From assembly GCF_018918125.1 (NCBI RefSeq), contig NZ_JAHLQA010000019.1, positions 37,038 through 101,037 of the forward strand: a stretch of 64,000 bases of DNA, read 5' to 3'. A program made the translations under genes and the position numbers. This document shows, one piece after another, positions 1 to 64,000 of the stretch. Numbering within the stretch: position 1 is the stretch's first letter; each line of letters opens with the position of its first letter. The notes below the pieces were generated by a model. It was not told where the DNA came from, ran no database searches, and worked only from the letters and a program-made list of their open reading frames with translations. The stretch comes from Blautia sp. MSJ-19. Lineage in GTDB: Bacteria; Bacillota; Clostridia; Lachnospirales; Lachnospiraceae.

Positions 1-1765
1 GGACAAGATCGTCAGCATACTCGGAGAAGAAGTGGTATCGGCAGAAGAGTTCCGACAGCTTCTGGAAACAGGCATGAGTCAGGCGAAGGTAGCACTGATT
101 CCGCCGGGGGTCGATCAGGTGCTGATCGGTGATATGGAGAGAACACGACTGAAAGATATTCGTGCGTTGTTTTTCGTTGGTGTGAATGAAGGCTGTATAC
201 CGAAGAATACGGAATCGGGTGGAATTCTTACTGAAATGGACCGTGATTTTCTTGGAGGGCAGGGAATTGAGCTTGCGCCGGGACCAAAGGAACTGATGAA
301 TATGCAGAGATTTTATCTGTATCTGAATCTGACGAAACCAAGTGAAAAACTCTGTCTTTCTTATAGTCAGGCCAATGGAAAGGGGGAGGCGGTCGGACCG
401 GCATTTCTGATCAGGACCATACAGACACTTTTTCCCAAAATCTCTGCAGAACGTGCGGAAGAGCCGGATAATGAGATGGATCTTCTGGAAACTCCGAATA
501 CATCTGTAAGTTATTTTCTGGAAAACCTGACAGAGGAAGAAAAGCGTAAGGATAATCCGGTGTTTGAAGAATTGTACAGCTGGTATCTGAACAGTCCGGA
601 ATATCGTACAATGGCAGAAAGACTGACGGATGCGGCATTTCTGCGAAAACCGGAAGACCAGATCAGCAAAAGTGTGGCGAAGGCACTGTATGGGGAAATA
701 TCTCCGAACGGAGCAACCAGACTGGAGCGTTTCTGTGCGTGTGCATTTGCGCATTTTCTTAAATATGGTCTCGAAATCACGGAGCGGGCAGAATATGAAT
801 TTCGGGCGATGGATATGGGAAACATCATTCATCAGGCACTGGAGGATTTCGCAACAGAGCTTCGACGCAAAAAGCTGAACTGGAGCGAACTTTCTGATGA
901 GGAACGAAATGAGATTGCAGATGCATGTCTGGATAAGGTGGCTGCGGATTACGGAAATACGATCCTTCAGAGCAGTGCGAGAAATCATTATATGATCGAG
1001 CGTACAAGAAGAATCCTGAGAAGGACCGTGTGGGCGTTGCAGGAACAGCTTAAAAACGGAAAGTTTGAGCCGGAGGGATTTGAAGTTTCCATAGGCGGAG
1101 GACGTATTGACCGTCTGGATGTAATGAAGGAAGAGGACAAAGTTTATGTAAAGATCATCGACTATAAGACAGGAAATACTTCGTTTGATCTGGTAAGCAT
1201 TTATTATGGCCTGCAGATGCAGCTGGTTGTGTACATGGATGCGGCTATGCAGGCTGAGCAGCGAAAACATCCGGATTGTCAGGTAAAACCGGCAGGAATC
1301 TTTTACTATAATGTGAAGGACCCGATGCTTCAGAAAGAAATGGAAGAGGATCTGGATGAACTGGATCCGGAACTTTTCAAAAAGCTGAAAATGAACGGAC
1401 TGGTCATGGCAGACAGGGATGTGATCGAAAGCCTGGACAGAACAACGATTTCACTGCCGTTGTCATATACGACCAAAGGAGCCCTTCGCAAAGGTTCGTC
1501 GGTGGCAGAAGAAAGGCAGTTTGCACTTCTGGATACCTATGTCAAAAAGAAGATCATGGATATCCGGGAATCTGTCATGAGCGGAAATGCAGACGTTTCG
1601 CCATACGAGATGGGAAATCGGAATGCATGTACGTACTGTCCGTATCAGGGGACCTGTGGATTTGACCGTAAGATTCCGGGCTATGAATTCCGGAGACTGA
1701 AACAGTTTGCGGATGAAGAAATATGGAAAGCATTTGAAAAGGAGGTGGATGACGGATGGGAGTAA
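1..1765 (+). CDS. addB: AddB, ATP-dependent helicase/nuclease subunit B (5' partial)
   Basis: C-terminal part of the AddB subunit of the AddAB (RexAB) complex, which resects double-strand breaks for recombination. The frame is open from base 2, so the N-terminal half (the inactivated helicase with its Walker A) lies outside the window. Visible are the RecB-family nuclease motifs (GGRIDRLD near codon 365, IDYKTG near 386) and the cysteines expected to hold the 4Fe-4S cluster: one in FCACAF near codon 242 and three in CTYCPYQGTC near the C-terminus. This matches the one-plus-three cysteine layout known for AddB. It ends 10 bp inside addA, so the two are translationally coupled. Identification is firm; only the upstream extent is unknown. 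Confidence 0.96.
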   Translation, partial: DKIVSILGEEVVSAEEFRQLLETGMSQAKVALIPPGVDQVLIGDMERTRLKDIRALFFVGVNEGCIPKNTESGGILTEMDRDFLGGQGIELAPGPKELMNMQRFYLYLNLTKPSEKLCLSYSQANGKGEAVGPAFLIRTIQTLFPKISAERAEEPDNEMDLLETPNTSVSYFLENLTEEEKRKDNPVFEELYSWYLNSPEYRTMAERLTDAAFLRKPEDQISKSVAKALYGEISPNGATRLERFCACAFAHFLKYGLEITERAEYEFRAMDMGNIIHQALEDFATELRRKKLNWSELSDEERNEIADACLDKVAADYGNTILQSSARNHYMIERTRRILRRTVWALQEQLKNGKFEPEGFEVSIGGGRIDRLDVMKEEDKVYVKIIDYKTGNTSFDLVSIYYGLQMQLVVYMDAAMQAEQRKHPDCQVKPAGIFYYNVKDPMLQKEMEEDLDELDPELFKKLKMNGLVMADRDVIESLDRTTISLPLSYTTKGALRKGSSVAEERQFALLDTYVKKKIMDIRESVMSGNADVSPYEMGNRNACTYCPYQGTCGFDRKIPGYEFRRLKQFADEEIWKAFEKEVDDGWE

Positions 1766-4700
1766 TGTGGACAGAAGAACAGCAAAAAGTCATTTCACTT
1801 CGTGACAGGAATATCCTGGTCAGTGCTGCCGCCGGCTCAGGTAAAACGGCGGTGCTTGTACAGCGTATCCTGAGCAAAGTGCTGGATCCGGAGAGACCGG
1901 TAGATATCGACCGTCTGCTGATCATGACATTTACCCGTGCCGCTGCAGGGGAGATGAAAGAACGAATTTCAGCGGCGATCGATCAGGCATTGTTTGAACA
2001 TCCGGAGCATGAACATCTGCAGAGACAGGCGACACTGATCCACAATGCGCAGATCACAACGATTGACGGGTTCTGCGCTTATATTATCCGAAACTATTTT
2101 CATATGATCGAGCTGGATCCGGGATATCGTACTGCAGAAGAAGGAGAGCTGAAACTTCTTCGGGAAGATGTCATGAAGGAAGTTCTGGAAGACGCTTATG
2201 CGAAAAAGAATGAAAAGTTTTTAAATCTTGTCGAATGTTATGCGACCGGAAAGACCGATGATGAGATTCGTGATATGATCTACAAACTGTACGATGCTTC
2301 CATGAGTCATCCGTTTCCGGAGGAGTGGCTGGAGGAATGCCTGCAGGTCTATCGGGTGGATACCCTGGAAGAACTGCGCAAAACCGTGTGGATGGACCTG
2401 ATCTGGGAGGCGGCACAGGAAAGTATTGCACAGATTCGGGAATTTTTGTCGAGGGCAACCGGGATCTGCAGAGAAGAGGGCGGCCCGTATTTTTACGAAA
2501 CAGCACTGGAAGATGATATTTTGCTGTTAAGGGCGGTTGAAGCACTGGCAGAAGAAAGGGATTATGACAGGCTTTCGGAAATGCTCCGAAATCACAAATA
2601 TGCCAGACTTTCCACCAGGAAAGATCCTGCAGTTGACGAAGAAAAGAAGGCACAGGTGAAAGACCTTCGAGACAGTGAAAAAGAACTCTGGAATGAACTG
2701 GAAGAAAAATATTTTAATCAGACAGAAGAAAAAATTCTGGAATATCTGCAGTACTGTCGTATACCGATGGAGGGCCTGACAGAGATCACGCTGCAGTTTA
2801 AGGAGGCTTTTGCGGCCAAAAAGAGAGAAAAGAATCTGCTGGATTTTACTGATATGGAACATTTCGCACTGGAGATCCTGATGCACAGAGAGGGCGATAC
2901 GGTGACTCCGAGTGCCGCTGCCCGGGAATTGTCGTCACGTTATGACGAAGTTATGGTGGATGAATACCAGGACAGCAACCTGGTCCAGGAAATGATCACC
3001 AATCTGGTGTCTGGCTGGGCAGATAAACGCAAAAATATTTTTATGGTAGGAGACGTAAAGCAGAGTATTTATCGTTTTCGACTGGCAAGACCGGAGCTTT
3101 TTATGGAAAAATATCACAGTTATTCACTGGAAGACAGCAAAGAGCAGAGGATTGACCTGCACAAAAACTTTCGAAGCAGAAAAGAGGTGCTGGCTTCTGT
3201 GAACTATCTGTTCCGGCAGATCATGGGGGAAGACCTTGGCGGGATTGCATACGATGATGAAAATGCACTTTATGCGGGGGCATCTTTTCCGGAGAGAGAA
3301 GACAGGAAAGAGCCGGAAACAGAGGTACTTCTGATTGAAAAGGACGGAGAAGAACTGGAAGAACAGGGAAACCAGACGATTCAGGAACTGGAAGCTCTGG
3401 CAATCGCACAGAGGATTCAGAAACTTGTAGGCACAGAGGAAGTACTGGACAAAGAGACCGGCACATATCGAAAAGCCGGTTACGGAGATATTGTGATACT
3501 TCTTCGGACTTCTACCGGCTGGGCGGAGCCGTTCAGTCAGGTGCTGGCAGCCAAAGGAATCCCGGTTTATACGGCATCCAGAACCGGATATTTTTCTGCA
3601 CAGGAAGTAGTGACGGTACTTAATTATCTGCGAGTGTGTGATAATCCGCTGCAGGATATTCCGCTGACGGGCGTCCTGCATTCGCCCATTGTCGGATGCA
3701 GTGCACAGGAGCTTGCGATGATTCGAAGCACCTGCCCGGATGGCATGCTGTATGAGAGCCTTCAGGCTTACTGTGAGAGAGAGGCACAGACAGAAGAAGA
3801 GATTCTGCTGAAAGAAAAAACAGGGCATTTTCTGGAACAGCTTGAAAAAATGCGTGACCGGTCTGTCTATACACCGGTGCATGAACTGATTCAGATGATT
3901 CTTGTGGAAACAGGATATGGAAATTATGTGAGAGCAATCCCGGGAGGTGCACAGAGAGGCGCAAATCTTCATATGCTGGTGGAAAAAGCCATGGATTATG
4001 AAAAAACGAGTTACCGTGGTCTGTTTAACTTTGTTCGTTATATCGAAAAACTTCAGAAATATGAGGTAGATTTCGGAGAGGTCAATCTGGCAGATGCCGG
4101 AAGTGGTGCGGTACAGATCATGACGATCCACAAGAGCAAGGGGCTGGAATTTCCAATCGTATTTGCAGCAGGCATGGGAAAACAGTTCAATTTTCAGGAT
4201 ATCAATAACCGTTTCCTGATTCATCCGGATATGGGTTTTGGCGTGGATGTGATCCTGCCGGAAAAAAGACTGATCTTAGCAACTGTACACAAGCAGATCA
4301 TAAGAAGACAGCTCAAGAGAGAAAGCCTGGGAGAGGAACTGAGGGTACTTTATGTGGCTCTGACCAGAGCAAAAGAAAAACTGATCATTACAGGCACGCT
4401 CGGAAAGATTGCAGATGTACTTACGGCAGTGTCCTGGCAGATGCGTCGCAGGGAGACTTTGCTTCCAATCGGCACACGAGGGGAGGCAAGAAGTTACTGG
4501 TCTTATATTTTGCCTGCGTTGGCACGGCATGAGGCTATGCTTCCTCTGTTCAGAGAATATGGAATCACAGAACGTCCATTTCCGGTGTGTGAGATGGAAG
4601 ATGCAAGGTTTGTGGTGCATAAGGTGACGGTGGCAGAACTTGTGCAGGGAGAAATCCTGGATCAGACGGACAGCCAGATGCAGGAAAAACTGCTGAAAGA

Positions 4701-5448
4701 ATGGGACAGCAGCCGGATTTATGAGAAAGAGATTCATGAGATTCTGGCAGAGAGATTTTCTTTTCAATATCCGTATGACTATCTGAAGGAACTTCCGGTG
4801 AAGGTCAGTGTTTCAGAGCTTAAGAAGCGAAGCTGGCAGGGAGAAGCGGAAAAAGAAGAAGCGGTGTTTTATGAGACGGATGTGGAGGAAATCATTCCGG
4901 CATTTATTTCCGGAGTAAAAGAAGAATATCGTGGAGCTGCGAGAGGAACGGCATACCATCGGCTGATGGAATGCCTGGATTATGCAAATGCAGAGAACGC
5001 ACGTCAGATCCAGAAACAGATACGCCAGCTTGTCGATACTAAAAAAATGTCACAGGAAGAAGCAGAATGTATCAGGATTTCAGATGTTCTGGAGTTTGTG
5101 GACTCGGAAGTCGGACAGCGGATGAAAGCAGCGGCAGAGCGGAATGCGCTTTACCGGGAGCAGCCGTTTGTCATCGCACAGAAGATGAAGCAGATTGAGA
5201 CAGGATGGAATGGAGAAGAGACTGTGCTGGTACAGGGAATCATAGATGCATATTTTATAGAGGATGAGGAGATCGTACTGGTGGATTATAAGACGGATAA
5301 GGTTTCCCCTAGTGGAGAACAGCATCTCGTTGATCTGTATCACACACAGCTGGAGGATTATGGGGCTGCATTGGAACGCATGCTTCAGAAGAATGTAAAG
5401 GAAACATATATTTATTCTTTCACACTTGGAAAGATGATACAGTTATAA
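1756..5448 (+). CDS. addA: AddA, ATP-dependent helicase/nuclease subunit A
   Basis: 1230-residue UvrD/Rep-type superfamily 1 helicase fused to a RecB-like nuclease; partner of AddB in double-strand break processing. Walker A is SAAAGSGKT near residue 25, motif II is VDEYQD near residue 400, and the motif V/VI region includes IHKSKGLEFP and YVALTRAKEK. The C-terminal nuclease signature is GIIDAYF...LVDYKTD near residue 1180. Length fits the family (about 1200-1250). The start at 1756 follows an AAAGGAGG site at about 1740; an in-frame ATG at 1765 is an alternative. The gene overlaps the end of addB and forms an operon with it. A large hairpin follows the stop. Confidence 0.97.
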   Translation: MGVMWTEEQQKVISLRDRNILVSAAAGSGKTAVLVQRILSKVLDPERPVDIDRLLIMTFTRAAAGEMKERISAAIDQALFEHPEHEHLQRQATLIHNAQITTIDGFCAYIIRNYFHMIELDPGYRTAEEGELKLLREDVMKEVLEDAYAKKNEKFLNLVECYATGKTDDEIRDMIYKLYDASMSHPFPEEWLEECLQVYRVDTLEELRKTVWMDLIWEAAQESIAQIREFLSRATGICREEGGPYFYETALEDDILLLRAVEALAEERDYDRLSEMLRNHKYARLSTRKDPAVDEEKKAQVKDLRDSEKELWNELEEKYFNQTEEKILEYLQYCRIPMEGLTEITLQFKEAFAAKKREKNLLDFTDMEHFALEILMHREGDTVTPSAAARELSSRYDEVMVDEYQDSNLVQEMITNLVSGWADKRKNIFMVGDVKQSIYRFRLARPELFMEKYHSYSLEDSKEQRIDLHKNFRSRKEVLASVNYLFRQIMGEDLGGIAYDDENALYAGASFPEREDRKEPETEVLLIEKDGEELEEQGNQTIQELEALAIAQRIQKLVGTEEVLDKETGTYRKAGYGDIVILLRTSTGWAEPFSQVLAAKGIPVYTASRTGYFSAQEVVTVLNYLRVCDNPLQDIPLTGVLHSPIVGCSAQELAMIRSTCPDGMLYESLQAYCEREAQTEEEILLKEKTGHFLEQLEKMRDRSVYTPVHELIQMILVETGYGNYVRAIPGGAQRGANLHMLVEKAMDYEKTSYRGLFNFVRYIEKLQKYEVDFGEVNLADAGSGAVQIMTIHKSKGLEFPIVFAAGMGKQFNFQDINNRFLIHPDMGFGVDVILPEKRLILATVHKQIIRRQLKRESLGEELRVLYVALTRAKEKLIITGTLGKIADVLTAVSWQMRRRETLLPIGTRGEARSYWSYILPALARHEAMLPLFREYGITERPFPVCEMEDARFVVHKVTVAELVQGEILDQTDSQMQEKLLKEWDSSRIYEKEIHEILAERFSFQYPYDYLKELPVKVSVSELKKRSWQGEAEKEEAVFYETDVEEIIPAFISGVKEEYRGAARGTAYHRLMECLDYANAENARQIQKQIRQLVDTKKMSQEEAECIRISDVLEFVDSEVGQRMKAAAERNALYREQPFVIAQKMKQIETGWNGEETVLVQGIIDAYFIEDEEIVLVDYKTDKVSPSGEQHLVDLYHTQLEDYGAALERMLQKNVKETYIYSFTLGKMIQL

Positions 5449-5469
5449 GAGAAAATATGAAAAAATCAT

Positions 5470-5515
5470 GGGGACGGAGTTTTTCGCGGCATTTTGGTGC
5501 TGCAAAACCGTCCCC
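5470..5515. terminator. Bidirectional hairpin between addA and rsmF; GGGGACGG palindrome
   Basis: GGGGACGG at 5470-5477 pairs with CCGTCCCC at 5508-5515, with an imperfect inner stem and loop near TTTTGG. It lies between the convergent ends of addA and rsmF and is flanked by A- and T-runs, so it could terminate both. It shares GGGGACGGAGTTTT with the palindrome at 25022-25070. Confidence 0.75.
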
Positions 5516-5522
5516 GTATTTT

Positions 5523-6932
5523 TTATACTCTCCATCCGGCAGGATATTTGTTTTTGAGCGTTGCACCGACCAGTTTGCCAAATCCGATCGGATATCCCTC
5601 CGCACAGAGCAGATGCCAGCCTTTGGCATGTGTGGCTTCTTCCGGTTCGATATTTAATGTCTCACCTTTTAAATAGCGTGTGAGACGCTGGTCAGATACA
5701 GGAAGCGAGATGACGGCTTCTGCATTGCCTTTACGAAGAGCCAGAGCGAATGGCTGAGAAGGCTCAAAACGATTCTTTTTCAGATCACCGAGATACAGAC
5801 CGTTTCGAAGAAAGGTAAGGCCGCGAAAATCTCCGCTGACTGGTGGCAGATAGTAGACTTTGTCTTTGCGGGTTTCAACGCGGTTCCAGTCGAATGGCTG
5901 TCCGCCAAGAGTTTTAAGGCCGATTTCTTTCAGGAACAATTCCAGCCATTTTCGTGTCTCGGCATTTGGTTTGGCTATGGAAAACTGTCCGATCAGATCT
6001 GTTTTGCCTTTTTTGCGGAACAATGCGAGAAAATGCCCTTCCCCCTGCATTTTGTGAGGAAACAGATGTACACATTTCTTTAGCTGTGGGTCGCCATTGC
6101 CCCATTCCGGGACACCCGGGGCGAATCCTTCGTATGCAGGAAGTTCCAGAAGTTCCATATCCGGACGGTTTTCCAGAAGGTGAGAGACGACAGCTTCATC
6201 TTCTTCCGGGGCAAAGGTACAGGTTGAGTACAGAAGCTGCCCACCTGGCCGGAGCATATCCGCAGCCTGCAGGATCAATTCCTTCTGCAGGACAGAAAGT
6301 TCCCGGGATTTTTCAGGTGTCCAGTCACGGGCAAGTGCTTCTTCCTTACGAAACATGCCTTCACCGGAACATGGGGCATCGAGCAGAATCTTATGGAAAA
6401 ATTCAGGAAAGCGTTCACCTAAATGTGCTGGTGTTTCATTTGTGACAAAAGCATTGGTAATGCCAAATAATTCTACATTGCGAAGCAGTGCCTTGGTTCG
6501 GGAGGAGCTGATGTCATTCGCAACAAGCAGTCCGCTGCCATTTAACATAGCTCCAAGTGCAGTTGCCTTGCCTCCTGGTGCAGCACAGAGATCCAGGACA
6601 TTTTCGCCGGGAGTGACCGGAAGGCAGGCGGCTGGTGTCATGGCGCTTGGTTCCTGCAGATAATAAAGACCTGCCTGATAAAGCGGACAAAAAGACGGAC
6701 GGACATCTTCCGGGTAGAAATAACCGTTCGAGATCCATGGAATCGGCGTGACCGGGAACGGAACGATCCGCTCGAATTCCTCACAGCTGATCTTGGCAGT
6801 GTTGACACGAAGCCCGTAGGTACGTGGTGCTTCATAGCTTTTCAGAAAATCTTCGTATTCGTCACCCAGCATATTTTGCATACGATCAAGAAATGCAGGG
6901 GAAAGAAGTTCAGTAATGGTGTGTTCAGACAT
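5523..6932 (-). CDS. rsmF: RsmF/NOL1-NOP2-Sun family rRNA cytosine-5 methyltransferase
   Basis: 469-residue SAM-dependent RNA m5C methyltransferase. The SAM-binding motif is LCAAPGGKATALG near residue 115. The two catalytic cysteines of the family are visible in DAPCSGEGMF near residue 185 and in STCTFAPEED near residue 240. The C-terminal region resembles the extra RNA-binding (PUA-like) domain of E. coli RsmF/YebU, which modifies C1407 of 16S rRNA. The exact target base cannot be told from sequence. The start is supported by a GGGAG site just upstream on the minus strand. The gene is monocistronic, convergent with addA and divergent from the PadR operon. Confidence 0.9.
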   Translation of the reverse strand: MSEHTITELLSPAFLDRMQNMLGDEYEDFLKSYEAPRTYGLRVNTAKISCEEFERIVPFPVTPIPWISNGYFYPEDVRPSFCPLYQAGLYYLQEPSAMTPAACLPVTPGENVLDLCAAPGGKATALGAMLNGSGLLVANDISSSRTKALLRNVELFGITNAFVTNETPAHLGERFPEFFHKILLDAPCSGEGMFRKEEALARDWTPEKSRELSVLQKELILQAADMLRPGGQLLYSTCTFAPEEDEAVVSHLLENRPDMELLELPAYEGFAPGVPEWGNGDPQLKKCVHLFPHKMQGEGHFLALFRKKGKTDLIGQFSIAKPNAETRKWLELFLKEIGLKTLGGQPFDWNRVETRKDKVYYLPPVSGDFRGLTFLRNGLYLGDLKKNRFEPSQPFALALRKGNAEAVISLPVSDQRLTRYLKGETLNIEPEEATHAKGWHLLCAEGYPIGFGKLVGATLKNKYPAGWRV

Positions 6933-6943
6933 AAAAATCTCCC

Positions 6944-6972
6944 TATTTAGTAAAATATGATACCAGGGTCAA
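6944..6972 (-). promoter_or_regulatory. Sigma-A-type promoter of rsmF
   Basis: On the minus strand, TTGACC (6972-6967), a 17-bp spacer and TAAATA (6949-6944), just upstream of the rsmF start. Good -35, moderate -10. Confidence 0.5.
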
Positions 6973-7037
6973 AAGTGCATGGCACGAAATAATCTGTATG
7001 TATCATAAAAATTATAAAGTAGTTGAAGAAAATAGAA

Positions 7038-7077
7038 AATACTATTGACAAAACTATATTATATAACGTATAGTATT
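7038..7077 (+). promoter_or_regulatory. PadR-operon promoter with overlapping inverted repeat
   Basis: TTGACA (7045-7050), an 18-bp spacer and TATAGT (7069-7074) form a sigma-A promoter. A perfect inverted repeat, AATACTAT at 7038-7045 and ATAGTATT at 7070-7077, touches both promoter boxes. That placement fits an operator for the PadR protein encoded directly downstream (autorepression); the assignment to PadR is inference. Confidence 0.65.
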
Positions 7078-7140
7078 GCTAACGAAATAATATTATATCG
7101 GTTGACAATATTACAGAAAATATAAGAAGGAAGTGAGAGC

Positions 7141-7464
7141 ATGGTATTTAACACAGGTGCGGCACTTCTGGACGCGATCGTTCTGGCTGTAGTATCGAAT
7201 GAGAAAGACGGGACCTACGGTTACAAGATTACCCAGGATGTACGGAGTGTGCTGGATGTATCCGAATCAACGCTGTATCCGGTGCTGCGGAGACTGCAGA
7301 AGGATGAATGCCTGGAGACTTATGATCAGGCATTCGCGGGCAGGAACCGCAGATATTACAAGATCACAGAGAAAGGCATGGCACAGCTGAATCTGTACAG
7401 AGTTGAGTGGAAGAATTATTCGACAAAGATTTCGAAGCTGTTTGAGGGAGGCATAGAGTTATGA
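7141..7464 (+). CDS. PadR-family transcriptional regulator
   Basis: 107-residue winged-helix regulator of the short PadR group. The N-terminus carries the family pattern: an LDAIVLAVV helix, then DGTYGYKITQ and STLYPVLRRLQKDE (recognition helix and wing). The C-terminal helix for dimerisation is short. The start follows AGAAGGAAGTGAGAGC. Its stop overlaps the DUF1700 start by 4 bp, an arrangement common for PadR-DUF1700(-DUF4097) operons in Firmicutes. In such operons PadR usually represses its own operon; the inverted repeat in the promoter supports that here. The inducing signal cannot be read from sequence. Confidence 0.92.
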   Translation: MVFNTGAALLDAIVLAVVSNEKDGTYGYKITQDVRSVLDVSESTLYPVLRRLQKDECLETYDQAFAGRNRRYYKITEKGMAQLNLYRVEWKNYSTKISKLFEGGIEL

Positions 7465-8162
7465 ACAGAGTGCAGTTTATGGAACAGTTAAAGAGACTGC
7501 TTTCTGATATCTCTGAGGAAGAAAGGCAGGAGGCTCTTGATTACTACGAGAGTTATTTTGACGATGCAGGGGAAGATCAGGAGGCAGAGGTGATCCGGGA
7601 GCTTGGAAGTCCGGGCAAAGTAGCCGCTATCATAAAAGAAGATTTAAAGAACAGTTCACAGAATTACGGGGAATTTACCGAGACAGGATTTCAGGACGAA
7701 CGAGTGGAGGATGAGCGTCAGATGCCGCAGAGCCGTGCAGAGCGTGGGTATCATGCAGAACGAAAAGGTGGAAAGGCAAGCAAAGCCAGTGTGATCCTGG
7801 TACTGATTCTGCTGGTATTTGTTTCTCCGTTTATCAAAGGCGCAGTGGGAGGAGTCCTTGGATTTATTGTAAGCCTGGCATTGCTTCCGTTTCTGATCGT
7901 ATTCGGGATCGGAGCCGCAGTAGTTGGACTTTTTATAGCAGCAGTCGCAGTAGTCGGAGCCGGAATAGGAACCTGCTTCAGTGCACCGCCGTTTGGAGTC
8001 CTGATCGTTGGACTTGGCTTGATACTGTTTGCACTGGCACTTGTCGGACTCGTGTTTCTGAAATGGGCAGCGACCCGTGCACTTCCGGCAGTTCTTCGTA
8101 AGTTTACAGATTTTTGCTGTCGGATTGTGAACAGAGGCGTAAAGGAAGGTGAACGGGCATGA
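7461..8162 (+). CDS. DUF1700 (HAAS) family membrane protein
   Basis: 233-residue protein with an N-terminal DUF1700/HAAS-type helical domain (FMEQLKRLLSDISEEERQ, then ALDYYESYFDDAG) and a charged linker to about residue 105. Three to four hydrophobic segments follow between about 113 and 215, rich in Gly/Ala/Val. No catalytic motif is visible. Genes of this type sit between a PadR regulator and a DUF4097 protein and are thought to act with them in envelope sensing; that role is inferred from context. It overlaps both neighbours by 4 bp (ATGA-type junctions), so the three proteins are probably made together. Confidence 0.85.
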   Translation: MNRVQFMEQLKRLLSDISEEERQEALDYYESYFDDAGEDQEAEVIRELGSPGKVAAIIKEDLKNSSQNYGEFTETGFQDERVEDERQMPQSRAERGYHAERKGGKASKASVILVLILLVFVSPFIKGAVGGVLGFIVSLALLPFLIVFGIGAAVVGLFIAAVAVVGAGIGTCFSAPPFGVLIVGLGLILFALALVGLVFLKWAATRALPAVLRKFTDFCCRIVNRGVKEGERA

Positions 8163-9028
8163 AAAAATCTTCAAAAGTGATGTTACTTACAGCTGCAGTT
8201 GTTGGTGTGGTCGGAATCGGCATGAGCATCGGAGGCGTGGCGATGGGGGCAACGATCACAGGCCTGAATTTATCAAAATATGGATTCAGCGAAGCAATTA
8301 AGCAGACAACGAAATATGTCAGTCTGGATGATAAAGATGACTGGGAACAGGACTGGGATGAGATCATGCAGCTTAAACCGGTTAAAACAGATACTGACAA
8401 AGAAATGTTTGAAACAGCACCAACTTCTGATCTGGAATTTTCACTGAGTGGAGATGAACTTGAGTTTCAGTCTTATGATGGAGATAAGATTCGCATAGAG
8501 GTGTCCGGTTCGAAGAAAGATAAAGTAAAAATCGGCACAGAGGATGACTGTTTGATTCTTGAGACGACCGGCAGGATCCAGGACCGTAAGATTACAGTGA
8601 GTTATCCGAAGGGGTTGAGATTTAAGGAGACTTCTATTGATGTTGCGGCGGGTACAGTTACAATGTCTGATGAATTCCGGACAGATGATCTGGATGTATC
8701 TGTAGGAGCAGGAGAGTTTACAAATACAGGGAAGATCAGTGTAGCCAATGATACAACGATCACAGTCGGCACAGGAAATGTAGAATTGTCAGAGCTGGAT
8801 ATATGTGATCTGGAAGTTAAATGCGGTATCGGAAATGTTGACCTTGACGTTCTGGGAAAAGAAGCAGACTATAATTATGCGATTTCCTGTGCAGCAGGTA
8901 ACGTTGATATTGGTGACAGTTCCTACAGTGGTCTTGGTCATGAAAGGGATATCAGTAATCCTGGAGCGTCCGACAGGATGAACCTGGACTGCGGGGTCGG
9001 AAATATCACGGTAAATTTTGAAAAGTAA
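8159..9028 (+). CDS. DUF4097-family beta-strand repeat protein, membrane-anchored
   Basis: 289 residues. An N-terminal hydrophobic segment (about residues 6-32) looks like an uncleaved signal anchor. A charged linker follows, then from about residue 90 a repetitive beta-rich region with recurring SVGAGEFTNTG, TVGTGNVELS and CGIGNVDLDV units typical of the DUF4097 beta-helix-like adhesin fold. The repeats end at the C-terminus. Third gene of the PadR operon. Likely an extracytoplasmic partner of the DUF1700 protein; function unproven. No enzymatic motif is seen. Confidence 0.85.
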   Translation: MKKSSKVMLLTAAVVGVVGIGMSIGGVAMGATITGLNLSKYGFSEAIKQTTKYVSLDDKDDWEQDWDEIMQLKPVKTDTDKEMFETAPTSDLEFSLSGDELEFQSYDGDKIRIEVSGSKKDKVKIGTEDDCLILETTGRIQDRKITVSYPKGLRFKETSIDVAAGTVTMSDEFRTDDLDVSVGAGEFTNTGKISVANDTTITVGTGNVELSELDICDLEVKCGIGNVDLDVLGKEADYNYAISCAAGNVDIGDSSYSGLGHERDISNPGASDRMNLDCGVGNITVNFEK

Positions 9029-9070
9029 TTTTATTTATATATCATTTTATTAAGAAAGAAGGAATCTGTT

Positions 9071-9256
9071 ATGAGTAACAAAAGACTTTACAAATCTTCT
9101 GTAAATTATATGCTGTGTGGTGTGTGCGGCGGTATTGCGGAATATTTTGACATTGATCCAACGCTGGTGAGACTGGCATGGGTAGTCCTTACCTGCTTTG
9201 GCGGTGCCGGAATCTGGGCATATATCATTGCAGCAATCATCATTCCGAAAGGCTGA
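9071..9256 (+). CDS. PspC-domain small membrane protein
   Basis: 61 residues, almost entirely one PspC domain: LYKSSVNYMLCGVCGGIAEY, DPTLVRLAWVV, then a hydrophobic helix ending in IPKG. PspC proteins are linked to phage-shock or envelope-stress responses. A GAAGGA site precedes the ATG. It lies 42 bp after the DUF4097 gene, so it is probably the last gene of the PadR operon, giving a four-gene envelope-related unit. Confidence 0.88.
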   Translation: MSNKRLYKSSVNYMLCGVCGGIAEYFDIDPTLVRLAWVVLTCFGGAGIWAYIIAAIIIPKG

Positions 9257-9394
9257 TCCTGCAAAAAACTGAGAATACCATATAGAGAATGTGAAGCAGT
9301 GTATATTCTCTGAAAAATCTGTCCATACTCTGAAAGAAATGTTGAAAGAAAGACTGCTGTGTGGGAAGTGCAGCGGTACAAAGGAGTTATGGAC

Positions 9395-9589
9395 ATGAAG
9401 AAAGAAAAAGAAGTGGAAGCTTATCTTAAGGGGGAACTCCCCGAAGAGCAGAAGCTGAAATATGAGATCGCACAGGAGCTGGGTGTGCTGGATAAAGTGC
9501 TGGAGAGCGGCTGGAAAAGTCTGTCGGCAAAAGAGACCGGGCAGATTGGAGGTCTGCTTGCCAGCAAACGAAAAGAAAATAACATATAA
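9395..9589 (+). CDS. Small acid-soluble spore protein, alpha/beta-type (short)
   Basis: 64 residues if started at the ATG at 9395, which has AAGGAG 8 bp upstream; an in-frame ATG at 9389 and a GTG at 9359 are less well placed. The sequence has the alpha/beta-type SASP signature: KYEIAQELGVLDKVLESGW followed by LSAKETGQIGGLLASKRK. These proteins coat DNA in the forespore and protect it from UV and heat. The divergent short type resembles B. subtilis SspF more than SspA/B. It is followed directly by a strong terminator. Expression would be expected from a forespore sigma factor; I could not pick out a convincing sigma-G promoter. Confidence 0.8.
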   Translation: MKKEKEVEAYLKGELPEEQKLKYEIAQELGVLDKVLESGWKSLSAKETGQIGGLLASKRKENNI

Positions 9590-9605
9590 CACACAGAAAA
9601 AACAC

Positions 9606-9645
9606 AAAAAGCATCGACCGGGAACTATTCCGGACGGTGCTTTTT
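9606..9645 (+). terminator. Intrinsic terminator after the spore-protein gene
   Basis: AAAAAGCATCG-A-CCGG pairs with CCGG-A-CGGTGCTTTTT around an 8-nt loop, ending in a T-run. Confidence 0.85.
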
Positions 9646-9755
9646 GTGGTATACTTATAACACTGACATCAGGACAGGATTGCAGGAGTGCGCGGCACGC
9701 AGCAATCTGCAGAGATATTAAAGATCATGAGAGTTGTGAGAGACAGGAGAAAAGA

Positions 9756-10472
9756 ATGGGCAGCCTTCAAAAAGCATATGTAAAGTTAGATAAAGTTTCA
9801 AAGATATACAAAATGGGCGAAGTAGAGATCCGTGCAGTAGATGAGATCAGTTTTGAAATCGCCAGAGGAGAGTTTGTTGTAGTGGTTGGACCGAGTGGAG
9901 CAGGAAAAACCACGGTCCTGAATATTCTTGGCGGCATGGATACGGCTACCAGGGGAGCGGTACTGGTAGATGGCAGTAACATAGCAAAATATAACAGTCG
10001 CCAGCTTACCGCATACCGCCGGGATGACATTGGGTTTGTGTTCCAGTTTTACAATCTGGTTCCGAACCTGACGGCACTGGAAAATGTAGAACTTGCCATG
10101 CAGATCTGTAAGAATCCACTGGATGCGGCAGAAGTTCTCAGAGAAGTTGGCTTGTCTGACCGTATGGGGAATTTTCCGGCACAGCTTTCCGGAGGAGAGC
10201 AGCAGCGTGTTTCCATAGCAAGAGCACTTGCGAAAAATCCGAAACTACTGCTGTGTGATGAGCCGACGGGTGCCCTGGATTATCAGACCGGTAAGTCAAT
10301 CCTGAAACTGCTTCAGGACATGTGCAGGGAAAAAGGAATGACTGTAATCGTTATCACGCATAACTCTGCACTGACACCTATGGCAGACCGTGTGATCCAC
10401 ATCAAGAATGGAACGGTATCTGCGATGGAAATGAATGAACATCCTACACCGGTGGAGGAGATCGAATGGTAG
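9756..10472 (+). CDS. ABC transporter ATP-binding protein (MacB/LolD type)
   Basis: 238-residue ATPase of the MacB/LolD class. Walker [10 protein letters not shown] near residue 46, Q-loop in [10 protein letters not shown], signature [15 protein letters not shown] near residue 145, Walker [13 protein letters not shown] and H-loop VITHNSA. The frame extends upstream to 9462, but the ATG at 9756 has AGGAG in front and gives the standard length. Its stop overlaps the permease start (ATGGTAG), so the two form a transporter. This class couples cytoplasmic ATP hydrolysis to work outside the membrane (peptide export, lipoprotein handling or cell-wall hydrolase control). Confidence 0.93.
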
Positions 10473-13400
10473 GAAAAAGAAGAAAGAAGGCATTACATAA
10501 AGATTTCTGGCAGGAGATCCGAAAGAGCAGAGCACGTTTTATTTCCATTTTCTGTATTGTGGCGCTGGGAGTGGCATTCTTTTCGGGAATCCAGGCAGCG
10601 TCGCCGGATATGAGACTTTCCGGGGATGCTTATTATAATGAATCGAACCTCATGGACATCAAAGTTATTGGGACACTGGGGCTTACGGAAGATGATGTAA
10701 AAGCAATCCAGTCAGTTGACGGTGTGGAGAGTGCGGAGGGTGCGTATTCGACAGACGTCATCTGCGGAGAGAATGAGACGCAGAAAGTGCTTCATATTGA
10801 GTCTATGAATAAAACGGTCAATCAGCTTACTGTGACGGAAGGTCGTCTTCCGGAAAAAAGCGGCGAGTGCTTCCTGGATTCTACATTTGCTGCGGGACAG
10901 GGATATGAGATCGGCAGCACGATCAACATGCGTCAGGATGAAGACAGCGAACTTCTGCTGACAGAGACTTATACGGTAGTCGGATTGGGTAAAAGTCCAC
11001 TGTATATTTCATTTAACAGAGGAAATACGACAGTCGGTTCCGGTGAGGTAAATGGATTTGCCTATGTGCTCCCGGAGGATTTTGATCAGGAAGTTTTTAC
11101 ACAGGTCTATGTGCGGGCACATGGAACAGATCGGGTGATCAGTTATACCGATGCCTATGACAATCTGATCGAGAAGCTTCAGGACAAGGTCGAGGCCATT
11201 CAGGCGGAACGCTGCCAGATCCGCTACGATGAGATCATTTCTGAAGCTCAGGATAAGATCTCTGACGCAGAGCAGGAACTTGCCGACGGCAAAAAAGAAG
11301 CGGACGAGAAACTTGCTGATGCAAAGAAAAAGCTGGATGACGGCGAAAAAGAACTTGCCGATGGCAAAAAACAGTACGAGGACGGAAAGAAACAGCTTGC
11401 TGATGCAAAGAAAGAACTTGCCGACGGCAAAAAACAGATCGCAGATGCCAAAGCGCAGATCGCCGACGGAAAGGAACAGCTTGCTTCGGCGAAAGCACAG
11501 CTCTCCGATGGGCAGTCCCAGCTATCAGCGGCACAGGCAAAGCTGGATGACGGATGGGCACAGTACAATGCCGGAAAGCAGCAATATGATGAAGGCAAAG
11601 CCGAATTTGATAAAGCCAGGCAGCAGATAGAATCCGGAAAGCAGCAGATTGCTGACGGAAGAGCGCAGCTTGAACAGAAACAAAAAGAGCTGACAGCAGG
11701 GATTGCACAGGTAAAAGAAGGACAGACAGCCGTAGATGCGCAGATTACGCAGCTGGAAAGTCAGATCGCACAGATTCAGGCAGGACTGGAACAATTTTCC
11801 GGTGTAGAGGATCAGCTTGCCGCGGCACAGCAGGTTTATAATCAGACAAGTGGCGCAGTACAGGCGGCCCAGGAAGCTGTAAACAGTGCCCAGGCAGCGT
11901 ACGATGCGGCGAAACAGCAGGCTGAGGCAGGCGAACTTGCAGAAGATGAACTGGCAGGATATGAGCAGGCACTTGGAGAAGCACAGGGACAGCTGGAAAC
12001 AGCAAATGGTGCTCTTGGTCAGGCTCAGGCAGCTCTGGATGCCTGTCAGCAGGCAGTAAATCAGAAAACAGAACTTCAGAACAACTTAAGTGCGGCCCAG
12101 GGGGGACTCAGTCAGGCACAGGCAAAGAAAACAGAACTGGCCTCTACGCTGCAAAACCTGAATGCCGGTCAGCAGACGATCGAGCAGAGCCGGACACAGC
12201 TTGACAGTGAAGAAGCCAAACTTGTAGCAGGAGAAAAAGAACTTACTTCTAATGAAAAAACGCTGGCTGCGAGTAAAAAGAAACTTGATGCAAGTCTCGT
12301 ACAGCTTCAGAGTGGACAGGCAGAGATCGATGCAAACTGTGAGAAATTGCAGAGTGGACAGAATGAGATCGAAGCTAATGAAGCGAAACTTTCTTCCGGA
12401 GAAGCAGAGATCGCGGCCAATGAGAAGAAGCTTGCAGACGGCGAGAAAGAAATTACTGAAAATGAACAGAAACTTAAAGATTCCGAACAGAAACTTGTCG
12501 ATGCCGAGAAAGAATTAAAGGACGGAAAGAAAGAATATGAAGATGGCAAGAAGGAAGCGGAAGATGAGATCCGCGATGGTGAGCAGAAGATCAGCGATGC
12601 AAAAGAAGAACTGAACGATCTCAAAGAACCGGAATGGATCATCACAGACCGTAACGGTCTTCCGGAATATTCCGACTATGGCGATAATGCAGACCGAATC
12701 AAAAACATTGGTCAGGTATTTCCTGTCATCTTTTTCCTGGTTGCGGCATTGATCAGTCTTACAACCATGACAAGAATGGTGGAAGAACAGCGAATACAGA
12801 TCGGAACGATGAAGGCGCTTGGCTATAAGAAATTTGACATTGCATCCAAGTATCTGAGTTATGCATTTCTGGCAACAGCGGGAGGAAGCGTGACGGGAAT
12901 CCTGATCGGCGAAAAAATTCTTCCATATATAATCATCAAGGCATATGGAATGATGTACCATAACGTTTCCAACAGCCTGCAGATTCATTATGAGTGGAAA
13001 TATGCGCTGACGGCTTCCATAGCGGCACTTGTATGTACTGTGGGGGCAACGATTCTTTCCTGTCGGCAGGCACTGGCAGAGACACCTGCATCTCTGATGC
13101 GTCCGCCGGCTCCGAAGGAAGGAAAGAGAATCCTTCTGGAGCATATCCCGTTTTTGTGGAAGCATCTGAACTTTACCTGGAAGTCATCGCTTCGAAATCT
13201 TTTCCGTTACAAGAAACGTCTGTTTATGACGATTTTTGGTATCGCGGGAAGTATGGCACTGATGCTGGTAGGATATGGAATCCAGGATTCTGTTTCGGAT
13301 ATCGTTAATCTTCAGTATGCAAATATCCAGCATTATGACGGCACGATCATCTCCGATGATGATGCAACGGAGCAGGAAAAGACAGCACTCACAGAAGAAC

Positions 13401-14308
13401 TGGATGCAACGGAAACACTGGATCATTATACGAAGATCCAGCTTTCCAAACTCACTGCACCGAACGGAAAATCAAACTTAAGCGTATATGTTTATGTTCC
13501 GGAAAATCTGGACAATTTTAAAAAGGACGTAACACTCAGAAACCGTAAGACAAAGGAAGAATACGAACTGACGGATGAGGGGGCAGCAGTCAGTGAAAAA
13601 ACAGCCAGTCTTCTGGGCCTCAAAGTGGGAGATGAACTGACAGTCAAAAAAGACGATACAGAGTACCAGGTGAAGATCGCTGTCATCACAGAGAATTATG
13701 CCGGTCATTATGTTTATATGACGCCGAGCGTTTATAAGGAAACCTTTGGTGAAGATCCGGATTATGCAGATATTGTTTTTGCTGTCAGAGATGAGTATAA
13801 GGATCAGACAGAGACGATCGGACAGAAGATCATGGAATCACCGGCAGTCTTGAGTATCAGCTATACGGCCAGTACCATGGATATGGTAAACCGTATGCTC
13901 AGTACACTGGGAATCGTCATCATTGTGCTGATCGTATCAGCGGGAATGCTGGCATTTGTGGTACTTTACAATCTGAATAATATCAACATCACGGAACGCC
14001 AGAGAGAGCTGGCGACACTCAAAGTACTGGGATTTTTCGACGGGGAAGTTTCACAGTATGTGCTGAGGGAAAATATTATCCTGACCATAGCCGGAATCCT
14101 TTTCGGCGCGGGATTTGGTATTCTCCTGCACCGTTATATCATTGTGACAGTAGAGGTTGACGCAGTCATGTTCGGAAGGAACATCCGGCCGATAAGCTTC
14201 GTATACTGTGCGGTGATCACCTGTATTTTCTCGATCATCGTAAATATCTTCATGCACAGGAAACTCAAGAAGATTGACATGGTAGAATCGCTGAAATCTG
14301 TCGAATAA
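10466..14308 (+). CDS. FtsX-like ABC permease with very long extracytoplasmic coiled coil
   Basis: 1280 residues. First membrane helix about 24-44, then an extracytoplasmic MacB-like domain to about 250. Residues about 255-725 are a coiled coil built of degenerate repeats (units such as LADGKKELADAKK, later AQAALDACQQAVNQ). The first FtsX domain follows with helices from about 750, then a second extracytoplasmic domain (about 940-1130) and a final FtsX domain from about 1140. Two FtsX modules and no fused ATPase: it works with the ATPase encoded just upstream. The coil, some 470 residues, could reach far through the cell wall. Substrate unknown; export or a mechanotransmission role like FtsEX are both possible. 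Confidence 0.88.
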   Translation: MVGKRRKKALHKDFWQEIRKSRARFISIFCIVALGVAFFSGIQAASPDMRLSGDAYYNESNLMDIKVIGTLGLTEDDVKAIQSVDGVESAEGAYSTDVICGENETQKVLHIESMNKTVNQLTVTEGRLPEKSGECFLDSTFAAGQGYEIGSTINMRQDEDSELLLTETYTVVGLGKSPLYISFNRGNTTVGSGEVNGFAYVLPEDFDQEVFTQVYVRAHGTDRVISYTDAYDNLIEKLQDKVEAIQAERCQIRYDEIISEAQDKISDAEQELADGKKEADEKLADAKKKLDDGEKELADGKKQYEDGKKQLADAKKELADGKKQIADAKAQIADGKEQLASAKAQLSDGQSQLSAAQAKLDDGWAQYNAGKQQYDEGKAEFDKARQQIESGKQQIADGRAQLEQKQKELTAGIAQVKEGQTAVDAQITQLESQIAQIQAGLEQFSGVEDQLAAAQQVYNQTSGAVQAAQEAVNSAQAAYDAAKQQAEAGELAEDELAGYEQALGEAQGQLETANGALGQAQAALDACQQAVNQKTELQNNLSAAQGGLSQAQAKKTELASTLQNLNAGQQTIEQSRTQLDSEEAKLVAGEKELTSNEKTLAASKKKLDASLVQLQSGQAEIDANCEKLQSGQNEIEANEAKLSSGEAEIAANEKKLADGEKEITENEQKLKDSEQKLVDAEKELKDGKKEYEDGKKEAEDEIRDGEQKISDAKEELNDLKEPEWIITDRNGLPEYSDYGDNADRIKNIGQVFPVIFFLVAALISLTTMTRMVEEQRIQIGTMKALGYKKFDIASKYLSYAFLATAGGSVTGILIGEKILPYIIIKAYGMMYHNVSNSLQIHYEWKYALTASIAALVCTVGATILSCRQALAETPASLMRPPAPKEGKRILLEHIPFLWKHLNFTWKSSLRNLFRYKKRLFMTIFGIAGSMALMLVGYGIQDSVSDIVNLQYANIQHYDGTIISDDDATEQEKTALTEELDATETLDHYTKIQLSKLTAPNGKSNLSVYVYVPENLDNFKKDVTLRNRKTKEEYELTDEGAAVSEKTASLLGLKVGDELTVKKDDTEYQVKIAVITENYAGHYVYMTPSVYKETFGEDPDYADIVFAVRDEYKDQTETIGQKIMESPAVLSISYTASTMDMVNRMLSTLGIVIIVLIVSAGMLAFVVLYNLNNINITERQRELATLKVLGFFDGEVSQYVLRENIILTIAGILFGAGFGILLHRYIIVTVEVDAVMFGRNIRPISFVYCAVITCIFSIIVNIFMHRKLKKIDMVESLKSVE

Positions 14309-14372
14309 CGAAAACTCTGGAATTCAAAGACAAAAAAGGAAACGAATATCTGTGAATTTTCATCAATCCTTC

Positions 14373-14401
14373 TTGACAAGGTCGAAAAATGCAATTATAG
14401 T
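14373..14401 (+). promoter_or_regulatory. Promoter of the valS T-box transcript
   Basis: TTGACA (14373-14378), 17-bp spacer, TATAGT (14396-14401). It is followed at once by the T-box leader. Confidence 0.75.
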
Positions 14402-14407
14402 AGTTTT

Positions 14408-14693
14408 CATAACTATGAGTTTCATAGCAAAGGCAGAGAAAAAGAGGAGTAGGCGATATTCGCTGACAGAGAGGGGTTCTCGGAGGCTGTAAGGAACCCT
14501 CAGAAAGAGATTGTCGAAGGTAGCTTTGGAGCCGGAAAGCTGAGAAAGGACTGCGTCAGGCAGAATCAGTAAGCTTTCACGTTTCCTGCGTTAAGGGAGA
14601 ATGAGATGTGTAGTTCTATCATCTGCACAATGAAGGTGGTACCGCGATTTAATTGCCCTTCACACAGGTTCTGTGTGAGGGGCTGTTTTTTCA
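14408..14693 (+). promoter_or_regulatory. T-box riboswitch (valine) upstream of valS
   Basis: The antiterminator core GGTGGTACCGCG is at 14635-14646, preceded by AA. A terminator follows: GCCCTTCACACAG (14655-14667) pairs with CTGTGTGAGGGGC (14671-14683), then a T-run. Upstream, AGGAGTAGG, AGAGAG and GAAG-GTA-GCTTTGGAG fit Stem I landmarks. The likely specifier is the valine codon GTA at 14520-14522, agreeing with valS; GTC at 14513-14515 is a weaker alternative. Uncharged tRNA-Val would bind and prevent termination. Confidence 0.92.
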
Positions 14694-14732
14694 ATAAGCA
14701 AAATGCACCTATCAAAAATTCAGGAGGACATT

Positions 14733-17387
14733 ATGAGCAAAGAACTTGCAAAGACTTATGACCCGAAAGGGCTGGAAGAACGTCTCTACCAGAAATGGAT
14801 GGACAACGGATACTTCCACGCAAAAGTAAATCCAGATAAAAAACCATTTACCATCGTTATGCCGCCGCCGAACGTAACCGGTCAGCTTCATATGGGACAT
14901 GCACTCGATGAGACCATGCAGGATATCCTGATCCGCTTCAAGAGAATGCAGGGATACGAAGCACTCTGGCAGCCGGGAACTGACCACGCAGCGATCGCAA
15001 CAGAGGTCAAGGTTATCGACAAGCTGAAAAAAGAAGGAATCGACAAACACGACATCGGACGTGAAGAATTCCTCAAGCATGCATGGGCATGGAAAGAAGA
15101 GTACGGCGGAAAGATCATCAACCAGCTCAAGAAGCTCGGTGCATCTGCTGACTGGGAGAGAGAACGTTTCACCATGGACGAAGGATGCTCCAAGGCAGTA
15201 CAGGAAGTGTTCATCCGTCTCTATGAGAAAGGTTACATTTACAAAGGTTCCAGGATCATCAACTGGTGTCCGGTATGCCAGACTTCCATCTCTGATGCAG
15301 AAGTTGAGCATGAGGACCAGGACGGATTTTTCTGGCACATCAACTACCCGATCGTAGGTGAAGAAGGAAGATTCGTAGAAATCGCAACTACACGTCCGGA
15401 AACACTGCTCGGTGATACCGCAGTAGCAGTAAACCCGGAGGATGAGAGATACAAAGATCTGATCGGCAAGATGCTGAAACTGCCTCTGACCGACCGTGAG
15501 ATCCCGGTTATCGCAGATGAGTACGTTGACAAAGAATTCGGAACAGGCTGCGTTAAGATCACACCGGCACACGACCCGAACGACTTCGAAGTAGGCAAAC
15601 GCCACAACCTCGAAGAAATCAATATCCTGAACGATGATGCTACCATCAATTCCCTTGGCGGCAAATACGCAGGAATGGACCGCTACGAAGCACGTAAGGC
15701 AATGGTGGCAGACCTCGATGCACAGGGACTTCTGGTCAAAGTTGTTCCGCACAACCACAGCGTTGGTACACATGACCGCTGCGGCACAACCGTAGAGCCG
15801 ATGATCAAACCTCAGTGGTTCGTCCGCATGGACAAAATGGCAAAAGCAGCTATGGACGCTCTGAAACCGGGCGAGCTGGAATTTGTTCCGGCAAGCTTCG
15901 GAAAGACATACCTGCACTGGCTGGAGAACATCCGCGACTGGTGTATTTCCCGCCAGCTCTGGTGGGGACACAGGATCCCGGCTTACTACTGCGATGAGTG
16001 CGGTGAAGTAGTCGTTGCAAGAGAAATGCCGGAGAAATGCCCGAAATGCGGCTGCACACATCTTCATCAGGATGAAGACACTCTGGATACATGGTTCAGC
16101 TCCGCTCTGTGGCCGTTCTCCACACTTGGATGGCCGGACAAGACACCGGAACTGGAATACTTCTATCCGACAGATGTCCTGGTAACAGGATACGATATCA
16201 TTTTCTTCTGGGTTATCCGTATGGTATTCTCCGCACTGGAGCAGACAGGAGAAGTTCCATTCCATCATGTACTGATCCACGGTCTGGTACGTGACTCTCA
16301 GGGACGCAAGATGAGTAAATCCCTCGGAAACGGTATCGATCCTCTTGAAGTTATCGACAAATACGGTGCAGATGCACTTCGTCTGACTCTGATCACAGGT
16401 AATGCACCTGGAAATGACATGCGTTTCTACTGGGAGCGTGTAGAGTCCAGCCGTAACTTTGCAAACAAGATCTGGAACGCATCACGTTTTATCATGATGA
16501 ACCTGGAAGGCAAGACAGTCACCGAACCGGCAGACCTTAATGATCTCTGCTTCGAGGACAAATGGATCCTTTCCAAACTCAACACCGTGATCCGTGACGT
16601 AACAGACAACATGGATAAATACGAACTTGGAATCGCTGTACAGAAGGTTTATGACTTCCTGTGGGATGAGCTCTGCGACTGGTATATTGAGATGGCGAAG
16701 GTACGTCTCTGGAAAGCAGACGAAAATCCGAAGGCAGCCAATGATGCACTCTGGACACTGCGTACAGCCCTGACAGAAGGACTGAAACTGCTTCATCCGT
16801 ATATGCCGTTCATCACAGAAGAAATCTACTGCACACTTCTTCCGGAAGAAGAGTCTATCATGATCTCTGACTGGCCGGTATTCCAGGAAGCATGGGTATT
16901 CCCGGAAGCAGAAAAAGCAGTAGAGAGCTTCAAAGAAGCAATCCGCGGAATCCGTAACACACGTACAGAAATGAACGTACCGATGAATCGCAAGACAAAT
17001 CTTTACATTGTAGGTAAAGATGCAGAAACCTGTGCAAGATACGAGGCATGCAAGAAATCCTTTGTAAATCTCGCATTTGCAAAAGAAATCCACGTGCAGG
17101 AAAGCAAAGACGGCATTGGTGAGGATGCGGTATCTGTTGTCGTATCCGATGCAGTTGTTTATATGCCGCTGGAAGATCTGGTTGACAGAGAAAAAGAGAT
17201 GGAACGCCTTAAGAAAGAGCGGGAGCGTCTCACAAAAGAAATCGCAAGATGCCAGGGTATGCTGAATAACCCGAACTTTGTCAACAAGGCACCGGAAGCA
17301 AAAGTAAACGCAGAAAAAGAAAAACTTCAGAAATATGAAGAAATGATGGAAAAGGTAAAGACACAGCTTACACAGATGGAGAAGTAA
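14733..17387 (+). CDS. valS: Valyl-tRNA synthetase
   Basis: 884-residue class I synthetase that charges tRNA-Val. The HIGH motif appears as [15 protein letters not shown] near residue 50 and the KMSKS motif as [10 protein letters not shown] near residue 525. The editing domain lies between them ([13 protein letters not shown] near 225). A C-terminal coiled coil ([14 protein letters not shown], about residue 810 on) is typical of ValRS. The start at 14733 follows AGGAGG; the frame runs 30 bp further up to a poorer ATG. Codons are rich in C-ending forms, as in purL, which suggests high expression. Regulated by the T-box. The next gene starts 15 bp downstream. Confidence 0.98.
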
Positions 17388-17402
17388 TAAAGGAGCATTT
17401 GG

Positions 17403-19424
17403 ATGAGATTGTATAAGATATGCAATAAGATTTCCCTGCTGCTTCATGCACTTTGCAGTGCGGCCGGCTATTTTCTGATCGAGGCGATCAGCCGTCATTC
17501 CTTTACGGAAGCATGGACTTTTATGACAGGAAAACCACTGGTATTTGCGTATAATGCAGGATTGATCTTTACGACGAGCCTGCTTGTATATCTGTTCCGG
17601 CGGAGAACCTTCTGGCGTGTCCTGGTATCCATGTTCTGGCTGCTTCTTGGAATTATAAATGGTGTGATTCTGTCCAACAGGGTCACTCCGTTTACCGGGC
17701 CGGACCTGCATCTTCTGACAGATGGTATGGCAATTCTGAACAAATATCTGCCGGCATGGGGTGTGGTTCTTGCACTGATCGTTCTCGGCGTATTTGTACT
17801 CATTTTGCTTGCACTGCTGATCAAGGGACCGAAGTATCAGAGAAAAGTAAAATTCCGTTATGACCTTCTTCTGGTGGTTGTGGGAGTTGCGGCATTTGCC
17901 GGAATCACACAGCTTGCACTGGAAAAAAGAGTGCTTTCCAATTATTTTGGAAATATTGCATTTGCCTATGAAGATTATGGCTATCCATATTGCCTTGCTG
18001 TTACGATCTTTGACACGGGCATCAGCTGCCCGAGGGATTATTCAGAAGAAGAAATCCAGCGGATTGAGAAAAGCGAGGATAATCTTCCGGCAACAAATGA
18101 AAACAGCAAACCAAACATTATTTTCCTTCAGTTGGAATCATTTTTTGATCCGACGCTGGTTAATTATCTGAAGATTTCCGAAGATCCGATTCCGAATTTC
18201 CGCAAACTGATGAAGGAATATTCTTCCGGATATTACAAGGTGCCGTCTGTAGGCGCCGGTACAGCAAATACAGAGTTTGAATCCATCACAGGCATGAGCC
18301 TTCATTATTTTGGACCAGGTGAATATCCGTACAAGAGCATTCTGAAGGAAACGACCTGTGAAAGTGCACCGTATGTGCTGAAGAATCTTGGATATTCGAC
18401 ACATGCCGTACATAACAATGAAGCGAATTTCTATGGGAGAAGGACGATTTTCCCGAATCTGGGATTTGATACCTTCACTTCAGCAGAATACATGCCGGAG
18501 GAAGAGGATAAGAATCCGCTTGGCTGGACCAAAGATGAAGTGCTGACAGATGAGATCATCAAATGTCTGGATTCCACAGAAGGTCCGGACTATGTATATA
18601 CGATTTCCGTGCAGGGACATGGGGCATATCCGGAAGAAGAACTGATCGATGATCCGGAGATCACTGTCACCGGTGCTGCGACAGAGGCACAGAATAATCA
18701 GTGGGAGTATTACTGTAACGAGATTCATGAGATGGATAATTTCGTGAAAGAGCTTACAGATGCGCTTGCGGACTATCCGGAGGATGTGATCCTTGTGATG
18801 TATGGCGATCATCTTCCGACGATGGGACTGAAAGTGGAAGATCTCAAAAACAAGTATCTTTTCCAGACCCAGTATGTTATGTGGGATAATTTCGGAATGG
18901 AGAAGAAAAATGTCAACCTGGCGGCTTATCAGATGGCAGCAGAAGTTATGGACCGTGCCGGAATTCACGAAGGTACGATCTTCCGTTATCATCAGGCAAG
19001 AAGAAGTACCCGCAACTATCAGGTGGATCTGGAGACACTGCAGTATGACCTTCTCTATGGAGAAAAGTATTCCTACAAAGAAGATGGCGAATCCTTCGAG
19101 AGAACAAAGATGAGGATGGGACTGTATGATGTGACTCTTGATTCCATGGATCTTGTATCGGCTTCAGATTCGACTTACCGTCTGAAAGGAACAAATTTCA
19201 CACCATCCAGTCAGGTCAAACTGAATGGAGAATGGATCGATACCGTTTATGTAAATCCAACGACTCTGATGATATCAGGTACAGAACTGGATGATTTTGA
19301 CAGGATCTCTGTGACACAGCGGAGCAACAGTTCAACCAGAAAGGCATTGAGCAAGAGCTACGATCGCTCGGTTTATATGCTGTATTCTGAAAATAAATGG
19401 AAACTTCCGACGGAAGAATCCTGA
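17403..19424 (+). CDS. LTA synthase family (sulfatase-fold) membrane protein
   Basis: 673 residues. Four or five hydrophobic segments fill about residues 5-185. The extracytoplasmic sulfatase/alkaline-phosphatase-fold domain follows: NIIFLQLESFFDP near 240, GAGTANTEFESITG with the probable nucleophile Thr near 286, and metal ligands in VMYGDHLPTMG near 480. This is the layout of lipoteichoic acid synthase and related phosphoglycerol transferases, which polymerise glycerol phosphate from phosphatidylglycerol. An extra C-terminal part (about 575-673) has a beta-rich, Ig-like look (LKGTNFTPSSQVKLNGEW). The AAAGGAG site and 15-bp gap suggest cotranscription with valS. Whether it makes LTA or another polymer is not readable. 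Confidence 0.87.
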   Translation: MRLYKICNKISLLLHALCSAAGYFLIEAISRHSFTEAWTFMTGKPLVFAYNAGLIFTTSLLVYLFRRRTFWRVLVSMFWLLLGIINGVILSNRVTPFTGPDLHLLTDGMAILNKYLPAWGVVLALIVLGVFVLILLALLIKGPKYQRKVKFRYDLLLVVVGVAAFAGITQLALEKRVLSNYFGNIAFAYEDYGYPYCLAVTIFDTGISCPRDYSEEEIQRIEKSEDNLPATNENSKPNIIFLQLESFFDPTLVNYLKISEDPIPNFRKLMKEYSSGYYKVPSVGAGTANTEFESITGMSLHYFGPGEYPYKSILKETTCESAPYVLKNLGYSTHAVHNNEANFYGRRTIFPNLGFDTFTSAEYMPEEEDKNPLGWTKDEVLTDEIIKCLDSTEGPDYVYTISVQGHGAYPEEELIDDPEITVTGAATEAQNNQWEYYCNEIHEMDNFVKELTDALADYPEDVILVMYGDHLPTMGLKVEDLKNKYLFQTQYVMWDNFGMEKKNVNLAAYQMAAEVMDRAGIHEGTIFRYHQARRSTRNYQVDLETLQYDLLYGEKYSYKEDGESFERTKMRMGLYDVTLDSMDLVSASDSTYRLKGTNFTPSSQVKLNGEWIDTVYVNPTTLMISGTELDDFDRISVTQRSNSSTRKALSKSYDRSVYMLYSENKWKLPTEES

Positions 19425-19454
19425 TTCTGACGAATAAAAGATTACGATTAGTAC

Positions 19455-19482
19455 TGGACATCTTTCACCACTCATATATAAT
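19455..19482 (+). promoter_or_regulatory. Promoter of folC
   Basis: TGGACA (19455-19460), 16-bp spacer, TATAAT (19477-19482). The expected start point is about 19489. Confidence 0.6.
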
Positions 19483-19490
19483 GATATCGT

Positions 19491-19521
19491 AGTGGTTTGA
19501 ATCCCGGAGATTCAGACCGCT
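19491..19521 (+). promoter_or_regulatory. 5' hairpin of the folC transcript
   Basis: AGTGGTTTGAATC pairs with GATTCAGACCGCT (13 bp, two G-U pairs) around the loop CCGGA. It sits at the predicted 5' end of the mRNA, so it may stabilise the transcript or control translation. It does not match the known THF riboswitch pattern. Confidence 0.5.
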
Positions 19522-19554
19522 GCGAATACATTAGATGAAGTGGTGAATTTTTTT

Positions 19555-20856
19555 ATGAATTACGAAGAAGCAGTTGCTTATATTGAAGAAACTCCGAAAT
19601 TTACAACAAAGAACAAGCTGGAGCATACAAAGGAATGTCTGCACCGTCTGGGGGACCCGCAAAAGAAATTCAGGGTCATACATGTGGCAGGAACAAACGG
19701 AAAAGGAAGCACCTGTGCATTTCTGACTTCTGTTCTGAGGGAGGCAGGTTATTCCTGTGGTCTGTTTACTTCCCCGCATCTGGTCGTGATCAATGAACGT
19801 TTTCAGATCAACGAGAAGAATATTGATGATGAAGCATTTTTGAATGCGTTTGAAAAAGTAAAGAAACTGTCAGAGGAACTGGTAGCAGAGGGAAACTATC
19901 ATCCGACCTATTTTGAATTTCTGTTTCTGATGGGAATGGTAGTCTTTGCGGATGCAAAAGTAGATTATGTGATTCTGGAGACTGGACTGGGTGGAAGACT
20001 GGATGCGACAACAGCTGTAGAAGATCCGGCAGCGTGTGTGATCACGTCGATCAGTTTTGATCATATGCAGTATCTTGGAGATACGATCGAGGCGATTGCC
20101 GGTGAAAAAGCAGGAATCATAGTACCTGGAGTTCCGGTGATCTATGACGGGAACAATCCTGTGGCAGCAGAAGTGATACGTAAACATGCACAGGAACTGG
20201 GAAGCCCGTATTATGAAGTCAGGAAAGAAGATGCAAAAATCGTGCGCAGCACAAGGTCAGGCATTGATTTTTTGTTTGAGAATGAGTATTATGGAAATAC
20301 AGTTTTCTCATTGCCGTTTATTGCAGAATACCAGGTGATGAACGGATCTCTTGCACTGAAAACGATTGAAGTACTGAAGAATCAGATTCCGGTATCTCTG
20401 GAGGCAGTCAGAAAAGGACTTCAGGAGACTCGCTGGCAGGGACGAATGGAAACCGTACTTCCGGGAGTTATCGTGGATGGAGCACACAATGAGGATGGTG
20501 TGGAGAAGTTTGTGGAGACAGCAGCTCACTTTCAGGAGGACTGTCCGCTGACACTTCTTTTTTCGGCAGTAGATGACAAGGATTACACAGATATGATCCG
20601 GACGATCCTCGGCAGAATTTCGTTCCGTCATGTGATCGTGACACAGGTAGGCGGCTACCGTAAGGTGCCGGCAGAGAAACTTGCGGAGATCTTCCGCAAA
20701 GAAGGATGTCCGTCAGCTGAAGCCTGTGAGGATGTAGAAGAGGCATTTCGCAAAGCACTGGCTGTGAAGGGCGAAGACGGAATGCTGTTCTGTGTTGGTT
20801 CCCTGTATCTGGTTGGTGAGATCAAGACAGCCATCCTGAAGGGAATCGGAAAATAA
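19555..20856 (+). CDS. folC: Folylpolyglutamate / dihydrofolate synthase
   Basis: 433-residue Mur-ligase-fold enzyme that adds glutamates to folates (and may join dihydropteroate to glutamate). The ATP-binding loop is HVAGTNGKGSTCAF near residue 42. GLGGRLDATTAVE near 145 and SISFDHMQYLGDT, with EKAGIIVPG just after, are FolC signatures. The start at MNYEEAV (19555) is chosen because FolC proteins begin this way; two GTG codons 12-15 bp upstream are in frame. The ribosome-binding site is weak (AAGTGGTG, then a T-run before ATG). The 50-residue gene follows after 11 bp. Confidence 0.95.
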   Translation: MNYEEAVAYIEETPKFTTKNKLEHTKECLHRLGDPQKKFRVIHVAGTNGKGSTCAFLTSVLREAGYSCGLFTSPHLVVINERFQINEKNIDDEAFLNAFEKVKKLSEELVAEGNYHPTYFEFLFLMGMVVFADAKVDYVILETGLGGRLDATTAVEDPAACVITSISFDHMQYLGDTIEAIAGEKAGIIVPGVPVIYDGNNPVAAEVIRKHAQELGSPYYEVRKEDAKIVRSTRSGIDFLFENEYYGNTVFSLPFIAEYQVMNGSLALKTIEVLKNQIPVSLEAVRKGLQETRWQGRMETVLPGVIVDGAHNEDGVEKFVETAAHFQEDCPLTLLFSAVDDKDYTDMIRTILGRISFRHVIVTQVGGYRKVPAEKLAEIFRKEGCPSAEACEDVEEAFRKALAVKGEDGMLFCVGSLYLVGEIKTAILKGIGK

Positions 20857-20867
20857 AGGAGAATACG

Positions 20868-21020
20868 ATGATTGATTATGAAGAGGAACTGAAGAAGTTT
20901 GAACCATGTCTGGATGTCACAGATGCAGAAGGCGCGATCTATGACCGTGAACTGACAGATATTCTGGATGTTCTGCAGGAAGTATTAAGAGAAGCAAAGA
21001 GCAACAGACGTGTAAAATAA
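20868..21020 (+). CDS. Small protein of 50 residues, unrecognised
   Basis: Open frame from the ATG at 20868 to a TAA at 21018, preceded by AAAGGAG with good spacing, between folC and the zinc-ribbon TPR gene with short gaps (11 and 17 bp). The product (begins MIDYEEELKKFEPCLDV, ends REAKSNRRVK) is acidic then basic, predicted helical, with one cysteine and no membrane segment. Operon position and clean RBS support a real gene. Its function is not recognisable; a partner role for a neighbour is only inference. Confidence 0.7.
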   Translation: MIDYEEELKKFEPCLDVTDAEGAIYDRELTDILDVLQEVLREAKSNRRVK

Positions 21021-21037
21021 AGCACAAGGAGAACTAC

Positions 21038-22285
21038 ATGAATTGTATGAACTGCGGTGCATTTCTCATGGATATGGATCTGGATTACTGTCCGAACTGT
21101 GGGTATAATGTGCTGATTCAGAAAAAAGTAGATTATCTGTCCAAAATATACTATAATCAGGGGCTTGAAAAAGCGAGCATTCGTGACCTTTCCGGCGCGA
21201 TTGCCTGTCTGAAACAGAGCCTGATGTATGATAAAAGAAATATTCGGGCTCGAAATCTGCTTGGACTGGTATATTTTGAGACGGGTGAAGTGGTGTCGGC
21301 ACTCAGTGAATGGGTGATCAGCAAGAATCTTCAGCCGAGCAGAAATCTTGCAACAGAGTATATCAATAAATTACAGGCCAACCCGAACAAGCTGGCTGCG
21401 ATCAATGAGACGATCAAAAAATATAATCATGCGCTTTTTCTCTGCAGAGAGGGGCATGAGGATATGGCTGCGATCCAGCTGCGTAAAATTCTTGCGCAGA
21501 ATTCAAAACTGATCAAGGGATACCATCTGCTTGCCCTGATCCAGATGAAAAACGGGGAATGGAATCGTGCACGAAGAATCCTGAAGAAGGCAGCACGGAT
21601 CGACAAAACAAATACGACAACACTTCGGTTTCTTCGTGAAGTGGATGAACAGACCGGGGTTACGACAAGACTGGAAAAAACTCCAAAGAAGGGGCTGTTC
21701 CGTTCCAAAAACAAAAAACAGAGTTTTGATGAGGAAATCCTTGGAAATGGCAGCAGTGTGCAGCCGACCGTGTACAGGGAACATTCGAGGATTTCTGCAT
21801 TCTTTATTTTGATGTCCGGTATTGCGGCAGGTGCAGTTGCATTCTGGCTGCTGGCCGTGCCATCGATTCGTCAGGGAATCTACCAGGAAGCAAATCAGCA
21901 GATCGTGCAGTACAGTGAATCGCTGGCAAGTCAGGGAGCTGAGCTGACCAAAGTGCAGGGAGAGGCAAAAGAGTCCGGGGATACCGTAGAATCCGTGACA
22001 CAGGAGCTGACAACGGAGCAGGCGAAGAGTGAGAGTTATCAGGCACTTCTGCAGGCATATACGTATTATCAGCAGCAGGATATCGACAGTGCAGCGGTGG
22101 AGATTCAGAAAGTACATGTAGATGTGCTGACAGATTCCATGAAGACGATCTATACGACGATCAAAAATGCAACCGGTGTTACTGGAATCAATGATTCTGA
22201 AGGCGTACAGGCGCAGAGTGACCAGAATACAGACAATGCTGATTACAGTGAGTATGACAATGCAGATGGAGAATATTATGAATAA
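21038..22285 (+). CDS. Zinc-ribbon TPR membrane protein
   Basis: 415 residues. N-terminal zinc ribbon with Cys3, Cys6, Cys18 and Cys21 (CMNCGAF...YCPNCGYN). Tetratricopeptide-like repeats follow (about 35-215: SGAIACLKQSLMYDKRNIRA, QLRKILAQNSKLIKGYHLLA). One membrane helix lies at about 250-272. An extracytoplasmic helical stalk (about 285-330) leads to a short TPR-like unit and an acidic tail ending GEYYE. The layout puts the zinc ribbon and TPRs inside the cell and the coil outside. No enzyme motif. Probably a scaffold; the partner is unknown. An AAGGAG site precedes the start and a terminator follows. Confidence 0.8.
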   Translation: MNCMNCGAFLMDMDLDYCPNCGYNVLIQKKVDYLSKIYYNQGLEKASIRDLSGAIACLKQSLMYDKRNIRARNLLGLVYFETGEVVSALSEWVISKNLQPSRNLATEYINKLQANPNKLAAINETIKKYNHALFLCREGHEDMAAIQLRKILAQNSKLIKGYHLLALIQMKNGEWNRARRILKKAARIDKTNTTTLRFLREVDEQTGVTTRLEKTPKKGLFRSKNKKQSFDEEILGNGSSVQPTVYREHSRISAFFILMSGIAAGAVAFWLLAVPSIRQGIYQEANQQIVQYSESLASQGAELTKVQGEAKESGDTVESVTQELTTEQAKSESYQALLQAYTYYQQQDIDSAAVEIQKVHVDVLTDSMKTIYTTIKNATGVTGINDSEGVQAQSDQNTDNADYSEYDNADGEYYE

Positions 22286-22315
22286 GCGATTCGGATTTTA
22301 AGAAAAACCTCGGAG

Positions 22316-22352
22316 AAGGGGATGTACCAGCGGTGCATCCTCTTTTTCTTTT
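22316..22352 (+). terminator. Terminator between the TPR gene and spoIIAA
   Basis: AAGGGGATGTACC pairs with GGTGCATCCTCTT around AGC, followed by a T-rich tract (TTTCTTTTTT). It ends only about 25 bp before the spoIIAA start, so the spoIIA promoter must lie within or upstream of it. No clear sigma-H promoter was found. Confidence 0.8.
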
Positions 22353-22377
22353 TTATAAAAGCAGGGGGGAGTGGAAA

Positions 22378-22707
22378 ATGAAAGAAATGTTTAAACTGGA
22401 GGGGACAACATTGGTTATTCTGGTTCCGGAGGAACTGGATCATCCGGTATCTGACTGGATCCGGAAAGAGGCGGAAAAACTGGCAGGCAGAACTTATATA
22501 AGGACGATCGTGTTTGATTTTTCGCAAACGCAGTTCATGGACAGCTCCGGAGTTGGATTGCTGATGGGAAGATATCGGTCTCTGGGGATGCGCAAAGGCT
22601 GCATCCAGGCAACGGGAGTGAGCAGCCATATCGACAGGCTGCTCCATCTGTCGGGACTGCATCGTTATATTGAAATACACAGAGCAGAAGAGGAGGAGAA
22701 ACCATGA
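22378..22707 (+). CDS. spoIIAA: Anti-sigma F factor antagonist SpoIIAA
   Basis: 109-residue STAS-domain protein that releases sigma F by binding SpoIIAB in the forespore. The phosphorylated serine lies in FMDSSGVGLLMGRY, the hallmark of the family. The frame is open 45 bp upstream, but ATG 22378 follows GGGGGAGTGGAAA and gives the normal length. It overlaps spoIIAB by 4 bp. The tricistronic order AA-AB-sigF is the standard one in spore formers. Confidence 0.96.
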   Translation: MKEMFKLEGTTLVILVPEELDHPVSDWIRKEAEKLAGRTYIRTIVFDFSQTQFMDSSGVGLLMGRYRSLGMRKGCIQATGVSSHIDRLLHLSGLHRYIEIHRAEEEEKP

Positions 22708-23132
22708 AAGAGAATACAAACGAAATGCTTCTTGTTTTTGACAGCCTTCCGGCAAATGAAGGTCTTGCGAGGATCACGGCGGCATCTTTCTGTACGCAGC
22801 TGAATCCTACATTGGAAGAGATTGCAGACCTTAAGACTGCAGTGTCGGAAGCCGTGACAAACTGCATCATTCACGGATATGAGAATCAGATAAAAAAGAT
22901 TGAAATGAAATTATATTACAGAGAGCAGGTACTGTACGTGGACATCACAGATCATGGAGTGGGAATTATGGATGTGCAGAAAGCAATGGAACCAATGTAT
23001 ACCACAAAACCGGATAAAGACCGTTCGGGAATGGGATTTACCTTTATGGAAGCCTTTATGGATGAAGTGGAGGTGGAATCAGAAACAGGAAAGGGAACCA
23101 CGGTGCATATGAAAAAGACCATTGGTCGGTAG
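22704..23132 (+). CDS. spoIIAB: Anti-sigma F factor / serine kinase SpoIIAB
   Basis: 142-residue GHKL-fold kinase that holds sigma F inactive and phosphorylates SpoIIAA. The N box is SEAVTNCIIHGYEN near residue 45, the G1 box DITDHGVGI near 80, and the G2 region is RSGMGFTFMEAFMD near 105. Length is as in B. subtilis (146). The start overlaps the end of spoIIAA and an AGAGGAGGAG site lies inside that gene. Confidence 0.97.
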   Translation: MKENTNEMLLVFDSLPANEGLARITAASFCTQLNPTLEEIADLKTAVSEAVTNCIIHGYENQIKKIEMKLYYREQVLYVDITDHGVGIMDVQKAMEPMYTTKPDKDRSGMGFTFMEAFMDEVEVESETGKGTTVHMKKTIGR

Positions 23133-23140
23133 GCACAGAT

Positions 23141-23857
23141 ATGACCTTGGATACATCGGCCCTGATCGGGCGGGCGCACCAGGGGGATAAAGAAGCGAGA
23201 GAACTGTTATTTCATCAGAATATGGGACTGGTCTACAGTGTTGCCAGAAGGTTTGCGGGCCGAGGGGTAGAAATGGAAGACCTTGTCCAGATTGGAAGTA
23301 TCGGCCTTTTGAAAGCGATAGATAAATTTGACCTGTCATTTGATGTGAAATTTTCTACTTATGCCGTGCCTATGATCGCAGGTGAGATCAAAAGATTTCT
23401 GAGAGATGATGGCATGGTAAAAGTCAGTCGTTCTATAAAAGAAAATCAGTACAGGATCTATCGTGCACGGGAAATGCTCGAAAAAAGGCTGGGAAGGGAA
23501 CCGAACATTACAGAACTTTCCGAAGAACTGCAGATGCCGCCGGAAGAGATTGCGATGGCATTGGAATCAGCAGCTGAGGTGGAATCCATTTACCGGCCGA
23601 TCCATCAGGGTGAGGGAACGGAACTGAGGCTGCTGGATAAAATTCCGGAACTGAAGAATATGCAGGAGAAATTGTTGGACAGAGTGCTGCTGGAAGAACT
23701 TCTGGATCGCCTTCAAAAAGAAGAAAGAGATATGATCTGTATGCGCTATTTCTGCGATATGACACAGACAGAGGTAGCGTCGCGCCTGGGAGTATCACAG
23801 GTGCAGGTATCCAGAATGGAAAAAAGAATTTTGCAGAAGCTTCGAAAAGAATTATAA
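23141..23857 (+). CDS. sigF: Sporulation sigma factor F
   Basis: 238-residue forespore sigma factor. Region 2 (NMGLVYSVARRFAGRGVEMEDL...GSIGLLKAIDKFDL) recognises the -10, region 3 is present, and region 4 ends in a helix-turn-helix (TQTEVASRLGVSQVQVSRME). Only 8 bp separate it from spoIIAB and no strong RBS is visible, so coupling to spoIIAB translation is likely. It directs early forespore genes. spoVAA follows after about 105 bp. Confidence 0.96.
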   Translation: MTLDTSALIGRAHQGDKEARELLFHQNMGLVYSVARRFAGRGVEMEDLVQIGSIGLLKAIDKFDLSFDVKFSTYAVPMIAGEIKRFLRDDGMVKVSRSIKENQYRIYRAREMLEKRLGREPNITELSEELQMPPEEIAMALESAAEVESIYRPIHQGEGTELRLLDKIPELKNMQEKLLDRVLLEELLDRLQKEERDMICMRYFCDMTQTEVASRLGVSQVQVSRMEKRILQKLRKEL

Positions 23858-23962
23858 AATATGCTGTGGCAGCCAAAACTTTAATGGCACTATTACGTAT
23901 ACTTTTTGCCGGTTTTTCAGATACTGATACAGAAACAAACCGGAAAGGACGTGTGGGGATTT

Positions 23963-24604
23963 ATGGCATCTGAATCAGTAACGGTGTATATCAAAGGTGA
24001 CCGGAATGTGGAGGTAACAAAAACGGATGTGACTCTGGGAGATATTGTCACACTGGAGTGTGCCGATAAAGTTATGCTGCCCAGGATCAAAGCATTGAAG
24101 ATACTCAAAATACACGGGGAGAAAGAACAGAGATTTGTGATATCCATATTAAAGATCATTGCCTGCATTCACGAGCAGTATCCCAAAGTAGAAGTGCAGA
24201 ATCTGGGAGAGTCGGATCTGATCGTGACCTATGAAAATCAGAAGACACCGCCATATGCGTGGCATATCCTGAAGGTGACTGCTGTGGCAGCTGTGATATT
24301 TGTAGGATCGGCTTTTTCTATCATGGCATTTAACAATGATGTAGGAGGGACGGAACTGTTCGGTCAGATCTATGAACTTGTGATGGGAAGCAAAAGTGAT
24401 GGATTTACAGTGCTGGAGATCACTTACTCGATTGGGCTGACACTAGGAATTCTGATCTTTTTCAATCATTTTGGAAAAAAACGTTTTACTGTGGATCCGA
24501 CACCAATGGAAGTGCAGATGCGTCTTTATGAAAATGATATTCAGACAACACTTGTGGAAGATGCGGCGCGCAGAAAAAAAGAAATGGAAGTTGGTGGGAA
24601 ATAA
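23963..24604 (+). CDS. spoVAA: Stage V sporulation protein AA
   Basis: 213-residue SpoVAA, part of the SpoVA complex that moves dipicolinic acid into the spore and out at germination. A soluble N-terminal domain (SVTVYIKGDRNVEVTK...GDIVTLEC) precedes two membrane segments (about 115-135 and 155-175). The start at 23963 is chosen because the family begins just before the first beta strand; the in-frame TTG at 23906 would add 19 residues. Its stop shares bases with the spoVAB start (TAATG). Placement right after sigF is common in Clostridia. Confidence 0.88.
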   Translation: MASESVTVYIKGDRNVEVTKTDVTLGDIVTLECADKVMLPRIKALKILKIHGEKEQRFVISILKIIACIHEQYPKVEVQNLGESDLIVTYENQKTPPYAWHILKVTAVAAVIFVGSAFSIMAFNNDVGGTELFGQIYELVMGSKSDGFTVLEITYSIGLTLGILIFFNHFGKKRFTVDPTPMEVQMRLYENDIQTTLVEDAARRKKEMEVGGK

Positions 24605-25020
24605 TGTGGATACAGAAGATAGTTCTTGTACTGATCGGACTGAGTGCAGGTGTGGTCGTTGCAGGCGGATTGTTCTCTTTTATCGTAGAACTGGGGGTGA
24701 TCTCTGATTTTGCGGACCGGACGCATACCGGAAATAAGATCATGTTCTATGAAGATATGGTTTCGGCAGGGGCTGTGTTTGGGAATCTGTTTCAGATCTT
24801 TGGACTGCAGATGCCGGGTGGAAAGCTCTTTTTGTCTGTATTTGGTCTGCTTGGAGGAATCTTTGTGGGATGCTGGGCTATGGCACTGGCAGAGATTCTG
24901 AATGTATTTCCGATCTTTATGCGCAGGGCCAGGATCGTTCGCTATCTGGCGGTGTTTGTGCTTATGGTAGCACTGGGAAAAGGGTTTGGAGCAGGGCTCT
25001 TTTTCTGGAAGAGATGGTAA
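24604..25020 (+). CDS. spoVAB: Stage V sporulation protein AB
   Basis: 138-residue integral membrane protein with about four helices, of the SpoVAB family (LIGLSAGVVVAGGLFSFI at the N-terminus; LGGIFVGCWAMALAEILN near 85). It acts with SpoVAA in the SpoVA channel assembly. The start is coupled to spoVAA through TAATG. The remaining spoVA genes are not downstream but on the other strand beyond sstT. A perfect 21-bp palindrome follows the stop. Confidence 0.88.
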   Translation: MWIQKIVLVLIGLSAGVVVAGGLFSFIVELGVISDFADRTHTGNKIMFYEDMVSAGAVFGNLFQIFGLQMPGGKLFLSVFGLLGGIFVGCWAMALAEILNVFPIFMRRARIVRYLAVFVLMVALGKGFGAGLFFWKRW

Positions 25021-25021
25021 A

Positions 25022-25070
25022 AGACAACGGGGACGGAGTTTTGTGTTGTAAAACTCCGTCCCCGTTGTCT
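25022..25070. terminator. Perfect 21-bp palindrome between spoVAB and sstT
   Basis: The arms (25022-25042 and 25050-25070) match perfectly over 21 bp around the loop GTGTTGT and contain GGGGACGGAGTTTT and its complement. It lies between convergent genes. Stability is high, but the T-run on either side is short. It shares its core with the element at 5470-5515. Confidence 0.8.
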
Positions 25071-25103
25071 TTGGAGATAAAATCAATAAACAAGAATAGT
25101 TGG

Positions 25104-26330
25104 CTAGAATTTAATTTCTTTTCCTTCCAGTCGCCACTGTCTGAATTCTGCAGATGCAGAAAGGAGAAGGTCGGAAGAAGAGTTCAGAGCGGTCTCTACA
25201 GAGTCCTGGATAACACCGATGATGAAACCAACGGCAACGACCTGCATGGAAATATCATCAGAGATACCAAACAGGGAGCAGGCCATCGGAATCAGCAGCA
25301 GGGAACCGCCGGCAACACCGGAAGCACCACAGGCTGACAGAGCTGCCAGGAGACTGAGGATGATCGCAGTCGGAATGTCTACATGGATACCAAGTGTGTA
25401 AGCGGTTGCCATAGTCATAACGGTAATAGTGATCGCAGCACCATCCATGTTGATCGTAGCACCTAACGGAATCGTTACAGAATATGTATCACGGTCCAGA
25501 CCCATTTCTTCACATACTTTCATGTTGACCGGAATGTTGGCAGCAGAACTTCTTGTAAAGAATGCAGTCAGGGCGCTTCTTTTCAGACAGTGGAAGATCA
25601 GCGGATACGGGTTCTTACGGATACACCAGTAAACCAGAAGCGGGTTGGTGACAAAATAGATAAAGAGCATACAGCCAACCAGCAGGAGAAGCAGTTTTCC
25701 ATATGTGGTAAAGATATCCAGACCATTGGTGGATACGGTATTGAATACAAGACCGAAGATACCAAATGGTGCCATATTGATGATCCAGGTAACAACTGTG
25801 GAGATTCCGTCAGCAACATCAGCAAGAACATTTTTAGTCATGTTATTGGCTGCACGGAATGCAAGTCCGAGAAGAACTGCCCACATAAGGATTCCGACAT
25901 AGTTTGCATTTACGAGGGAGGATACCGGATTGGCAACCAGATTCAGAAGAAGGTTGTTAAGAACCTCTACGATACCCTGTGGTGCAGCTGTGTCAGTTGC
26001 GGCAGCGGTAGCAAGTGTCAGTTTGACAGGAAAAGCCATGCTTGCGAATACTGCGATGACTGCTGCCAGTACAGTACTGAACATATAAAGAATGATGACT
26101 GTCTTGATGACCCCGCCGTGGGATTTTCCTGCGTTGCACAGAGAACTGATCACAAGAAAGAATACCAGAAGTGGTGCGATTGCCTTAAGGGCACTTACAA
26201 AGACATCGCCAAGAATTGCAATGCCGGTTGCACCTGGTACAGCGATTCCCAGAATGGCACCAAGAATAAGGCCGACCAGGATTCGCTTTACCAGAGCGAT
26301 GTCTGTCCATTTGTTCCAAAGCTTTTTCAT
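25104..26330 (-). CDS. sstT: Serine/threonine:Na+ symporter SstT
   Basis: 408-residue dicarboxylate/amino acid:cation symporter. Eight or so hydrophobic segments and two hairpin loops are visible; the substrate/ion site motifs are TRSSAANIPVNM and PLGATINMDGAAI, and the C-terminal SACGASGVAGGSLLL matches the SstT subgroup rather than GltP. It imports Ser and Thr with sodium. It has its own promoter and lies in the middle of a split spoVA locus, transcribed in the same direction as spoVAC-AD-AE. The start follows AAAGGAG. Confidence 0.93.
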   Translation of the reverse strand: MKKLWNKWTDIALVKRILVGLILGAILGIAVPGATGIAILGDVFVSALKAIAPLLVFFLVISSLCNAGKSHGGVIKTVIILYMFSTVLAAVIAVFASMAFPVKLTLATAAATDTAAPQGIVEVLNNLLLNLVANPVSSLVNANYVGILMWAVLLGLAFRAANNMTKNVLADVADGISTVVTWIINMAPFGIFGLVFNTVSTNGLDIFTTYGKLLLLLVGCMLFIYFVTNPLLVYWCIRKNPYPLIFHCLKRSALTAFFTRSSAANIPVNMKVCEEMGLDRDTYSVTIPLGATINMDGAAITITVMTMATAYTLGIHVDIPTAIILSLLAALSACGASGVAGGSLLLIPMACSLFGISDDISMQVVAVGFIIGVIQDSVETALNSSSDLLLSASAEFRQWRLEGKEIKF

Positions 26331-26371
26331 ATTTGTACTCCTTTAACGTTTTAAAATGATAATATGATACA

Positions 26372-26400
26372 ATTATAAACGAAAAGAAGTAAGAATGCAA
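26372..26400 (-). promoter_or_regulatory. Promoter of sstT
   Basis: On the minus strand TTGCAT (26400-26395), 17-bp spacer, TATAAT (26377-26372). Just upstream is an imperfect palindrome with GAAC/GTTC ends (26401-26421), a possible operator. Confidence 0.65.
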
Positions 26401-26450
26401 GAACGTAATGTACAAATGTTCACCAGTGAAAGACAAGACGGCAAAATCTT

Positions 26451-26807
26451 CTATTCTTTCATTTGGGGATGAAAGATCAGACTGGCAAGATAGGAAAAAA
26501 TCAGTGCAGCAGAGACTCCGACAGCACAGGCTGTAAAACCTCCGGTGAAGAGACCGAGAAAACCGTCCTGGTCAATTGCCTTTTTCATACCCTTCCAGAG
26601 AACATGGCCGAAACCCAGAAGAGGAACACTTGCGCCGGCTCCGGCATAATCGGTAAATGGCTGATAGAGTCCGACAGCACTGAGAAGTGTGCCGAGGCAG
26701 ACCAGCAGGACCATGACCCGTCCGGGGAGCAGCTTGGTTTTGTCCAGAAGGATCTGGACAAGGGCGCAGATCAGTCCGCCGACCCAGAATGCATTAAAAT
26801 AATCCAT
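26451..26807 (-). CDS. spoVAE: Stage V sporulation protein AE
   Basis: 118-residue membrane protein of the SpoVAE(B) family with three to four helices: an ICALVQILLDKTKLLPGR segment, LVCLGTLLSAVGLY, and a helix before the C-terminus (ALIFSYLASLIF). It is paralogous in sequence to SpoVAC and forms part of the dipicolinate channel. It is separated from spoVAD by 3 bp. No terminator is visible before the sstT promoter downstream. Confidence 0.9.
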   Translation of the reverse strand: MDYFNAFWVGGLICALVQILLDKTKLLPGRVMVLLVCLGTLLSAVGLYQPFTDYAGAGASVPLLGFGHVLWKGMKKAIDQDGFLGLFTGGFTACAVGVSAALIFSYLASLIFHPQMKE

Positions 26808-26810
26808 TGT

Positions 26811-27893
26811 TTATGCCTCCTTTGTTTTGGGAATGTGTTCAAGGACGATGGCATGTGCGATGCCGGCAACGGGAGCTCCTTCATTGAAGCTGACTTTGGA
26901 AAGCATCGCACCTGTTGGCACAAAGAGAATTTTTTTCCATATTCCGGATGCGACCTTTGGAAGAAGCAGAGCAGAAAGCACAGATGCGGAACAGCCACAG
27001 CCGCTTCCGCCGGAGTGTGTGTCCTGACTGTCATTGTCGTAGATCAGCAGACCGCAGTCCTGATGTACGGAAGCAAGGTCGATCTGATCCTGTTTCAAAA
27101 GATCGAGAAGGATGCGCTGCCCGACCAGTCCGAGATCGCCGGTGATGACTGCATCGTAGCTGTCTGCAGTCAGATCAAAATCCTGAAGATGCTGCCGGAT
27201 CGTATCGCAGGCGGCAGGCGCCATGCAGCCGCCCATATTCAGAGAGTCACGGAAACCAAAGTCGATGACTCTGCCGGTAGTGATGCCGGTAACCGCAGCA
27301 TAGCCCTCTTCGTGGCAGAGTGGAGAACTGCCGACGGTGTTCCGGGGATGAGGCGGTTTTGCACCGAGAATGCAGGCTCCGCTTCCGGTGACTGTCCAGG
27401 TAGCAGAGAGGGGACGTTGAGAACCATAGCCAAGCGGGAAACGAAACTCTTTTTCGGCAGTTGCAAAATGACTGGATGTGGCACACAGGATATGTTGACC
27501 GTATCCGGCAGATACAGCGATAGCTCCGAGAGAAAGAGATTCACCCATGGTAGAGCAGGCACCGTACAGACCAAAAAATGGAATGCCCATTTCTGCGATG
27601 CCGAATGAAGAGGCAATTGTCTGGGCCAGGAGATCACCGGCGAAGACAAAACGGATATCTCCGGGAGTAAGTCCTGCTTTTCCGATGGCAAGAGTGGCGA
27701 CTTCTTTCTGCATGGTACTTTCGGCAGCTTCCCAGGTTTTTTCACCGAACATAGGATCATCACAGATCATATCAAAAGAATCTTTTAATGGACCGTTTCC
27801 TTCTTTAGAGCCAACCACAGAAGCACAGCTTTGGATATAGACGGGACTGGAAAAAGCAATACTTGCTTTTCCAAGCAGAATTCCGGATCTCAT
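26811..27893 (-). CDS. spoVAD: Stage V sporulation protein AD
   Basis: 360 residues; thiolase-like fold protein of the SpoVA complex, known in Bacillus to bind dipicolinic acid. Family landmarks: SPVYIQSCASVVGSKEGNGP at the N-terminus, FAGDLLAQTIASSFG, ACSTMGESLSLGA and GDLGLVGQRILLD. The start overlaps the end of spoVAC by 4 bp. It sits between spoVAC and spoVAE as in the standard order AC-AD-AE. Confidence 0.95.
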   Translation of the reverse strand: MRSGILLGKASIAFSSPVYIQSCASVVGSKEGNGPLKDSFDMICDDPMFGEKTWEAAESTMQKEVATLAIGKAGLTPGDIRFVFAGDLLAQTIASSFGIAEMGIPFFGLYGACSTMGESLSLGAIAVSAGYGQHILCATSSHFATAEKEFRFPLGYGSQRPLSATWTVTGSGACILGAKPPHPRNTVGSSPLCHEEGYAAVTGITTGRVIDFGFRDSLNMGGCMAPAACDTIRQHLQDFDLTADSYDAVITGDLGLVGQRILLDLLKQDQIDLASVHQDCGLLIYDNDSQDTHSGGSGCGCSASVLSALLLPKVASGIWKKILFVPTGAMLSKVSFNEGAPVAGIAHAIVLEHIPKTKEA

Positions 27894-28360
27894 CGAATCA
27901 CCTCCATAAACTTTATAAAGAAGTAGATAAGGCCAAGCAGCCAGGAACTCAAAATGCCATAGAGGATGACCGGTCCTGCGATGGTAAAAATCTTGCAGCC
28001 GATTCCAAATACCTGTCCTTCGGCACGGTATTCAATAGCGGATGCAGCGACGGAATTGGCGAATCCGGTGATAGGGACCAGTCCGCCGGCACCACCGAAT
28101 TTGCCGATTCTGGAATAAAGATTGAGACCGGTCAGGATCACGCTGAGCAGGATCAGGAGAAGTGAACACCAGTTGCCGGCAGTTTCTTTATCAGCTCCCA
28201 TGGAAGACACGGTGTTCAGAATCAGCTGCCCAAAGGAGCAGATGAGCCCGCCGGTCACAAATGCTTTGCACATATTCAGTGGGAGACTGTGCGAAGGAGT
28301 GATACTTTTGACATATTTTTCATATGCTTTTTGTTTTTCTTTCTGCGTGCTTTCAGACAT
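27890..28360 (-). CDS. spoVAC: Stage V sporulation protein AC
   Basis: 156-residue membrane protein with about four helices; SpoVAC acts as the mechanosensitive part of the dipicolinate channel in Bacillus. The family motif SLPLNMCKAFVTGGLICSFG is near residue 30. The ATG at 28360 is preferred: AAAGGA lies about 8 bp upstream, while the ATG at 28369 touches that site. The frame extends further to 28474 without a good start. First gene of the minus-strand spoVAC-AD-AE operon; a forespore (sigma-G) promoter is expected but I could not assign one. Confidence 0.92.
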   Translation of the reverse strand: MSESTQKEKQKAYEKYVKSITPSHSLPLNMCKAFVTGGLICSFGQLILNTVSSMGADKETAGNWCSLLLILLSVILTGLNLYSRIGKFGGAGGLVPITGFANSVAASAIEYRAEGQVFGIGCKIFTIAGPVILYGILSSWLLGLIYFFIKFMEVIR

Positions 28361-28427
28361 AACAGACATCCTTTCATAACAATTTTGAGATGCGAAAAAA
28401 ATATTTGTAGAAAAAGAAGGTTTTCTT

Positions 28428-28456
28428 TTGACTTTTCCTGCATTTATGCATATAAT
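28428..28456 (+). promoter_or_regulatory. Plus-strand promoter of an unassigned transcript
   Basis: TTGACT (28428-28433), 17-bp spacer, TATAAT (28451-28456). It fires away from spoVAC towards tcdA, about 200 bp before that gene, which has a second, nearer promoter. Confidence 0.6.
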
Positions 28457-28462
28457 GAGAAG

Positions 28463-28560
28463 GCTTATGGTCATCAGAACCTTCGGGCGGGAAAAGTTCC
28501 TGAGGGGTCGTGATGGGTAGTATATGGAAATGCGGGAAAAAAATACGCAAATTCTAAAAA
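28463..28560 (+). ncRNA. Candidate structured leader or small RNA upstream of tcdA
   Basis: Downstream of the promoter above, CATCA at 28472 pairs with TGATG at 28511. Inside it ACCTTCGGG pairs with CCTGAGGGGT (G-U pairs and a bulged A) around a purine-rich loop. No start codon with an RBS and no clear terminator. It could be a 5' leader of tcdA or a separate RNA. It does not match riboswitch cores I know. Confidence 0.35.
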
Positions 28561-28573
28561 AAGTATGAAAAAC

Positions 28574-28602
28574 TGTACATTCTTATATCCGGATAGTATA
28601 AT
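28574..28602 (+). promoter_or_regulatory. Proximal promoter of tcdA
   Basis: TGTACA (28574-28579), 17-bp spacer, TATAAT (28597-28602), 55 bp before the start codon. Confidence 0.6.
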
Positions 28603-28657
28603 AAAACGGAGTGGGAGCAGAGAGTCTTAGAATAAGAAGGCATGAGGAGGTTTGCGT

Positions 28658-29395
28658 ATGTATGACGCATTTTCCCGAATGGAATGTCTGCTTGGAAGCA
28701 GGAATATGAGGCGGATCAGCAGTATGAAGATTGCAGTATTCGGCGTTGGCGGTATCGGTTCGTATGTAGTGGAAGCTCTGGCACGATGTGGTGTGGGAAG
28801 TCTTACACTGGTCGATCATGGAGAGATTGCACTGACGGATATCAACAGGCAGTTATATGCATTGCAATCAGCAGTTGGCCGCAAAAAAGTACAGATGGCA
28901 AAAGAACATATCCGGGATATTGATGAAAATATTCTCGTACACACTTACGAGACATATTATAACAGAGAGACAGCTGGTATGTTTGATCTCAGTGCATTTG
29001 ATTATATTGTGGATGCGATGGATACAGCTGCATCCAAGGTCCTTCTGATCGAACAGGCGGGACTCAGTAAAGTGCCGGTCATTTCCTGCCTTTCTACAGA
29101 AAACAAACTGAATCCCGCAAGACTGGAGATTGCAGATATTGCCAGAGTCAGCGGCGATCTGCTTGCAAAGACTATCCGTGCAGAACTGAGAAAGAAAAAC
29201 ATCCGTAAAGTAAAAGTTCTGTATTCGCGTGAAAAACTGCGCAAAACACGCGGAGTACGTCAGCATGAAGACATCGGAGACGGGATGACAGATGGCAGCA
29301 TTTCTTTTGTGCAGGGAACTGCGGGGATGCTGGTTGCCGGTGAGGTGATCAGAGATCTGCTGACAGAAAAAGCAAAAAATGATAAGCGTAAATGA
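28658..29395 (+). CDS. tcdA: tRNA threonylcarbamoyladenosine dehydratase
   Basis: 245-residue E1-like enzyme (CsdL/YgdL family) that cyclises t6A37 in tRNA to ct6A using ATP. The nucleotide-binding motif FGVGGIGSYVVEALARCG is near residue 30, followed by LVDHGEIALTDINRQL (catalytic Asp and Arg finger region). YIVDAMDTAASK is the family's YVVDAIDxxxxK site. The ATG at 28658 has GAGGAGG 7 bp upstream and is preferred over a TTG 6 bp earlier. First gene of a run ending with the Crh-like gene. Confidence 0.92.
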   Translation: MYDAFSRMECLLGSRNMRRISSMKIAVFGVGGIGSYVVEALARCGVGSLTLVDHGEIALTDINRQLYALQSAVGRKKVQMAKEHIRDIDENILVHTYETYYNRETAGMFDLSAFDYIVDAMDTAASKVLLIEQAGLSKVPVISCLSTENKLNPARLEIADIARVSGDLLAKTIRAELRKKNIRKVKVLYSREKLRKTRGVRQHEDIGDGMTDGSISFVQGTAGMLVAGEVIRDLLTEKAKNDKRK

Positions 29396-29428
29396 TGTAT
29401 TTTTTATGAAAGATAGAGGAAAAGATCT

Positions 29429-30349
29429 GTGAATGAAGAAATAAAACAGAAGCTTTGTCATGAGCTGGGGACGGAACAGGTGTTGTTTGAGGAACCAATG
29501 AAACGTCATACAACATTTCGAATCGGTGGCCCGGCTGAGGTTTTTGTGATGCCCAGGAGTGTGGAAGATGTTGCAAAAACACTTATGATCTGCAAAGAGG
29601 AAAATATACCGTATTTCATTCTCGGTAATGGAAGTAATCTTCTTGTGAGTGACAGAGGATACCGTGGTGTGATTCTGCAGATGGATCGTAATATAGGAAC
29701 GGTGGCGGTAGACGGAACAGAGATTCGTGCATCTGCAGGTGCATTGCTGTCTACGATCGCTGTAGCGGCAAGGCGTGCATCTCTGACCGGATTTGAATTT
29801 GCAGGCGGTATTCCGGGAACACTTGGTGGAGCAGTCGTCATGAATGCAGGCGCATATGGTGGCGAAATGAAAGATGTTCTGAAGGAAGTCACTGTGATGG
29901 ATCAGGATGGGAAAATCCGGGTTATACCTGCAGAAAAGCTGGAAATGGGCTATCGTACCAGTATAGTCAAATCAGCAGGTTATATTGTGTTGGAGGCTGT
30001 GATCTCTCTGAAAGAAGGAGACATCGAAGAAATCAAGGCTCTCACGCGTAAACTCAGTGAGCAGCGTTCAGAAAAACAGCCGCTTGAATATCCAAGTGCG
30101 GGAAGTACGTTCAAACGTCCGGAAGGATACTTTGCCGGCAAACTTATTATGGACAGCGGGCTGCGGGGCTATCGCGTGGGCGGCGCACAGGTGTCCGAGA
30201 AGCATTGTGGATTTGTGATCAATGCGGGAGACGCGACTGCGGAAGATGTCTGCAATCTGATGAAACATGTGCGTGAGACGGTATATGCGAAGTTTGGCGT
30301 GACACTGGAACCTGAAGTGAAATTTCTGGGAGAATTTGACGGGAGATAA
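29429..30349 (+). CDS. murB: UDP-N-acetylenolpyruvoylglucosamine reductase
   Basis: 306-residue FAD enzyme that makes UDP-MurNAc for peptidoglycan. FAD-binding landmarks: MKRHTTFRIGGPAEV, LGNGSNLLVSD and GGIPGTLGGAVVMNAGAYG. The catalytic region near the end is GSTFKRP, with Ser donating a proton, and the short loop is typical of type II MurB. The start is GTG at 29429 with AGAGGA upstream; the nearby ATG is out of frame. rapZ starts 3 bp after the stop, so they are cotranscribed. Confidence 0.97.
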   Translation: MNEEIKQKLCHELGTEQVLFEEPMKRHTTFRIGGPAEVFVMPRSVEDVAKTLMICKEENIPYFILGNGSNLLVSDRGYRGVILQMDRNIGTVAVDGTEIRASAGALLSTIAVAARRASLTGFEFAGGIPGTLGGAVVMNAGAYGGEMKDVLKEVTVMDQDGKIRVIPAEKLEMGYRTSIVKSAGYIVLEAVISLKEGDIEEIKALTRKLSEQRSEKQPLEYPSAGSTFKRPEGYFAGKLIMDSGLRGYRVGGAQVSEKHCGFVINAGDATAEDVCNLMKHVRETVYAKFGVTLEPEVKFLGEFDGR

Positions 30350-30352
30350 GAT

Positions 30353-31231
30353 ATGCGGCTTGTGATCGTAACCGGATTATCCGGTGCAGGAAAATCGACT
30401 GCATTAAAGATGCTGGAGGATGCAAGATATTTTTGCGTAGATAACCTTCCGATCCCGCTGGTCGGGAAGTTTGTTTCTCTGATGGCGGGAGCACAGGAGG
30501 AAGAAGTTCAGAATGCGGCAATCGGTATTGATGCACGAAGCGGAAGAGCACTGGAAGAACTGGAAGTAGTCCTTGAGAGACTGAAACAGGAAGGTCATCG
30601 CTTTGAGATCCTGTTTCTGGATGCGGAAGACAAAGTACTTGTAAAGCGCTATAAGGAATCGCGAAGAAGCCATCCGCTTGCAATGAATGGCAGGGTGGAT
30701 GACGGGATTCGTCTGGAACGTCAGAAGATGATGTTTCTGAAAAATCGTGCAGATTATATTATTGATACGACACATCTTCTTACCAGAGAACTGAAGAAAG
30801 AGCTGAATAATATTTTTGTAGATAATGGGAAGTTCAGCAATATGGTCATTTCGGTTCTGTCTTTTGGATTCAAATACGGAATTCCGGAAGATGCGGACCT
30901 GGTATTTGATGTGCGCTTTTTGCCAAATCCATATTATATAGATGAACTTCGGCCACAGACAGGACTGGACGAGGGAGTTTACAACTATGTGATGGACAAT
31001 GAGACTGCGAGGCAGTTTGCTGCGAAACTGGGAGATATGGTGAAGTTCCTGATTCCCAATTATGCAAAAGAGGGCAAGACCAGCCTGGTCATTGCGATTG
31101 GATGCACAGGCGGCAAACATCGGTCGGTGACACTTGCGAGGGTATTGTATGACTGCCTTACAGAAGAGAGAGAGTATGGAATCCGACTGGAACACAGGGA
31201 CATTGGAAAGGATGCTTTACTCAAAAAATAG
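30353..31231 (+). CDS. rapZ: RapZ / YvcJ nucleotide-binding protein
   Basis: 292-residue P-loop protein. Walker A is GLSGAGKSTALKML near residue 7; the C-terminal domain carries GCTGGKHRSVTLA near 255. In E. coli RapZ guides RNase E to the GlmZ RNA; in Bacillus YvcJ is a GTP/ATP-binding protein linked to competence. Which role applies is unknown. The start follows GGGAG. In B. subtilis the order is yvcJ-yvcK-whiA-crh; here yvcK (glmR) is absent and whiA starts 25 bp later. Confidence 0.95.
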   Translation: MRLVIVTGLSGAGKSTALKMLEDARYFCVDNLPIPLVGKFVSLMAGAQEEEVQNAAIGIDARSGRALEELEVVLERLKQEGHRFEILFLDAEDKVLVKRYKESRRSHPLAMNGRVDDGIRLERQKMMFLKNRADYIIDTTHLLTRELKKELNNIFVDNGKFSNMVISVLSFGFKYGIPEDADLVFDVRFLPNPYYIDELRPQTGLDEGVYNYVMDNETARQFAAKLGDMVKFLIPNYAKEGKTSLVIAIGCTGGKHRSVTLARVLYDCLTEEREYGIRLEHRDIGKDALLKK

Positions 31232-31256
31232 ACCGACAGAACAGGAGAAGGTGGAA

Positions 31257-32204
31257 ATGTCTTTTTCAGGGATGGTGAAAGAAGAACTTTCCAGACAGAT
31301 CAGCATGGCGAGACACTGCCGTATCGCTGAAATCGCCGCGCTTCTGAGTGCATGCGGAAAAGTAAATGCAGAGGGAGCCCTTCGCTTTCAGACAGAAAAT
31401 GATGCTGTGGTGAGAAAGTACTTTACTTTATTACAAAAAACATTTAATATAGATACAGAAATAGCCATTCGCGAGAGTCGCCAGATGAAGAAGGGAAATG
31501 TGTATTCTGTTGAGATCACAGATTCCACACAGGCACTGACGGTTCTTCAGGGAACGAAACTTTCGCTGAATGAGGCTGACGGAGATACCTTATATTTGGA
31601 TAATGAACTGATCACACAGCAAAATTGCTGTAAGCGGGCATTTATCCGTGGCGCTTTTCTGGCATCCGGATCGATCAGTGATCCCGAAAAGGGATATCAT
31701 TTTGAAATCGTATGTCAGGACGAAAGAAGAGCGAAATATCTGCAGAGGATCATACGGAGCTTCGATATCGATGCCAAAATCGTACTGCGCAAGAAATCAT
31801 ATGTGGTCTATGTGAAAGAAGGCGCACAGATCGTGGATATGCTGGCAATCATGGAAGCAAATGTGGCACTGATGAATCTGGAGAACATCAGGATTCTCAA
31901 AGAAATGCGCAATTCCGTTAACCGGAAAGTAAACTGTGAAACAGCCAATATCAATAAGACGGTAAATGCAGCAGTGAAACAGATTGAAGATATCAGACTG
32001 ATTGAGGAAAAAACAGGACTCCACAATCTGAGTGAGGGGTTATCTGAGATCGCTGAACTGAGACTGCAGTATCCGGAGGCTACACTAAAAGAATTAGGAA
32101 TGATGTTAAATCCGCAGGTGGGAAAATCAGGAGTCAATCACCGCTTAAGAAAATTAAGCGAGATGGCCGATGAACTGCGGACAAACGAGGAGGAGCTATT
32201 ATGA
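31257..32204 (+). CDS. whiA: DNA-binding protein WhiA
   Basis: 315 residues: N-terminal LAGLIDADG homing-endonuclease-like fold lacking nuclease residues (FIRGAFLASGSISDPEKGYH near residue 125) and a C-terminal helix-turn-helix (LRLQYPEATLKELGMMLNPQ near 270). WhiA is linked to cell division and chromosome segregation in Firmicutes and to sporulation in Streptomyces. The frame extends 123 bp upstream into rapZ, but ATG 31257 begins with the family's MSFSGMVKEEL and has GGAG upstream. Its stop overlaps the next start (ATGA). Confidence 0.96.
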   Translation: MSFSGMVKEELSRQISMARHCRIAEIAALLSACGKVNAEGALRFQTENDAVVRKYFTLLQKTFNIDTEIAIRESRQMKKGNVYSVEITDSTQALTVLQGTKLSLNEADGDTLYLDNELITQQNCCKRAFIRGAFLASGSISDPEKGYHFEIVCQDERRAKYLQRIIRSFDIDAKIVLRKKSYVVYVKEGAQIVDMLAIMEANVALMNLENIRILKEMRNSVNRKVNCETANINKTVNAAVKQIEDIRLIEEKTGLHNLSEGLSEIAELRLQYPEATLKELGMMLNPQVGKSGVNHRLRKLSEMADELRTNEEELL

Positions 32205-32455
32205 TTAAAAAACCTATCACCATTCATTTGTCTACTGGTCTTGAGGCACGCCCTGTCGCACAGCTTGTACAGGTGGCAAGCCAGTTCAACAGTGAAATCT
32301 ATGTTGAGATCGGAAGAAAGAAAGTCAATGCAAAGAGCATCATGGGAATGATGACCCTGGGACTTGACGCAGGTGAAGAAATCACACTTTCCGCAAACGG
32401 AGAAGATGAAGAAGCTGCAATGAAGAGCATCGAAAATTATTTAAGTAATCAGTAA
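32201..32455 (+). CDS. crh: HPr-like protein, Crh type (Glu at position 15)
   Basis: 84-residue HPr-fold protein. The normal HPr site is GLHARP with the phosphorylated His15; here it is GLEARP, so residue 15 is Glu and PEP-dependent phosphotransfer is not possible. Ser46, the HPr-kinase target, is kept (NAKSIMG), as are the following hydrophobic residues that contact CcpA. This matches B. subtilis Crh, which has Gln15 and works only in carbon catabolite regulation, and the whiA-crh gene order also matches. I therefore call it Crh-like; a real PTS HPr must be encoded elsewhere. The start overlaps the whiA stop (ATGA) and AGGAGG precedes it. Confidence 0.85.
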   Translation: MIKKPITIHLSTGLEARPVAQLVQVASQFNSEIYVEIGRKKVNAKSIMGMMTLGLDAGEEITLSANGEDEEAAMKSIENYLSNQ

Positions 32456-32476
32456 TTAAGCAATCAGTATATTTTG

Positions 32477-32519
32477 AAGCATTGCCAGGGAGAAGACCGA
32501 TTCCGGGGCAATGCTTTTC
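32477..32519 (+). terminator. Terminator of the tcdA/murB-crh operon
   Basis: AAGCATTGCC (32477-32486) pairs with GGCAATGCTT (32507-32516), followed by Ts. Confidence 0.8.
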
Positions 32520-32549
32520 ACAAAGGTAACCAAAGCGAGGGAGATACCA

Positions 32550-33617
32550 ATGTCAAAATTTTTGAAATTTATTGTACATTTTGTTGTGATATGTACGATC
32601 GCATGTATCCTTGGGCTGGCACTGCCGCCGTTTTTTGGAGTCAGAACTGTGATTATGGATACGACGGATAAGGCAACAAATCTGCCATATGGTTCTGTGA
32701 CTTATGCGATTCCTGTAAAAACAGAAGAAGTTACGGCAGGGACACCGATTCTGGTAGAGGAAGATTCTAAGACTTATAAATACAGCCTTATGAGTGTGAA
32801 CAGAGAAAATAATACAGGTACTGTGGTTGACACAAGCACATCTGCACAGCAGAATATTACGGTTTCTGTAAAGAACTGGGTACCAAAGGTTGTTATAACG
32901 CTTCCACTTGTGGGATATCTGCTGATCGCAACGCAGAGCATTGAGGGGCTGATCATTCTTGGTCTTGTGCTTCTCTTCCTTATTATATTATACGTGATCG
33001 CAGAACTCTGGAAAAAAGAGCCGGAGGATGATTATGAATATGAGGATGGCCGTGGCGACCGTCGCAGGGTAAAAACATCCAAGGAACTTAAAGCAGAAGA
33101 AAAAGCCCGCGAGAAACGTATGAAACAGGAAGACAAAGAACTTCTTCGCGGAGCAAAAGAAAAAAAGAAGAATAAAAAAGAAGAAAAAAGAAAGAAAATC
33201 CGTACTGGTGGATTTGTAGATGAAATCTATGAGGATGATCTTGAGGAAGAAGTGCCGGTAAAGAAACGCCCGGTCAAAAATGTGCAGACAGCAACAAGCG
33301 AGGCACATGAGCTGCTCAAAAAAGAAATTGCAGCAGCAACGGCAGATGATGAACCGGAAATGAATCAGGAATATCAGGAACCGGCGGAGAGTACATACGT
33401 GTACGAAGAAGAGCCGGAGGAAGATGAGATCGAAGAAGAAAAGGCTCCGGTCGAAATCAAGAAACTTGCGATTCCGAAGAGAACTGCTTCTCAGCTTGCC
33501 AATAAAGCGAGAAAGGCCGGAGATGCACCGGATGTTGTGAGAGATTCCATCACAAAGGTTACACTGTTTGATTATTCGGATATCATCGGCGGCGATGAAG
33601 AGGCTGAAGAAGAATAA
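32550..33617 (+). CDS. Membrane protein with signal-peptidase-like ectodomain, catalytic residues not seen
   Basis: 355 residues, not firmly recognised. A membrane helix at about 5-28, an extracytoplasmic domain to about 120, a second hydrophobic stretch (about 121-155), then a very charged cytoplasmic tail with Lys/Arg- and Glu-rich runs (KEKKKNKKEEKRKK, EEPEEDEIEEEK). The pattern PYGSVTYAIPVK...VTAGTPILVEE and, before the second helix, VPKVVITLPLVGYLL recalls SipW-type signal peptidases (GSLVYV...GKVVFSIPYLGYLL). The catalytic Ser-containing SMEP motif is absent, so it may be a degenerate relative. This likeness is from memory and only moderate. ATG 32550 with GAGGGAG is preferred over an upstream ATG. 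Terminator follows. Confidence 0.6.
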   Translation: MSKFLKFIVHFVVICTIACILGLALPPFFGVRTVIMDTTDKATNLPYGSVTYAIPVKTEEVTAGTPILVEEDSKTYKYSLMSVNRENNTGTVVDTSTSAQQNITVSVKNWVPKVVITLPLVGYLLIATQSIEGLIILGLVLLFLIILYVIAELWKKEPEDDYEYEDGRGDRRRVKTSKELKAEEKAREKRMKQEDKELLRGAKEKKKNKKEEKRKKIRTGGFVDEIYEDDLEEEVPVKKRPVKNVQTATSEAHELLKKEIAAATADDEPEMNQEYQEPAESTYVYEEEPEEDEIEEEKAPVEIKKLAIPKRTASQLANKARKAGDAPDVVRDSITKVTLFDYSDIIGGDEEAEEE

Positions 33618-33661
33618 CAAAAGATATCCTATTATAATAAGAAGAAAACGGATAAAATAAG

Positions 33662-33700
33662 ATGCAGTGAAGGGAGAAAGACCTTTCACTGCATTTTGCA
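33662..33700 (+). terminator. Terminator after the 355-residue membrane protein gene
   Basis: ATGCAGTGAAGGG pairs with CCTTTCACTGCAT around AGAAAGA, followed by TTTTG. Confidence 0.8.
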
Positions 33701-33766
33701 CTATAATAAGAAGAAAAAAGGCAGAATTATTGTGAATAAATAAATGTAAAAAAATGAAAAAAACAC

Positions 33767-33795
33767 TTGCATAATTTAGAATCATCGTATATACT
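33767..33795 (+). promoter_or_regulatory. Promoter of the S10-spc ribosomal operon
   Basis: TTGCAT (33767-33772), 17-bp spacer, TATACT (33790-33795). The sequence CTTGCATAATTT recurs in the rpmJ promoter at 47172. Confidence 0.7.
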
Positions 33796-33802
33796 AATAT
33801 CT

Positions 33803-34026
33803 GCTGTGACATGATAGCAATGAAGCGCGAGGTTGCCGCCAGGAGATGACGGGTTTTCCGTGGAGCGAATGTCAAGTTAGGAAACTGACGACAAGTCACT
33901 GTACAAGTTCAGAAACCATCAACGGGATGGACGTGTGTAAAGAAGTCGAAAGACACACACGGAGATGTGTACAGTCGCCGCTTGTCGTACTGCATAATTG
34001 AGTACGAATAGGAGGAGACTTTTTTT
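33803..34026 (+). promoter_or_regulatory. Structured leader of the S10 operon
   Basis: About 220 nt between promoter and rpsJ. Outer arms ACGACAAG (33888-33895) and CTTGTCGT (33981-33988) enclose ACTGTACA (33898-33905) / TGTACAGT (33968-33975), which enclose two hairpins: CCATC-AACG-GGATGG (33916-33930) and GTGTGT/ACACAC (33933-33960). That is a three-way junction. A further hairpin (GTCAAGTT/AACTGAC) precedes it. Ribosomal protein autoregulation is likely but the ligand is unknown. Confidence 0.6.
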
Positions 34027-34344
34027 ATGGCAAATCAGGTAATGAGAATCACTTTAAAGGCTTATGATCATCAGTTAGTAGATGCATCTGCAGCAAAAAT
34101 CATCGAGACTGTTAAAAAGAACGGAGCAACAGTTAGCGGACCGGTTCCGCTTCCGACAAAGAAGGAAGTTGTTACAATCTTAAGAGCTGTTCACAAATAC
34201 AAAGATTCCAGAGAACAGTTCGAGCAGAGAACTCATAAGAGACTCATCGATATCATGACACCAACTCAGAAAACAGTTGATGCACTTTCCAGACTGGAAA
34301 TGCCGGCTGGTGTTAACATCGATATCAAGATGAAAACAAAATAA
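34027..34344 (+). CDS. rpsJ: 30S ribosomal protein S10
   Basis: 105 residues, standard length; binds the 3' major domain of 16S rRNA and, as NusE, joins the antitermination complex. Family motifs [13 protein letters not shown] at the start and [17 protein letters not shown] in the middle are complete. The RBS is AGGAGGAG with ATG at 34027. First gene of the long ribosomal operon; the leader upstream probably controls it. An 87-bp gap with a GCCCTTCGGGC hairpin separates it from rplC. Confidence 0.99.
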
Positions 34345-34431
34345 TTTAAACTCGTTTTAAATGCCCTTCGGGCGTTTCAAAAAACTATATGATTGCCTTT
34401 ATGGTAATCCGCTATAAGGAGGAAGAAAGAA

Positions 34432-35064
34432 ATGAAGAAAGCTATTTTAGCTACTAAAGTCGGAATGACTCAGATCTTCAATGAAGATGGCCAGTTAATT
34501 CCGGTAACCGTTTTACAGGCTGGTCCATGCGTTGTAACTCAGGTTAAGACAGAGGAAAACGACGGATACGCTGCAGTTCAGGTGGGCTATGGCGAGATCA
34601 GAGAAAAACTGGTTAACAAACCGGAAAAAGGTCACTTTGACAAAGCTGGTGTTGCAGTAAAGAGATTTGTAAAAGAATTCAGATTTGAAAATGCTGCAGA
34701 ATACACAGTAGGACAGGAAATTAAAGCTGATATCTTTGCAGACGGCGATCACATCGATGCAACTGCTGTTTCCAAAGGTAAAGGTTTCCAGGGTGCTATC
34801 AAGAGACATGGACAGTCCAGAGGACCTATGGCTCACGGCTCCAAATATCATCGTCATGCTGGTTCCAATGGTGCTTGCTCCGATCCGAGTAAAGTATTCA
34901 AAGGAAAACACATGCCGGGTCACATGGGAAATGTACAGGTTACTGTTCAGAACCTTGAGATCGTTCGCGTTGACACAGAAAACAACTTACTGTTAGTGAA
35001 AGGTGCTGTTCCAGGACCTAAGAAATCTCTGGTGACCATCAAAGAGACAGTAAAGTCTTTATAA
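34432..35064 (+). CDS. rplC: 50S ribosomal protein L3
   Basis: 210 residues; early-assembly protein next to the peptidyl transferase centre. It opens with [18 protein letters not shown] and contains the conserved [17 protein letters not shown]...[20 protein letters not shown] loop that reaches into the ribosome core. The start follows AAGGAGGAAG. rplD begins 21 bp after the stop. Confidence 0.99.
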
Positions 35065-35085
35065 TGAGAAAGGAGGAGCATCAGA

Positions 35086-35706
35086 ATGGCAAACGTAACA
35101 GTTTATAATATGGAAGGCAATGAAGTTGGAACAATGGAACTGAACGATGCAGTGTTCGGTGTAGAGATCAACGAACATCTTGTTCATCTTGCTGTTGTTC
35201 GTCAGCTTGCAAATAATCGCCAGGGTACTCAGAAAGCAAAAACACGTTCTGAAGTAAGCGGCGGCGGAAGAAAACCGTGGAGACAGAAAGGAACAGGTCA
35301 TGCAAGACAGGGTTCCATCCGTGCACCACAGTGGACTGGCGGCGGTGTAGTATTCGCTCCGGTACCGAGAGATTATGAAGTAAAAATGAACAAAAAAGAA
35401 AGAAGAGCAGCTCTGAAATCCGCTCTGACTTCTAAAGTTCAGGAAAATAAACTGGTTGTTGTAGACAGCCTTGCACTTGCAGAAGCAAAGACAAAAGAAA
35501 TGCAGAAGGTTCTTACAAACCTCAAAGCAGACAAAGCTCTTGTTGTAACTGCTGGTGATGATCAGAACGTAGTTCTTTCTGCAAGAAACATTGCAGATGT
35601 ACAGACTGCAACTGTAAGCACTATCAACGTATATGATGTGATGAAACACAATACAGTAGTGGTTACAAAAGACGCAGTTGCATCCATTGAGGAGGTATAC
35701 GCATAA
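35086..35706 (+). CDS. rplD: 50S ribosomal protein L4
   Basis: 206 residues; its extended loop lines the exit tunnel. The loop motif [18 protein letters not shown] is intact near residue 62, so no macrolide-resistance change is obvious. In gamma-proteobacteria L4 represses the S10 operon; whether that holds here is unknown. RBS AAAGGAGG; the stop shares a base with the rplW start. Confidence 0.99.
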
Positions 35707-36005
35707 TGGCAGCTATTAAATATTATGATGTAATTCTCAAGCCTGTAATCACAGAGAAATCCATGAATGCCATGGGTGAGAAAAAATATACATTCCTGGT
35801 TCATCCGGAAGCAAACAAGTCTCAGATTAAAGAGGCTGTTGAGAAAATGTTCGAAGGAACAAAAGTTAAGAGCGTAAACACCATGAACATGGATGGAAAG
35901 AAAAAACGTCGCGGTGTTACAGTTGGTAAAACAGCTAAGACTAAAAAAGCGATCGTAGCTCTTACAGAAGAAAGCAAAGATATCGAAATCTTCGAGGGAC
36001 TTTGA
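35706..36005 (+). CDS. rplW: 50S ribosomal protein L23
   Basis: 99 residues; sits at the tunnel exit and docks SRP and trigger factor. [15 protein letters not shown] opens the protein and [11 protein letters not shown] forms the basic loop. TAATG coupling to rplD. The stop codon overlaps the first bases of an unusual hairpin repeat (36004 onward), which separates it from rplB. Confidence 0.99.
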
Positions 36006-36108
36006 TCGAAAGCAACTTAATGAATGCGAGTGAAAACGAAGCATGAATTAAGTGCGAGATCGTTCCCGAACCTTAACGAGCATATAATGCGAGTTTGGTT
36101 GAGGGAAC
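36004..36108. repeat. Paired-hairpin repeat with tandem G.A mismatches, copy A (rplW-rplB)
   Basis: Two hairpins back to back. First (36004-36061): GATC-GA outer step, then ACTTAAT-GA-ATGC pairs with GCAT-GA-ATTAAGT, closing GA-GATC. Second (36062-36108): GTTCCC-GA-ACC.. AAC-GA-GCAT-ATA-ATGC-GA-GTT.. GGT.. GA-GGGAAC. Each helix is broken by GA opposite GA. The element starts inside the rplW stop codon. Related copies lie at 40855, 41494 (inverted) and 48064. Confidence 0.8.
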
Positions 36109-36178
36109 ATTCCTCTTCACGCTTTCAGAAGATATATGCTGGAAAGCATGATAACTAATATTCGAAAGGAGAAACATC

Positions 36179-37024
36179 ATGGGAATCAAAACCTATAACC
36201 CATATACACCTTCCAGAAGACATATGACTGGATCTGATTTCTCTGAGATCACAACAAATACCCCTGAGAAATCCTTAGTCGTATCTCTGAAGAAAAATGC
36301 TGGACGTAACAACCAGGGTAAAATTACTGTTAGACACCGCGGAGGCGGAAGCAGAAGAAAATACAGAATCATCGACTTCAAGAGAAGAAAAGATGGAATC
36401 CATGCTACTGTTAAGACAATCGAATACGATCCGAACAGAACAGCAAACATCGCTCTGATCTGCTACGAAGATGGTGAAAAAGCATACATCCTTGCACCGG
36501 AAGGACTGAAAGTCGGACAGAAAGTCATGAACGGTCCGGAAGCAGAAATCCGTGTAGGAAACTGCCTGCCACTGGAACTTATCCCGGTTGGTACTATGAT
36601 CCACAACATCGAGCTGCATCCTGGAAAAGGCGGACAGATGGTTCGTTCCGCTGGTAACGGCGCACAGCTGATGGCTAAAGAAGGAAAATACGCAACATTA
36701 AGATTACCGTCAGGTGAAATGAGAATGGTTCCGCTTGTATGCCGCGCTTCTATCGGAGTTGTTGGTAACGGCGATCACAACCTTATCAATGTTGGTAAAG
36801 CTGGACGTAAACGTCATATGGGAATCAGACCTACAGTTCGTGGTTCCGTAATGAACCCGAATGACCATCCGCATGGTGGTGGTGAAGGAAAGACCGGAAT
36901 CGGTCGTCCAGGTCCGTGTACACCATGGGGCAAACCTGCTCTTGGTCTGAAGACCAGAAAGAAAAACAAACAGTCCAACAAGCTCATCGTAAGAAGACGC
37001 GATGGAAAAGCTTTATCAAAATAA
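36179..37024 (+). CDS. rplB: 50S ribosomal protein L2
   Basis: 281 residues; binds 23S rRNA domain IV and bridges to the 30S subunit. Conserved [12 protein letters not shown] near the N-terminus and [20 protein letters not shown] near the C-terminus, including the functionally important His. RBS AAAGGAG. It is preceded by 173 bp holding the hairpin repeat, an unusual gap in this cluster; rpsS follows after 15 bp. Confidence 0.99.
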
Positions 37025-37039
37025 TAAGGAGGGTACAGA

Positions 37040-37321
37040 ATGTCTCGTTCATTGAAAAAAGGACCTTTCGCAGACGCAAGCCTGCTTAAAAAGGTTGACG
37101 CTCTGAATGCTGCAAATGATAAATCTGTGATCAAAACATGGTCACGTCGTTCCACTATCTTCCCGTCCTTCGTAGGACATACAATCGCAGTACATGACGG
37201 AAGAAAACATGTTCCGGTATATGTAACAGAAGATATGGTAGGACACAAACTTGGTGAGTTCGTAGCTACAAGAACTTACAGAGGACACGGAAAAGACGAA
37301 AAGAAATCCGGCGTTCGCTAG
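37040..37321 (+). CDS. rpsS: 30S ribosomal protein S19
   Basis: 93 residues; forms a complex with S13 near the A site. Motifs [18 protein letters not shown] and the central [20 protein letters not shown] are complete. RBS AAGGAGG. A gap of about 97 bp before rplV holds a GC-rich imperfect stem (CTGCC / GGCAG). Confidence 0.99.
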
Positions 37322-37418
37322 TATTAAACTTAAATAAAATAATCTGCCTGTTGTCCCGCAAGGGGGCAGCAAGGCGGTGTTACCAGATATCGATTAATTG
37401 GAAAGGAGGCACTTTAAA

Positions 37419-37808
37419 ATGGCAAAGGGACATAGAAGCCAGATTAAGAGAGCCAGAAATGAGAGTAATAGAGAGACAAGACCGTCTGCAAAATTATCTT
37501 ATGCAAGAATTTCTGTTCAGAAAGCCTGCTATGTATTAGATGCAATCCGTGGTAAAGACGTGCAGACAGCACTTGGTATCCTCACATATAATCCGAGATA
37601 CGCTTCAAGCGTTCTGAAGAAACTGCTTGAGTCAGCAATCGCAAACGCAGAAAACAATAACGGAATGAGCGCAGATAACCTCTACGTTGCAGCGTGCTAT
37701 GCAAACAAAGGACCTACAATGAAACGTATTCAGCCAAGAGCACAGGGTAGAGCTTACAGAATCGAAAAGAGAACAAGCCATATCACCATCGTGCTGGATG
37801 AAAGATAA
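37419..37808 (+). CDS. rplV: 50S ribosomal protein L22
   Basis: 129 residues; its hairpin lines the exit tunnel beside L4. Start at 37419 because AAAGGAGG lies 9 bp upstream and the family begins [11 protein letters not shown]; a longer frame from 37398 would include the RBS. The tunnel-loop region near [18 protein letters not shown] is intact. Confidence 0.98.
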
Positions 37809-37819
37809 GGAGGAAAAGC

Positions 37820-38476
37820 ATGGGACAGAAAGTTAATCCACATGGCCTTAGAGTCGGTGTGATCAAGGATTGGGATTCCAGATGGTATGCAGAAGCAGAT
37901 TTCGCAGACTACCTGGTTGAAGATTACAATATCAGAACATTTTTAAAGAAAAAACTTTACAGCGCAGGTGTTTCCAAGATTGAAATCGAAAGAGCATCTG
38001 ACAGAGTTAAGATCATCATCTACACTGCTAAACCGGGTATCGTAATCGGTAAAGGTGGTTCTGAGATCGAAAAAGTAAAAGCTGAATTACAGAAATTCAC
38101 AGACAAAAAACTGATCGTAGATATCAAAGAAGTAAAGAGACCGGACAAAGATGCTCAGCTCGTAGCTGAAAACATTGCCCTGCAGCTTGAAAACCGTATC
38201 TCCTTCAGACGTGCTATGAAATCTACAATGCAGAGAACAATGAAAGCAGGAGCAAAAGGAATCAAAACATCCGTATCCGGACGTCTTGGTGGAGCTGATA
38301 TGGCTCGTACAGAGTTCTACAGCGAAGGAACAATCCCGCTTCAGACACTGCGTGCAGACATTGATTATGGATTTGCAGAAGCTGACACAACTTACGGAAA
38401 AGTTGGTGTAAAAGCTTGGGTATACAACGGTGAAGTACTTCCTACTAAAGGAAATAAGGAAGGGAGCGATAAATAA
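37820..38476 (+). CDS. rpsC: 30S ribosomal protein S3
   Basis: 218 residues; sits at the mRNA entry. It has the KH domain with [14 protein letters not shown] near residue 72 and the C-terminal [19 protein letters not shown] region. RBS AAGGAGG. Stop and rplP start overlap (TAATG). Confidence 0.99.
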
Positions 38477-38913
38477 TGTTAATGCCAAAAAGAGTAAAAC
38501 GTCGTAAACAGTTCCGTGGCTCCATGAGAGGTAAAGCCCTTAGAGGTAATAAGATCAACTATGGTGAATTCGGACTTGTTGCTACCGAACCTTGCTGGAT
38601 CAGATCTAACCAGATCGAAGCAGCCCGTGTTGCCATGACACGTTACATCAAACGTGGTGGTCAGGTTTGGATTAAGATTTTCCCGGATAAACCAGTAACA
38701 GCGAAACCAGCAGAAACACGTATGGGTTCCGGAAAAGGTTCCCTTGAATACTGGGTAGCAGTTGTTAAGCCAGGACGTGTAATGTTCGAAATCGCAGGCG
38801 TTTCTGAAGAGATCGCTCGTGAAGCATTACGTCTTGCAATGCACAAGTTACCATGTAAATGTAAAATCGTTTCTCGTGCAGACTTAGAAGGCGGTGATAA
38901 CAGTGAAAATTAA
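38476..38913 (+). CDS. rplP: 50S ribosomal protein L16
   Basis: 145 residues; contacts the A-site tRNA. Begins [15 protein letters not shown] and holds [20 protein letters not shown], the typical L16 core. Translation is coupled to rpsC through TAATG; the end overlaps rpmC. Confidence 0.99.
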
Positions 38914-39112
38914 TAAATTCGTAGAAGATTTAAAAGCAAAATCAGCTGCAGAATTAAATGAAGAATTAGTAGCTGCTAAAAAAGAACTTTTCAATCTGAG
39001 ATTTCAGAATGCAACCAATCAGTTAGACAATACAAGCAGAATCAAAGAGGTTCGCAAAAATATTGCCAGAATCCAGACAGTAATCACTGAGCAGGCAAAC
39101 GCTGCTAAATAG
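38903..39112 (+). CDS. rpmC: 50S ribosomal protein L29
   Basis: 69 residues; two-helix protein at the tunnel exit. GTG start at 38903, overlapping the rplP end by 11 bp, preceded by AAGGCGG; an earlier in-frame GTG at 38894 would cover that site. The core [20 protein letters not shown] is standard. Confidence 0.97.
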
Positions 39113-39134
39113 TGAATAGTAGGAGGAAATAATC

Positions 39135-39389
39135 GTGGAAAGAAATCTGAGAAAGACCCGTGTGGGTAAGGTTGTCAGCAATAAGATGGACAAGACCATT
39201 GTTGTTGCTATCGAAGACCATGTAAAACATCCTCTTTACAAAAAAATCGTAAAGAGAACATATAAACTCAAAGCTCATGATGAGAACAATGAGTGCAATA
39301 TCGGTGATACCGTTAAAGTTATGGAAACCAGACCGCTGTCCAAAGACAAGAGATGGAGACTGGTTGAGATCGTAGAGAAAGTGAAATAA
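39135..39389 (+). CDS. rpsQ: 30S ribosomal protein S17
   Basis: 84 residues, OB-fold primary binder of 16S r[23 protein letters not shown] opens it and [19 protein letters not shown] closes it. GTG start with AGGAGG upstream. Confidence 0.98.
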
Positions 39390-39402
39390 GGAGGAAACCA
39401 GT

Positions 39403-39771
39403 ATGATTCAGCAGGAAACTAGACTGAAAGTTGCCGACAACACTGGTGCAAAAGAAATCCTTTGTATTCGTGTTATGGGTGGCTCTACAAGAAGATATGC
39501 TAACATCGGTGATACTATCGTTGCTACTGTTAAAGATGCAACACCAGGCGGTGTTGTTAAAAAAGGCGATGTAGTTAAAGCTGTTGTAGTTCGTACCAAA
39601 AAAGGCGCTCGTCGTAAAGACGGATCTTACATCCGTTTCGATGAAAATGCAGCCGTAATCATTAAAGACGATTTAACTCCGAAAGGAACACGTATCTTTG
39701 GACCAGTTGCCAGAGAACTTCGTGAAAAGAAATTCATGAAGATCGTTTCCTTAGCTCCGGAAGTATTATAG
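39403..39771 (+). CDS. rplN: 50S ribosomal protein L14
   Basis: 122 residues; lies at the subunit interface, contacts L19 and is the RsfS target. [18 protein letters not shown] at the start and [20 protein letters not shown] at the end are standard. RBS AAGGAGG. Confidence 0.99.
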
Positions 39772-39782
39772 GAGGGTGCCTA

Positions 39783-40094
39783 ATGTCAGCTATGAAAATT
39801 AAAAAAGGCGACACTGTTAAAGTAATCGCTGGAAAAGATAAAGGCAAAGAAGGAAAAGTTCTTGCCGTTAACGTAAAAGACAACACCGTAATCGTTGAGA
39901 ATGTCAACATGGTTACAAAGCACAACAAACCATCAGCTGCAAACCAGGCTGGCGGAATCACAACAAAAGAAGCTGCTCTTCATGTTTCCAACGTAATGCT
40001 CGTTGTTGACGGAAAAGCTACAAGAGTTGGATTCCAGATGGATGGAGACAAAAAAGTACGTGTTGCAAAAGCAACAGGTAAAGTTATCGATTAA
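39783..40094 (+). CDS. rplX: 50S ribosomal protein L24
   Basis: 103 residues; assembly initiator. KOW motif [20 protein letters not shown] at the N-terminus, followed by [22 protein letters not shown] overlaps the rplN stop region. Confidence 0.98.
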
Positions 40095-40115
40095 TTAAGA
40101 GAGGAGGCATGACAG

Positions 40116-40655
40116 GTGAGTAGATTAAAAGAACTTTACACAAATGAGATCATGGATGCCATGACCAAAAAATTCGGATATAAAAACGTTATGGAAGTGC
40201 CAAAACTCGATAAGATCGTTATCAACATGGGTGTTGGTGAAGCTAAAGAAAACGCTAAGCTTCTTGATGCAGCAATCGCTGATATGGAACTGATCACAGG
40301 CCAGAAAGCAATCGCAACAAAAGCTAAAAAATCTGTAGCTAACTTCAAAATCAGAGAGGGTATGCCAATCGGTTGTAAGGTTACCTTAAGAGGCGAGAAG
40401 ATGTATGAATTTGCTGATCGTCTTATCAACCTTGCTCTTCCTCGTGTACGTGACTTCCGTGGTGTAAATCCGAACGCTTTCGATGGCAGAGGAAACTACG
40501 CACTGGGAATCAAAGAACAGCTGATCTTCCCAGAAGTTGAGTATGATAAGGTAGACAAAGTAAGAGGTATGGATATCATCTTCGTTACAACTGCTAAGAC
40601 AGACGAAGAGGCTCGTGAACTGTTAACTCAGTTCAATATGCCTTTTGCTAAATAA
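40116..40655 (+). CDS. rplE: 50S ribosomal protein L5
   Basis: 179 residues; binds 5S rRNA and the P-site tRNA elbow. [19 protein letters not shown] and the [20 protein letters not shown] loop are intact. GTG start at 40116 with GAGAGGAGG upstream. Confidence 0.98.
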
Positions 40656-40669
40656 GGAGGAGAATTCGA

Positions 40670-40855
40670 ATGGCTAAAACAGCAATGAAAATCAAACAGC
40701 AGCGCAAACAGAAATTCTCCACAAGAGAATACAGCCGCTGCAGAATCTGTGGACGTCCACACGCATACCTGAGAAAATACGGTATCTGCCGTATCTGCTT
40801 CCGTGAACTGGCTTACAAAGGTCAGATCCCGGGTGTTAAAAAAGCTTCCTGGTAG
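40670..40855 (+). CDS. rpsZ: 30S ribosomal protein S14, zinc-binding type
   Basis: 61 residues; short (type Z) S14 with four zinc cysteines as CRICGRP...GICRICF. It has [16 protein letters not shown] ahead of the ribbon. RBS AAGGAGGAG. The stop codon touches the first base of hairpin repeat copy B. Confidence 0.98.
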
Positions 40856-40970
40856 GCCGGAAACACTTAATGAATGCAAGCTGTTAAGCACAGCATGAAT
40901 TTAGTGTGAGGCCCTTCCCGAACCTTAACGAAACCGAGTGTAAACGAAGGTTGAGTTTAGTTGAGGGAAG
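40855..40970. repeat. Paired-hairpin repeat with tandem G.A mismatches, copy B (rpsN-rpsH)
   Basis: First hairpin (40855-40913): GGCC outer arms, ACACTTAAT-GA-ATGC pairs with GCAT-GA-ATTTAGTGT, then GA-GGCC. Second (40914-40970): CTTCCC-GA-ACC.. AAC-GA-AACC, loop, GGTT-GA-GTT.. GA-GGGAAG. Same two-hairpin layout as copy A, again starting at the stop codon of the upstream gene. Confidence 0.8.
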
Positions 40971-41048
40971 TGGTGCAAATTTGTTAAACCTAAAGTAATT
41001 ATATTAATCATGTAAAGTCTGAGAAGAGAATAATAGGAGGAAACTAAC

Positions 41049-41450
41049 ATGACAATGAGTGATCCAATCGCAGATATGCTTACAAGAATCCGTAACGCTA
41101 ACACTGCAAAACATGATACAGTAGATGTTCCGGCATCCAAAATGAAAATCGCAATCGCAAACATCCTTGTAGATGAAGGATATATTGCAAAATACGATCT
41201 GATCGAAGACGGCGTATTCAAAACCATCCATATCACACTGAAATACGGTGAGACAAAGAACGACAAGATCATCACAGGACTTAAGAGAATCTCCAAACCA
41301 GGTCTTCGTATCTACGCTGGTAAAGATGAACTCCCGAGAGTACTTGGCGGACTTGGAATCGCAATCCTTTCCACAAACAAAGGTGTAATCACTGACAAAG
41401 AAGCTCGTAAACTTCAGGTTGGTGGAGAAGTTCTTGCTTTCGTTTGGTAA
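41049..41450 (+). CDS. rpsH: 30S ribosomal protein S8
   Basis: 133 residues; primary 16S binder and, in E. coli, repressor of the spc operon. [20 protein letters not shown] at the start and [16 protein letters not shown] near the end are conserved. RBS AGGAGG. It is followed at once by a terminator-like hairpin and then by inverted repeat copy D. Confidence 0.99.
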
Positions 41451-41456
41451 TAAGGA

Positions 41457-41480
41457 AAAAAATCTGAATGCAGATTTTTT
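41457..41480 (+). terminator. Terminator-like hairpin after rpsH, inside the spc operon
   Basis: AAAAAATCTG (41457-41466) pairs perfectly with CAGATTTTTT (41471-41480) around AATG, starting 7 bp after the rpsH stop. The stem is AT-rich, so termination would be partial. Confidence 0.55.
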
Positions 41481-41493
41481 ATAGATGAAGGAA

Positions 41494-41607
41494 ACACCAT
41501 CGTCACTAAATTCGATAGCCGACGCGTTGCATCGACTCTCTCATTAAGTGTCGAGGTGTGCTTTCTCACTAAACTCGTACAGCGTTTGCGCCTGTACTTG
41601 TTAAGTG
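41494..41607. repeat. Paired-hairpin repeat, copy D, inverted orientation (rpsH-rplF)
   Basis: Read on the minus strand this gives CACTTAAT-GA ... GA-ATTTAGTG (41504-41550, inside ACACC/GGTGT arms at 41494-41559) and CACTTAAC-AA-GTACAG ... CTGTAC-GA-GTTTAGTG (41567-41607). On the plus strand the mismatches become TC/TC. So the same family as copies A-C is present in reverse. Confidence 0.75.
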
Positions 41608-41679
41608 TTCAATGCAAACTGAAAACAGAGAGAAATGAAAGCTTTTCTCTCCGACAATTTAAGTAAGGAGGACAATATT

Positions 41680-42219
41680 ATGTCACGAATCGGAAGACTT
41701 CCGGTAGCTATTCCGGCAGGCGTTGAAGTAAGCGTAGCTGCAGGTAACGTAGTAACCGTTAAAGGTCCTAAAGGAACACTCGAAAGAGCACTTCCAACCG
41801 AAATGGAAATCAAAGTAGAAGATGGTCATGTAGTAGTTACAAGACCGAACGATCTTAAGAAAATGAAAGCATTACACGGTCTGACAAGAAGCCTTATCCA
41901 CAACATGGTTGTTGGTGTAAGCGAAGGCTACACAAAAGAGCTTGAAGTCAACGGTGTAGGTTATAGAGCACAGAAACAGGGCAAGAAACTTGTTCTTTCT
42001 CTGGGATATTCTCACCCGGTAGAGATGGAAGATCCAGAAGGTCTGGAATCCAAAGTTGATGGAAACAAGATCATCGTTTCCGGTATCAGCAAAGAAAAAG
42101 TTGGCCAGTACGCAGCAGAGATCAGAGATAAGAGAAGACCGGAGCCATATAAGGGCAAAGGTATCAAGTATGCTGATGAAGTTATCAGACGTAAAGTCGG
42201 TAAGACTGGTAAGAAATAA
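41680..42219 (+). CDS. rplF: 50S ribosomal protein L6
   Basis: 179 residues; near the sarcin-ricin loop. Begins [16 protein letters not shown] and ends [21 protein letters not shown], the L6 signature. ATG 41680 has AAGGAGG upstream; the frame extends 45 bp earlier without support. Preceded by a 229-bp gap containing a hairpin and repeat D. Confidence 0.98.
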
Positions 42220-42236
42220 ATAAGGAGAGTGAGAAT

Positions 42237-42605
42237 ATGATTAATAAAGCATCCAGAGCGGAAATTCGCGAGAAAAAACATAGAAGAATCCGTCATCATC
42301 TCAATGGAACAGCTACTACTCCTAGACTGGCAGTATATCGTTCCAACAAGCATATGTATGCACAGATCATTGATGACACTGTAGGAAAAACTTTAGTATC
42401 TGCTTCTACTCTTCAGAAAGATGTAAAAGCTGAACTGGAAAATACTGATGATGTAAAAGCTGCAGCATACCTTGGAACTGTAATCGGAAAGAAAGCAGTT
42501 GAAGCAGGTATCGAGAGCGTTGTCTTCGACAGAGGAGGCTATATCTATCACGGTAAAGTAAAGGCACTGGCAGACGCAGCAAGAGAAGCTGGGCTGAAAT
42601 TCTAA
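42237..42605 (+). CDS. rplR: 50S ribosomal protein L18
   Basis: 122 residues; binds 5S r[21 protein letters not shown] and the C-terminal [20 protein letters not shown] are typical. RBS AAGGAG, 17 bp after rplF. Confidence 0.98.
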
Positions 42606-42623
42606 AAGGGAGGAAAAAGACAC

Positions 42624-43133
42624 ATGAAAAATAATCTTATTGATGCTAGTCAGTTAGAATTAGAAGATAAAGTAGTGTCAATCAAACGTGTTACCAAGGT
42701 TGTTAAAGGTGGCCGTAACTTCCGTTTCACAGCTTTGGTTGTTGTAGGTGACGGCAACGGACATGTTGGTGCAGGTTTAGGAAAGGCAGCTGAAATTCCG
42801 GAAGCTATCCGCAAAGGAAAAGAAGATGCCATGAAAAAACTGGTTACAGTTGCAAGAGATGAGAACAATTCCATCACTCATGACTATGTAGGAAAATTCG
42901 GAAGTGCTGAAATGCTTCTGAAACGTGCTCCGGAAGGTACTGGAGTTATCGCTGGTGGTCCAGCGCGTGCAGTCATCGAACTTGCAGGTATCAAAAACAT
43001 CCGTACAAAATGTATGGGATCCAGAAATAAACAGAACGTAGTTCTGGCTACTATTGAAGGATTAAGCAAACTGAAAACTCCGGAAGAAGTTGCAAAACTT
43101 CGCGGAAAATCTGTAGAAGAGATTCTGGCATAA
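42624..43133 (+). CDS. rpsE: 30S ribosomal protein S5
   Basis: 169 residues; double-stranded RNA-binding fold involved in decoding accuracy. [18 protein letters not shown] and the [19 protein letters not shown] motif are intact; the spectinomycin loop region shows nothing odd. RBS AGGGAGG. Confidence 0.99.
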
Positions 43134-43146
43134 GGAGGACAAAACA

Positions 43147-43329
43147 ATGGCAAACACATTAAAAGTTACACTTGTTAAGTCTCCAATCGGTGCAGTTCCG
43201 AAACACAAAAAGACTGTAGCTGCTATGGGACTTACAAAAATGCATAAGACAGTTGAAATGCCTGACAATGCTGCTACAAGAGGAATGATCCAGCAGGTTC
43301 AGCATCTTGTAAAAGTAGAAGAAGCATAA
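43147..43329 (+). CDS. rpmD: 50S ribosomal protein L30
   Basis: 60 residues, complete. KVTLVKSPIGAVPKHKKT and the MGLTKMHKTVEMPDN core identify it. RBS AAGGAGG, between rpsE and rplO as usual. Confidence 0.98.
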   Translation: MANTLKVTLVKSPIGAVPKHKKTVAAMGLTKMHKTVEMPDNAATRGMIQQVQHLVKVEEA

Positions 43330-43368
43330 TAATTTCCAGAGATTGAATAATAAAAGGAGGTGCCAAAG

Positions 43369-43809
43369 ATGGAATTATCAAACTTAAGACCAGCAGAAGG
43401 TTCTAAACACAGTGATAACTTCAGAAGAGGCCGTGGACATGGTTCCGGAAACGGCAAAACAGCCGGAAAAGGACACAAAGGACAGTTAGCTCGTTCCGGA
43501 CACAAAAAACCGGGATTTGAAGGTGGACAGATGCCTTTATACAGACGTCTTCCTAAGAGAGGCTTCAAGAACAGAAATTCTAAAGAGATCATCGCAATCA
43601 ATGTTGACGTTCTGAATCGTTTTGAAGACGGAGCAGAAGTTACAGTTGAATCTTTACTTGCTACCAGCGCAATCTCCAAAGCTGGAGACGGTGTTAAGAT
43701 TCTTGGAAACGGTGAACTGACCAAAAAACTTAATGTAAAAGTAAATGCTGTCAGCGAAACCGCTAAAGCAAAAATCGAAGCTGCAGGTGGTACAGTAGAG
43801 GTGATCTAA
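43369..43809 (+). CDS. rplO: 50S ribosomal protein L15
   Basis: 146 residues; late-assembly protein. Gly/Arg-rich N-terminal part [19 protein letters not shown] and [21 protein letters not shown] 43369 follows AGGAGG; a GTG at 43360 overlaps it. The stop overlaps the secY start (TAATG). Confidence 0.98.
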
Positions 43810-45125
43810 TGTTTGAGACTCTTAAAGGTGTTTTTAGAGTGAAAGAGATGCGGCGTAAGCTTCTCTACCTGTTAGCGATGATTTTTGTCATCCGTATAGG
43901 TTCACAGCTGCCGATACCTGGTGTGGATGGCAGTGTGTTCAAACAGTGGTTCAAGAGCAATACCGGTGATGCATTCAATTTCTTTGATGCATTCACCGGT
44001 GGTTCCTTTGAGAGCATGTCTGTTTTTGCATTGAATATCACACCGTACATTACATCTTCCATTATCATTCAGCTTCTGACGATTGCAATTCCTGCTCTGG
44101 AGGAAATGCACAGAGATGGTGAAGAGGGAAGAAAAAAGATGACTGCAATTACCCGTTATGTCACAGTAGGTCTGGCTCTTTTTGAGTCAGTTGCGATGAC
44201 GATCGGTTTTGCCCGTGGAAATATCGTTAAAGATATGGACCTCTTAAAAGGCATTGTTGTAGTTGTCAGCCTTACAGCCGGTTCTGCAATGTTGATGTGG
44301 ATCGGTGAGCGTATCACAGAAAAGGGAGTTGGAAATGGTATTTCTATCGTACTTGCAGTAAATATCGTGTCCAGAATTCCAAGTGATATGACAACTCTTT
44401 ATGAGAACTTTATTAAGGGAAAAACAATCGCAAAGGGAATGCTTGCAGGTGTGATCATCTTCGCGATCATTATGGTTGTGGTTGTATTTGTCCTTATTCT
44501 TAATGGAGCAGAAAGAAGGATTCCTGTTCAGTACTCCAGAAAGATGGTTGGAAGAAAAATGATGGGCGGTCAGGCCACAAACATTCCGTTAAAGGTCAAC
44601 ACTGCCGGTGTTATCCCGATCATCTTCGCTTCTTCCATTATGTCTTTCCCGGGTGTTATTGCCCAGTTTGCCGGTAAGGCAAATGGTACAGGCATTGGAA
44701 GTGAGATCCTGAGAGGTCTTTCATCAAGTAACTGGTGTAATCCATCCCAGCCGCAGTATAGCTGGGGATTGCTGTTATACGTAGTTCTCTGCGTATTCTT
44801 TGCATATTTCTATACTTCCATCACATTTAATCCGCTGGAAGTTGCAGATAATATCAAAAAGCAGGGTGGTTTTATCCCAGGCATCCGTCCAGGAAAACCT
44901 ACATCAGATTATTTGACTAAAATGCTTAATTATATTATATTTATAGGTGCGGTAGGCCTGATCATTGTGGCAGTAATTCCGTTCTTCTTCAATGGTGTAT
45001 TCGGAGCACATGTTTCTTTCGGTGGTACATCTATCATCATCGTAGTTGGTGTTGTTCTTGAAACATTGAAGCAGATCGAGTCTCAGTTGCTTGTCCGCAA
45101 TTACAAAGGCTTTCTGAACAGCTAA
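43809..45125 (+). CDS. secY: Protein translocase subunit SecY
   Basis: 438 residues with ten membrane helices; forms the SecYEG channel. Plug/helix 2 region YITSSIIIQLLTIAIP, helix-7 to -8 sequence NTAGVIPIIFASSIM, and the cytoplasmic loop GGFIPGIRPGKPTSDYL that binds SecA and ribosomes. Coupled to rplO. A hairpin follows before adk. Confidence 0.99.
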   Translation: MFETLKGVFRVKEMRRKLLYLLAMIFVIRIGSQLPIPGVDGSVFKQWFKSNTGDAFNFFDAFTGGSFESMSVFALNITPYITSSIIIQLLTIAIPALEEMHRDGEEGRKKMTAITRYVTVGLALFESVAMTIGFARGNIVKDMDLLKGIVVVVSLTAGSAMLMWIGERITEKGVGNGISIVLAVNIVSRIPSDMTTLYENFIKGKTIAKGMLAGVIIFAIIMVVVVFVLILNGAERRIPVQYSRKMVGRKMMGGQATNIPLKVNTAGVIPIIFASSIMSFPGVIAQFAGKANGTGIGSEILRGLSSSNWCNPSQPQYSWGLLLYVVLCVFFAYFYTSITFNPLEVADNIKKQGGFIPGIRPGKPTSDYLTKMLNYIIFIGAVGLIIVAVIPFFFNGVFGAHVSFGGTSIIIVVGVVLETLKQIESQLLVRNYKGFLNS

Positions 45126-45131
45126 AATGAA

Positions 45132-45165
45132 GGCTGTGGTGTGAAAGCATCACAGTCTTTTGTTT
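45132..45165 (+). terminator. Hairpin between secY and adk
   Basis: GGCTGTGGTG pairs with CATCACAGTC around TGAAAG (three G-U or weak pairs), followed by TTTTGTTTT. Likely a partial terminator or processing site inside the operon. Confidence 0.55.
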
Positions 45166-45245
45166 TATAGGGATTCCCTGTAAAGCAGAAACGCTCCGCG
45201 AGGATGTTGTTTTAAGCTTCATAAAGAAAAAGGAGGGTATTTATT

Positions 45246-45890
45246 ATGCGTATTATTATGTTGGGTGCACCAGGAGCAGGAAAAGGAACTCAGGCAAAAA
45301 AAATTGCCGAGAAATATGGTATTCCGCATATTTCTACAGGAGATATTTTCCGTGCAAACATCAAAAATGGTACTGAATTGGGGAAAAAAGCAAAAACATA
45401 TATGGACCAGGGGCTTTTGGTACCAGATGAATTAACCTGTGATCTTGTAGTAGACAGAATTCAGCAGGATGATGCAAAGAACGGTTATGTACTGGATGGT
45501 TTCCCAAGAACGATCCCGCAGGCAGAATGCCTGACAGCGGCTCTTGAAAAACTGGGAAGCAAGATTGATTATGCGATCGATGTAGACGTACCGGATGAGA
45601 ATATTGTAAATCGTATGTCCGGCAGAAGAGCCTGCCTGAAATGCGGAGCAACTTATCACATCGTATATGCTGCACCGAAGACAGAGAATGTCTGCGATAC
45701 CTGTGGGGAGAACCTTGTACTCCGCGATGATGACAAACCGGAAACAGTTTCCAAACGTCTGAAGGTTTATCATGAACAGACACAGCCGCTGATCGACTAT
45801 TACACCAAACAGGGCGTTTTAAAGACTGTAGACGGAACTGTTGCACTGGATGAGGTATTCCAGGCAATCGTCGAAATCTTGGGAGAATAA
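45246..45890 (+). CDS. adk: Adenylate kinase, zinc-containing
   Basis: 214 residues; ATP + AMP = 2 ADP. P-loop [13 protein letters not shown] at residue 7, LID with four cysteines (CLKCGATYH ... CDTCGENL), the zinc-bearing form common in Gram-positives, and [11 protein letters not shown] in the AMP site. RBS AAGGAGG. map follows after 5 bp. Confidence 0.99.
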
Positions 45891-45895
45891 TAAAG

Positions 45896-46651
45896 ATGTC
45901 AGTTTCTATTAAGTCAGAACATGAAATTGAGCTTATGAGACATGCCGGTCATTTACTGGAACAGGTTCACGATGAACTGGCTTCTCACATTAAGCCGGGA
46001 ATCAGCACAAAAGAACTGGATCGCATTGGTGAGGACATGATCCGTTCCATGGGTTGTATTCCGAACTTTAAGAATTATCAGGGCTTTCCTGCATCATTCT
46101 GTATCAGCCTGAATGATGAAGTTGTACATGGGATCCCGTCCAGACATAAGATCATCCAGGAAGGCGATCTTGTCAAGATCGATGCCGGACTGATCTACAA
46201 GGGATATCATTCCGATGCTGCGCGTACGTATGCGGTCGGTGAAGTATCTCCAGAAGCAAAACAGCTTATGGAAGTTACCAAACAGAGTTTCTTTGAAGGA
46301 ATCAAATATGCAAAAGCAGGAAATCATCTGAATGATATTTCCAAGGCAATCGGTGCGTATGCTGCAAAGTTTAACTATGGTATCGTTCGTGACCTGGTAG
46401 GTCACGGAATCGGAACACACCTCCATGAGGATCCGCAGATACCGAATTTCCCGCAGAAACGCAGAGGCATTAAACTGATGCCTGGTATGACATTTGCAAT
46501 CGAACCAATGATTAATCTGGGACGCGCAGACGTTGCGTGGGAAGATGATGAGTGGACGGTTGTAACGATGGACGGCTCTCTTTCTGCACATTATGAAAAC
46601 ACCATTCTGATCACGGATGGAGAACCGGAAATTCTGACTCTTACAAAATGA
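45896..46651 (+). CDS. map: Methionine aminopeptidase, type I
   Basis: 251 residues; removes the initiator Met. Metal ligands are visible in KIDAGLIYKGYHSDAARTYA (two Asp), GHGIGTHLHEDP (His), FAIEPMI (Glu) and HYENTILIT (Glu). ATG lies 5 bp after adk, with a poor RBS (ATAATAAAG), so coupling is likely. Confidence 0.98.
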   Translation: MSVSIKSEHEIELMRHAGHLLEQVHDELASHIKPGISTKELDRIGEDMIRSMGCIPNFKNYQGFPASFCISLNDEVVHGIPSRHKIIQEGDLVKIDAGLIYKGYHSDAARTYAVGEVSPEAKQLMEVTKQSFFEGIKYAKAGNHLNDISKAIGAYAAKFNYGIVRDLVGHGIGTHLHEDPQIPNFPQKRRGIKLMPGMTFAIEPMINLGRADVAWEDDEWTVVTMDGSLSAHYENTILITDGEPEILTLTK

Positions 46652-46673
46652 CAGATGACATAGGAGGTTTATA

Positions 46674-46892
46674 ATGTCTAAAGCAGATGTAATCGAAGTG
46701 GAAGGTACTGTATTGGAGAAGCTGCCTAATGCGATGTTCAAAGTAGAACTGGAAAACAAGCATGTAGTGCTGGCACATATCAGCGGAAAGCTGCGTATGA
46801 ACTTTATCCGTATTCTTCCTGGAGACAAAGTTACAATTGAACTTTCTCCATACGATCTTTCCAAAGGACGTATTATTTGGCGAGATAAATAA
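46674..46892 (+). CDS. infA: Translation initiation factor IF-1
   Basis: 72 residues, OB-fold. Sequence [20 protein letters not shown] and [14 protein letters not shown] are the standard ends. RBS AGGAGG. No KOW-domain gene lies between map and infA, as occurs in some Clostridia. Two strong hairpins follow. Confidence 0.99.
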
Positions 46893-46896
46893 AAAC

Positions 46897-46986
46897 GTGA
46901 GGGGGACTCGCTCACAGTTGCGAAGGCCGCTGTCCCCCTCACACTCCCCCTGTGGGCCACGCTGGTGCTGCGGGGGGAGTTTTTTG
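46897..46986 (+). terminator. Tandem hairpins and terminator after infA
   Basis: GTGAGGGGGAC (46897-46907) pairs with GTCCCCCTCAC (46932-46942). Directly after, ACTCCCCC (46943-46950) pairs with GGGGGAGT (46973-46980), then T6. The two share C-runs that could pair with either G-run, so they might switch. They divide the supercluster into two transcription units. Confidence 0.8.
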
Positions 46987-47171
46987 TTATTAGAATATGT
47001 AAGTTAACCCAATAAGATCCTTGAACGAGAATGATTTACATATTTTGATATGCACAGCTACGAGAAAGAAGAGAACAGAAATCGCAGTGTGTCAGGAACT
47101 CCTTCTTTCTTATCTACGTAGCGTAAATATTTTATAGACAAAAAAATTAACAAAAATTTAAAATTAGGGCT

Positions 47172-47200
47172 TGCATAATTTGCAACAAGGTGTTAATATA
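47172..47200 (+). promoter_or_regulatory. Promoter of the rpmJ-alpha operon
   Basis: TTGCAT, 17-bp spacer, TAATAT. It repeats the CTTGCATAATTT of the S10 promoter. The 380-bp gap before rpmJ also has inverted repeats AATATGTAA/TTACATATT (46994-47044) and GCTACG-AGAAAGAAG with its near-complement (47057-47122). Confidence 0.65.
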
Positions 47201-47273
47201 TCATATGTACGCGCTGAGAGTGCGTGTATGAACTGCAGATTCAAGCCTATATTACGGAAAAGGAGGATTTCCA

Positions 47274-47387
47274 GTGAAAGTAAGATCATCTGTAAAGCCG
47301 ATCTGCGAAAAATGCAAGATCATCAAAAGAAAAGGATCTATCAGAGTAATCTGTGAAAATCCAAAACACAAACAGCGTCAGGGTTGA
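47274..47387 (+). CDS. rpmJ: 50S ribosomal protein L36
   Basis: 37 residues, GTG start at 47274 after AAAAGGAGG. Sequence starts [20 protein letters not shown]; zinc ligands are CEKC, a later Cys in VICENP and His in KHKQ (the C+ form). Position after infA is standard. A structured gap of 301 bp follows. Confidence 0.97.
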
Positions 47388-47688
47388 TTGACTGATTTGT
47401 GAAACGTGCGGCTGCAGTTTGATACACCCGGAAGGGTTGTTCGGACTGTTTTAATATCTTATTAAAGAAGCATGTATTGCCTAATACCGAGAGGCAACAA
47501 GATGTCCGAGAGGACACAATTTCGGAAAGGTCGCTTTACGCCAAAGGCGACTGGGTGTTTTACCGAGGCACCCCAATTAGGAAACTAGAAAATCAGAAAG
47601 CTTAGGAAAATATACCCCATTTCACCTTGCAAGATCGCAAGTGGTATAGTTCTGAAGACTTTCAAAAAGAAAATGGAGGAAACAGTAC
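47388..47688 (+). promoter_or_regulatory. Structured leader before rpsM: array of hairpins
   Basis: No ORF. Successive hairpins: TTGCCT/AGGCAA (47477-47497), TGTCC-GAGA-GGACA (47503-47516), GTCGCTTT/AAAGGCGAC (47530-47551), GGGTG/CACCC (47553-47573), then CACCTTGC/GCAAGTG near 47622-47643. In B. subtilis the S13-S4 region and rpsD are under S4 control; this may be a similar protein-binding leader, but the ligand is not shown. Confidence 0.55.
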
Positions 47689-48057
47689 ATGGCTCGTATA
47701 GCTGGTGTAGACTTACCAAGAGACAAACGTATCGAAATCGGCCTTACCTATATCTATGGTATCGGCAGAACAAGCGCTGACAAAATTCTTGCTCAGGCAG
47801 GTGTAAATCCTGACATTCGTGTTAGAGACCTGACAGACGATGATGTAAAGAAAATCAGTGCTGTAATTGATGAAACAATGACAGTTGAAGGTGATCTTCG
47901 TCGTGAAATCGCTCTGAATATCAAGAGACTGCAGGAAATCGGATGCTACAGAGGTATCCGTCATCGTAAAGGACTTCCGGTTCGTGGCCAGAAGACCAAG
48001 ACAAACGCTAGAACACGCAAAGGTCCTAAGAGAACCGTTGCAAACAAGAAGAAATAA
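47689..48057 (+). CDS. rpsM: 30S ribosomal protein S13
   Basis: 122 residues; contacts the P-site tRNA and bridges to L5. [20 protein letters not shown] at the start, [20 protein letters not shown] at the end. RBS TGGAGG. Followed by hairpin repeat copy C. Confidence 0.99.
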
Positions 48058-48063
48058 TGAACG

Positions 48064-48168
48064 CTTAACGAATGCAAATGTAAATGCAGCATGAGTTTAG
48101 TGTGAATATTGTTCGAAGGAACTTAATGAAGACAAGCGTAAGCGCAGACTGAATTTAGTGAATCGAAC
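48064..48168. repeat. Paired-hairpin repeat with tandem G.A mismatches, copy C (rpsM-rpsK)
   Basis: First hairpin (48064-48100): CTTAAC-GA-ATGC pairs with GCAT-GA-GTTTAG. Second (48111-48168): GTTCGA outer arm, ACTTAAT-GA-AG ... CT-GA-ATTTAGT, closing TCGAAC. The outer arms are weaker than in copies A and B. Confidence 0.75.
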
Positions 48169-48224
48169 TTCCTTACGAAACGAAATAATTGATTATATAA
48201 AGGAAAGTGTAGGTTAGTTTTAAA

Positions 48225-48620
48225 ATGGCAAAGACAACCAGAAAAGCGACAACAAAACGTCGTGTTAAGAAAAACGTTGAACACGGACAGGCACATATCC
48301 AGTCTTCTTTTAACAACACAATTGTTACTCTGACAGACAACGAAGGAAACGCTCTTTCATGGGCAAGTGCTGGTGGTCTGGGATTTAGAGGTTCAAGAAA
48401 ATCTACCCCTTATGCAGCACAGATGGCAGCTGAGACTGCAACAAAAGCTGCTTTAATTCATGGTTTAAAAACTGTTGATGTTATGGTTAAAGGACCAGGA
48501 TCCGGACGTGAAGCTGCAATCCGTGCCCTTCAGGCATGCGGTCTTGAAGTAACAAGTATCCGTGACGTAACACCGGTTCCGCATAACGGATGCCGTCCAC
48601 CAAAACGCAGAAGAGTCTAA
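48225..48620 (+). CDS. rpsK: 30S ribosomal protein S11
   Basis: 131 residues; platform protein near the mRNA exit. Contains [16 protein letters not shown] and [14 protein letters not shown], ending [18 protein letters not shown]. The RBS is weak (AAAGGAAAGTGTAGG), with spacing to the ATG at 48225 uncertain, and repeat C lies upstream. Confidence 0.99.
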
Positions 48621-48638
48621 TTTAGGAGGTAGCTTGAA

Positions 48639-49232
48639 ATGGCAGTAAATAGAGTTCCTGTTCTGAAAAGATGCAGATCCCTTGGCCTGGATCCGATTTA
48701 TTTAGGAATTGATAAAAAATCCACAAGACAGTTAAAACGTGCAAACAGAAAAATGTCTGAGTACGGTTTACAGTTAAGAGAAAAACAGAAAGCAAAATTC
48801 ATCTACGGAGTTCTGGAAAAACCTTTCCACAACTACTACAACAAAGCTGACAGAATGCCGGGACAGACTGGTGAAAACCTGATGATCCTTCTGGAAAGCA
48901 GACTTGACAACGTAGTATTCCGTATGGGTCTTGCAAGAACCAGACGTGAAGCTCGTCAGATCGTTGATCACAAGCATGTACTTGTAAACGGCAAATGTGT
49001 AAACATTCCGTCTTACCTTGTAAAAGCTGGTGATACAGTTGAAATCAAAGAAAAATGCAAAGGTTCTGAAAGATACAAAGGTATTCTGGAAGTAACAGGC
49101 GGAAGACTTGTTCCGGAATGGCTTGATGTAAATCAGGAAGCTTTAAGCGGAACTGTAAAAGAACTTCCAAGAAGAGAAGCAATTGATGTTCCGGTTAACG
49201 AAATGCTTATCGTCGAGTTGTACTCCAAATAA
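48639..49232 (+). CDS. rpsD: 30S ribosomal protein S4
   Basis: 197 residues; assembly initiator and, in B. subtilis, an autoregulator of its own mRNA. S4 domain motif RLDNVVFRMGLARTRREARQ near 90. The N-terminal zinc cysteines of some S4 forms are absent. Located in the alpha operon rather than as a separate unit as in Bacillus. RBS AGGAGG. Confidence 0.99.
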   Translation: MAVNRVPVLKRCRSLGLDPIYLGIDKKSTRQLKRANRKMSEYGLQLREKQKAKFIYGVLEKPFHNYYNKADRMPGQTGENLMILLESRLDNVVFRMGLARTRREARQIVDHKHVLVNGKCVNIPSYLVKAGDTVEIKEKCKGSERYKGILEVTGGRLVPEWLDVNQEALSGTVKELPRREAIDVPVNEMLIVELYSK

Positions 49233-49288
49233 TGCATTTTAAATTAAATACCCTCAAATGTTGACAAACCCAGAAGGAGGGACTTATA

Positions 49289-50248
49289 GTGTTTGATTTT
49301 AATAAACCAAAAATCGAAATTACGGAAATTTCCGAAGATAAAAAATTTGGCAGATTCGTAGTAGAACCTCTCGAAAGAGGATATGGAACTACACTTGGTA
49401 ATTCTCTCAGAAGAATTATGCTGTCATCCCTCCCGGGAGCAGCAGTCAGCCAGGTTAAGATTGATGGTGTCCTTCATGAATTCAGCTCTATTCCGGGCGT
49501 GAAGGAGGACGTTTCAGAAATCATCATGAATCTGAAAAGCCTTGCTATCAAGAATAACAGTGCCGACAATGAGCCGAAGACCGCATACATTGAGTGTGAG
49601 GGCAAAGGTGTCGTAACTGCTGCTGATATTCAGGCAGATCAGGATATCGAAATCATGAATCCAGATCAGGTTATTGCTACTCTTAATGGTGGTAAAGACT
49701 GCAGACTGGCTATGGAACTTACAATTACACGTGGACGTGGATATGTAAGTGCTGACAAGGGCAAAACAGACGATATGCCGATTGGTGTACTTGCTGTTGA
49801 TGCAATCTATACACCGGTTGACCGTGTAAATATGATTGTTCAGAATACCCGTGTTGGTCAGATCACTGATTACGATAAACTTACATTGGATGTATATACC
49901 AATGGTACACTGGATCCGGATGAGGCTGTCAGCCTTGCTGCTAAGGTACTGAGCGAACATCTCAGCCTTTTCATTGACCTTTCTGAAAACGCTAAGACTG
50001 CAGAAGTCATGATCGAGAAGGAAGACAATGAAAAAGAAAAAGTGCTTGAAATGAGCATTGATGAGCTTGAGCTTTCTGTTCGTTCTTATAACTGCCTGAA
50101 GAGAGCCGGTATCAATACAGTAGAAGAACTTTGCAATAAGACTTCTGATGACATGATGAAGGTTCGTAACCTTGGTCGTAAGTCCTTAGAAGAAGTACTT
50201 GCTAAACTGAAAGAACTGGGATTACAGCTTCAGCCTACTGAGGAGTAA
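49289..50248 (+). CDS. rpoA: RNA polymerase alpha subunit
   Basis: 319 residues. N-terminal dimerisation domain ([20 protein letters not shown]) and C-terminal DNA/activator-binding domain ([34 protein letters not shown]). GTG start at 49289 with AGAAGGAGGG. Normal length. Confidence 0.99.
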
Positions 50249-50342
50249 TTTCATTCAGCAAATATGAGCGGGGATGCCTAAGCATCAGGACAGTAAGACC
50301 GAACAAGCATGTTCTGATGTCCCGCAGATGGAGGAAAATAAA

Positions 50343-50879
50343 ATGGCAAAATATAGAAAATTAAGCAGAACTTCTGATCAGAGAAAAGCTCTGTTAAGAA
50401 ACCAGGTGACAAATCTTCTGTATCACGGAAAAATCGTTACCACTGAAGCAAAAGCAAAAGAAATTCGCAAGATCGCTGAAGGTCTTATCGCTATGGCAGT
50501 ACGTGAAAAAGATAACTTTGAGACAGTTACTGTAACTGCAAAAGTTGCACGTAAAGATGCTGATGGTAAGAGAGTAAAAGAAGTTGTAGACGGAAAGAAA
50601 GTAACCGTATACGATGAAGTACAGAAAGAGATCACTAAAGATGCTCCGTCCAGACTGCACGCTCGTCGTCAGATGGCAAAAGTTTTCTACTCAGTTAAAG
50701 AAGTACCTGCAAAAGGTGCTGGTAGAAAGAAAAACACTAAGGACATTGATATGACTAAGAAAATGTTCGAAGAAATCGCTCCAAAATACGCAGGACGTAA
50801 CGGTGGTTACACAAGAATCGTTAAGATTGGACCACGTAAGGGCGATGCTGCAATGGAAGTACTTATTGAATTAGTATAA
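50343..50879 (+). CDS. rplQ: 50S ribosomal protein L17 with insertion
   Basis: 178 residues. Core ends are standard (KYRKLSRTSDQRKALLRN and GGYTRIVKIGPRKGDAAME), but the middle is about 50-60 residues longer than in B. subtilis (120). The extra part begins near VARKDADGKRVKEVVDGKK and includes charged and KGAGRKKNTK segments. Likely a clade-typical surface extension. ATG 50343 follows GGAGG; a longer upstream frame from 50274 lacks an RBS. Terminator follows. Confidence 0.95.
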   Translation: MAKYRKLSRTSDQRKALLRNQVTNLLYHGKIVTTEAKAKEIRKIAEGLIAMAVREKDNFETVTVTAKVARKDADGKRVKEVVDGKKVTVYDEVQKEITKDAPSRLHARRQMAKVFYSVKEVPAKGAGRKKNTKDIDMTKKMFEEIAPKYAGRNGGYTRIVKIGPRKGDAAMEVLIELV

Positions 50880-50896
50880 TTTTCATGTGCAATAAG

Positions 50897-50930
50897 AGGA
50901 ATGTCTCAGAAGAGATGTTCCTTTTTTTTT
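50897..50930 (+). terminator. Terminator of the alpha operon
   Basis: AGGAATGTCTC pairs with GAGATGTTCCT around AGAA, then a T-run of nine. Confidence 0.9.
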
Positions 50931-50949
50931 GTTAAGTTTCGGCAGAAGG

Positions 50950-50978
50950 TTGATTAATTTGCCGATATAGCGTAAAAT
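50950..50978 (+). promoter_or_regulatory. Promoter of murT-gatD
   Basis: TTGATT (50950-50955), 17-bp spacer, TAAAAT (50973-50978). Confidence 0.55.
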
Positions 50979-51040
50979 TATGGACAATAATAAGATTAGA
51001 AAGTTACAAAATAACGATAGAAAAACAAAGGAACAAAAAT

Positions 51041-52378
51041 ATGAATATAAGAAGAATACTGGCAATCTGGGCAGCAAAAGCAGCCGGAAGTGTCTGCAAG
51101 ATCATGGGCAGACAGGGTGTGACATGGGCCGGAAAGATTGCATTAAAGATATATCCGCCAATTTTAAAAGAACTTGCTGCAGAAGTACGAAAAGATATTT
51201 TTGTCGTATGTGGTACAAATGGCAAGACTACGACAAATAACATGTTGTGTGCTGCATTGGAAGCAGAGGGAAATAAGGTGATCTGCAACCATACGGGATC
51301 CAATATGTTGAATGGCGTAGTTGCAGCGTTTGCACTTGGTGCAGGACTGAACGGGCATATCAATGCGGATTATGCCTGTATTGAAGTTGATGAGGCTTCT
51401 ACGCGACACGTATTTACCAAGATCAATCCGGATTATATGGTGATGACAAATCTGTTTCGTGATCAGTTGGACCGTTATGGTGAGATTGATATTACCATGA
51501 ATATTCTGGAAGAGATGATACGGAAAGTTCCGGAGATGAAACTGATCGTAAATGGTGATGATGCACTTTCAGCATATCTTGCCATGGACAGTGGCAATCC
51601 ATGTATATATTATGGAATCAGTCATCCGGTTATGAAAACAGAAACAAATGAGATACGTGAGGGAAGATTTTGTAAATGCTGTGGGGAACGTCTACAGTAC
51701 AGTTTTTATCATTATAGTCAGCTTGGCGATTATAAATGCCCGAAATGCGGCTTCCAGAGACCAGAACTGGATTTTGATGCAGAAGAAGTAAGTGTTGGTG
51801 ATCAGCTGTCATTTACTGTTGAGAACAGACGTATTACGGCAAACTATAAAGGCTTTTATAATGTATATAATATTCTGGCGGCATATGCGGGAATCCGTAC
51901 AGCCGGATTAAAAGCAGAACACTTTACAGATATGCTGCGGAAATTTAATCCGGAAAATGGCCGTATGGAGCAATTTCGTATCAAAGGAACCAGCGTGATT
52001 CTGAATCTTGCAAAGAACCCGGCTGGTTTCAATCAGAATATTTCTGCTGTCATGCAGGATAAAACACCGAAAGATGTGATCATCGCCATTAATGATAATG
52101 CACAGGATGGAATTGATATTTCCTGGCTCTGGGATGTGGATTTTGATCGCTTTAGTGATGAAAGTGTGCGTTCCATCACAGTGAGCGGTATTCGCTGCCA
52201 GGATATGCGTCTGCGTATGAAATATGTAGATATTCCATCGGTTCTGGAGTCAGATGTAGAAAAAGCGATTCGTGGCCGTGTGGAGGACGGGACTGGCAAT
52301 CTGTATGTGCTGGTTAACTATACGGCACTGTTCAGTACCAGAAACATTCTCAAGAAACTGGAGGGAGAACTCAAATGA
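51041..52378 (+). CDS. murT: MurT, lipid II isoglutaminyl synthase ligase subunit
   Basis: 445 residues; Mur-ligase fold that activates the D-Glu of lipid II with ATP for amidation by GatD. Walker A VCGTNGKTTTNNML near residue 50. A four-cysteine zinc ribbon (CKCCGERL ... YKCPKCGFQ) interrupts the central domain, as known for MurT. The C-terminal DUF1727 domain is present (FSDESVRSITVSGIRCQDMR). RBS AAAGGAAC. It overlaps gatD by 4 bp. Confidence 0.95.
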   Translation: MNIRRILAIWAAKAAGSVCKIMGRQGVTWAGKIALKIYPPILKELAAEVRKDIFVVCGTNGKTTTNNMLCAALEAEGNKVICNHTGSNMLNGVVAAFALGAGLNGHINADYACIEVDEASTRHVFTKINPDYMVMTNLFRDQLDRYGEIDITMNILEEMIRKVPEMKLIVNGDDALSAYLAMDSGNPCIYYGISHPVMKTETNEIREGRFCKCCGERLQYSFYHYSQLGDYKCPKCGFQRPELDFDAEEVSVGDQLSFTVENRRITANYKGFYNVYNILAAYAGIRTAGLKAEHFTDMLRKFNPENGRMEQFRIKGTSVILNLAKNPAGFNQNISAVMQDKTPKDVIIAINDNAQDGIDISWLWDVDFDRFSDESVRSITVSGIRCQDMRLRMKYVDIPSVLESDVEKAIRGRVEDGTGNLYVLVNYTALFSTRNILKKLEGELK

Positions 52379-53100
52379 AACTTACGATAGGACATTTATA
52401 TCCGGACCTTCTGAATCTTTACGGAGACAGAGGCAATATCCAGTGTCTGATGAAACGATGCCAGTGGAGAGGAATCGAGGCAGAGACGATTGCCTATGAG
52501 ATTGATGATACGATTGATTTTTCAAAGCTGGATATTGTGCTGCTGGGAGGCGGATCTGACCGGGAACAGATGCTGGTATGTGAAAAACTGAAAACTATTC
52601 AGAAGGATTTTAAGGCATATGTGGAAGATTACGGTGTTGTGATCGCTATCTGCGGAGGATATCAGCTCCTTGGCAAATATTACAAGACAGATCAGGGAAT
52701 GATCACTGGACTGGATCTGGTAGATATGTATACAGAGCAGGAAGAAGGCCGTCTGATCAGCAATATCGTGCTGCAGAGCGATTTGTTTGATATGCCGGTG
52801 GTTGGATTTGAAAACCATGGAGGAAGAACCTGTATCAATGATAACAAGCCACTTGGAAAGGTACTTTATGGTGCTGGAAATGATGGACGTTCCGGGTATG
52901 AAGGTGTTGTTTACAAAAATGTGATCGGAACATATCTTCATGGACCGCTCCTTCCGAAGAATCCACAGCTTGCAGACTGGCTGATTCTGCATGCACTTCA
53001 GAAGAAATATGGGGAGCAGACGGAACTGTTGCCTTTGGATGACAGCCAGGAAAAAGAAGCAAATGATTATATCGTCAGTCGATTTACAAAAGAAAAATGA
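52375..53100 (+). CDS. gatD: GatD, lipid II isoglutaminyl synthase glutaminase subunit
   Basis: 241-residue class I-type glutamine amidotransferase. The catalytic Cys lies in VVIAICGGYQLLG near residue 92, with His in GTYLHGPLLPKNP near 187. LLGGGSDREQ is the CobQ-like loop. Supplies ammonia to MurT to convert D-Glu to D-isoglutamine in lipid II. ATGA overlap with murT and AGGGAGAAC upstream. A regulator gene follows after 10 bp. Confidence 0.95.
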   Translation: MKLTIGHLYPDLLNLYGDRGNIQCLMKRCQWRGIEAETIAYEIDDTIDFSKLDIVLLGGGSDREQMLVCEKLKTIQKDFKAYVEDYGVVIAICGGYQLLGKYYKTDQGMITGLDLVDMYTEQEEGRLISNIVLQSDLFDMPVVGFENHGGRTCINDNKPLGKVLYGAGNDGRSGYEGVVYKNVIGTYLHGPLLPKNPQLADWLILHALQKKYGEQTELLPLDDSQEKEANDYIVSRFTKEK

Positions 53101-53110
53101 GGGAATAAAG

Positions 53111-53722
53111 ATGGCAAAATCACGTAATCAGAAAGGGAAAATCTTAGTTATTGAGCATCTTCTGCAGGAGACAGGCGAGGGCAGGATCGTGACCATGCAG
53201 GAAATCCTTGACAGACTTACAGAATATGGAATCACTGCAGAAAGAAAAAGTATATACGATGATATAGAAGCACTGCGGGAATTCGGACTGGATGTACAGT
53301 TTAAGCGTGGAAGACCGGGCGGATATTATCTGGTCGGAAACGTGCCGAAACAGGCTATGCCGGTCAGAAAGACAGAAGAAAGACCGGCAGACAAAGATAA
53401 AGCAGAAAAAGCAGCCGAACATCCCAAAATACCGAAATATGTACTTGCAGAAACAGAGATACAGGAAGGCGAAAAATCAATGAAACTGCAGTGCAAAAAA
53501 TCCAGAGAAAAAGAAATCCGTGAATATTTTGGAAGTCATGGTGAATATAAGATCAAAGAATCTGGTTTTCTGCAGGTGACAGTACCGCAGATCAGCGGAC
53601 CTGAATTTTATGGATGGCTTGCCATGATGGGAAAAGATGTACACATTCTGAAACCCAAAAAAGTGGCTGCATCCTACAGAGATTATCTGAAAGCTCTTGC
53701 AAAAGAGTATAAGGGAGTATAG
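53111..53722 (+). CDS. HTH regulator with WCX-like C-terminus, no WYL domain
   Basis: 203 residues. N-terminal winged helix of the HTH_11/DeoR-like type (LDRLTEYGITAERKSIYDDI then GLDVQFKRGRPGGYYLV), as in WYL-family regulators. The WYL domain that normally follows is missing: a charged linker leads to an alpha-beta end (KKSREKEIREYFG ... GWLAMMGKDVHILKPKKV) resembling the WCX module. Function unknown. ATG 53111 is taken because the family-like part starts there; a longer frame runs up into gatD. Cotranscription with murT-gatD is likely from spacing. Confidence 0.75.
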   Translation: MAKSRNQKGKILVIEHLLQETGEGRIVTMQEILDRLTEYGITAERKSIYDDIEALREFGLDVQFKRGRPGGYYLVGNVPKQAMPVRKTEERPADKDKAEKAAEHPKIPKYVLAETEIQEGEKSMKLQCKKSREKEIREYFGSHGEYKIKESGFLQVTVPQISGPEFYGWLAMMGKDVHILKPKKVAASYRDYLKALAKEYKGV

Positions 53723-53739
53723 ACAGAAAGGAAGACAGC

Positions 53740-55218
53740 ATGAAAAAAAGAGCAGTATGTATGTTACTTGGAGTACTTCTGATGGGAACGGTATTTACCG
53801 GTTGTGGGAAAAACAAAGCCACAGAAGCAGCCAGTGAGAGCGCACAGACTGAAAAAGAAGGAACCGGAGAGCAAACGGCAGAAGAGACGGGATCAGATTC
53901 TTCAAAGGAAAGCAAAGCGGATACAGACAAGAAAGACGCGGATCAGACAGCCGAATCTGATGATCAGGAAAAGAATACAGCCGAAGAAGTTGTAAAAGAA
54001 AAAATAGCAGTTCTTCTTCCTGATGAAAAGAACTGGTCAAGAGATGCAAAAGAGCTGGAACTTCAGTTTGAAAATGATGGTTATGAGCCGCAGATCCTTT
54101 ATGCAGAGAATGACAGCTCCAGACAGGTATCGCAGATTCAGCAGATGACAGAAGAGGCAGTGTCGGCTATGGTGATCGCACCGGTAGATCCATATGGACT
54201 GGGAGATGTACTGAGCACTGTAAAGGATGCAGAGATCCCGGTATTTTCTTATGAAAGTCTGATCATGGATACCAATGCAGTCAACTATTATGTGACATTT
54301 GGCGGACGACAGGTTGGTCAGATGATCGGGAAACAGATCATAGACAGCGAAGAGCTGGATAAAGTTCAGGAAGCAAAAGAATCCAGAAGTATAGAATTCT
54401 TTATGGGATCCCTGGATGATACGCAGGCACTGTTTCTTTATAATGGAGTAATGGAAACATTACAGCCGTATCTGGACGATGGAACGCTGGTCTGCAGATC
54501 CGGCAAACTGTCTTTTGATGATACGGGACTTCTCCGCTGGAGTACAGAGCTGGCAAGAACAAGAATGACAGATATACTGGCAGCGTATTATCAGGAGGGA
54601 GAATATCCGGATATCATCTGTACCGGATTTGATAATGCAGCCATGGGAGTAGAAAAAGCCCTGGAAGAAAATGGTCTTATGCCTGGAGCTGAAAGCTGGC
54701 CATTGATCAGCGGCTCAGGATGTAATGCGGAAGGTGTACGCAGAATCGCGGAAGGAAAGCAGTCATTCAGCATCTTTATGGATCGCAGGGAACTTGCAGA
54801 CAAATGCGAAGAGATGGTACATGTATATCTGCATGGGGAAGATGATCCGGAGGTCAATGATTATGAGCAGTATGATAACGGTGTCAAGATCATTGGTACA
54901 TATCTTTGTGAGCCACAATTGATCGATCGTGAAAATTATGAGATTCTGATTGACAATGGATATTATACAGAGGATGAGGTAAAACCGGCAGCCACGCCTA
55001 CTCCTACCCCGGAACCAGTCACTCCAACTCCGGCAGAAACAGTGACTCCAACCCCGACAGAGGAAGCAAAACCGACAGAAACGGTGACACCGACCCCGAC
55101 AGAGGAAGTGGAGCCAACAGAAACCGCCACTCCTACACCTGCCAGAGAAGCTGGTGTGACGGCAACTCCGACTCCAAAAGCGCAAACGACGCTGAAACAA
55201 TCTTCAAAAAATAAATAA
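53740..55218 (+). CDS. Periplasmic-binding-protein-like lipoprotein with Thr/Pro-rich tail
   Basis: 492 residues. Signal peptide with lipobox TVFTGC (lipidated Cys about residue 22), then a Ser/Thr/Glu-rich spacer to about 85. The sugar-type binding fold (Peripla_BP_4-like) spans about 87-410: KIAVLLPDEKNWSRD, DNAAMGVEKALEENG and VNYYVTFGGRQVGQM are visible. The C-terminus (from about 418) is a low-complexity tail of TPTP repeats with PTEE units, about 70 residues. No permease or ATPase gene is nearby, so it may be a sensor or cell-surface binder. RBS GAAAGGAAG. Terminator follows. Confidence 0.85.
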   Translation: MKKRAVCMLLGVLLMGTVFTGCGKNKATEAASESAQTEKEGTGEQTAEETGSDSSKESKADTDKKDADQTAESDDQEKNTAEEVVKEKIAVLLPDEKNWSRDAKELELQFENDGYEPQILYAENDSSRQVSQIQQMTEEAVSAMVIAPVDPYGLGDVLSTVKDAEIPVFSYESLIMDTNAVNYYVTFGGRQVGQMIGKQIIDSEELDKVQEAKESRSIEFFMGSLDDTQALFLYNGVMETLQPYLDDGTLVCRSGKLSFDDTGLLRWSTELARTRMTDILAAYYQEGEYPDIICTGFDNAAMGVEKALEENGLMPGAESWPLISGSGCNAEGVRRIAEGKQSFSIFMDRRELADKCEEMVHVYLHGEDDPEVNDYEQYDNGVKIIGTYLCEPQLIDRENYEILIDNGYYTEDEVKPAATPTPTPEPVTPTPAETVTPTPTEEAKPTETVTPTPTEEVEPTETATPTPAREAGVTATPTPKAQTTLKQSSKNK

Positions 55219-55228
55219 GGATATCAAA

Positions 55229-55258
55229 AAAGGAACTCCTGATTGCAGGGGTTCCTTT
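55229..55258 (+). terminator. Terminator after the binding lipoprotein
   Basis: AAAGGAACTCCTG pairs with CAGGGGTTCCTTT around ATTG. The complement also forms a stem at the end of xpt, so it may serve both directions. Confidence 0.85.
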
Positions 55259-55280
55259 AAATATACAGAGATATATAAGA

Positions 55281-55853
55281 TCATTCACGGAATGTCAGGG
55301 AATCATTGGTCATAGAATCTACAATTGCCAGAGATTCCAGACGGACCCCCATATCACGAATTTTCTGACCGCCGTTCTGGAAGCCTTTTTCGATCACGAT
55401 ACCGGCACCTTCAAGTGTTGCACCGGATTCTTTGACAATATCGATCAGGCCAAGAAGGGCACATCCGTTTGCAAGGAAATCGTCGATCAGAAGAACATGA
55501 TCTTCCGGTCCGAGAAATTTCTTGGATAAAATAACGTCATAAACTTTTTTATGAGTGAAGGATTCTATTTTTGAACAATACATTTCTCCATCAAGATTCA
55601 GGCTCTGAGATTTTTTTGCAAAAATCACAGGTACATCAAAATACTGAGCCGCGATACAGGCAATACCTATGCCGGAGGCCTCGATTGTAAGGATTTTGGT
55701 GATCGGACAATCTGCAAAACGTCTCTTGAATTCTTTACCGATCTCGTTGATGAGAGTAATATCCATCTGATGATTCAAAAAACTGTCTACCTTCAAAATA
55801 TTACCTGGTTTCACGATTCCATCTTTCAGTATACGGTCCTTTAAAAGCTGCAT
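55281..55853 (-). CDS. xpt: Xanthine phosphoribosyltransferase
   Basis: 190 residues; converts xanthine and PRPP to XMP in purine salvage. PRPP loop VLLIDDFLANGCALLG near residue 125. N-terminal KDRILKDGIVKPGNILKVDSF fits Xpt. AAAGGAGAG precedes the ATG. In Bacillus a guanine riboswitch precedes xpt; the short upstream region here holds no such aptamer. A perfect 12-bp palindrome, TTCTTCGAAGAA (55911-55922), overlaps the likely -35 region. Confidence 0.95.
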   Translation of the reverse strand: MQLLKDRILKDGIVKPGNILKVDSFLNHQMDITLINEIGKEFKRRFADCPITKILTIEASGIGIACIAAQYFDVPVIFAKKSQSLNLDGEMYCSKIESFTHKKVYDVILSKKFLGPEDHVLLIDDFLANGCALLGLIDIVKESGATLEGAGIVIEKGFQNGGQKIRDMGVRLESLAIVDSMTNDSLTFRE

Positions 55854-55968
55854 GATTTCTCTCCTTTGATCTTGTAAGCATTTTTATAAAATTATACTAA
55901 TGATACTCTATTCTTCGAAGAAGTTCAATTCTTTTCGACAAAATTTTTTTTATAAAATTACAAATAAA

Positions 55969-55998
55969 TTGGGAAATAGAAAAAACTTATGTTACAAT
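55969..55998 (+). promoter_or_regulatory. Promoter of yedF
   Basis: TTGGGA (55969-55974), 18-bp spacer, TACAAT (55993-55998). Moderate quality. Confidence 0.45.
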
Positions 55999-56033
55999 GA
56001 GAACAACGTAAGAATGAAACAGGAGGTAACAAA

Positions 56034-56657
56034 ATGGCTGAACAGAAATATACAGTAGATGCGATGGGAGAGCAGTGTCCGATCCCGGTAGTAAAGACGA
56101 AAAAAGTTCTCGACAGTATTCAGGGAGATGCAGAGATTACTGTACTGGTAGATAATGAGATTGCCGTACAGAACCTTACCAGAATGGGTAAAAGTGCCGG
56201 AGCCGAAGTGATTTCCGAGAAAAAAAATGAAAAAGAATTCCATGTGATCATCCGCGTAAAGGACAGAGAACCGGCAGCTGGAGCAGAGAATGAAACTGTT
56301 TCCTGCATTCCGGATGTCAAGGGCGACTTTGTAATCGCAGTAGATACGGCTACAATGGGAAGAGGGAATGACGAGCTTGGTAAAGTTTTGATGAAAGGTT
56401 TCCTTTTTGCAGTGACACAGCTGGATGAACTTCCAAAGACCATGCTCTTTTATAATGGTGGTGCAACGCTGACTACAGAAGGTTCTGAGTCTCTGGAAGA
56501 CCTGAAGAGTCTGGAAGCGCAGGGTGTGACGATCAAGACCTGTGGAACCTGTCTGAATTATTATGGACTGACAGAGAAGCTTAAGGTTGGTGAAGTGACC
56601 AATATGTATGATATCGTAGAAACAATGGCAAAAGCTTCCAAAGTCGTAAAACCATGA
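56034..56657 (+). CDS. yedF: YedF, selenium/sulfur-metabolism protein (TusA + DsrE-like)
   Basis: 207 residues. N-terminal TusA-like domain with CPIPVVKTKKVL (Cys near residue 16) and a C-terminal DsrE-like domain with CGTCLNYYGL near 170. The family is usually named for genomic links to selenium utilisation; sulfur relay is also possible. RBS AGGAGG. It overlaps the DUF3343 gene by 4 bp. No selD or selA is visible in this window. Confidence 0.9.
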   Translation: MAEQKYTVDAMGEQCPIPVVKTKKVLDSIQGDAEITVLVDNEIAVQNLTRMGKSAGAEVISEKKNEKEFHVIIRVKDREPAAGAENETVSCIPDVKGDFVIAVDTATMGRGNDELGKVLMKGFLFAVTQLDELPKTMLFYNGGATLTTEGSESLEDLKSLEAQGVTIKTCGTCLNYYGLTEKLKVGEVTNMYDIVETMAKASKVVKP

Positions 56658-56890
56658 TTCAGAAGATTCCGAGGTATCTGCTTACATTTTATAATACGAG
56701 TGGTGCAATTGCGGTGGAGAGATTCTGTAAGGCGAATGGAATTCCCGGAAGACTGATTCCCGTTCCGAGAGAGATTTCAGCGAGTTGTGGACTGTCCTGG
56801 GCAGTTCCGGCAGAACAGAGAGAAGAGCTCGCAGAGATTGAAACAGAATTTGCGGATGAGATAGAAGGAAAATGGACGCTGGAGATTTAG
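56654..56890 (+). CDS. DUF3343 putative Se/S carrier-like protein
   Basis: 78 residues of the DUF3343 family, which is usually next to yedF. A single Cys in ISASCGLSWAV near residue 45 is the expected reactive site; FCKANGIPGRLIPVP precedes it. ATGA-type overlap with yedF implies joint translation. Proposed to carry selenium or persulfide sulfur; not proven. Confidence 0.85.
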   Translation: MIQKIPRYLLTFYNTSGAIAVERFCKANGIPGRLIPVPREISASCGLSWAVPAEQREELAEIETEFADEIEGKWTLEI

Positions 56891-56941
56891 CTGTGGATGT
56901 ATTGTCAGATATCTGTCGCAGTATTAGAAAGTGTGGAAAAT

Positions 56942-57169
56942 ATGAAAGAATACGAAGTAATCTGGGAAATCTATAATAAATGCCCGAGAAATCAGATGAG
57001 GGATGTCTTTGTGGAGGAAGTGGAGATTGCAGATCCGGAGGAGTATGTGAAGCAGAAATTCCAGGGGAAAGATGTCTCCTATGATAAAACCGTTCTTGAG
57101 GATGGTACGATCATCTTTGATATCGTCACTTCACAGATAAAACAGAGATGTTCCTTTACAGAGATTTAA
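56942..57169 (+). CDS. Small protein of 75 residues, unrecognised
   Basis: ATG at 56942 gives MKEYEVIWEIYNKCPRNQ and on to SQIKQRCSFTEI. An in-frame ATG at 56897 would add 15 residues. No strong RBS before either (GTGGAAAAT before the later one). The product is acidic with two cysteines and an alpha-beta pattern. It lies 51 bp after the DUF3343 gene and probably belongs to the yedF operon. Function unknown. Confidence 0.65.
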   Translation: MKEYEVIWEIYNKCPRNQMRDVFVEEVEIADPEEYVKQKFQGKDVSYDKTVLEDGTIIFDIVTSQIKQRCSFTEI

Positions 57170-57184
57170 TGAGTGTGGTATAAT
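57155..57184 (+). promoter_or_regulatory. Promoter of the CsoR-like gene
   Basis: TTTACA (57155-57160), 18-bp spacer, TATAAT (57179-57184). A dyad GTTGCTGCGGTACGGCAATC (57195 region) lies just downstream and may be an operator. Confidence 0.6.
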
Positions 57185-57253
57185 ATAATTTCAAGGTTGC
57201 TGCGGTACGGCAATCCGTAAGATACCAATCTGATACCTGAGAGGAGCACAGAC

Positions 57254-57616
57254 ATGAGTGAAACAAACGAAACCCATGTACATGTACTGGAAGACGGAAC
57301 GATAATGGAACATTCCCATTCTCATGAAAATCATGGAGAACATGGTCATCATCACAGCCATGCCCAGACAAAGGCGGTTCTGAACCGGCTTTCCAGAGCC
57401 ATCGGACATCTGGAATCCATTAAACGTATGGTCGAAGATGGCAGAGACTGTTCAGAAGTGCTGATTCAGCTTTCAGCAGTGAAGTCCGCCATTAACAATA
57501 CCGGTAAGATCATTCTTCAGGATCATATTGAGCATTGTATCGTAGATGCGGTAGAGCACGGCGATAAAGACGCGATCAAAGAACTGGAACGTGCGATCGA
57601 CCGTTTTATGAAATAA
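57254..57616 (+). CDS. CsoR-family metal-sensing repressor with His-rich N-terminus
   Basis: 120 residues. The C-terminal two-thirds is the CsoR/RcnR four-helix fold (RLSRAIGHLESIKRMVEDG). Ligands expected of the copper-sensing type are in place: Cys in RDCSEV, then His 25 and Cys 29 residues further (DHIEHC). The first 37 residues hold 11 histidines (EHSHSHENHGEHGHHHSHA), an unusual metal-binding tail. RBS GAGAGGAG. It has its own promoter between the yedF group and mrp. Whether it senses Cu(I) or another metal is not certain. Confidence 0.88.
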   Translation: MSETNETHVHVLEDGTIMEHSHSHENHGEHGHHHSHAQTKAVLNRLSRAIGHLESIKRMVEDGRDCSEVLIQLSAVKSAINNTGKIILQDHIEHCIVDAVEHGDKDAIKELERAIDRFMK

Positions 57617-57755
57617 AAGTATGTCTCGGGATTTTGCCCTGTTCATGGCAAAACAACGCGCGGGATATTACTTGTGAACAGTAACAAACAAAATACAGAG
57701 AATGCGGTTCAGGCAGACACAGCAGCATTCTCGGAAAATAAAGGAGTATAGAAAA

Positions 57756-58592
57756 ATGGCAGAATGCAGTAACAGCGGCTCATGTGGTAAATCAAGCTGT
57801 GAGGGATGCGCAAGCAAAGGACAGAGCAATCCGCAGAATTTTATGGCAGAGCAGAACATTTTTTCAGATGTAAAACACGTCATTGGTGTTGTCAGCGGCA
57901 AAGGTGGCGTAGGAAAATCTTTTGTAACAGGTTCCCTCGCAAATGCAATGGCAGCGAAAGGCTATAAAGTAGGTATTCTGGATGCAGATATCACAGGACC
58001 ATCCATTCCGAAGATGTATGGACTTACAGGAGCAGCACAGGCAGATGATAACGGTATCTACCCGATGGAGACAGCAAATGGTATTAAGGTTATGTCCATC
58101 AACCTTCTTCTTCCGACAGAAGACACTCCGGTTATCTGGAGAGGACCGGTCCTTGCAAACATGGTAAAACAGTTCTGGACAGATGTTGTATGGGATAAAG
58201 TTGACTATCTCTTCGTAGATATGCCTCCTGGAACAGGCGATGTACCGCTTACGGTATTCCAGTCCCTTCCGATTGATGGAATCGTGATCGTAAGCTCTCC
58301 GCAGGATCTTGTAAAGATGATCGTTAAAAAAGCTTACAACATGGCAGAGATGATGAAAATTCCGGTGCTCGGAATCGTAGAAAACTACAGTTATGTGAAA
58401 TGCCCGGACTGCGGAACTCCGATCAAGATCTTTGGTGAGAGCCATATTGATGAGATCGCAGCAGAGCTGAATGTTCCGGTATTAGGAAAGATGCCGATCG
58501 ACATGGCATATGCATCCAAGGCAGACAGCGGTGCGTTCGACCAGATCAACAACGAATACATCACAAAAGCCGTAGAGGTTATGCCAGAGTAA
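57756..58592 (+). CDS. mrp: Mrp/NBP35-family Fe-S cluster carrier ATPase
   Basis: 278 residues. Deviant Walker A GKGGVGKSFVTGSLA near residue 47, Walker B-type VDMPPGTGDVPLT, and C-terminal CPDCGTPI that bridges clusters. The N-terminus adds a short four-cysteine segment (CSNSGSCGKSSCEGC), like NBP35 ferredoxin tails. ATG 57756 follows AAAGGAG; an upstream in-frame start is weaker. Delivers Fe-S clusters to apoproteins. The 139-bp gap before it holds a TTTTGCC/GGCAAAA hairpin. Confidence 0.93.
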   Translation: MAECSNSGSCGKSSCEGCASKGQSNPQNFMAEQNIFSDVKHVIGVVSGKGGVGKSFVTGSLANAMAAKGYKVGILDADITGPSIPKMYGLTGAAQADDNGIYPMETANGIKVMSINLLLPTEDTPVIWRGPVLANMVKQFWTDVVWDKVDYLFVDMPPGTGDVPLTVFQSLPIDGIVIVSSPQDLVKMIVKKAYNMAEMMKIPVLGIVENYSYVKCPDCGTPIKIFGESHIDEIAAELNVPVLGKMPIDMAYASKADSGAFDQINNEYITKAVEVMPE

Positions 58593-58604
58593 TTTCTGAC
58601 AGAT

Positions 58605-58656
58605 AATCCCCGACAGTTATTGGAAAATAAATCCGGTAACTGTCGGGGATTTTTTA
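58605..58656 (+). terminator. Terminator after mrp
   Basis: AATCCCCGACAGTTA pairs perfectly with TAACTGTCGGGGATT over 15 bp, then T6. Confidence 0.93.
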
Positions 58657-58717
58657 CTTTACAGGAAGTTATTCCGTAATGTTCTGATAAAGTGAAAAAC
58701 GCTCCGCTTTATCCTTT

Positions 58718-59587
58718 TCAGAACATCTCTAAGAAACGTTCGGCCGCCTGGGAAACAGGAAGGCTGTCATGCTGGACGAGTACAAGCTGTCGTTTTGGAA
58801 GTGGCTGGGCGAGCGGGATGGGTTTCAGAGAATCATCCGGATTCAGCATATAATCCGGAATGCAGGCAATACCCAGACCGATGCGGGCAAGATCCATCAG
58901 AAGATCGTTGCTGTTCAATTCGACTTCAGGCAGCAGTTTCAGGCCATGAGAGGTAAAGGTCTGCTGCAGATACTCACTTGTGGTACTTTTGGAAGAAAGC
59001 ATCAGGACCGGCTGCTTCAGAAGTGTCTGAAATTCGCAGGGCAGTTCATCGGGACTGAAACATCCGGGTTTACCGACAAAGATATCCTGAAAATTCTGAA
59101 GGATTTTTATTTTCATATGACTGCCAAGGCGTGAATTCGGAGAATTACAGACGATCAGGTCAACCTGTCCTTTTTCCAGAAGTTCCACGCAGCCGATGGA
59201 AGTACTGTTGGTGACTTTGATACGGACATCCGGAAAATCCTGATGAAATTTCTGAAGATAGTGAAGAAGATAATAACGGCAGATCGTGTCACTGGCACCT
59301 ATGCGTAGCTGGCCTTTCAGCATATTATCCCCGGACAGCAGAGATTCACCTTCATCCAGCATCTGCATGGCAGGTTTGACATGCTGTAACAGAAGTTCCC
59401 CTTCCGGCGTAAGGAGGACCTTTTTGGTACTGCGGATAAAAAGTGTATGATTCAGCTTCTTTTCCAGTGTTTTGATCGACTGACTGACAGCTGACTGTGA
59501 GATAAAAAGTTCCCGGGAAGCTTCCGAGAAGCTTAAGGTGGTAGCTACATAATAAAAAACTTTATATAATTCGAGATTGATGTCCAT
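58718..59587 (-). CDS. LysR-family transcriptional regulator
   Basis: 289 residues. N-terminal winged helix (LSFSEASRELFISQSAVSQS then IKTLEKKLNHTLF) and the periplasmic-type effector domain (LRIGASDTICRYYLLHYLQK, the CysB/CbbR-like sub-fold). It reads away from purL. LysR proteins usually bind T-N11-A dyads between divergent genes, and such a dyad is present at 59635. So control of purL, itself, or both is plausible but unproven. Confidence 0.92.
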   Translation of the reverse strand: MDINLELYKVFYYVATTLSFSEASRELFISQSAVSQSIKTLEKKLNHTLFIRSTKKVLLTPEGELLLQHVKPAMQMLDEGESLLSGDNMLKGQLRIGASDTICRYYLLHYLQKFHQDFPDVRIKVTNSTSIGCVELLEKGQVDLIVCNSPNSRLGSHMKIKILQNFQDIFVGKPGCFSPDELPCEFQTLLKQPVLMLSSKSTTSEYLQQTFTSHGLKLLPEVELNSNDLLMDLARIGLGIACIPDYMLNPDDSLKPIPLAQPLPKRQLVLVQHDSLPVSQAAERFLEMF

Positions 59588-59634
59588 ATAAACGAACCTC
59601 CTGCTATTTTAAAATCGAAGTTTTTAAAACATAA

Positions 59635-59649
59635 ATTAGCATAGCTAAT
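59635..59649. promoter_or_regulatory. Candidate LysR operator in the LysR-purL gap
   Basis: ATTAGC-ATA-GCTAAT, a perfect 6-bp inverted repeat that fits the T-N11-A rule, in the 173-bp AT-rich region between divergent genes. Confidence 0.55.
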
Positions 59650-59760
59650 AAAAAATATAAGATATATTAATTTTACTAATGATATTTCTTATGATACTAT
59701 AAACTCAGTAATTTAACAAGAATATACATAATAACAATGCACGAAGGAAAGGAGTTTCTA

Positions 59761-62700
59761 ATGAGTAACGTAAGACGCGTTTATGTAGAAAAGAAACCAG
59801 CCTATGCCGTACAGGCAAAAGAATTAAAGCATGAGATCAGCAGCTATCTCGGAATCAAATCCGCAACGAATGTAAGAGTGCTGATCCGTTATGATGTAGA
59901 AAATATTTCAGATGAAGTTTTTGAAAAAGCATGCAGAACCGTATTTGCAGAGCCGCCGGTTGACGACCTGTATCTTGAGAAATTTGAAGCCGCAGAAGGC
60001 GCAAAGATCTTTTCCGTAGAATATCTCCCGGGACAGTTCGACCAGAGAGCAGATTCCGCTGTACAGTGTGTACAGTTCCTTGATGGAGATGCACAGCCGA
60101 TCATCCGCTCTGCGACGACTTATGTAATAGAAGGAAATGTAACAGACGAAGAATTTGATGCCATCAAACATCACTGCATCAACCCGGTAGATTCCCGTGA
60201 GACAGGACTTGAGAAACCGGAAACACTGGTTACCGTATTCCCGGAACCGGAGGATGTCAAGATTTTTGACGGATTCAAAGATATGCCGGAAGCAGACCTC
60301 AAAGCACTGTATGATTCTCTGAATCTTGCAATGACCTTCAAGGATTTCCAGCACATCCAGAATTATTTTAAGAACGAAGAGAAACGTGATCCGTCCATGA
60401 CGGAGATCCGTGTACTGGATACCTACTGGTCTGATCACTGCCGTCATACCACATTCTCCACAGAACTTACCGATGTGAAGTTTGATGAGGGCGATTACAA
60501 AGAACCGATCGTAAAGACTTATGAGAAATATCTTGCTGACAGAGAAGTTCTCTACAAAGGCCGCGATGACAAATTTGTCTGCCTGATGGATCTTGCTCTG
60601 ATGGCAATGAAGAAACTGAAATCCGAGGGCAAACTTGCTGACCAGGAAGAATCCGATGAGATCAATGCCTGCAGTATCGTTGTCCCGGTAGATGTAGACG
60701 GCAAGGAAGAAGAGTGGCTCATCAACTTCAAGAATGAGACACACAACCATCCTACAGAGATCGAGCCATTTGGTGGTGCTGCTACCTGCCTCGGTGGTGC
60801 GATCCGTGACCCGCTTTCCGGACGTACTTATGTATATCAGGCAATGCGTGTGACAGGTGCTGCCGACCCGACGGTATCTGTGAAGGAAACCCTCAAGGGC
60901 AAACTTCCGCAGAAGAAGCTTGTCAGAAGCGCAGCTCACGGCTACAGCTCCTATGGTAACCAGATCGGTCTGGCTACCGGTTATGTCAAAGAAGTTTATC
61001 ATCCGGATTACGTTGCGAAACGTATGGAGATCGGTGCTGTTATGGGTGCAGCTCCGAGACGCGCAGTCATCCGTGAGAACTCTGATCCGGGCGATATCAT
61101 CATCCTTCTCGGAGGACGTACCGGACGTGACGGTATCGGTGGTGCTACCGGTTCCTCCAAAGTACATACAGAGGCATCTATCGAAGTCTGCGGTGCAGAA
61201 GTACAGAAAGGTAATGCACCGACAGAGCGTAAGATCCAGCGTATGTTCAGACGTGAGGAAGTCAGCCACATTATCAAGAAATGTAACGACTTCGGTGCCG
61301 GCGGTGTATCCGTTGCCATCGGTGAACTTGCAGACGGACTTCGCGTAGACCTCGACAAAGTTCCGAAGAAATATGCCGGTCTTGACGGAACAGAGATCGC
61401 AATCTCTGAATCCCAGGAGCGTATGGCAGTTGTTGTAGATCCGAAAGACGTAGACACTTTCCTTGGCTATGCAAACGAAGAAAACCTGGAAGCAATTCCG
61501 GTTGCAGTCGTTACCGAAGATCCTCGTCTTGTCCTTACCTGGAGAGGAAAGGAGATTGTAAATATTTCCCGTGCTTTCCTTGATACCAACGGTGCACATC
61601 AGGAAACAACCGTAGAAGTTGAGATCCCGAACAAAGAGGGCAATCTTTTTGAAGACCGCCCGGATGTAGCAGATGTCAGGGCAAAATGGCTCGAGACACT
61701 TGCCGACCTCAACGTATGCTCACAGAAAGGCCTCGTCGAGATGTTCGATGGTTCTATCGGAGCTGGAAGCGTATTTATGCCATACGGCGGTCAGTATCAG
61801 CTTACCGAGACACAGAGCATGGTTGCCAAAGTTCCGGTACAGAATGGCAAGACTGACACCGTAACGATGATGAGCTATGGATTTGATCCGTATCTGTCCT
61901 CCTGGAGCCCGTATCACGGAGCAGCCTATGCAGTGACAGAATCTGTTGCAAGGATCGTTGCGACAGGCGGTGACTATAAGAAGATCCGCTTCACCTTCCA
62001 GGAATACTTCCGTCGCATGACCGAAGATCCTAAGAGATGGAGCCAGCCATTCTCCGCACTTCTTGGTGCATATGCGGCACAGATGGGATTCGGACTTCCG
62101 TCCATCGGAGGTAAGGACAGTATGTCCGGTACTTTCAACGAGATTGACGTACCTCCGACACTCGTTTCCTTTGCAGTAGATGTGGCGAAGATCCAGGATG
62201 TCATTACTCCTGAACTCAAAAAAGCCGGAAACAAACTGGTATGGCTCCGTGCGCCACGTGATCAGTACGATCTGCCAGATTACGCAGGAATCATGGATCA
62301 GTATGAAAAACTCCATAACGATATCCAGAGCGGCAAAGTCGTTTCCGCTTATGCACTGGATCGTCATGGTATTGCAGCAGCTGTTTCCAAGATGGCATTC
62401 GGTAATGCACTTGGCGTAAAGATCGAGCATAATCTGGATCCGAGAGATTTCTTTGCTCCGGGATTTGGCGATATCATCATGGAAGTTCCGGCAGACAAAG
62501 TCGGCGAGCTTTCCATCACTTACACACTGATCGGTGAAGTTACTGACGACGGTAAATTCTCTTATGGAAATACTGTGATCACAGAGGCAGAAGCAGTAGA
62601 GGCATGGAAAGGAACTCTGGAAAGAGTCTTCAAGACCGCTTCCGGTGAAGAAAACGAAAAACCTGCCAAAGATGATCTGTACCATGCAGAAAACATCTAT

Positions 62701-63519
62701 GTATGCAAACACAAAGTTGCAAAACCGCGAGTATTTATTCCGGTATTCCCGGGAACCAACTGCGAATACGACAGCACCCGTGCATTCGAGAGAGCAGGCG
62801 CAGAAGTGGATGTCAAAGTCTTCAAGAACCTGACTGCAGAAGATATCCATGATTCTGTAGAACTCTTTGAGAAAGCAATCAATGAGGCTCAGATCATCAT
62901 GTTCCCTGGCGGATTCTCCGCAGGTGATGAACCGGATGGTTCTGCGAAATTCTTTGCAACTGCATTCCAGAATGCAAAGATCAAAGAAGCTGTTATGAAA
63001 CTTGTAAATGAGAGAGACGGTCTTGCACTTGGTATCTGCAATGGTTTCCAGGCACTGATCAAACTTGGTCTTGTACCATACGGTGAGATCTGCGGACAGA
63101 AAGAAGATTCTCCGACACTGACCTTCAATACCATCGGCCGCCATATCTCCAAGATGGTCTACACCAAAGTTGTCAGCAACAAGTCTCCATGGCTTCAGAA
63201 AGCACAGCTTGGCGGTGTATACTGCAACCCGGCATCCCACGGTGAAGGACGTTTCGTTGCCAACGATGAATGGCTTGCAAAACTTTTCGCAAACGGACAG
63301 GTTGCAACTCAGTATGTAACTCCGACCGGAGAATTGAGCGCAGATGAAGAATGGAACGTAAATGGTTCCTACATGAACATCGAAGGTATCACAAGCCCTG
63401 ACGGACGTATCCTTGGCAAGATGGCACACAGCGAACGCCGCGGTGACGGTGTGGCTGTCAACATCTACGGCGAGCAGGATATCAAGATCTTTGAGTCCGG
63501 TGTAGAGTACTTCAAATAA
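59761..63519 (+). CDS. purL: Phosphoribosylformylglycinamidine synthase, single-chain
   Basis: 1252 residues; FGAR + glutamine + ATP to FGAM in purine synthesis. Two AIR-synthase-like modules form the synthase (GNAPTERKIQR; GGKDSMSGTF) and the C-terminal amidotransferase has Cys in LALGICNGFQALIKLG near residue 1090 and His in ASHGEGRFVA. This is the clostridial long form (about 1240-1260). ATG 59761 follows AAAGGAG; an upstream ATG at 59737 overlaps that site. Codons are strongly biased, suggesting high expression. No purine riboswitch is seen upstream. Monocistronic here. Confidence 0.97.
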   Translation: MSNVRRVYVEKKPAYAVQAKELKHEISSYLGIKSATNVRVLIRYDVENISDEVFEKACRTVFAEPPVDDLYLEKFEAAEGAKIFSVEYLPGQFDQRADSAVQCVQFLDGDAQPIIRSATTYVIEGNVTDEEFDAIKHHCINPVDSRETGLEKPETLVTVFPEPEDVKIFDGFKDMPEADLKALYDSLNLAMTFKDFQHIQNYFKNEEKRDPSMTEIRVLDTYWSDHCRHTTFSTELTDVKFDEGDYKEPIVKTYEKYLADREVLYKGRDDKFVCLMDLALMAMKKLKSEGKLADQEESDEINACSIVVPVDVDGKEEEWLINFKNETHNHPTEIEPFGGAATCLGGAIRDPLSGRTYVYQAMRVTGAADPTVSVKETLKGKLPQKKLVRSAAHGYSSYGNQIGLATGYVKEVYHPDYVAKRMEIGAVMGAAPRRAVIRENSDPGDIIILLGGRTGRDGIGGATGSSKVHTEASIEVCGAEVQKGNAPTERKIQRMFRREEVSHIIKKCNDFGAGGVSVAIGELADGLRVDLDKVPKKYAGLDGTEIAISESQERMAVVVDPKDVDTFLGYANEENLEAIPVAVVTEDPRLVLTWRGKEIVNISRAFLDTNGAHQETTVEVEIPNKEGNLFEDRPDVADVRAKWLETLADLNVCSQKGLVEMFDGSIGAGSVFMPYGGQYQLTETQSMVAKVPVQNGKTDTVTMMSYGFDPYLSSWSPYHGAAYAVTESVARIVATGGDYKKIRFTFQEYFRRMTEDPKRWSQPFSALLGAYAAQMGFGLPSIGGKDSMSGTFNEIDVPPTLVSFAVDVAKIQDVITPELKKAGNKLVWLRAPRDQYDLPDYAGIMDQYEKLHNDIQSGKVVSAYALDRHGIAAAVSKMAFGNALGVKIEHNLDPRDFFAPGFGDIIMEVPADKVGELSITYTLIGEVTDDGKFSYGNTVITEAEAVEAWKGTLERVFKTASGEENEKPAKDDLYHAENIYVCKHKVAKPRVFIPVFPGTNCEYDSTRAFERAGAEVDVKVFKNLTAEDIHDSVELFEKAINEAQIIMFPGGFSAGDEPDGSAKFFATAFQNAKIKEAVMKLVNERDGLALGICNGFQALIKLGLVPYGEICGQKEDSPTLTFNTIGRHISKMVYTKVVSNKSPWLQKAQLGGVYCNPASHGEGRFVANDEWLAKLFANGQVATQYVTPTGELSADEEWNVNGSYMNIEGITSPDGRILGKMAHSERRGDGVAVNIYGEQDIKIFESGVEYFK

Positions 63520-63537
63520 TAACATATGACAGTTTTG

Positions 63538-63562
63538 AGCCCTCGCTTATACGGCGGGGGCT
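63538..63562 (+). terminator. Hairpin after purL
   Basis: AGCCCTCGC pairs with GCGGGGGCT around TTATACG, but no T-run follows directly; a T-rich stretch appears near 63600. Weak terminator at best. Confidence 0.5.
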
Positions 63563-63650
63563 TAAGATTGCAGATAAAGTCCATGGCAGTAACAGGGGCT
63601 TTTCTTTTTTGGCATAATGGTGGCAAATCTTTTATATGACAGGGCTATTA

Positions 63651-63830
63651 GCATCGATTCATGCGCCTGACGTGTTTTTCGATGCTTGATATGTTTGTTA
63701 TATTAAGATACTGGCATCGATATATACATCTGACGTGTTTTCCGATGCCAGATATGTTTGTTATGTTAAGATACTGGCATCGATATGAACACCTGACGTG
63801 TTTTCCGATGCCAGATATGTTTGTTATATG
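63651..63830 (+). repeat. Three tandem 63-bp repeats, each a hairpin
   Basis: Copies start with GCATCGA at 63651, 63714 and 63777; the last stops about 54 bp in. Each has CTGACGTGTTTT in the middle, GCATCG and CGATGC arms that can fold, and GATATGTTTGTTAT. Copies two and three are nearly identical, copy one has several changes. The 63-bp period leaves an open frame across all three; I do not believe it is coding. Confidence 0.85.
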
Positions 63831-63876
63831 GTCAAGTCCTTTTTTGTGTGTAAATTCCCTTTAGGTATAAAAAGTA

Positions 63877-64000
63877 TTACGCCGCAAGCATTTTTTGTTG
63901 TTCAATAGCAATCAAGCGTAACTGCTTTTTACAATGCGATAGTGCTGTTTTATCTTTTTTACTTATATTGAGTTTTTGTTCTAGTGAATACCGCTCATGC
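63877..64000 (-). CDS. C-terminal end of an unidentified protein (partial)
   Basis: Minus-strand frame open from the right edge (first codon at 63999) to a TAA at 63877-63879, about 40 codons: contains YSLEQKLNISKKDKTALSHC and KKQLRLIAIEQQKMLAA. Helical and basic. The AT-rich codons differ from the neighbouring purL, which may mean acquired DNA. Not recognised; more upstream sequence would decide whether it is coding. Confidence 0.45.
   Translation of the reverse strand, partial: HERYSLEQKLNISKKDKTALSHCKKQLRLIAIEQQKMLAA

Follow-up and report, generated by a model that had tools for sequence, protein, structure and literature searches.

Paired hairpins with conserved non-canonical pairs form a dispersed family in Lachnospiraceae

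Four elements, each built of two adjacent hairpins, lie between ribosomal protein genes in the window analysed here, a 64,000-nucleotide stretch of DNA from Blautia sp. MSJ-19, and they are members of a large hairpin family dispersed in the Lachnospiraceae. The element is dispersed and probably mobile. We infer that its copies move; no transposase was found. RNA rather than DNA appears to be the selected molecule, and the effect may be the protection or processing of mRNA. The reading that we tentatively favour, with a little less than even confidence, is that the paired hairpins protect or insulate cistrons and would act in the mRNA as barriers to decay.

Two adjacent hairpins were found, by sequence and folds, in all four gaps named in the earlier note, rplW-rplB (E1), rpsN-rpsH (E2), rpsH-rplF (E3) and rpsM-rpsK (E4), with flanking genes assigned by NCBIfam as L23-L2, S14-S8, S8-L6 and S13-S11, respectively (Table 1). 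The four copies had been described in one orientation, which did not hold for E3 (41485-41612), where the motif is on the minus strand, antisense to the operon. The folds gave z-scores of -8.2 for E1, -5.6 for E2 and -5.3 for the minus strand of E3, with 0 of 200 shuffles folding as well or better in each case; E4 beat its shuffles just modestly (z -2.3, 2 of 200). In the operon mRNA sense E3 would still form hairpins (z -4.3) but without the G.A/U.U motif. The outer stem GATC/GATC of E1 hairpin A starts within the rplW stop codon TGA (36003-36005), the outer stem GGCC/GGCC of E2 hairpin A begins with the final G of the rpsN stop codon TAG, and the outer A/T stem of E4 hairpin A, judged by eye, takes in the rpsM stop codon TAA (48055-48057). 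E1 hairpin B reads TTCCC-GA-ACCTTAAC-GA-GCAT ... ATGC-GA-GTTTGGTT-GA-GGGAA and E4 hairpin B reads GTTCG-AAGGA-ACTTAAT ... ATTTAGTGAAT-CGAAC. By reading, none of the four elements is directly followed by a run of at least four T, and genes of the same operon come next; the window elements thus differ from intrinsic terminators, in which a T run comes after a G+C-rich hairpin.

Table 1. Positions of the hairpins of the four elements in the window
Hairpin	Position	Strand	Basis
E1 hairpin A	36004..36061	+	sequence, fold; R1 match 36014-36054, 61.6 bits
E1 hairpin B, short apex	36062..36108	+	fold; weak R1 match, 19.1 bits, E 0.19
E2 hairpin A	40855..40913	+	sequence, fold; R1 match 40864-40906, 55.9 bits
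E2 hairpin B	40914..40970	+	sequence, fold; R1 match 40922-40962, 59.2 bits
E3 hairpin A core (rpsH-rplF gap)	41567..41607	-	R1 match, 51.3 bits; minus-strand fold
E3 hairpin B, inner stem longer	41495..41559	-	R1 match 41504-41550, 29.2 bits; fold
E4 hairpin A	48055..48109	+	sequence; R1 match 48062-48102, 59.4 bits
E4 hairpin B	48110..48169	+	sequence; R1 match 48120-48160, 61.0 bits

The arm consensus proposed earlier, YACTTAAY-GA-N4 ... N4'-GA-RTTTAGTR, recurs across copies, which follow it less strictly than proposed. E1B and E2B have CCTTAAC, and the start is A in E1A and E4B and CG in E4A. The GA/GA interruption was likewise present in nearly all aligned copies, but E3A has AA/GA. Other parts are also irregular in places: E1B is nearly without an apical part, the inner stem of E3B is longer and imperfect, and that of E4B carries one mismatch. 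Two further parts of the motif had escaped notice, a conserved T.T mismatch in the stem and, at the apex, an RA/GMA loop beneath a GNRA-like loop. The tandem G.A forms a symmetric 2x2 loop, with G.A in 133 and A.G in 138 of 140 cells, and is conserved across copies together with the U.U mismatch and a covarying non-canonical pair. The latter, an R.M pair, was A.C in 61 and G.A in 49 of 127 cells, with a mutual information of 0.70 against a permutation maximum of 0.10. Among mismatches G.T exceeded A.C (51 versus 22), which is what reading of a single strand would produce. The hairpins stand in direct tandem order, A then B, at a spacing of about 58 nt. When the best stem located anywhere within 16 nt was scored for 60 hairpins, outer stems paired better with their own partner (4.76) than with swapped partners (4.12, sd 0.10). 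In the subtype GAAA/GA the outer loop, judged by eye, is likewise at odds with a 3-nt bulge combined with G.A pairs.

The claims that the inner stem covaries and that selection acts on pairing were borne out in three sets of hairpins (14, 21 and 141). In the 141 distinct hairpins, all except one from Blautia, 93.6% of cells were paired, two-sided changes numbered 337 versus 91 in shuffles, and the covariation score was 0.476 versus 0.179 shuffled and at most 0.087 slid. In the rpsH-rplF gap alone, 21 distinct hairpins from several genera were 94.7% paired with 37 versus 11.8 two-sided cells, and covariation was also found on the 14 hairpins of Blautia sp. MSJ-19 itself. The number of pair types was not above that in shuffles (366 of 500 as high for the 14 own hairpins, 341 of 500 for the rpsH-rplF set), and the number of two-sided pairs was equalled in 50 of 500 shuffles for the 141 hairpins and in 18 of 500 for the rpsH-rplF set; the sequences share kinship and all these counts are not independent. 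The excess of compensatory changes on which the earlier note had staked the family was found, and the claim of a family stands.

The covariance-model search that had been suggested recovered many further copies, both in the same genome and in other Lachnospiraceae. There were 14 hairpin matches in the Blautia sp. MSJ-19 genome (E 1.3e-11 to 1.0e-7), and a two-arm pattern matched it 11 times forward and 0 times in reverse reading. The short half-patterns taken singly, at up to one mismatch, showed no excess in the window. Matches occurred in 24 of 36 other Blautia genomes, the 12 without a match including two rated 99 and 100% complete, in 132 of 396 Lachnospiraceae genomes, in 109 of 307 sampled genera and in 6 of 398 genomes of a phylum-wide draw. 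The family is not specific to ribosomal operons: copies also follow pgk, grpE, an oadB-like gene, tuf and rpoA, and most of those seen sit outside ribosomal protein genes. Further copies lie in rRNA leaders, that of 16S rRNA among them, in spacers and behind TATAAT boxes, and some, by eye, after apparent last genes of operons and within terminator-like stems; tandem arrays occur as well. No RNA family in Rfam matched the elements above the gathering score: its matches in the window were T-box, S10-Clostridia and S4-Clostridia leaders only, none over the elements, and at 13 loci, with E up to 5, they were rRNA, tRNA and six matches to unrelated families below that score. No published description of the hairpin family was found in the open-licence literature searched.

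Placement of the copies was strongly oriented. Among 87 rows, the copy was sense to both neighbouring genes in 44 and antisense to both in 2; E3 is antisense, as are some copies elsewhere. Divergent gaps held 9 rows and convergent gaps 1. A stop codon lay within 15 nt upstream, in the sense direction, in 28 of 87 rows versus 1 in a mirror test. In 21 of 88 cases a TATAAT or TATACT box, taken as a predicted promoter, stood no more than 16 nt ahead of the first core (1 of 88 in the mirror control), and the -35 match of these copies was 3.43 of 6 versus 2.45 in shifted controls. In the window, E1, E2 and E4 each lie at a cistron's 3' end within an operon.

If the hairpins are barriers to decay, the pair would keep 3'-to-5' decay from entering the upstream cistron, and the downstream cistron would receive a structured 5' end. 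The outer stem would close inside the stop codon or immediately next to it, leaving no bare RNA between a terminating ribosome and the hairpin that takes over from it. An endonucleolytic cut in the gap may follow, of the RNase Y type that operates in Firmicutes, after which exonucleases would halt at the hairpins. A precedent is given for Clostridium cellulolyticum, where stem-loops at cistron 3' ends are associated with transcript ratios, the stem-loops drawn including those of rpsP and dnaK (PMC4423207), and ribosomal protein and ATP synthase operons are among those predicted to be of this kind in the cited part of PMC8219983. Simple protection does not explain the fixed non-canonical pairs, nor the copies in rRNA leaders and terminator-like stems, and the antisense copies count against it, including E3, whose mRNA would form hairpins without the G.A/U.U motif.

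Comparison of the same site across genomes bears on a second reading, which we hold to be unlikely, although the strongest competitor: a miniature mobile DNA element of the REP/BIME/BOX kind, without host function, that would fold as ssDNA for transposition and persist at sites where an insertion does no harm, in leaders and behind stop codons. Within one genus the same site can be filled, decayed or empty, a unit of about 110-130 nt being present or absent in congeners with remnants, and most species have no element at each of the four sites compared; together with the 12 Blautia genomes without a match, this means that no single copy is needed, which weighs against the barrier reading. Elements within one genome were also more alike than expected (0.713 versus 0.682; 2 of 1000 shuffles as high), and the antisense insertion E3 and the tandem arrays fit such an element. 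The sense bias and the positions abutting stop codons and TATAAT do not, nor do the 21 distinct, still paired variants within one orthologous gap. Likeness by locus (0.777) exceeds likeness by genome; as both are above background, neither purely vertical inheritance nor purely free mobility fits. PF01797 (Y1 transposase), sought in 16 genomes, showed no relation to hairpin copy number. It was absent in G020 and G029, with 8 hairpin matches each, and present merely as broken fragments in G025, G028 and G035 (13, 23 and 9 matches), while G001 and G016, both without hairpin matches, had three PF01797 matches each; G024, with 15 hairpin matches, does carry an open copy. The two copies in the Blautia sp. 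MSJ-19 genome resemble IS200/IS605 genes by eye, and a genome-wide search gave no R1 match in their flanks. Phage, plasmid or viral origin was rejected, as one element each searched against phage and plasmid records and a paired pattern searched against viral contigs gave no match. Arms that resemble RYYYAAC/GTTRRRY, those of integron attC sites, led us to consider such a site, which was dropped as no cassette context was seen.

It is somewhat less probable, in our view, that one RNA structural motif with a binding partner of its own, a mobile RNA module, has spread in the Lachnospiraceae and become wired onto transcript landmarks: stop codons, terminators, rRNA leaders and the 5' ends that lie behind promoters.

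We consider it quite improbable that the hairpin, starting in the stop codon, acts in translation by blocking read-through, slowing recycling or uncoupling re-initiation. Letters of the stop codon are part of the outer stem, and over four sites TAG or TGA was the stop codon in 16 of 20 filled versus 26 of 100 unfilled loci (Fisher 8.8e-6). Since the loci are related by descent, this relation possibly stems from inherited insertions. A rule that a filled site never has TAA was abandoned: rpsN and rpsH comply and pgk nearly does (1 of 6 TAA), but all 3 filled, stop-abutting rpsM loci retain TAA. Copies of the TATAAT type, in rRNA leaders and in spacers have no stop codon.

Processive antitermination is, to us, a shade more improbable still. 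In the manner of put of phage HK022, the paired hairpins would act by binding RNA polymerase during elongation, so that operons that are long or untranslated continue to be transcribed, a role that suits two tandem hairpins with fixed non-canonical pairs, the positions right behind TATAAT boxes, the 16S rRNA leader copies and the repeated presence in long ribosomal operons. It would have little point for the copies seen by eye after apparent last genes or inside terminator-like stems, and occurrence is patchy at each site. No put or LoaP precedents were found in the open-licence literature searched. A pseudoknot between AAGGA of hairpin B and TTCCTT just behind it was dropped because many B hairpins are without one side and no linker is left.

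Kink-turn autoregulation of ribosomal genes, the earlier proposal in which the hairpins bind L7Ae-family proteins (YbxF/YlxQ), is barely credible and was rejected on loop geometry, for the tandem G.A in nearly all aligned copies, putatively of the sheared type, lies in a symmetric 2x2 loop with no three-nucleotide bulge, part of the definition given in PMC5061560, and most copies seen are outside ribosomal protein genes.

Lachnospiraceae are among the main human gut bacteria. A dispersed RNA motif sitting at stop codons of ribosomal, chaperone and glycolysis genes would add to post-transcriptional control a layer that has so far been overlooked; if the RNA-module reading is true, all translation and energy genes could be tuned together by one RNA-binding protein or one RNase. 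Alternatively, the family would represent a new kind of small mobile element with a preference for the ends of transcripts. With its G.A, U.U and R.M pairs, the strict motif provides a handle for direct testing.

Several known systems resemble the family in part. Like the kink-turn it has tandem G.A and A.G pairs in RNA, and differs in having no three-nucleotide bulge (PMC5061560). The ANTAR two-hairpin antiterminator also consists of two small adjacent hairpins with conserved residues; these residues are in the terminal loop and, as far as the cited part of that paper goes, the targets centre on nitrogen management (PMC3369931), whereas here the internal loops are fixed and the terminal loop is variable. 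BOX and RUP of Streptococcus pneumoniae are likewise small interspersed repeats of a Gram-positive genome (PMC3049150). REP/BIME sequences and REPINs with RAYT transposases are likewise short imperfect palindromes dispersed over intergenic regions, and they often occur as doublets and clusters (PMC3116915). REPIN doublets are described there as inverted, whereas the present hairpins are direct tandem copies: among 150 matches a same-strand neighbour lay within 70 nt in 100 and an opposite-strand neighbour within 150 nt in 0. Since the doublets are not inverted and Y1 transposases are not tied to the repeats in copy number, membership of REPIN/RAYT was rejected; the strong sense bias is a further difference. 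In the cited parts of PMC4423207 and PMC8219983, Clostridium SRPS stem-loops share the position at 3' ends of cistrons within operons, including those of ribosomal, ATP synthase and dnaK genes, and are compared by folding energy, whereas the hairpin family has one conserved sequence-and-structure motif at many unrelated genes.

The earlier note had claimed two adjacent hairpins in each of four gaps between ribosomal protein genes, and direct reading and concordant folds bore this out in 4/4 gaps. Each hairpin was ~45–60 nt long, and the bordering genes encoded L23 and L2, S14 and S8, S8 and L6, and S13 and S11 (NCBIfam); in the rpsH-rplF gap (element E3) the motif lay on the minus strand. Read on its own strand, the core was N-N-CTTAAY-GA-N4-RA-NN-(GNRA-like)-NN-GMA-N4'-GA-RTTTAG-N-N, and its stem contained a T.T mismatch. 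The half-patterns showed no excess within the window, and the two-arm pattern had 11 matches in the 3.57 Mb of the MSJ-19 genome and 0 in backward reading.

Pairing was maintained through sequence change. The 14 MSJ-19 hairpins had two-sided changes in 8/13 pairs. In 141 distinct hairpins, all except one from Blautia, 93.6% of cells were paired and 337 had changed on both sides, versus 91 in shuffles; one inner pair occurred in all four Watson-Crick types (UA 52, CG 35, GC 25, AU 23; UG 4, unpaired 2). Because this alignment had been fitted to the covariance model, we repeated the count on a MAFFT alignment of 21 distinct first hairpins (A) from a single orthologous gap, rpsH-rplF, of several genera. 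Here 94.7% of cells were paired, slid controls reached at most 36.6%, and 37 cells were two-sided versus 11.8 in shuffles (0/500 as high). Two of five measures were weaker: the number of pair types was not above shuffles for the 14 hairpins and the MAFFT alignment, and two-sided pairs were matched by 50/500 shuffles for the 141 hairpins and 18/500 for the MAFFT alignment. Tandem G.A (133/140 and 138/140 cells) and U.U (135/140) were near-invariant. R and M of the apical internal loop covaried (A.C 61 and G.A 49 of 127 cells); A.C and G.A pairs can share one geometry. The kink-turn reading proposed earlier found no support. Mismatches were more often G.T than A.C (51 vs 22), which fits one strand being read, as RNA or single-stranded DNA.

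The covariance model, built from 14/16 hairpins seen in MSJ-19, gave 14 matches there (six pairs and two singles); by reading there were 8 paired elements, counting two weaker partners (E 0.19 and 0.00056). It matched 24/36 other Blautia genomes, at least 132/396 genomes and at least 109/307 genera of Lachnospiraceae (lower bounds, with 16 candidates scored per genome), 1/24 genomes from other families of the order, and, in a draw across the phylum, 6/398 genomes, including three from outside Lachnospiraceae. A paired-pattern search returned 47 stretches, including ones from Clostridium symbiosum, Anaerostipes, Mobilisporobacter, Faecalicatena, Scybalocola and others. A stretch in Nitrosopumilus, within coding repeats, appears to match by chance.

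A same-strand neighbour lay within 70 nt of 100/150 matches, most often at 58 nt, and an opposite-strand neighbour within 150 nt of 0/150. Hairpin A carried a short outer stem overlapping or adjoining the stop codon (GACC/GGTC, GGCC/GGCC, GATC/GATC, AAGT/ACTT and others), and outer stems paired better with their own partner than when swapped (4.76 vs 4.12, sd 0.10). By eye, the second hairpin (B) seemingly kept its outer stem GGTTCG/CGAAC around an unrelated apex in the 16S leaders L115 (genome G024) and L128 (G022); outer stem and apex may thus be interchangeable modules. Tandem arrays occurred at L073, L078, L103-L105, L107, L109 and L241, several with TATAAT recurring between units, and genes there may have several promoter-plus-hairpin starts. 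By eye, the core was also part of a larger element whose outer stems were long, self-complementary and particular to each locus, and which had a recurring mini-hairpin like AGCGAGAGCG and, in some loci, T-rich tails; some genomes held several copies, and it was also found outside Lachnospiraceae.

Among 87 rows (one not Blautia, 17 without a downstream gene call), both neighbours were sense in 44, four of these from one locus with two elements, and both antisense in 2. In 28/87 rows a sense stop codon lay within 15 nt; the mirror case occurred once. Besides E3, antisense copies were seen by eye in rRNA/tRNA regions of other genomes (L057, L088, L147, L163). Sites recurred at rpsH-rplF, rpsN-rpsH, rplW-rplB, rpsM-rpsK, rpoA-rplQ and rRNA leaders, and at pgk-tpiA, grpE-dnaK, an oadB-like gene, tuf and a fructose-6-phosphate aldolase/transaldolase gene; NCBIfam supplied names for the seven genes in the window and for eight further flanking genes, the remaining names were given by eye, and the gene at L062 had no NCBIfam match. 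In a second type (21/88 clusters; mirror control 1), for example at rpsA, the element began 3–5 nt past TATAAT, with -35 scores exceeding shifted controls. The window operons carried ordinary leaders in addition to the paired hairpins.

Hairpin elements and neighbouring features by place
Feature	Place	Detail
S10-Clostridia ribosomal protein leader	window 33812-33894	
S4-Clostridia ribosomal protein leader	window 47525-47581	
T-box leader	window 14427-14663	
A/T-rich hairpin AAAAATCTGAATGCAGATTTTTT	window 41450-41500	immediately past rpsH stop codon, adjoining E3; looks like a weak terminator within the operon
MSJ-19 elements 1-4 (E1-E4)	window	
MSJ-19 element	between sodium-translocating decarboxylase beta subunit and carboxylase-like gene	
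MSJ-19 element	between grpE and dnaK	
Two MSJ-19 elements	leaders preceding 16S rRNA genes	at L006, core end ~95 nt upstream of 16S start as placed by Rfam
Compared site	rpsN-rpsH	filled 5/30 loci, one a single hairpin
Compared site	rpsH-rplF	filled 6/30 loci
Compared site	rpsM-rpsK	filled 3/30 loci
Compared site	pgk-tpiA	filled 6/30 loci
Larger element	L092-L099, L132 (G025); L125 (G010); L100-L102, L130, L131 (G032)	
Larger element, further loci	L212, L222, L231; L244, L248, L255 (G813)	
Same-type hairpin (GA/GA, T.T, RA/GAA) inside 3' part of 16S rRNA gene	L129:1513-1576 (G039, another family of the order)	16S match at 1408-1691 (Rfam); apparently lengthens helix 44 tip

We compared 30 Blautia loci per site, taking as filled a sense element abutting the stop; at the remaining loci of the four sites the gap was compact or still showed remnants, for example a 5' half of hairpin A. 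TAA stops were found at 4/20 filled versus 74/100 unfilled loci (Fisher 8.8e-6), with L202 (match E 1.2) counted as filled, and L287 and L294 (rpsM matches distant from the stop) and L190 (rpsH, without a model match, yet represented in the MAFFT alignment by its decayed hairpin) as unfilled; at rpsM sites TAA was retained when filled. In MSJ-19 the pgk-tpiA gap (L306), a site of the element in some other Blautia species, held a long hairpin of another kind. Likeness among 44 chosen elements was highest between genomes at one locus (0.777), lower between loci within one genome (0.713) and lowest for the remaining comparisons (0.682), suggesting that elements were mostly inherited at their site, with some spread within genomes.

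The structural constraint on the motif, its mostly sense orientation and its position at transcript landmarks point to the paired hairpins acting in RNA. The main rival, a REP/BOX-like neutral repeat, we consider unlikely; a translational effect of hairpins at the stop codon and antitermination by the paired hairpins are both less probable still. We favour the reading that the pairs would form an mRNA-protecting or insulating element that additionally spreads as a repeat, from these signs of an RNA role together with selective RNA processing and stabilisation in Clostridium cellulolyticum, the nearest tested precedent. There, stem-loop folding energy tracks transcript ratios and the stem-loops lie at the 3' ends of highly transcribed genes (PMC4423207), and the operons predicted to undergo such processing include those for ribosomal proteins (PMC8219983).
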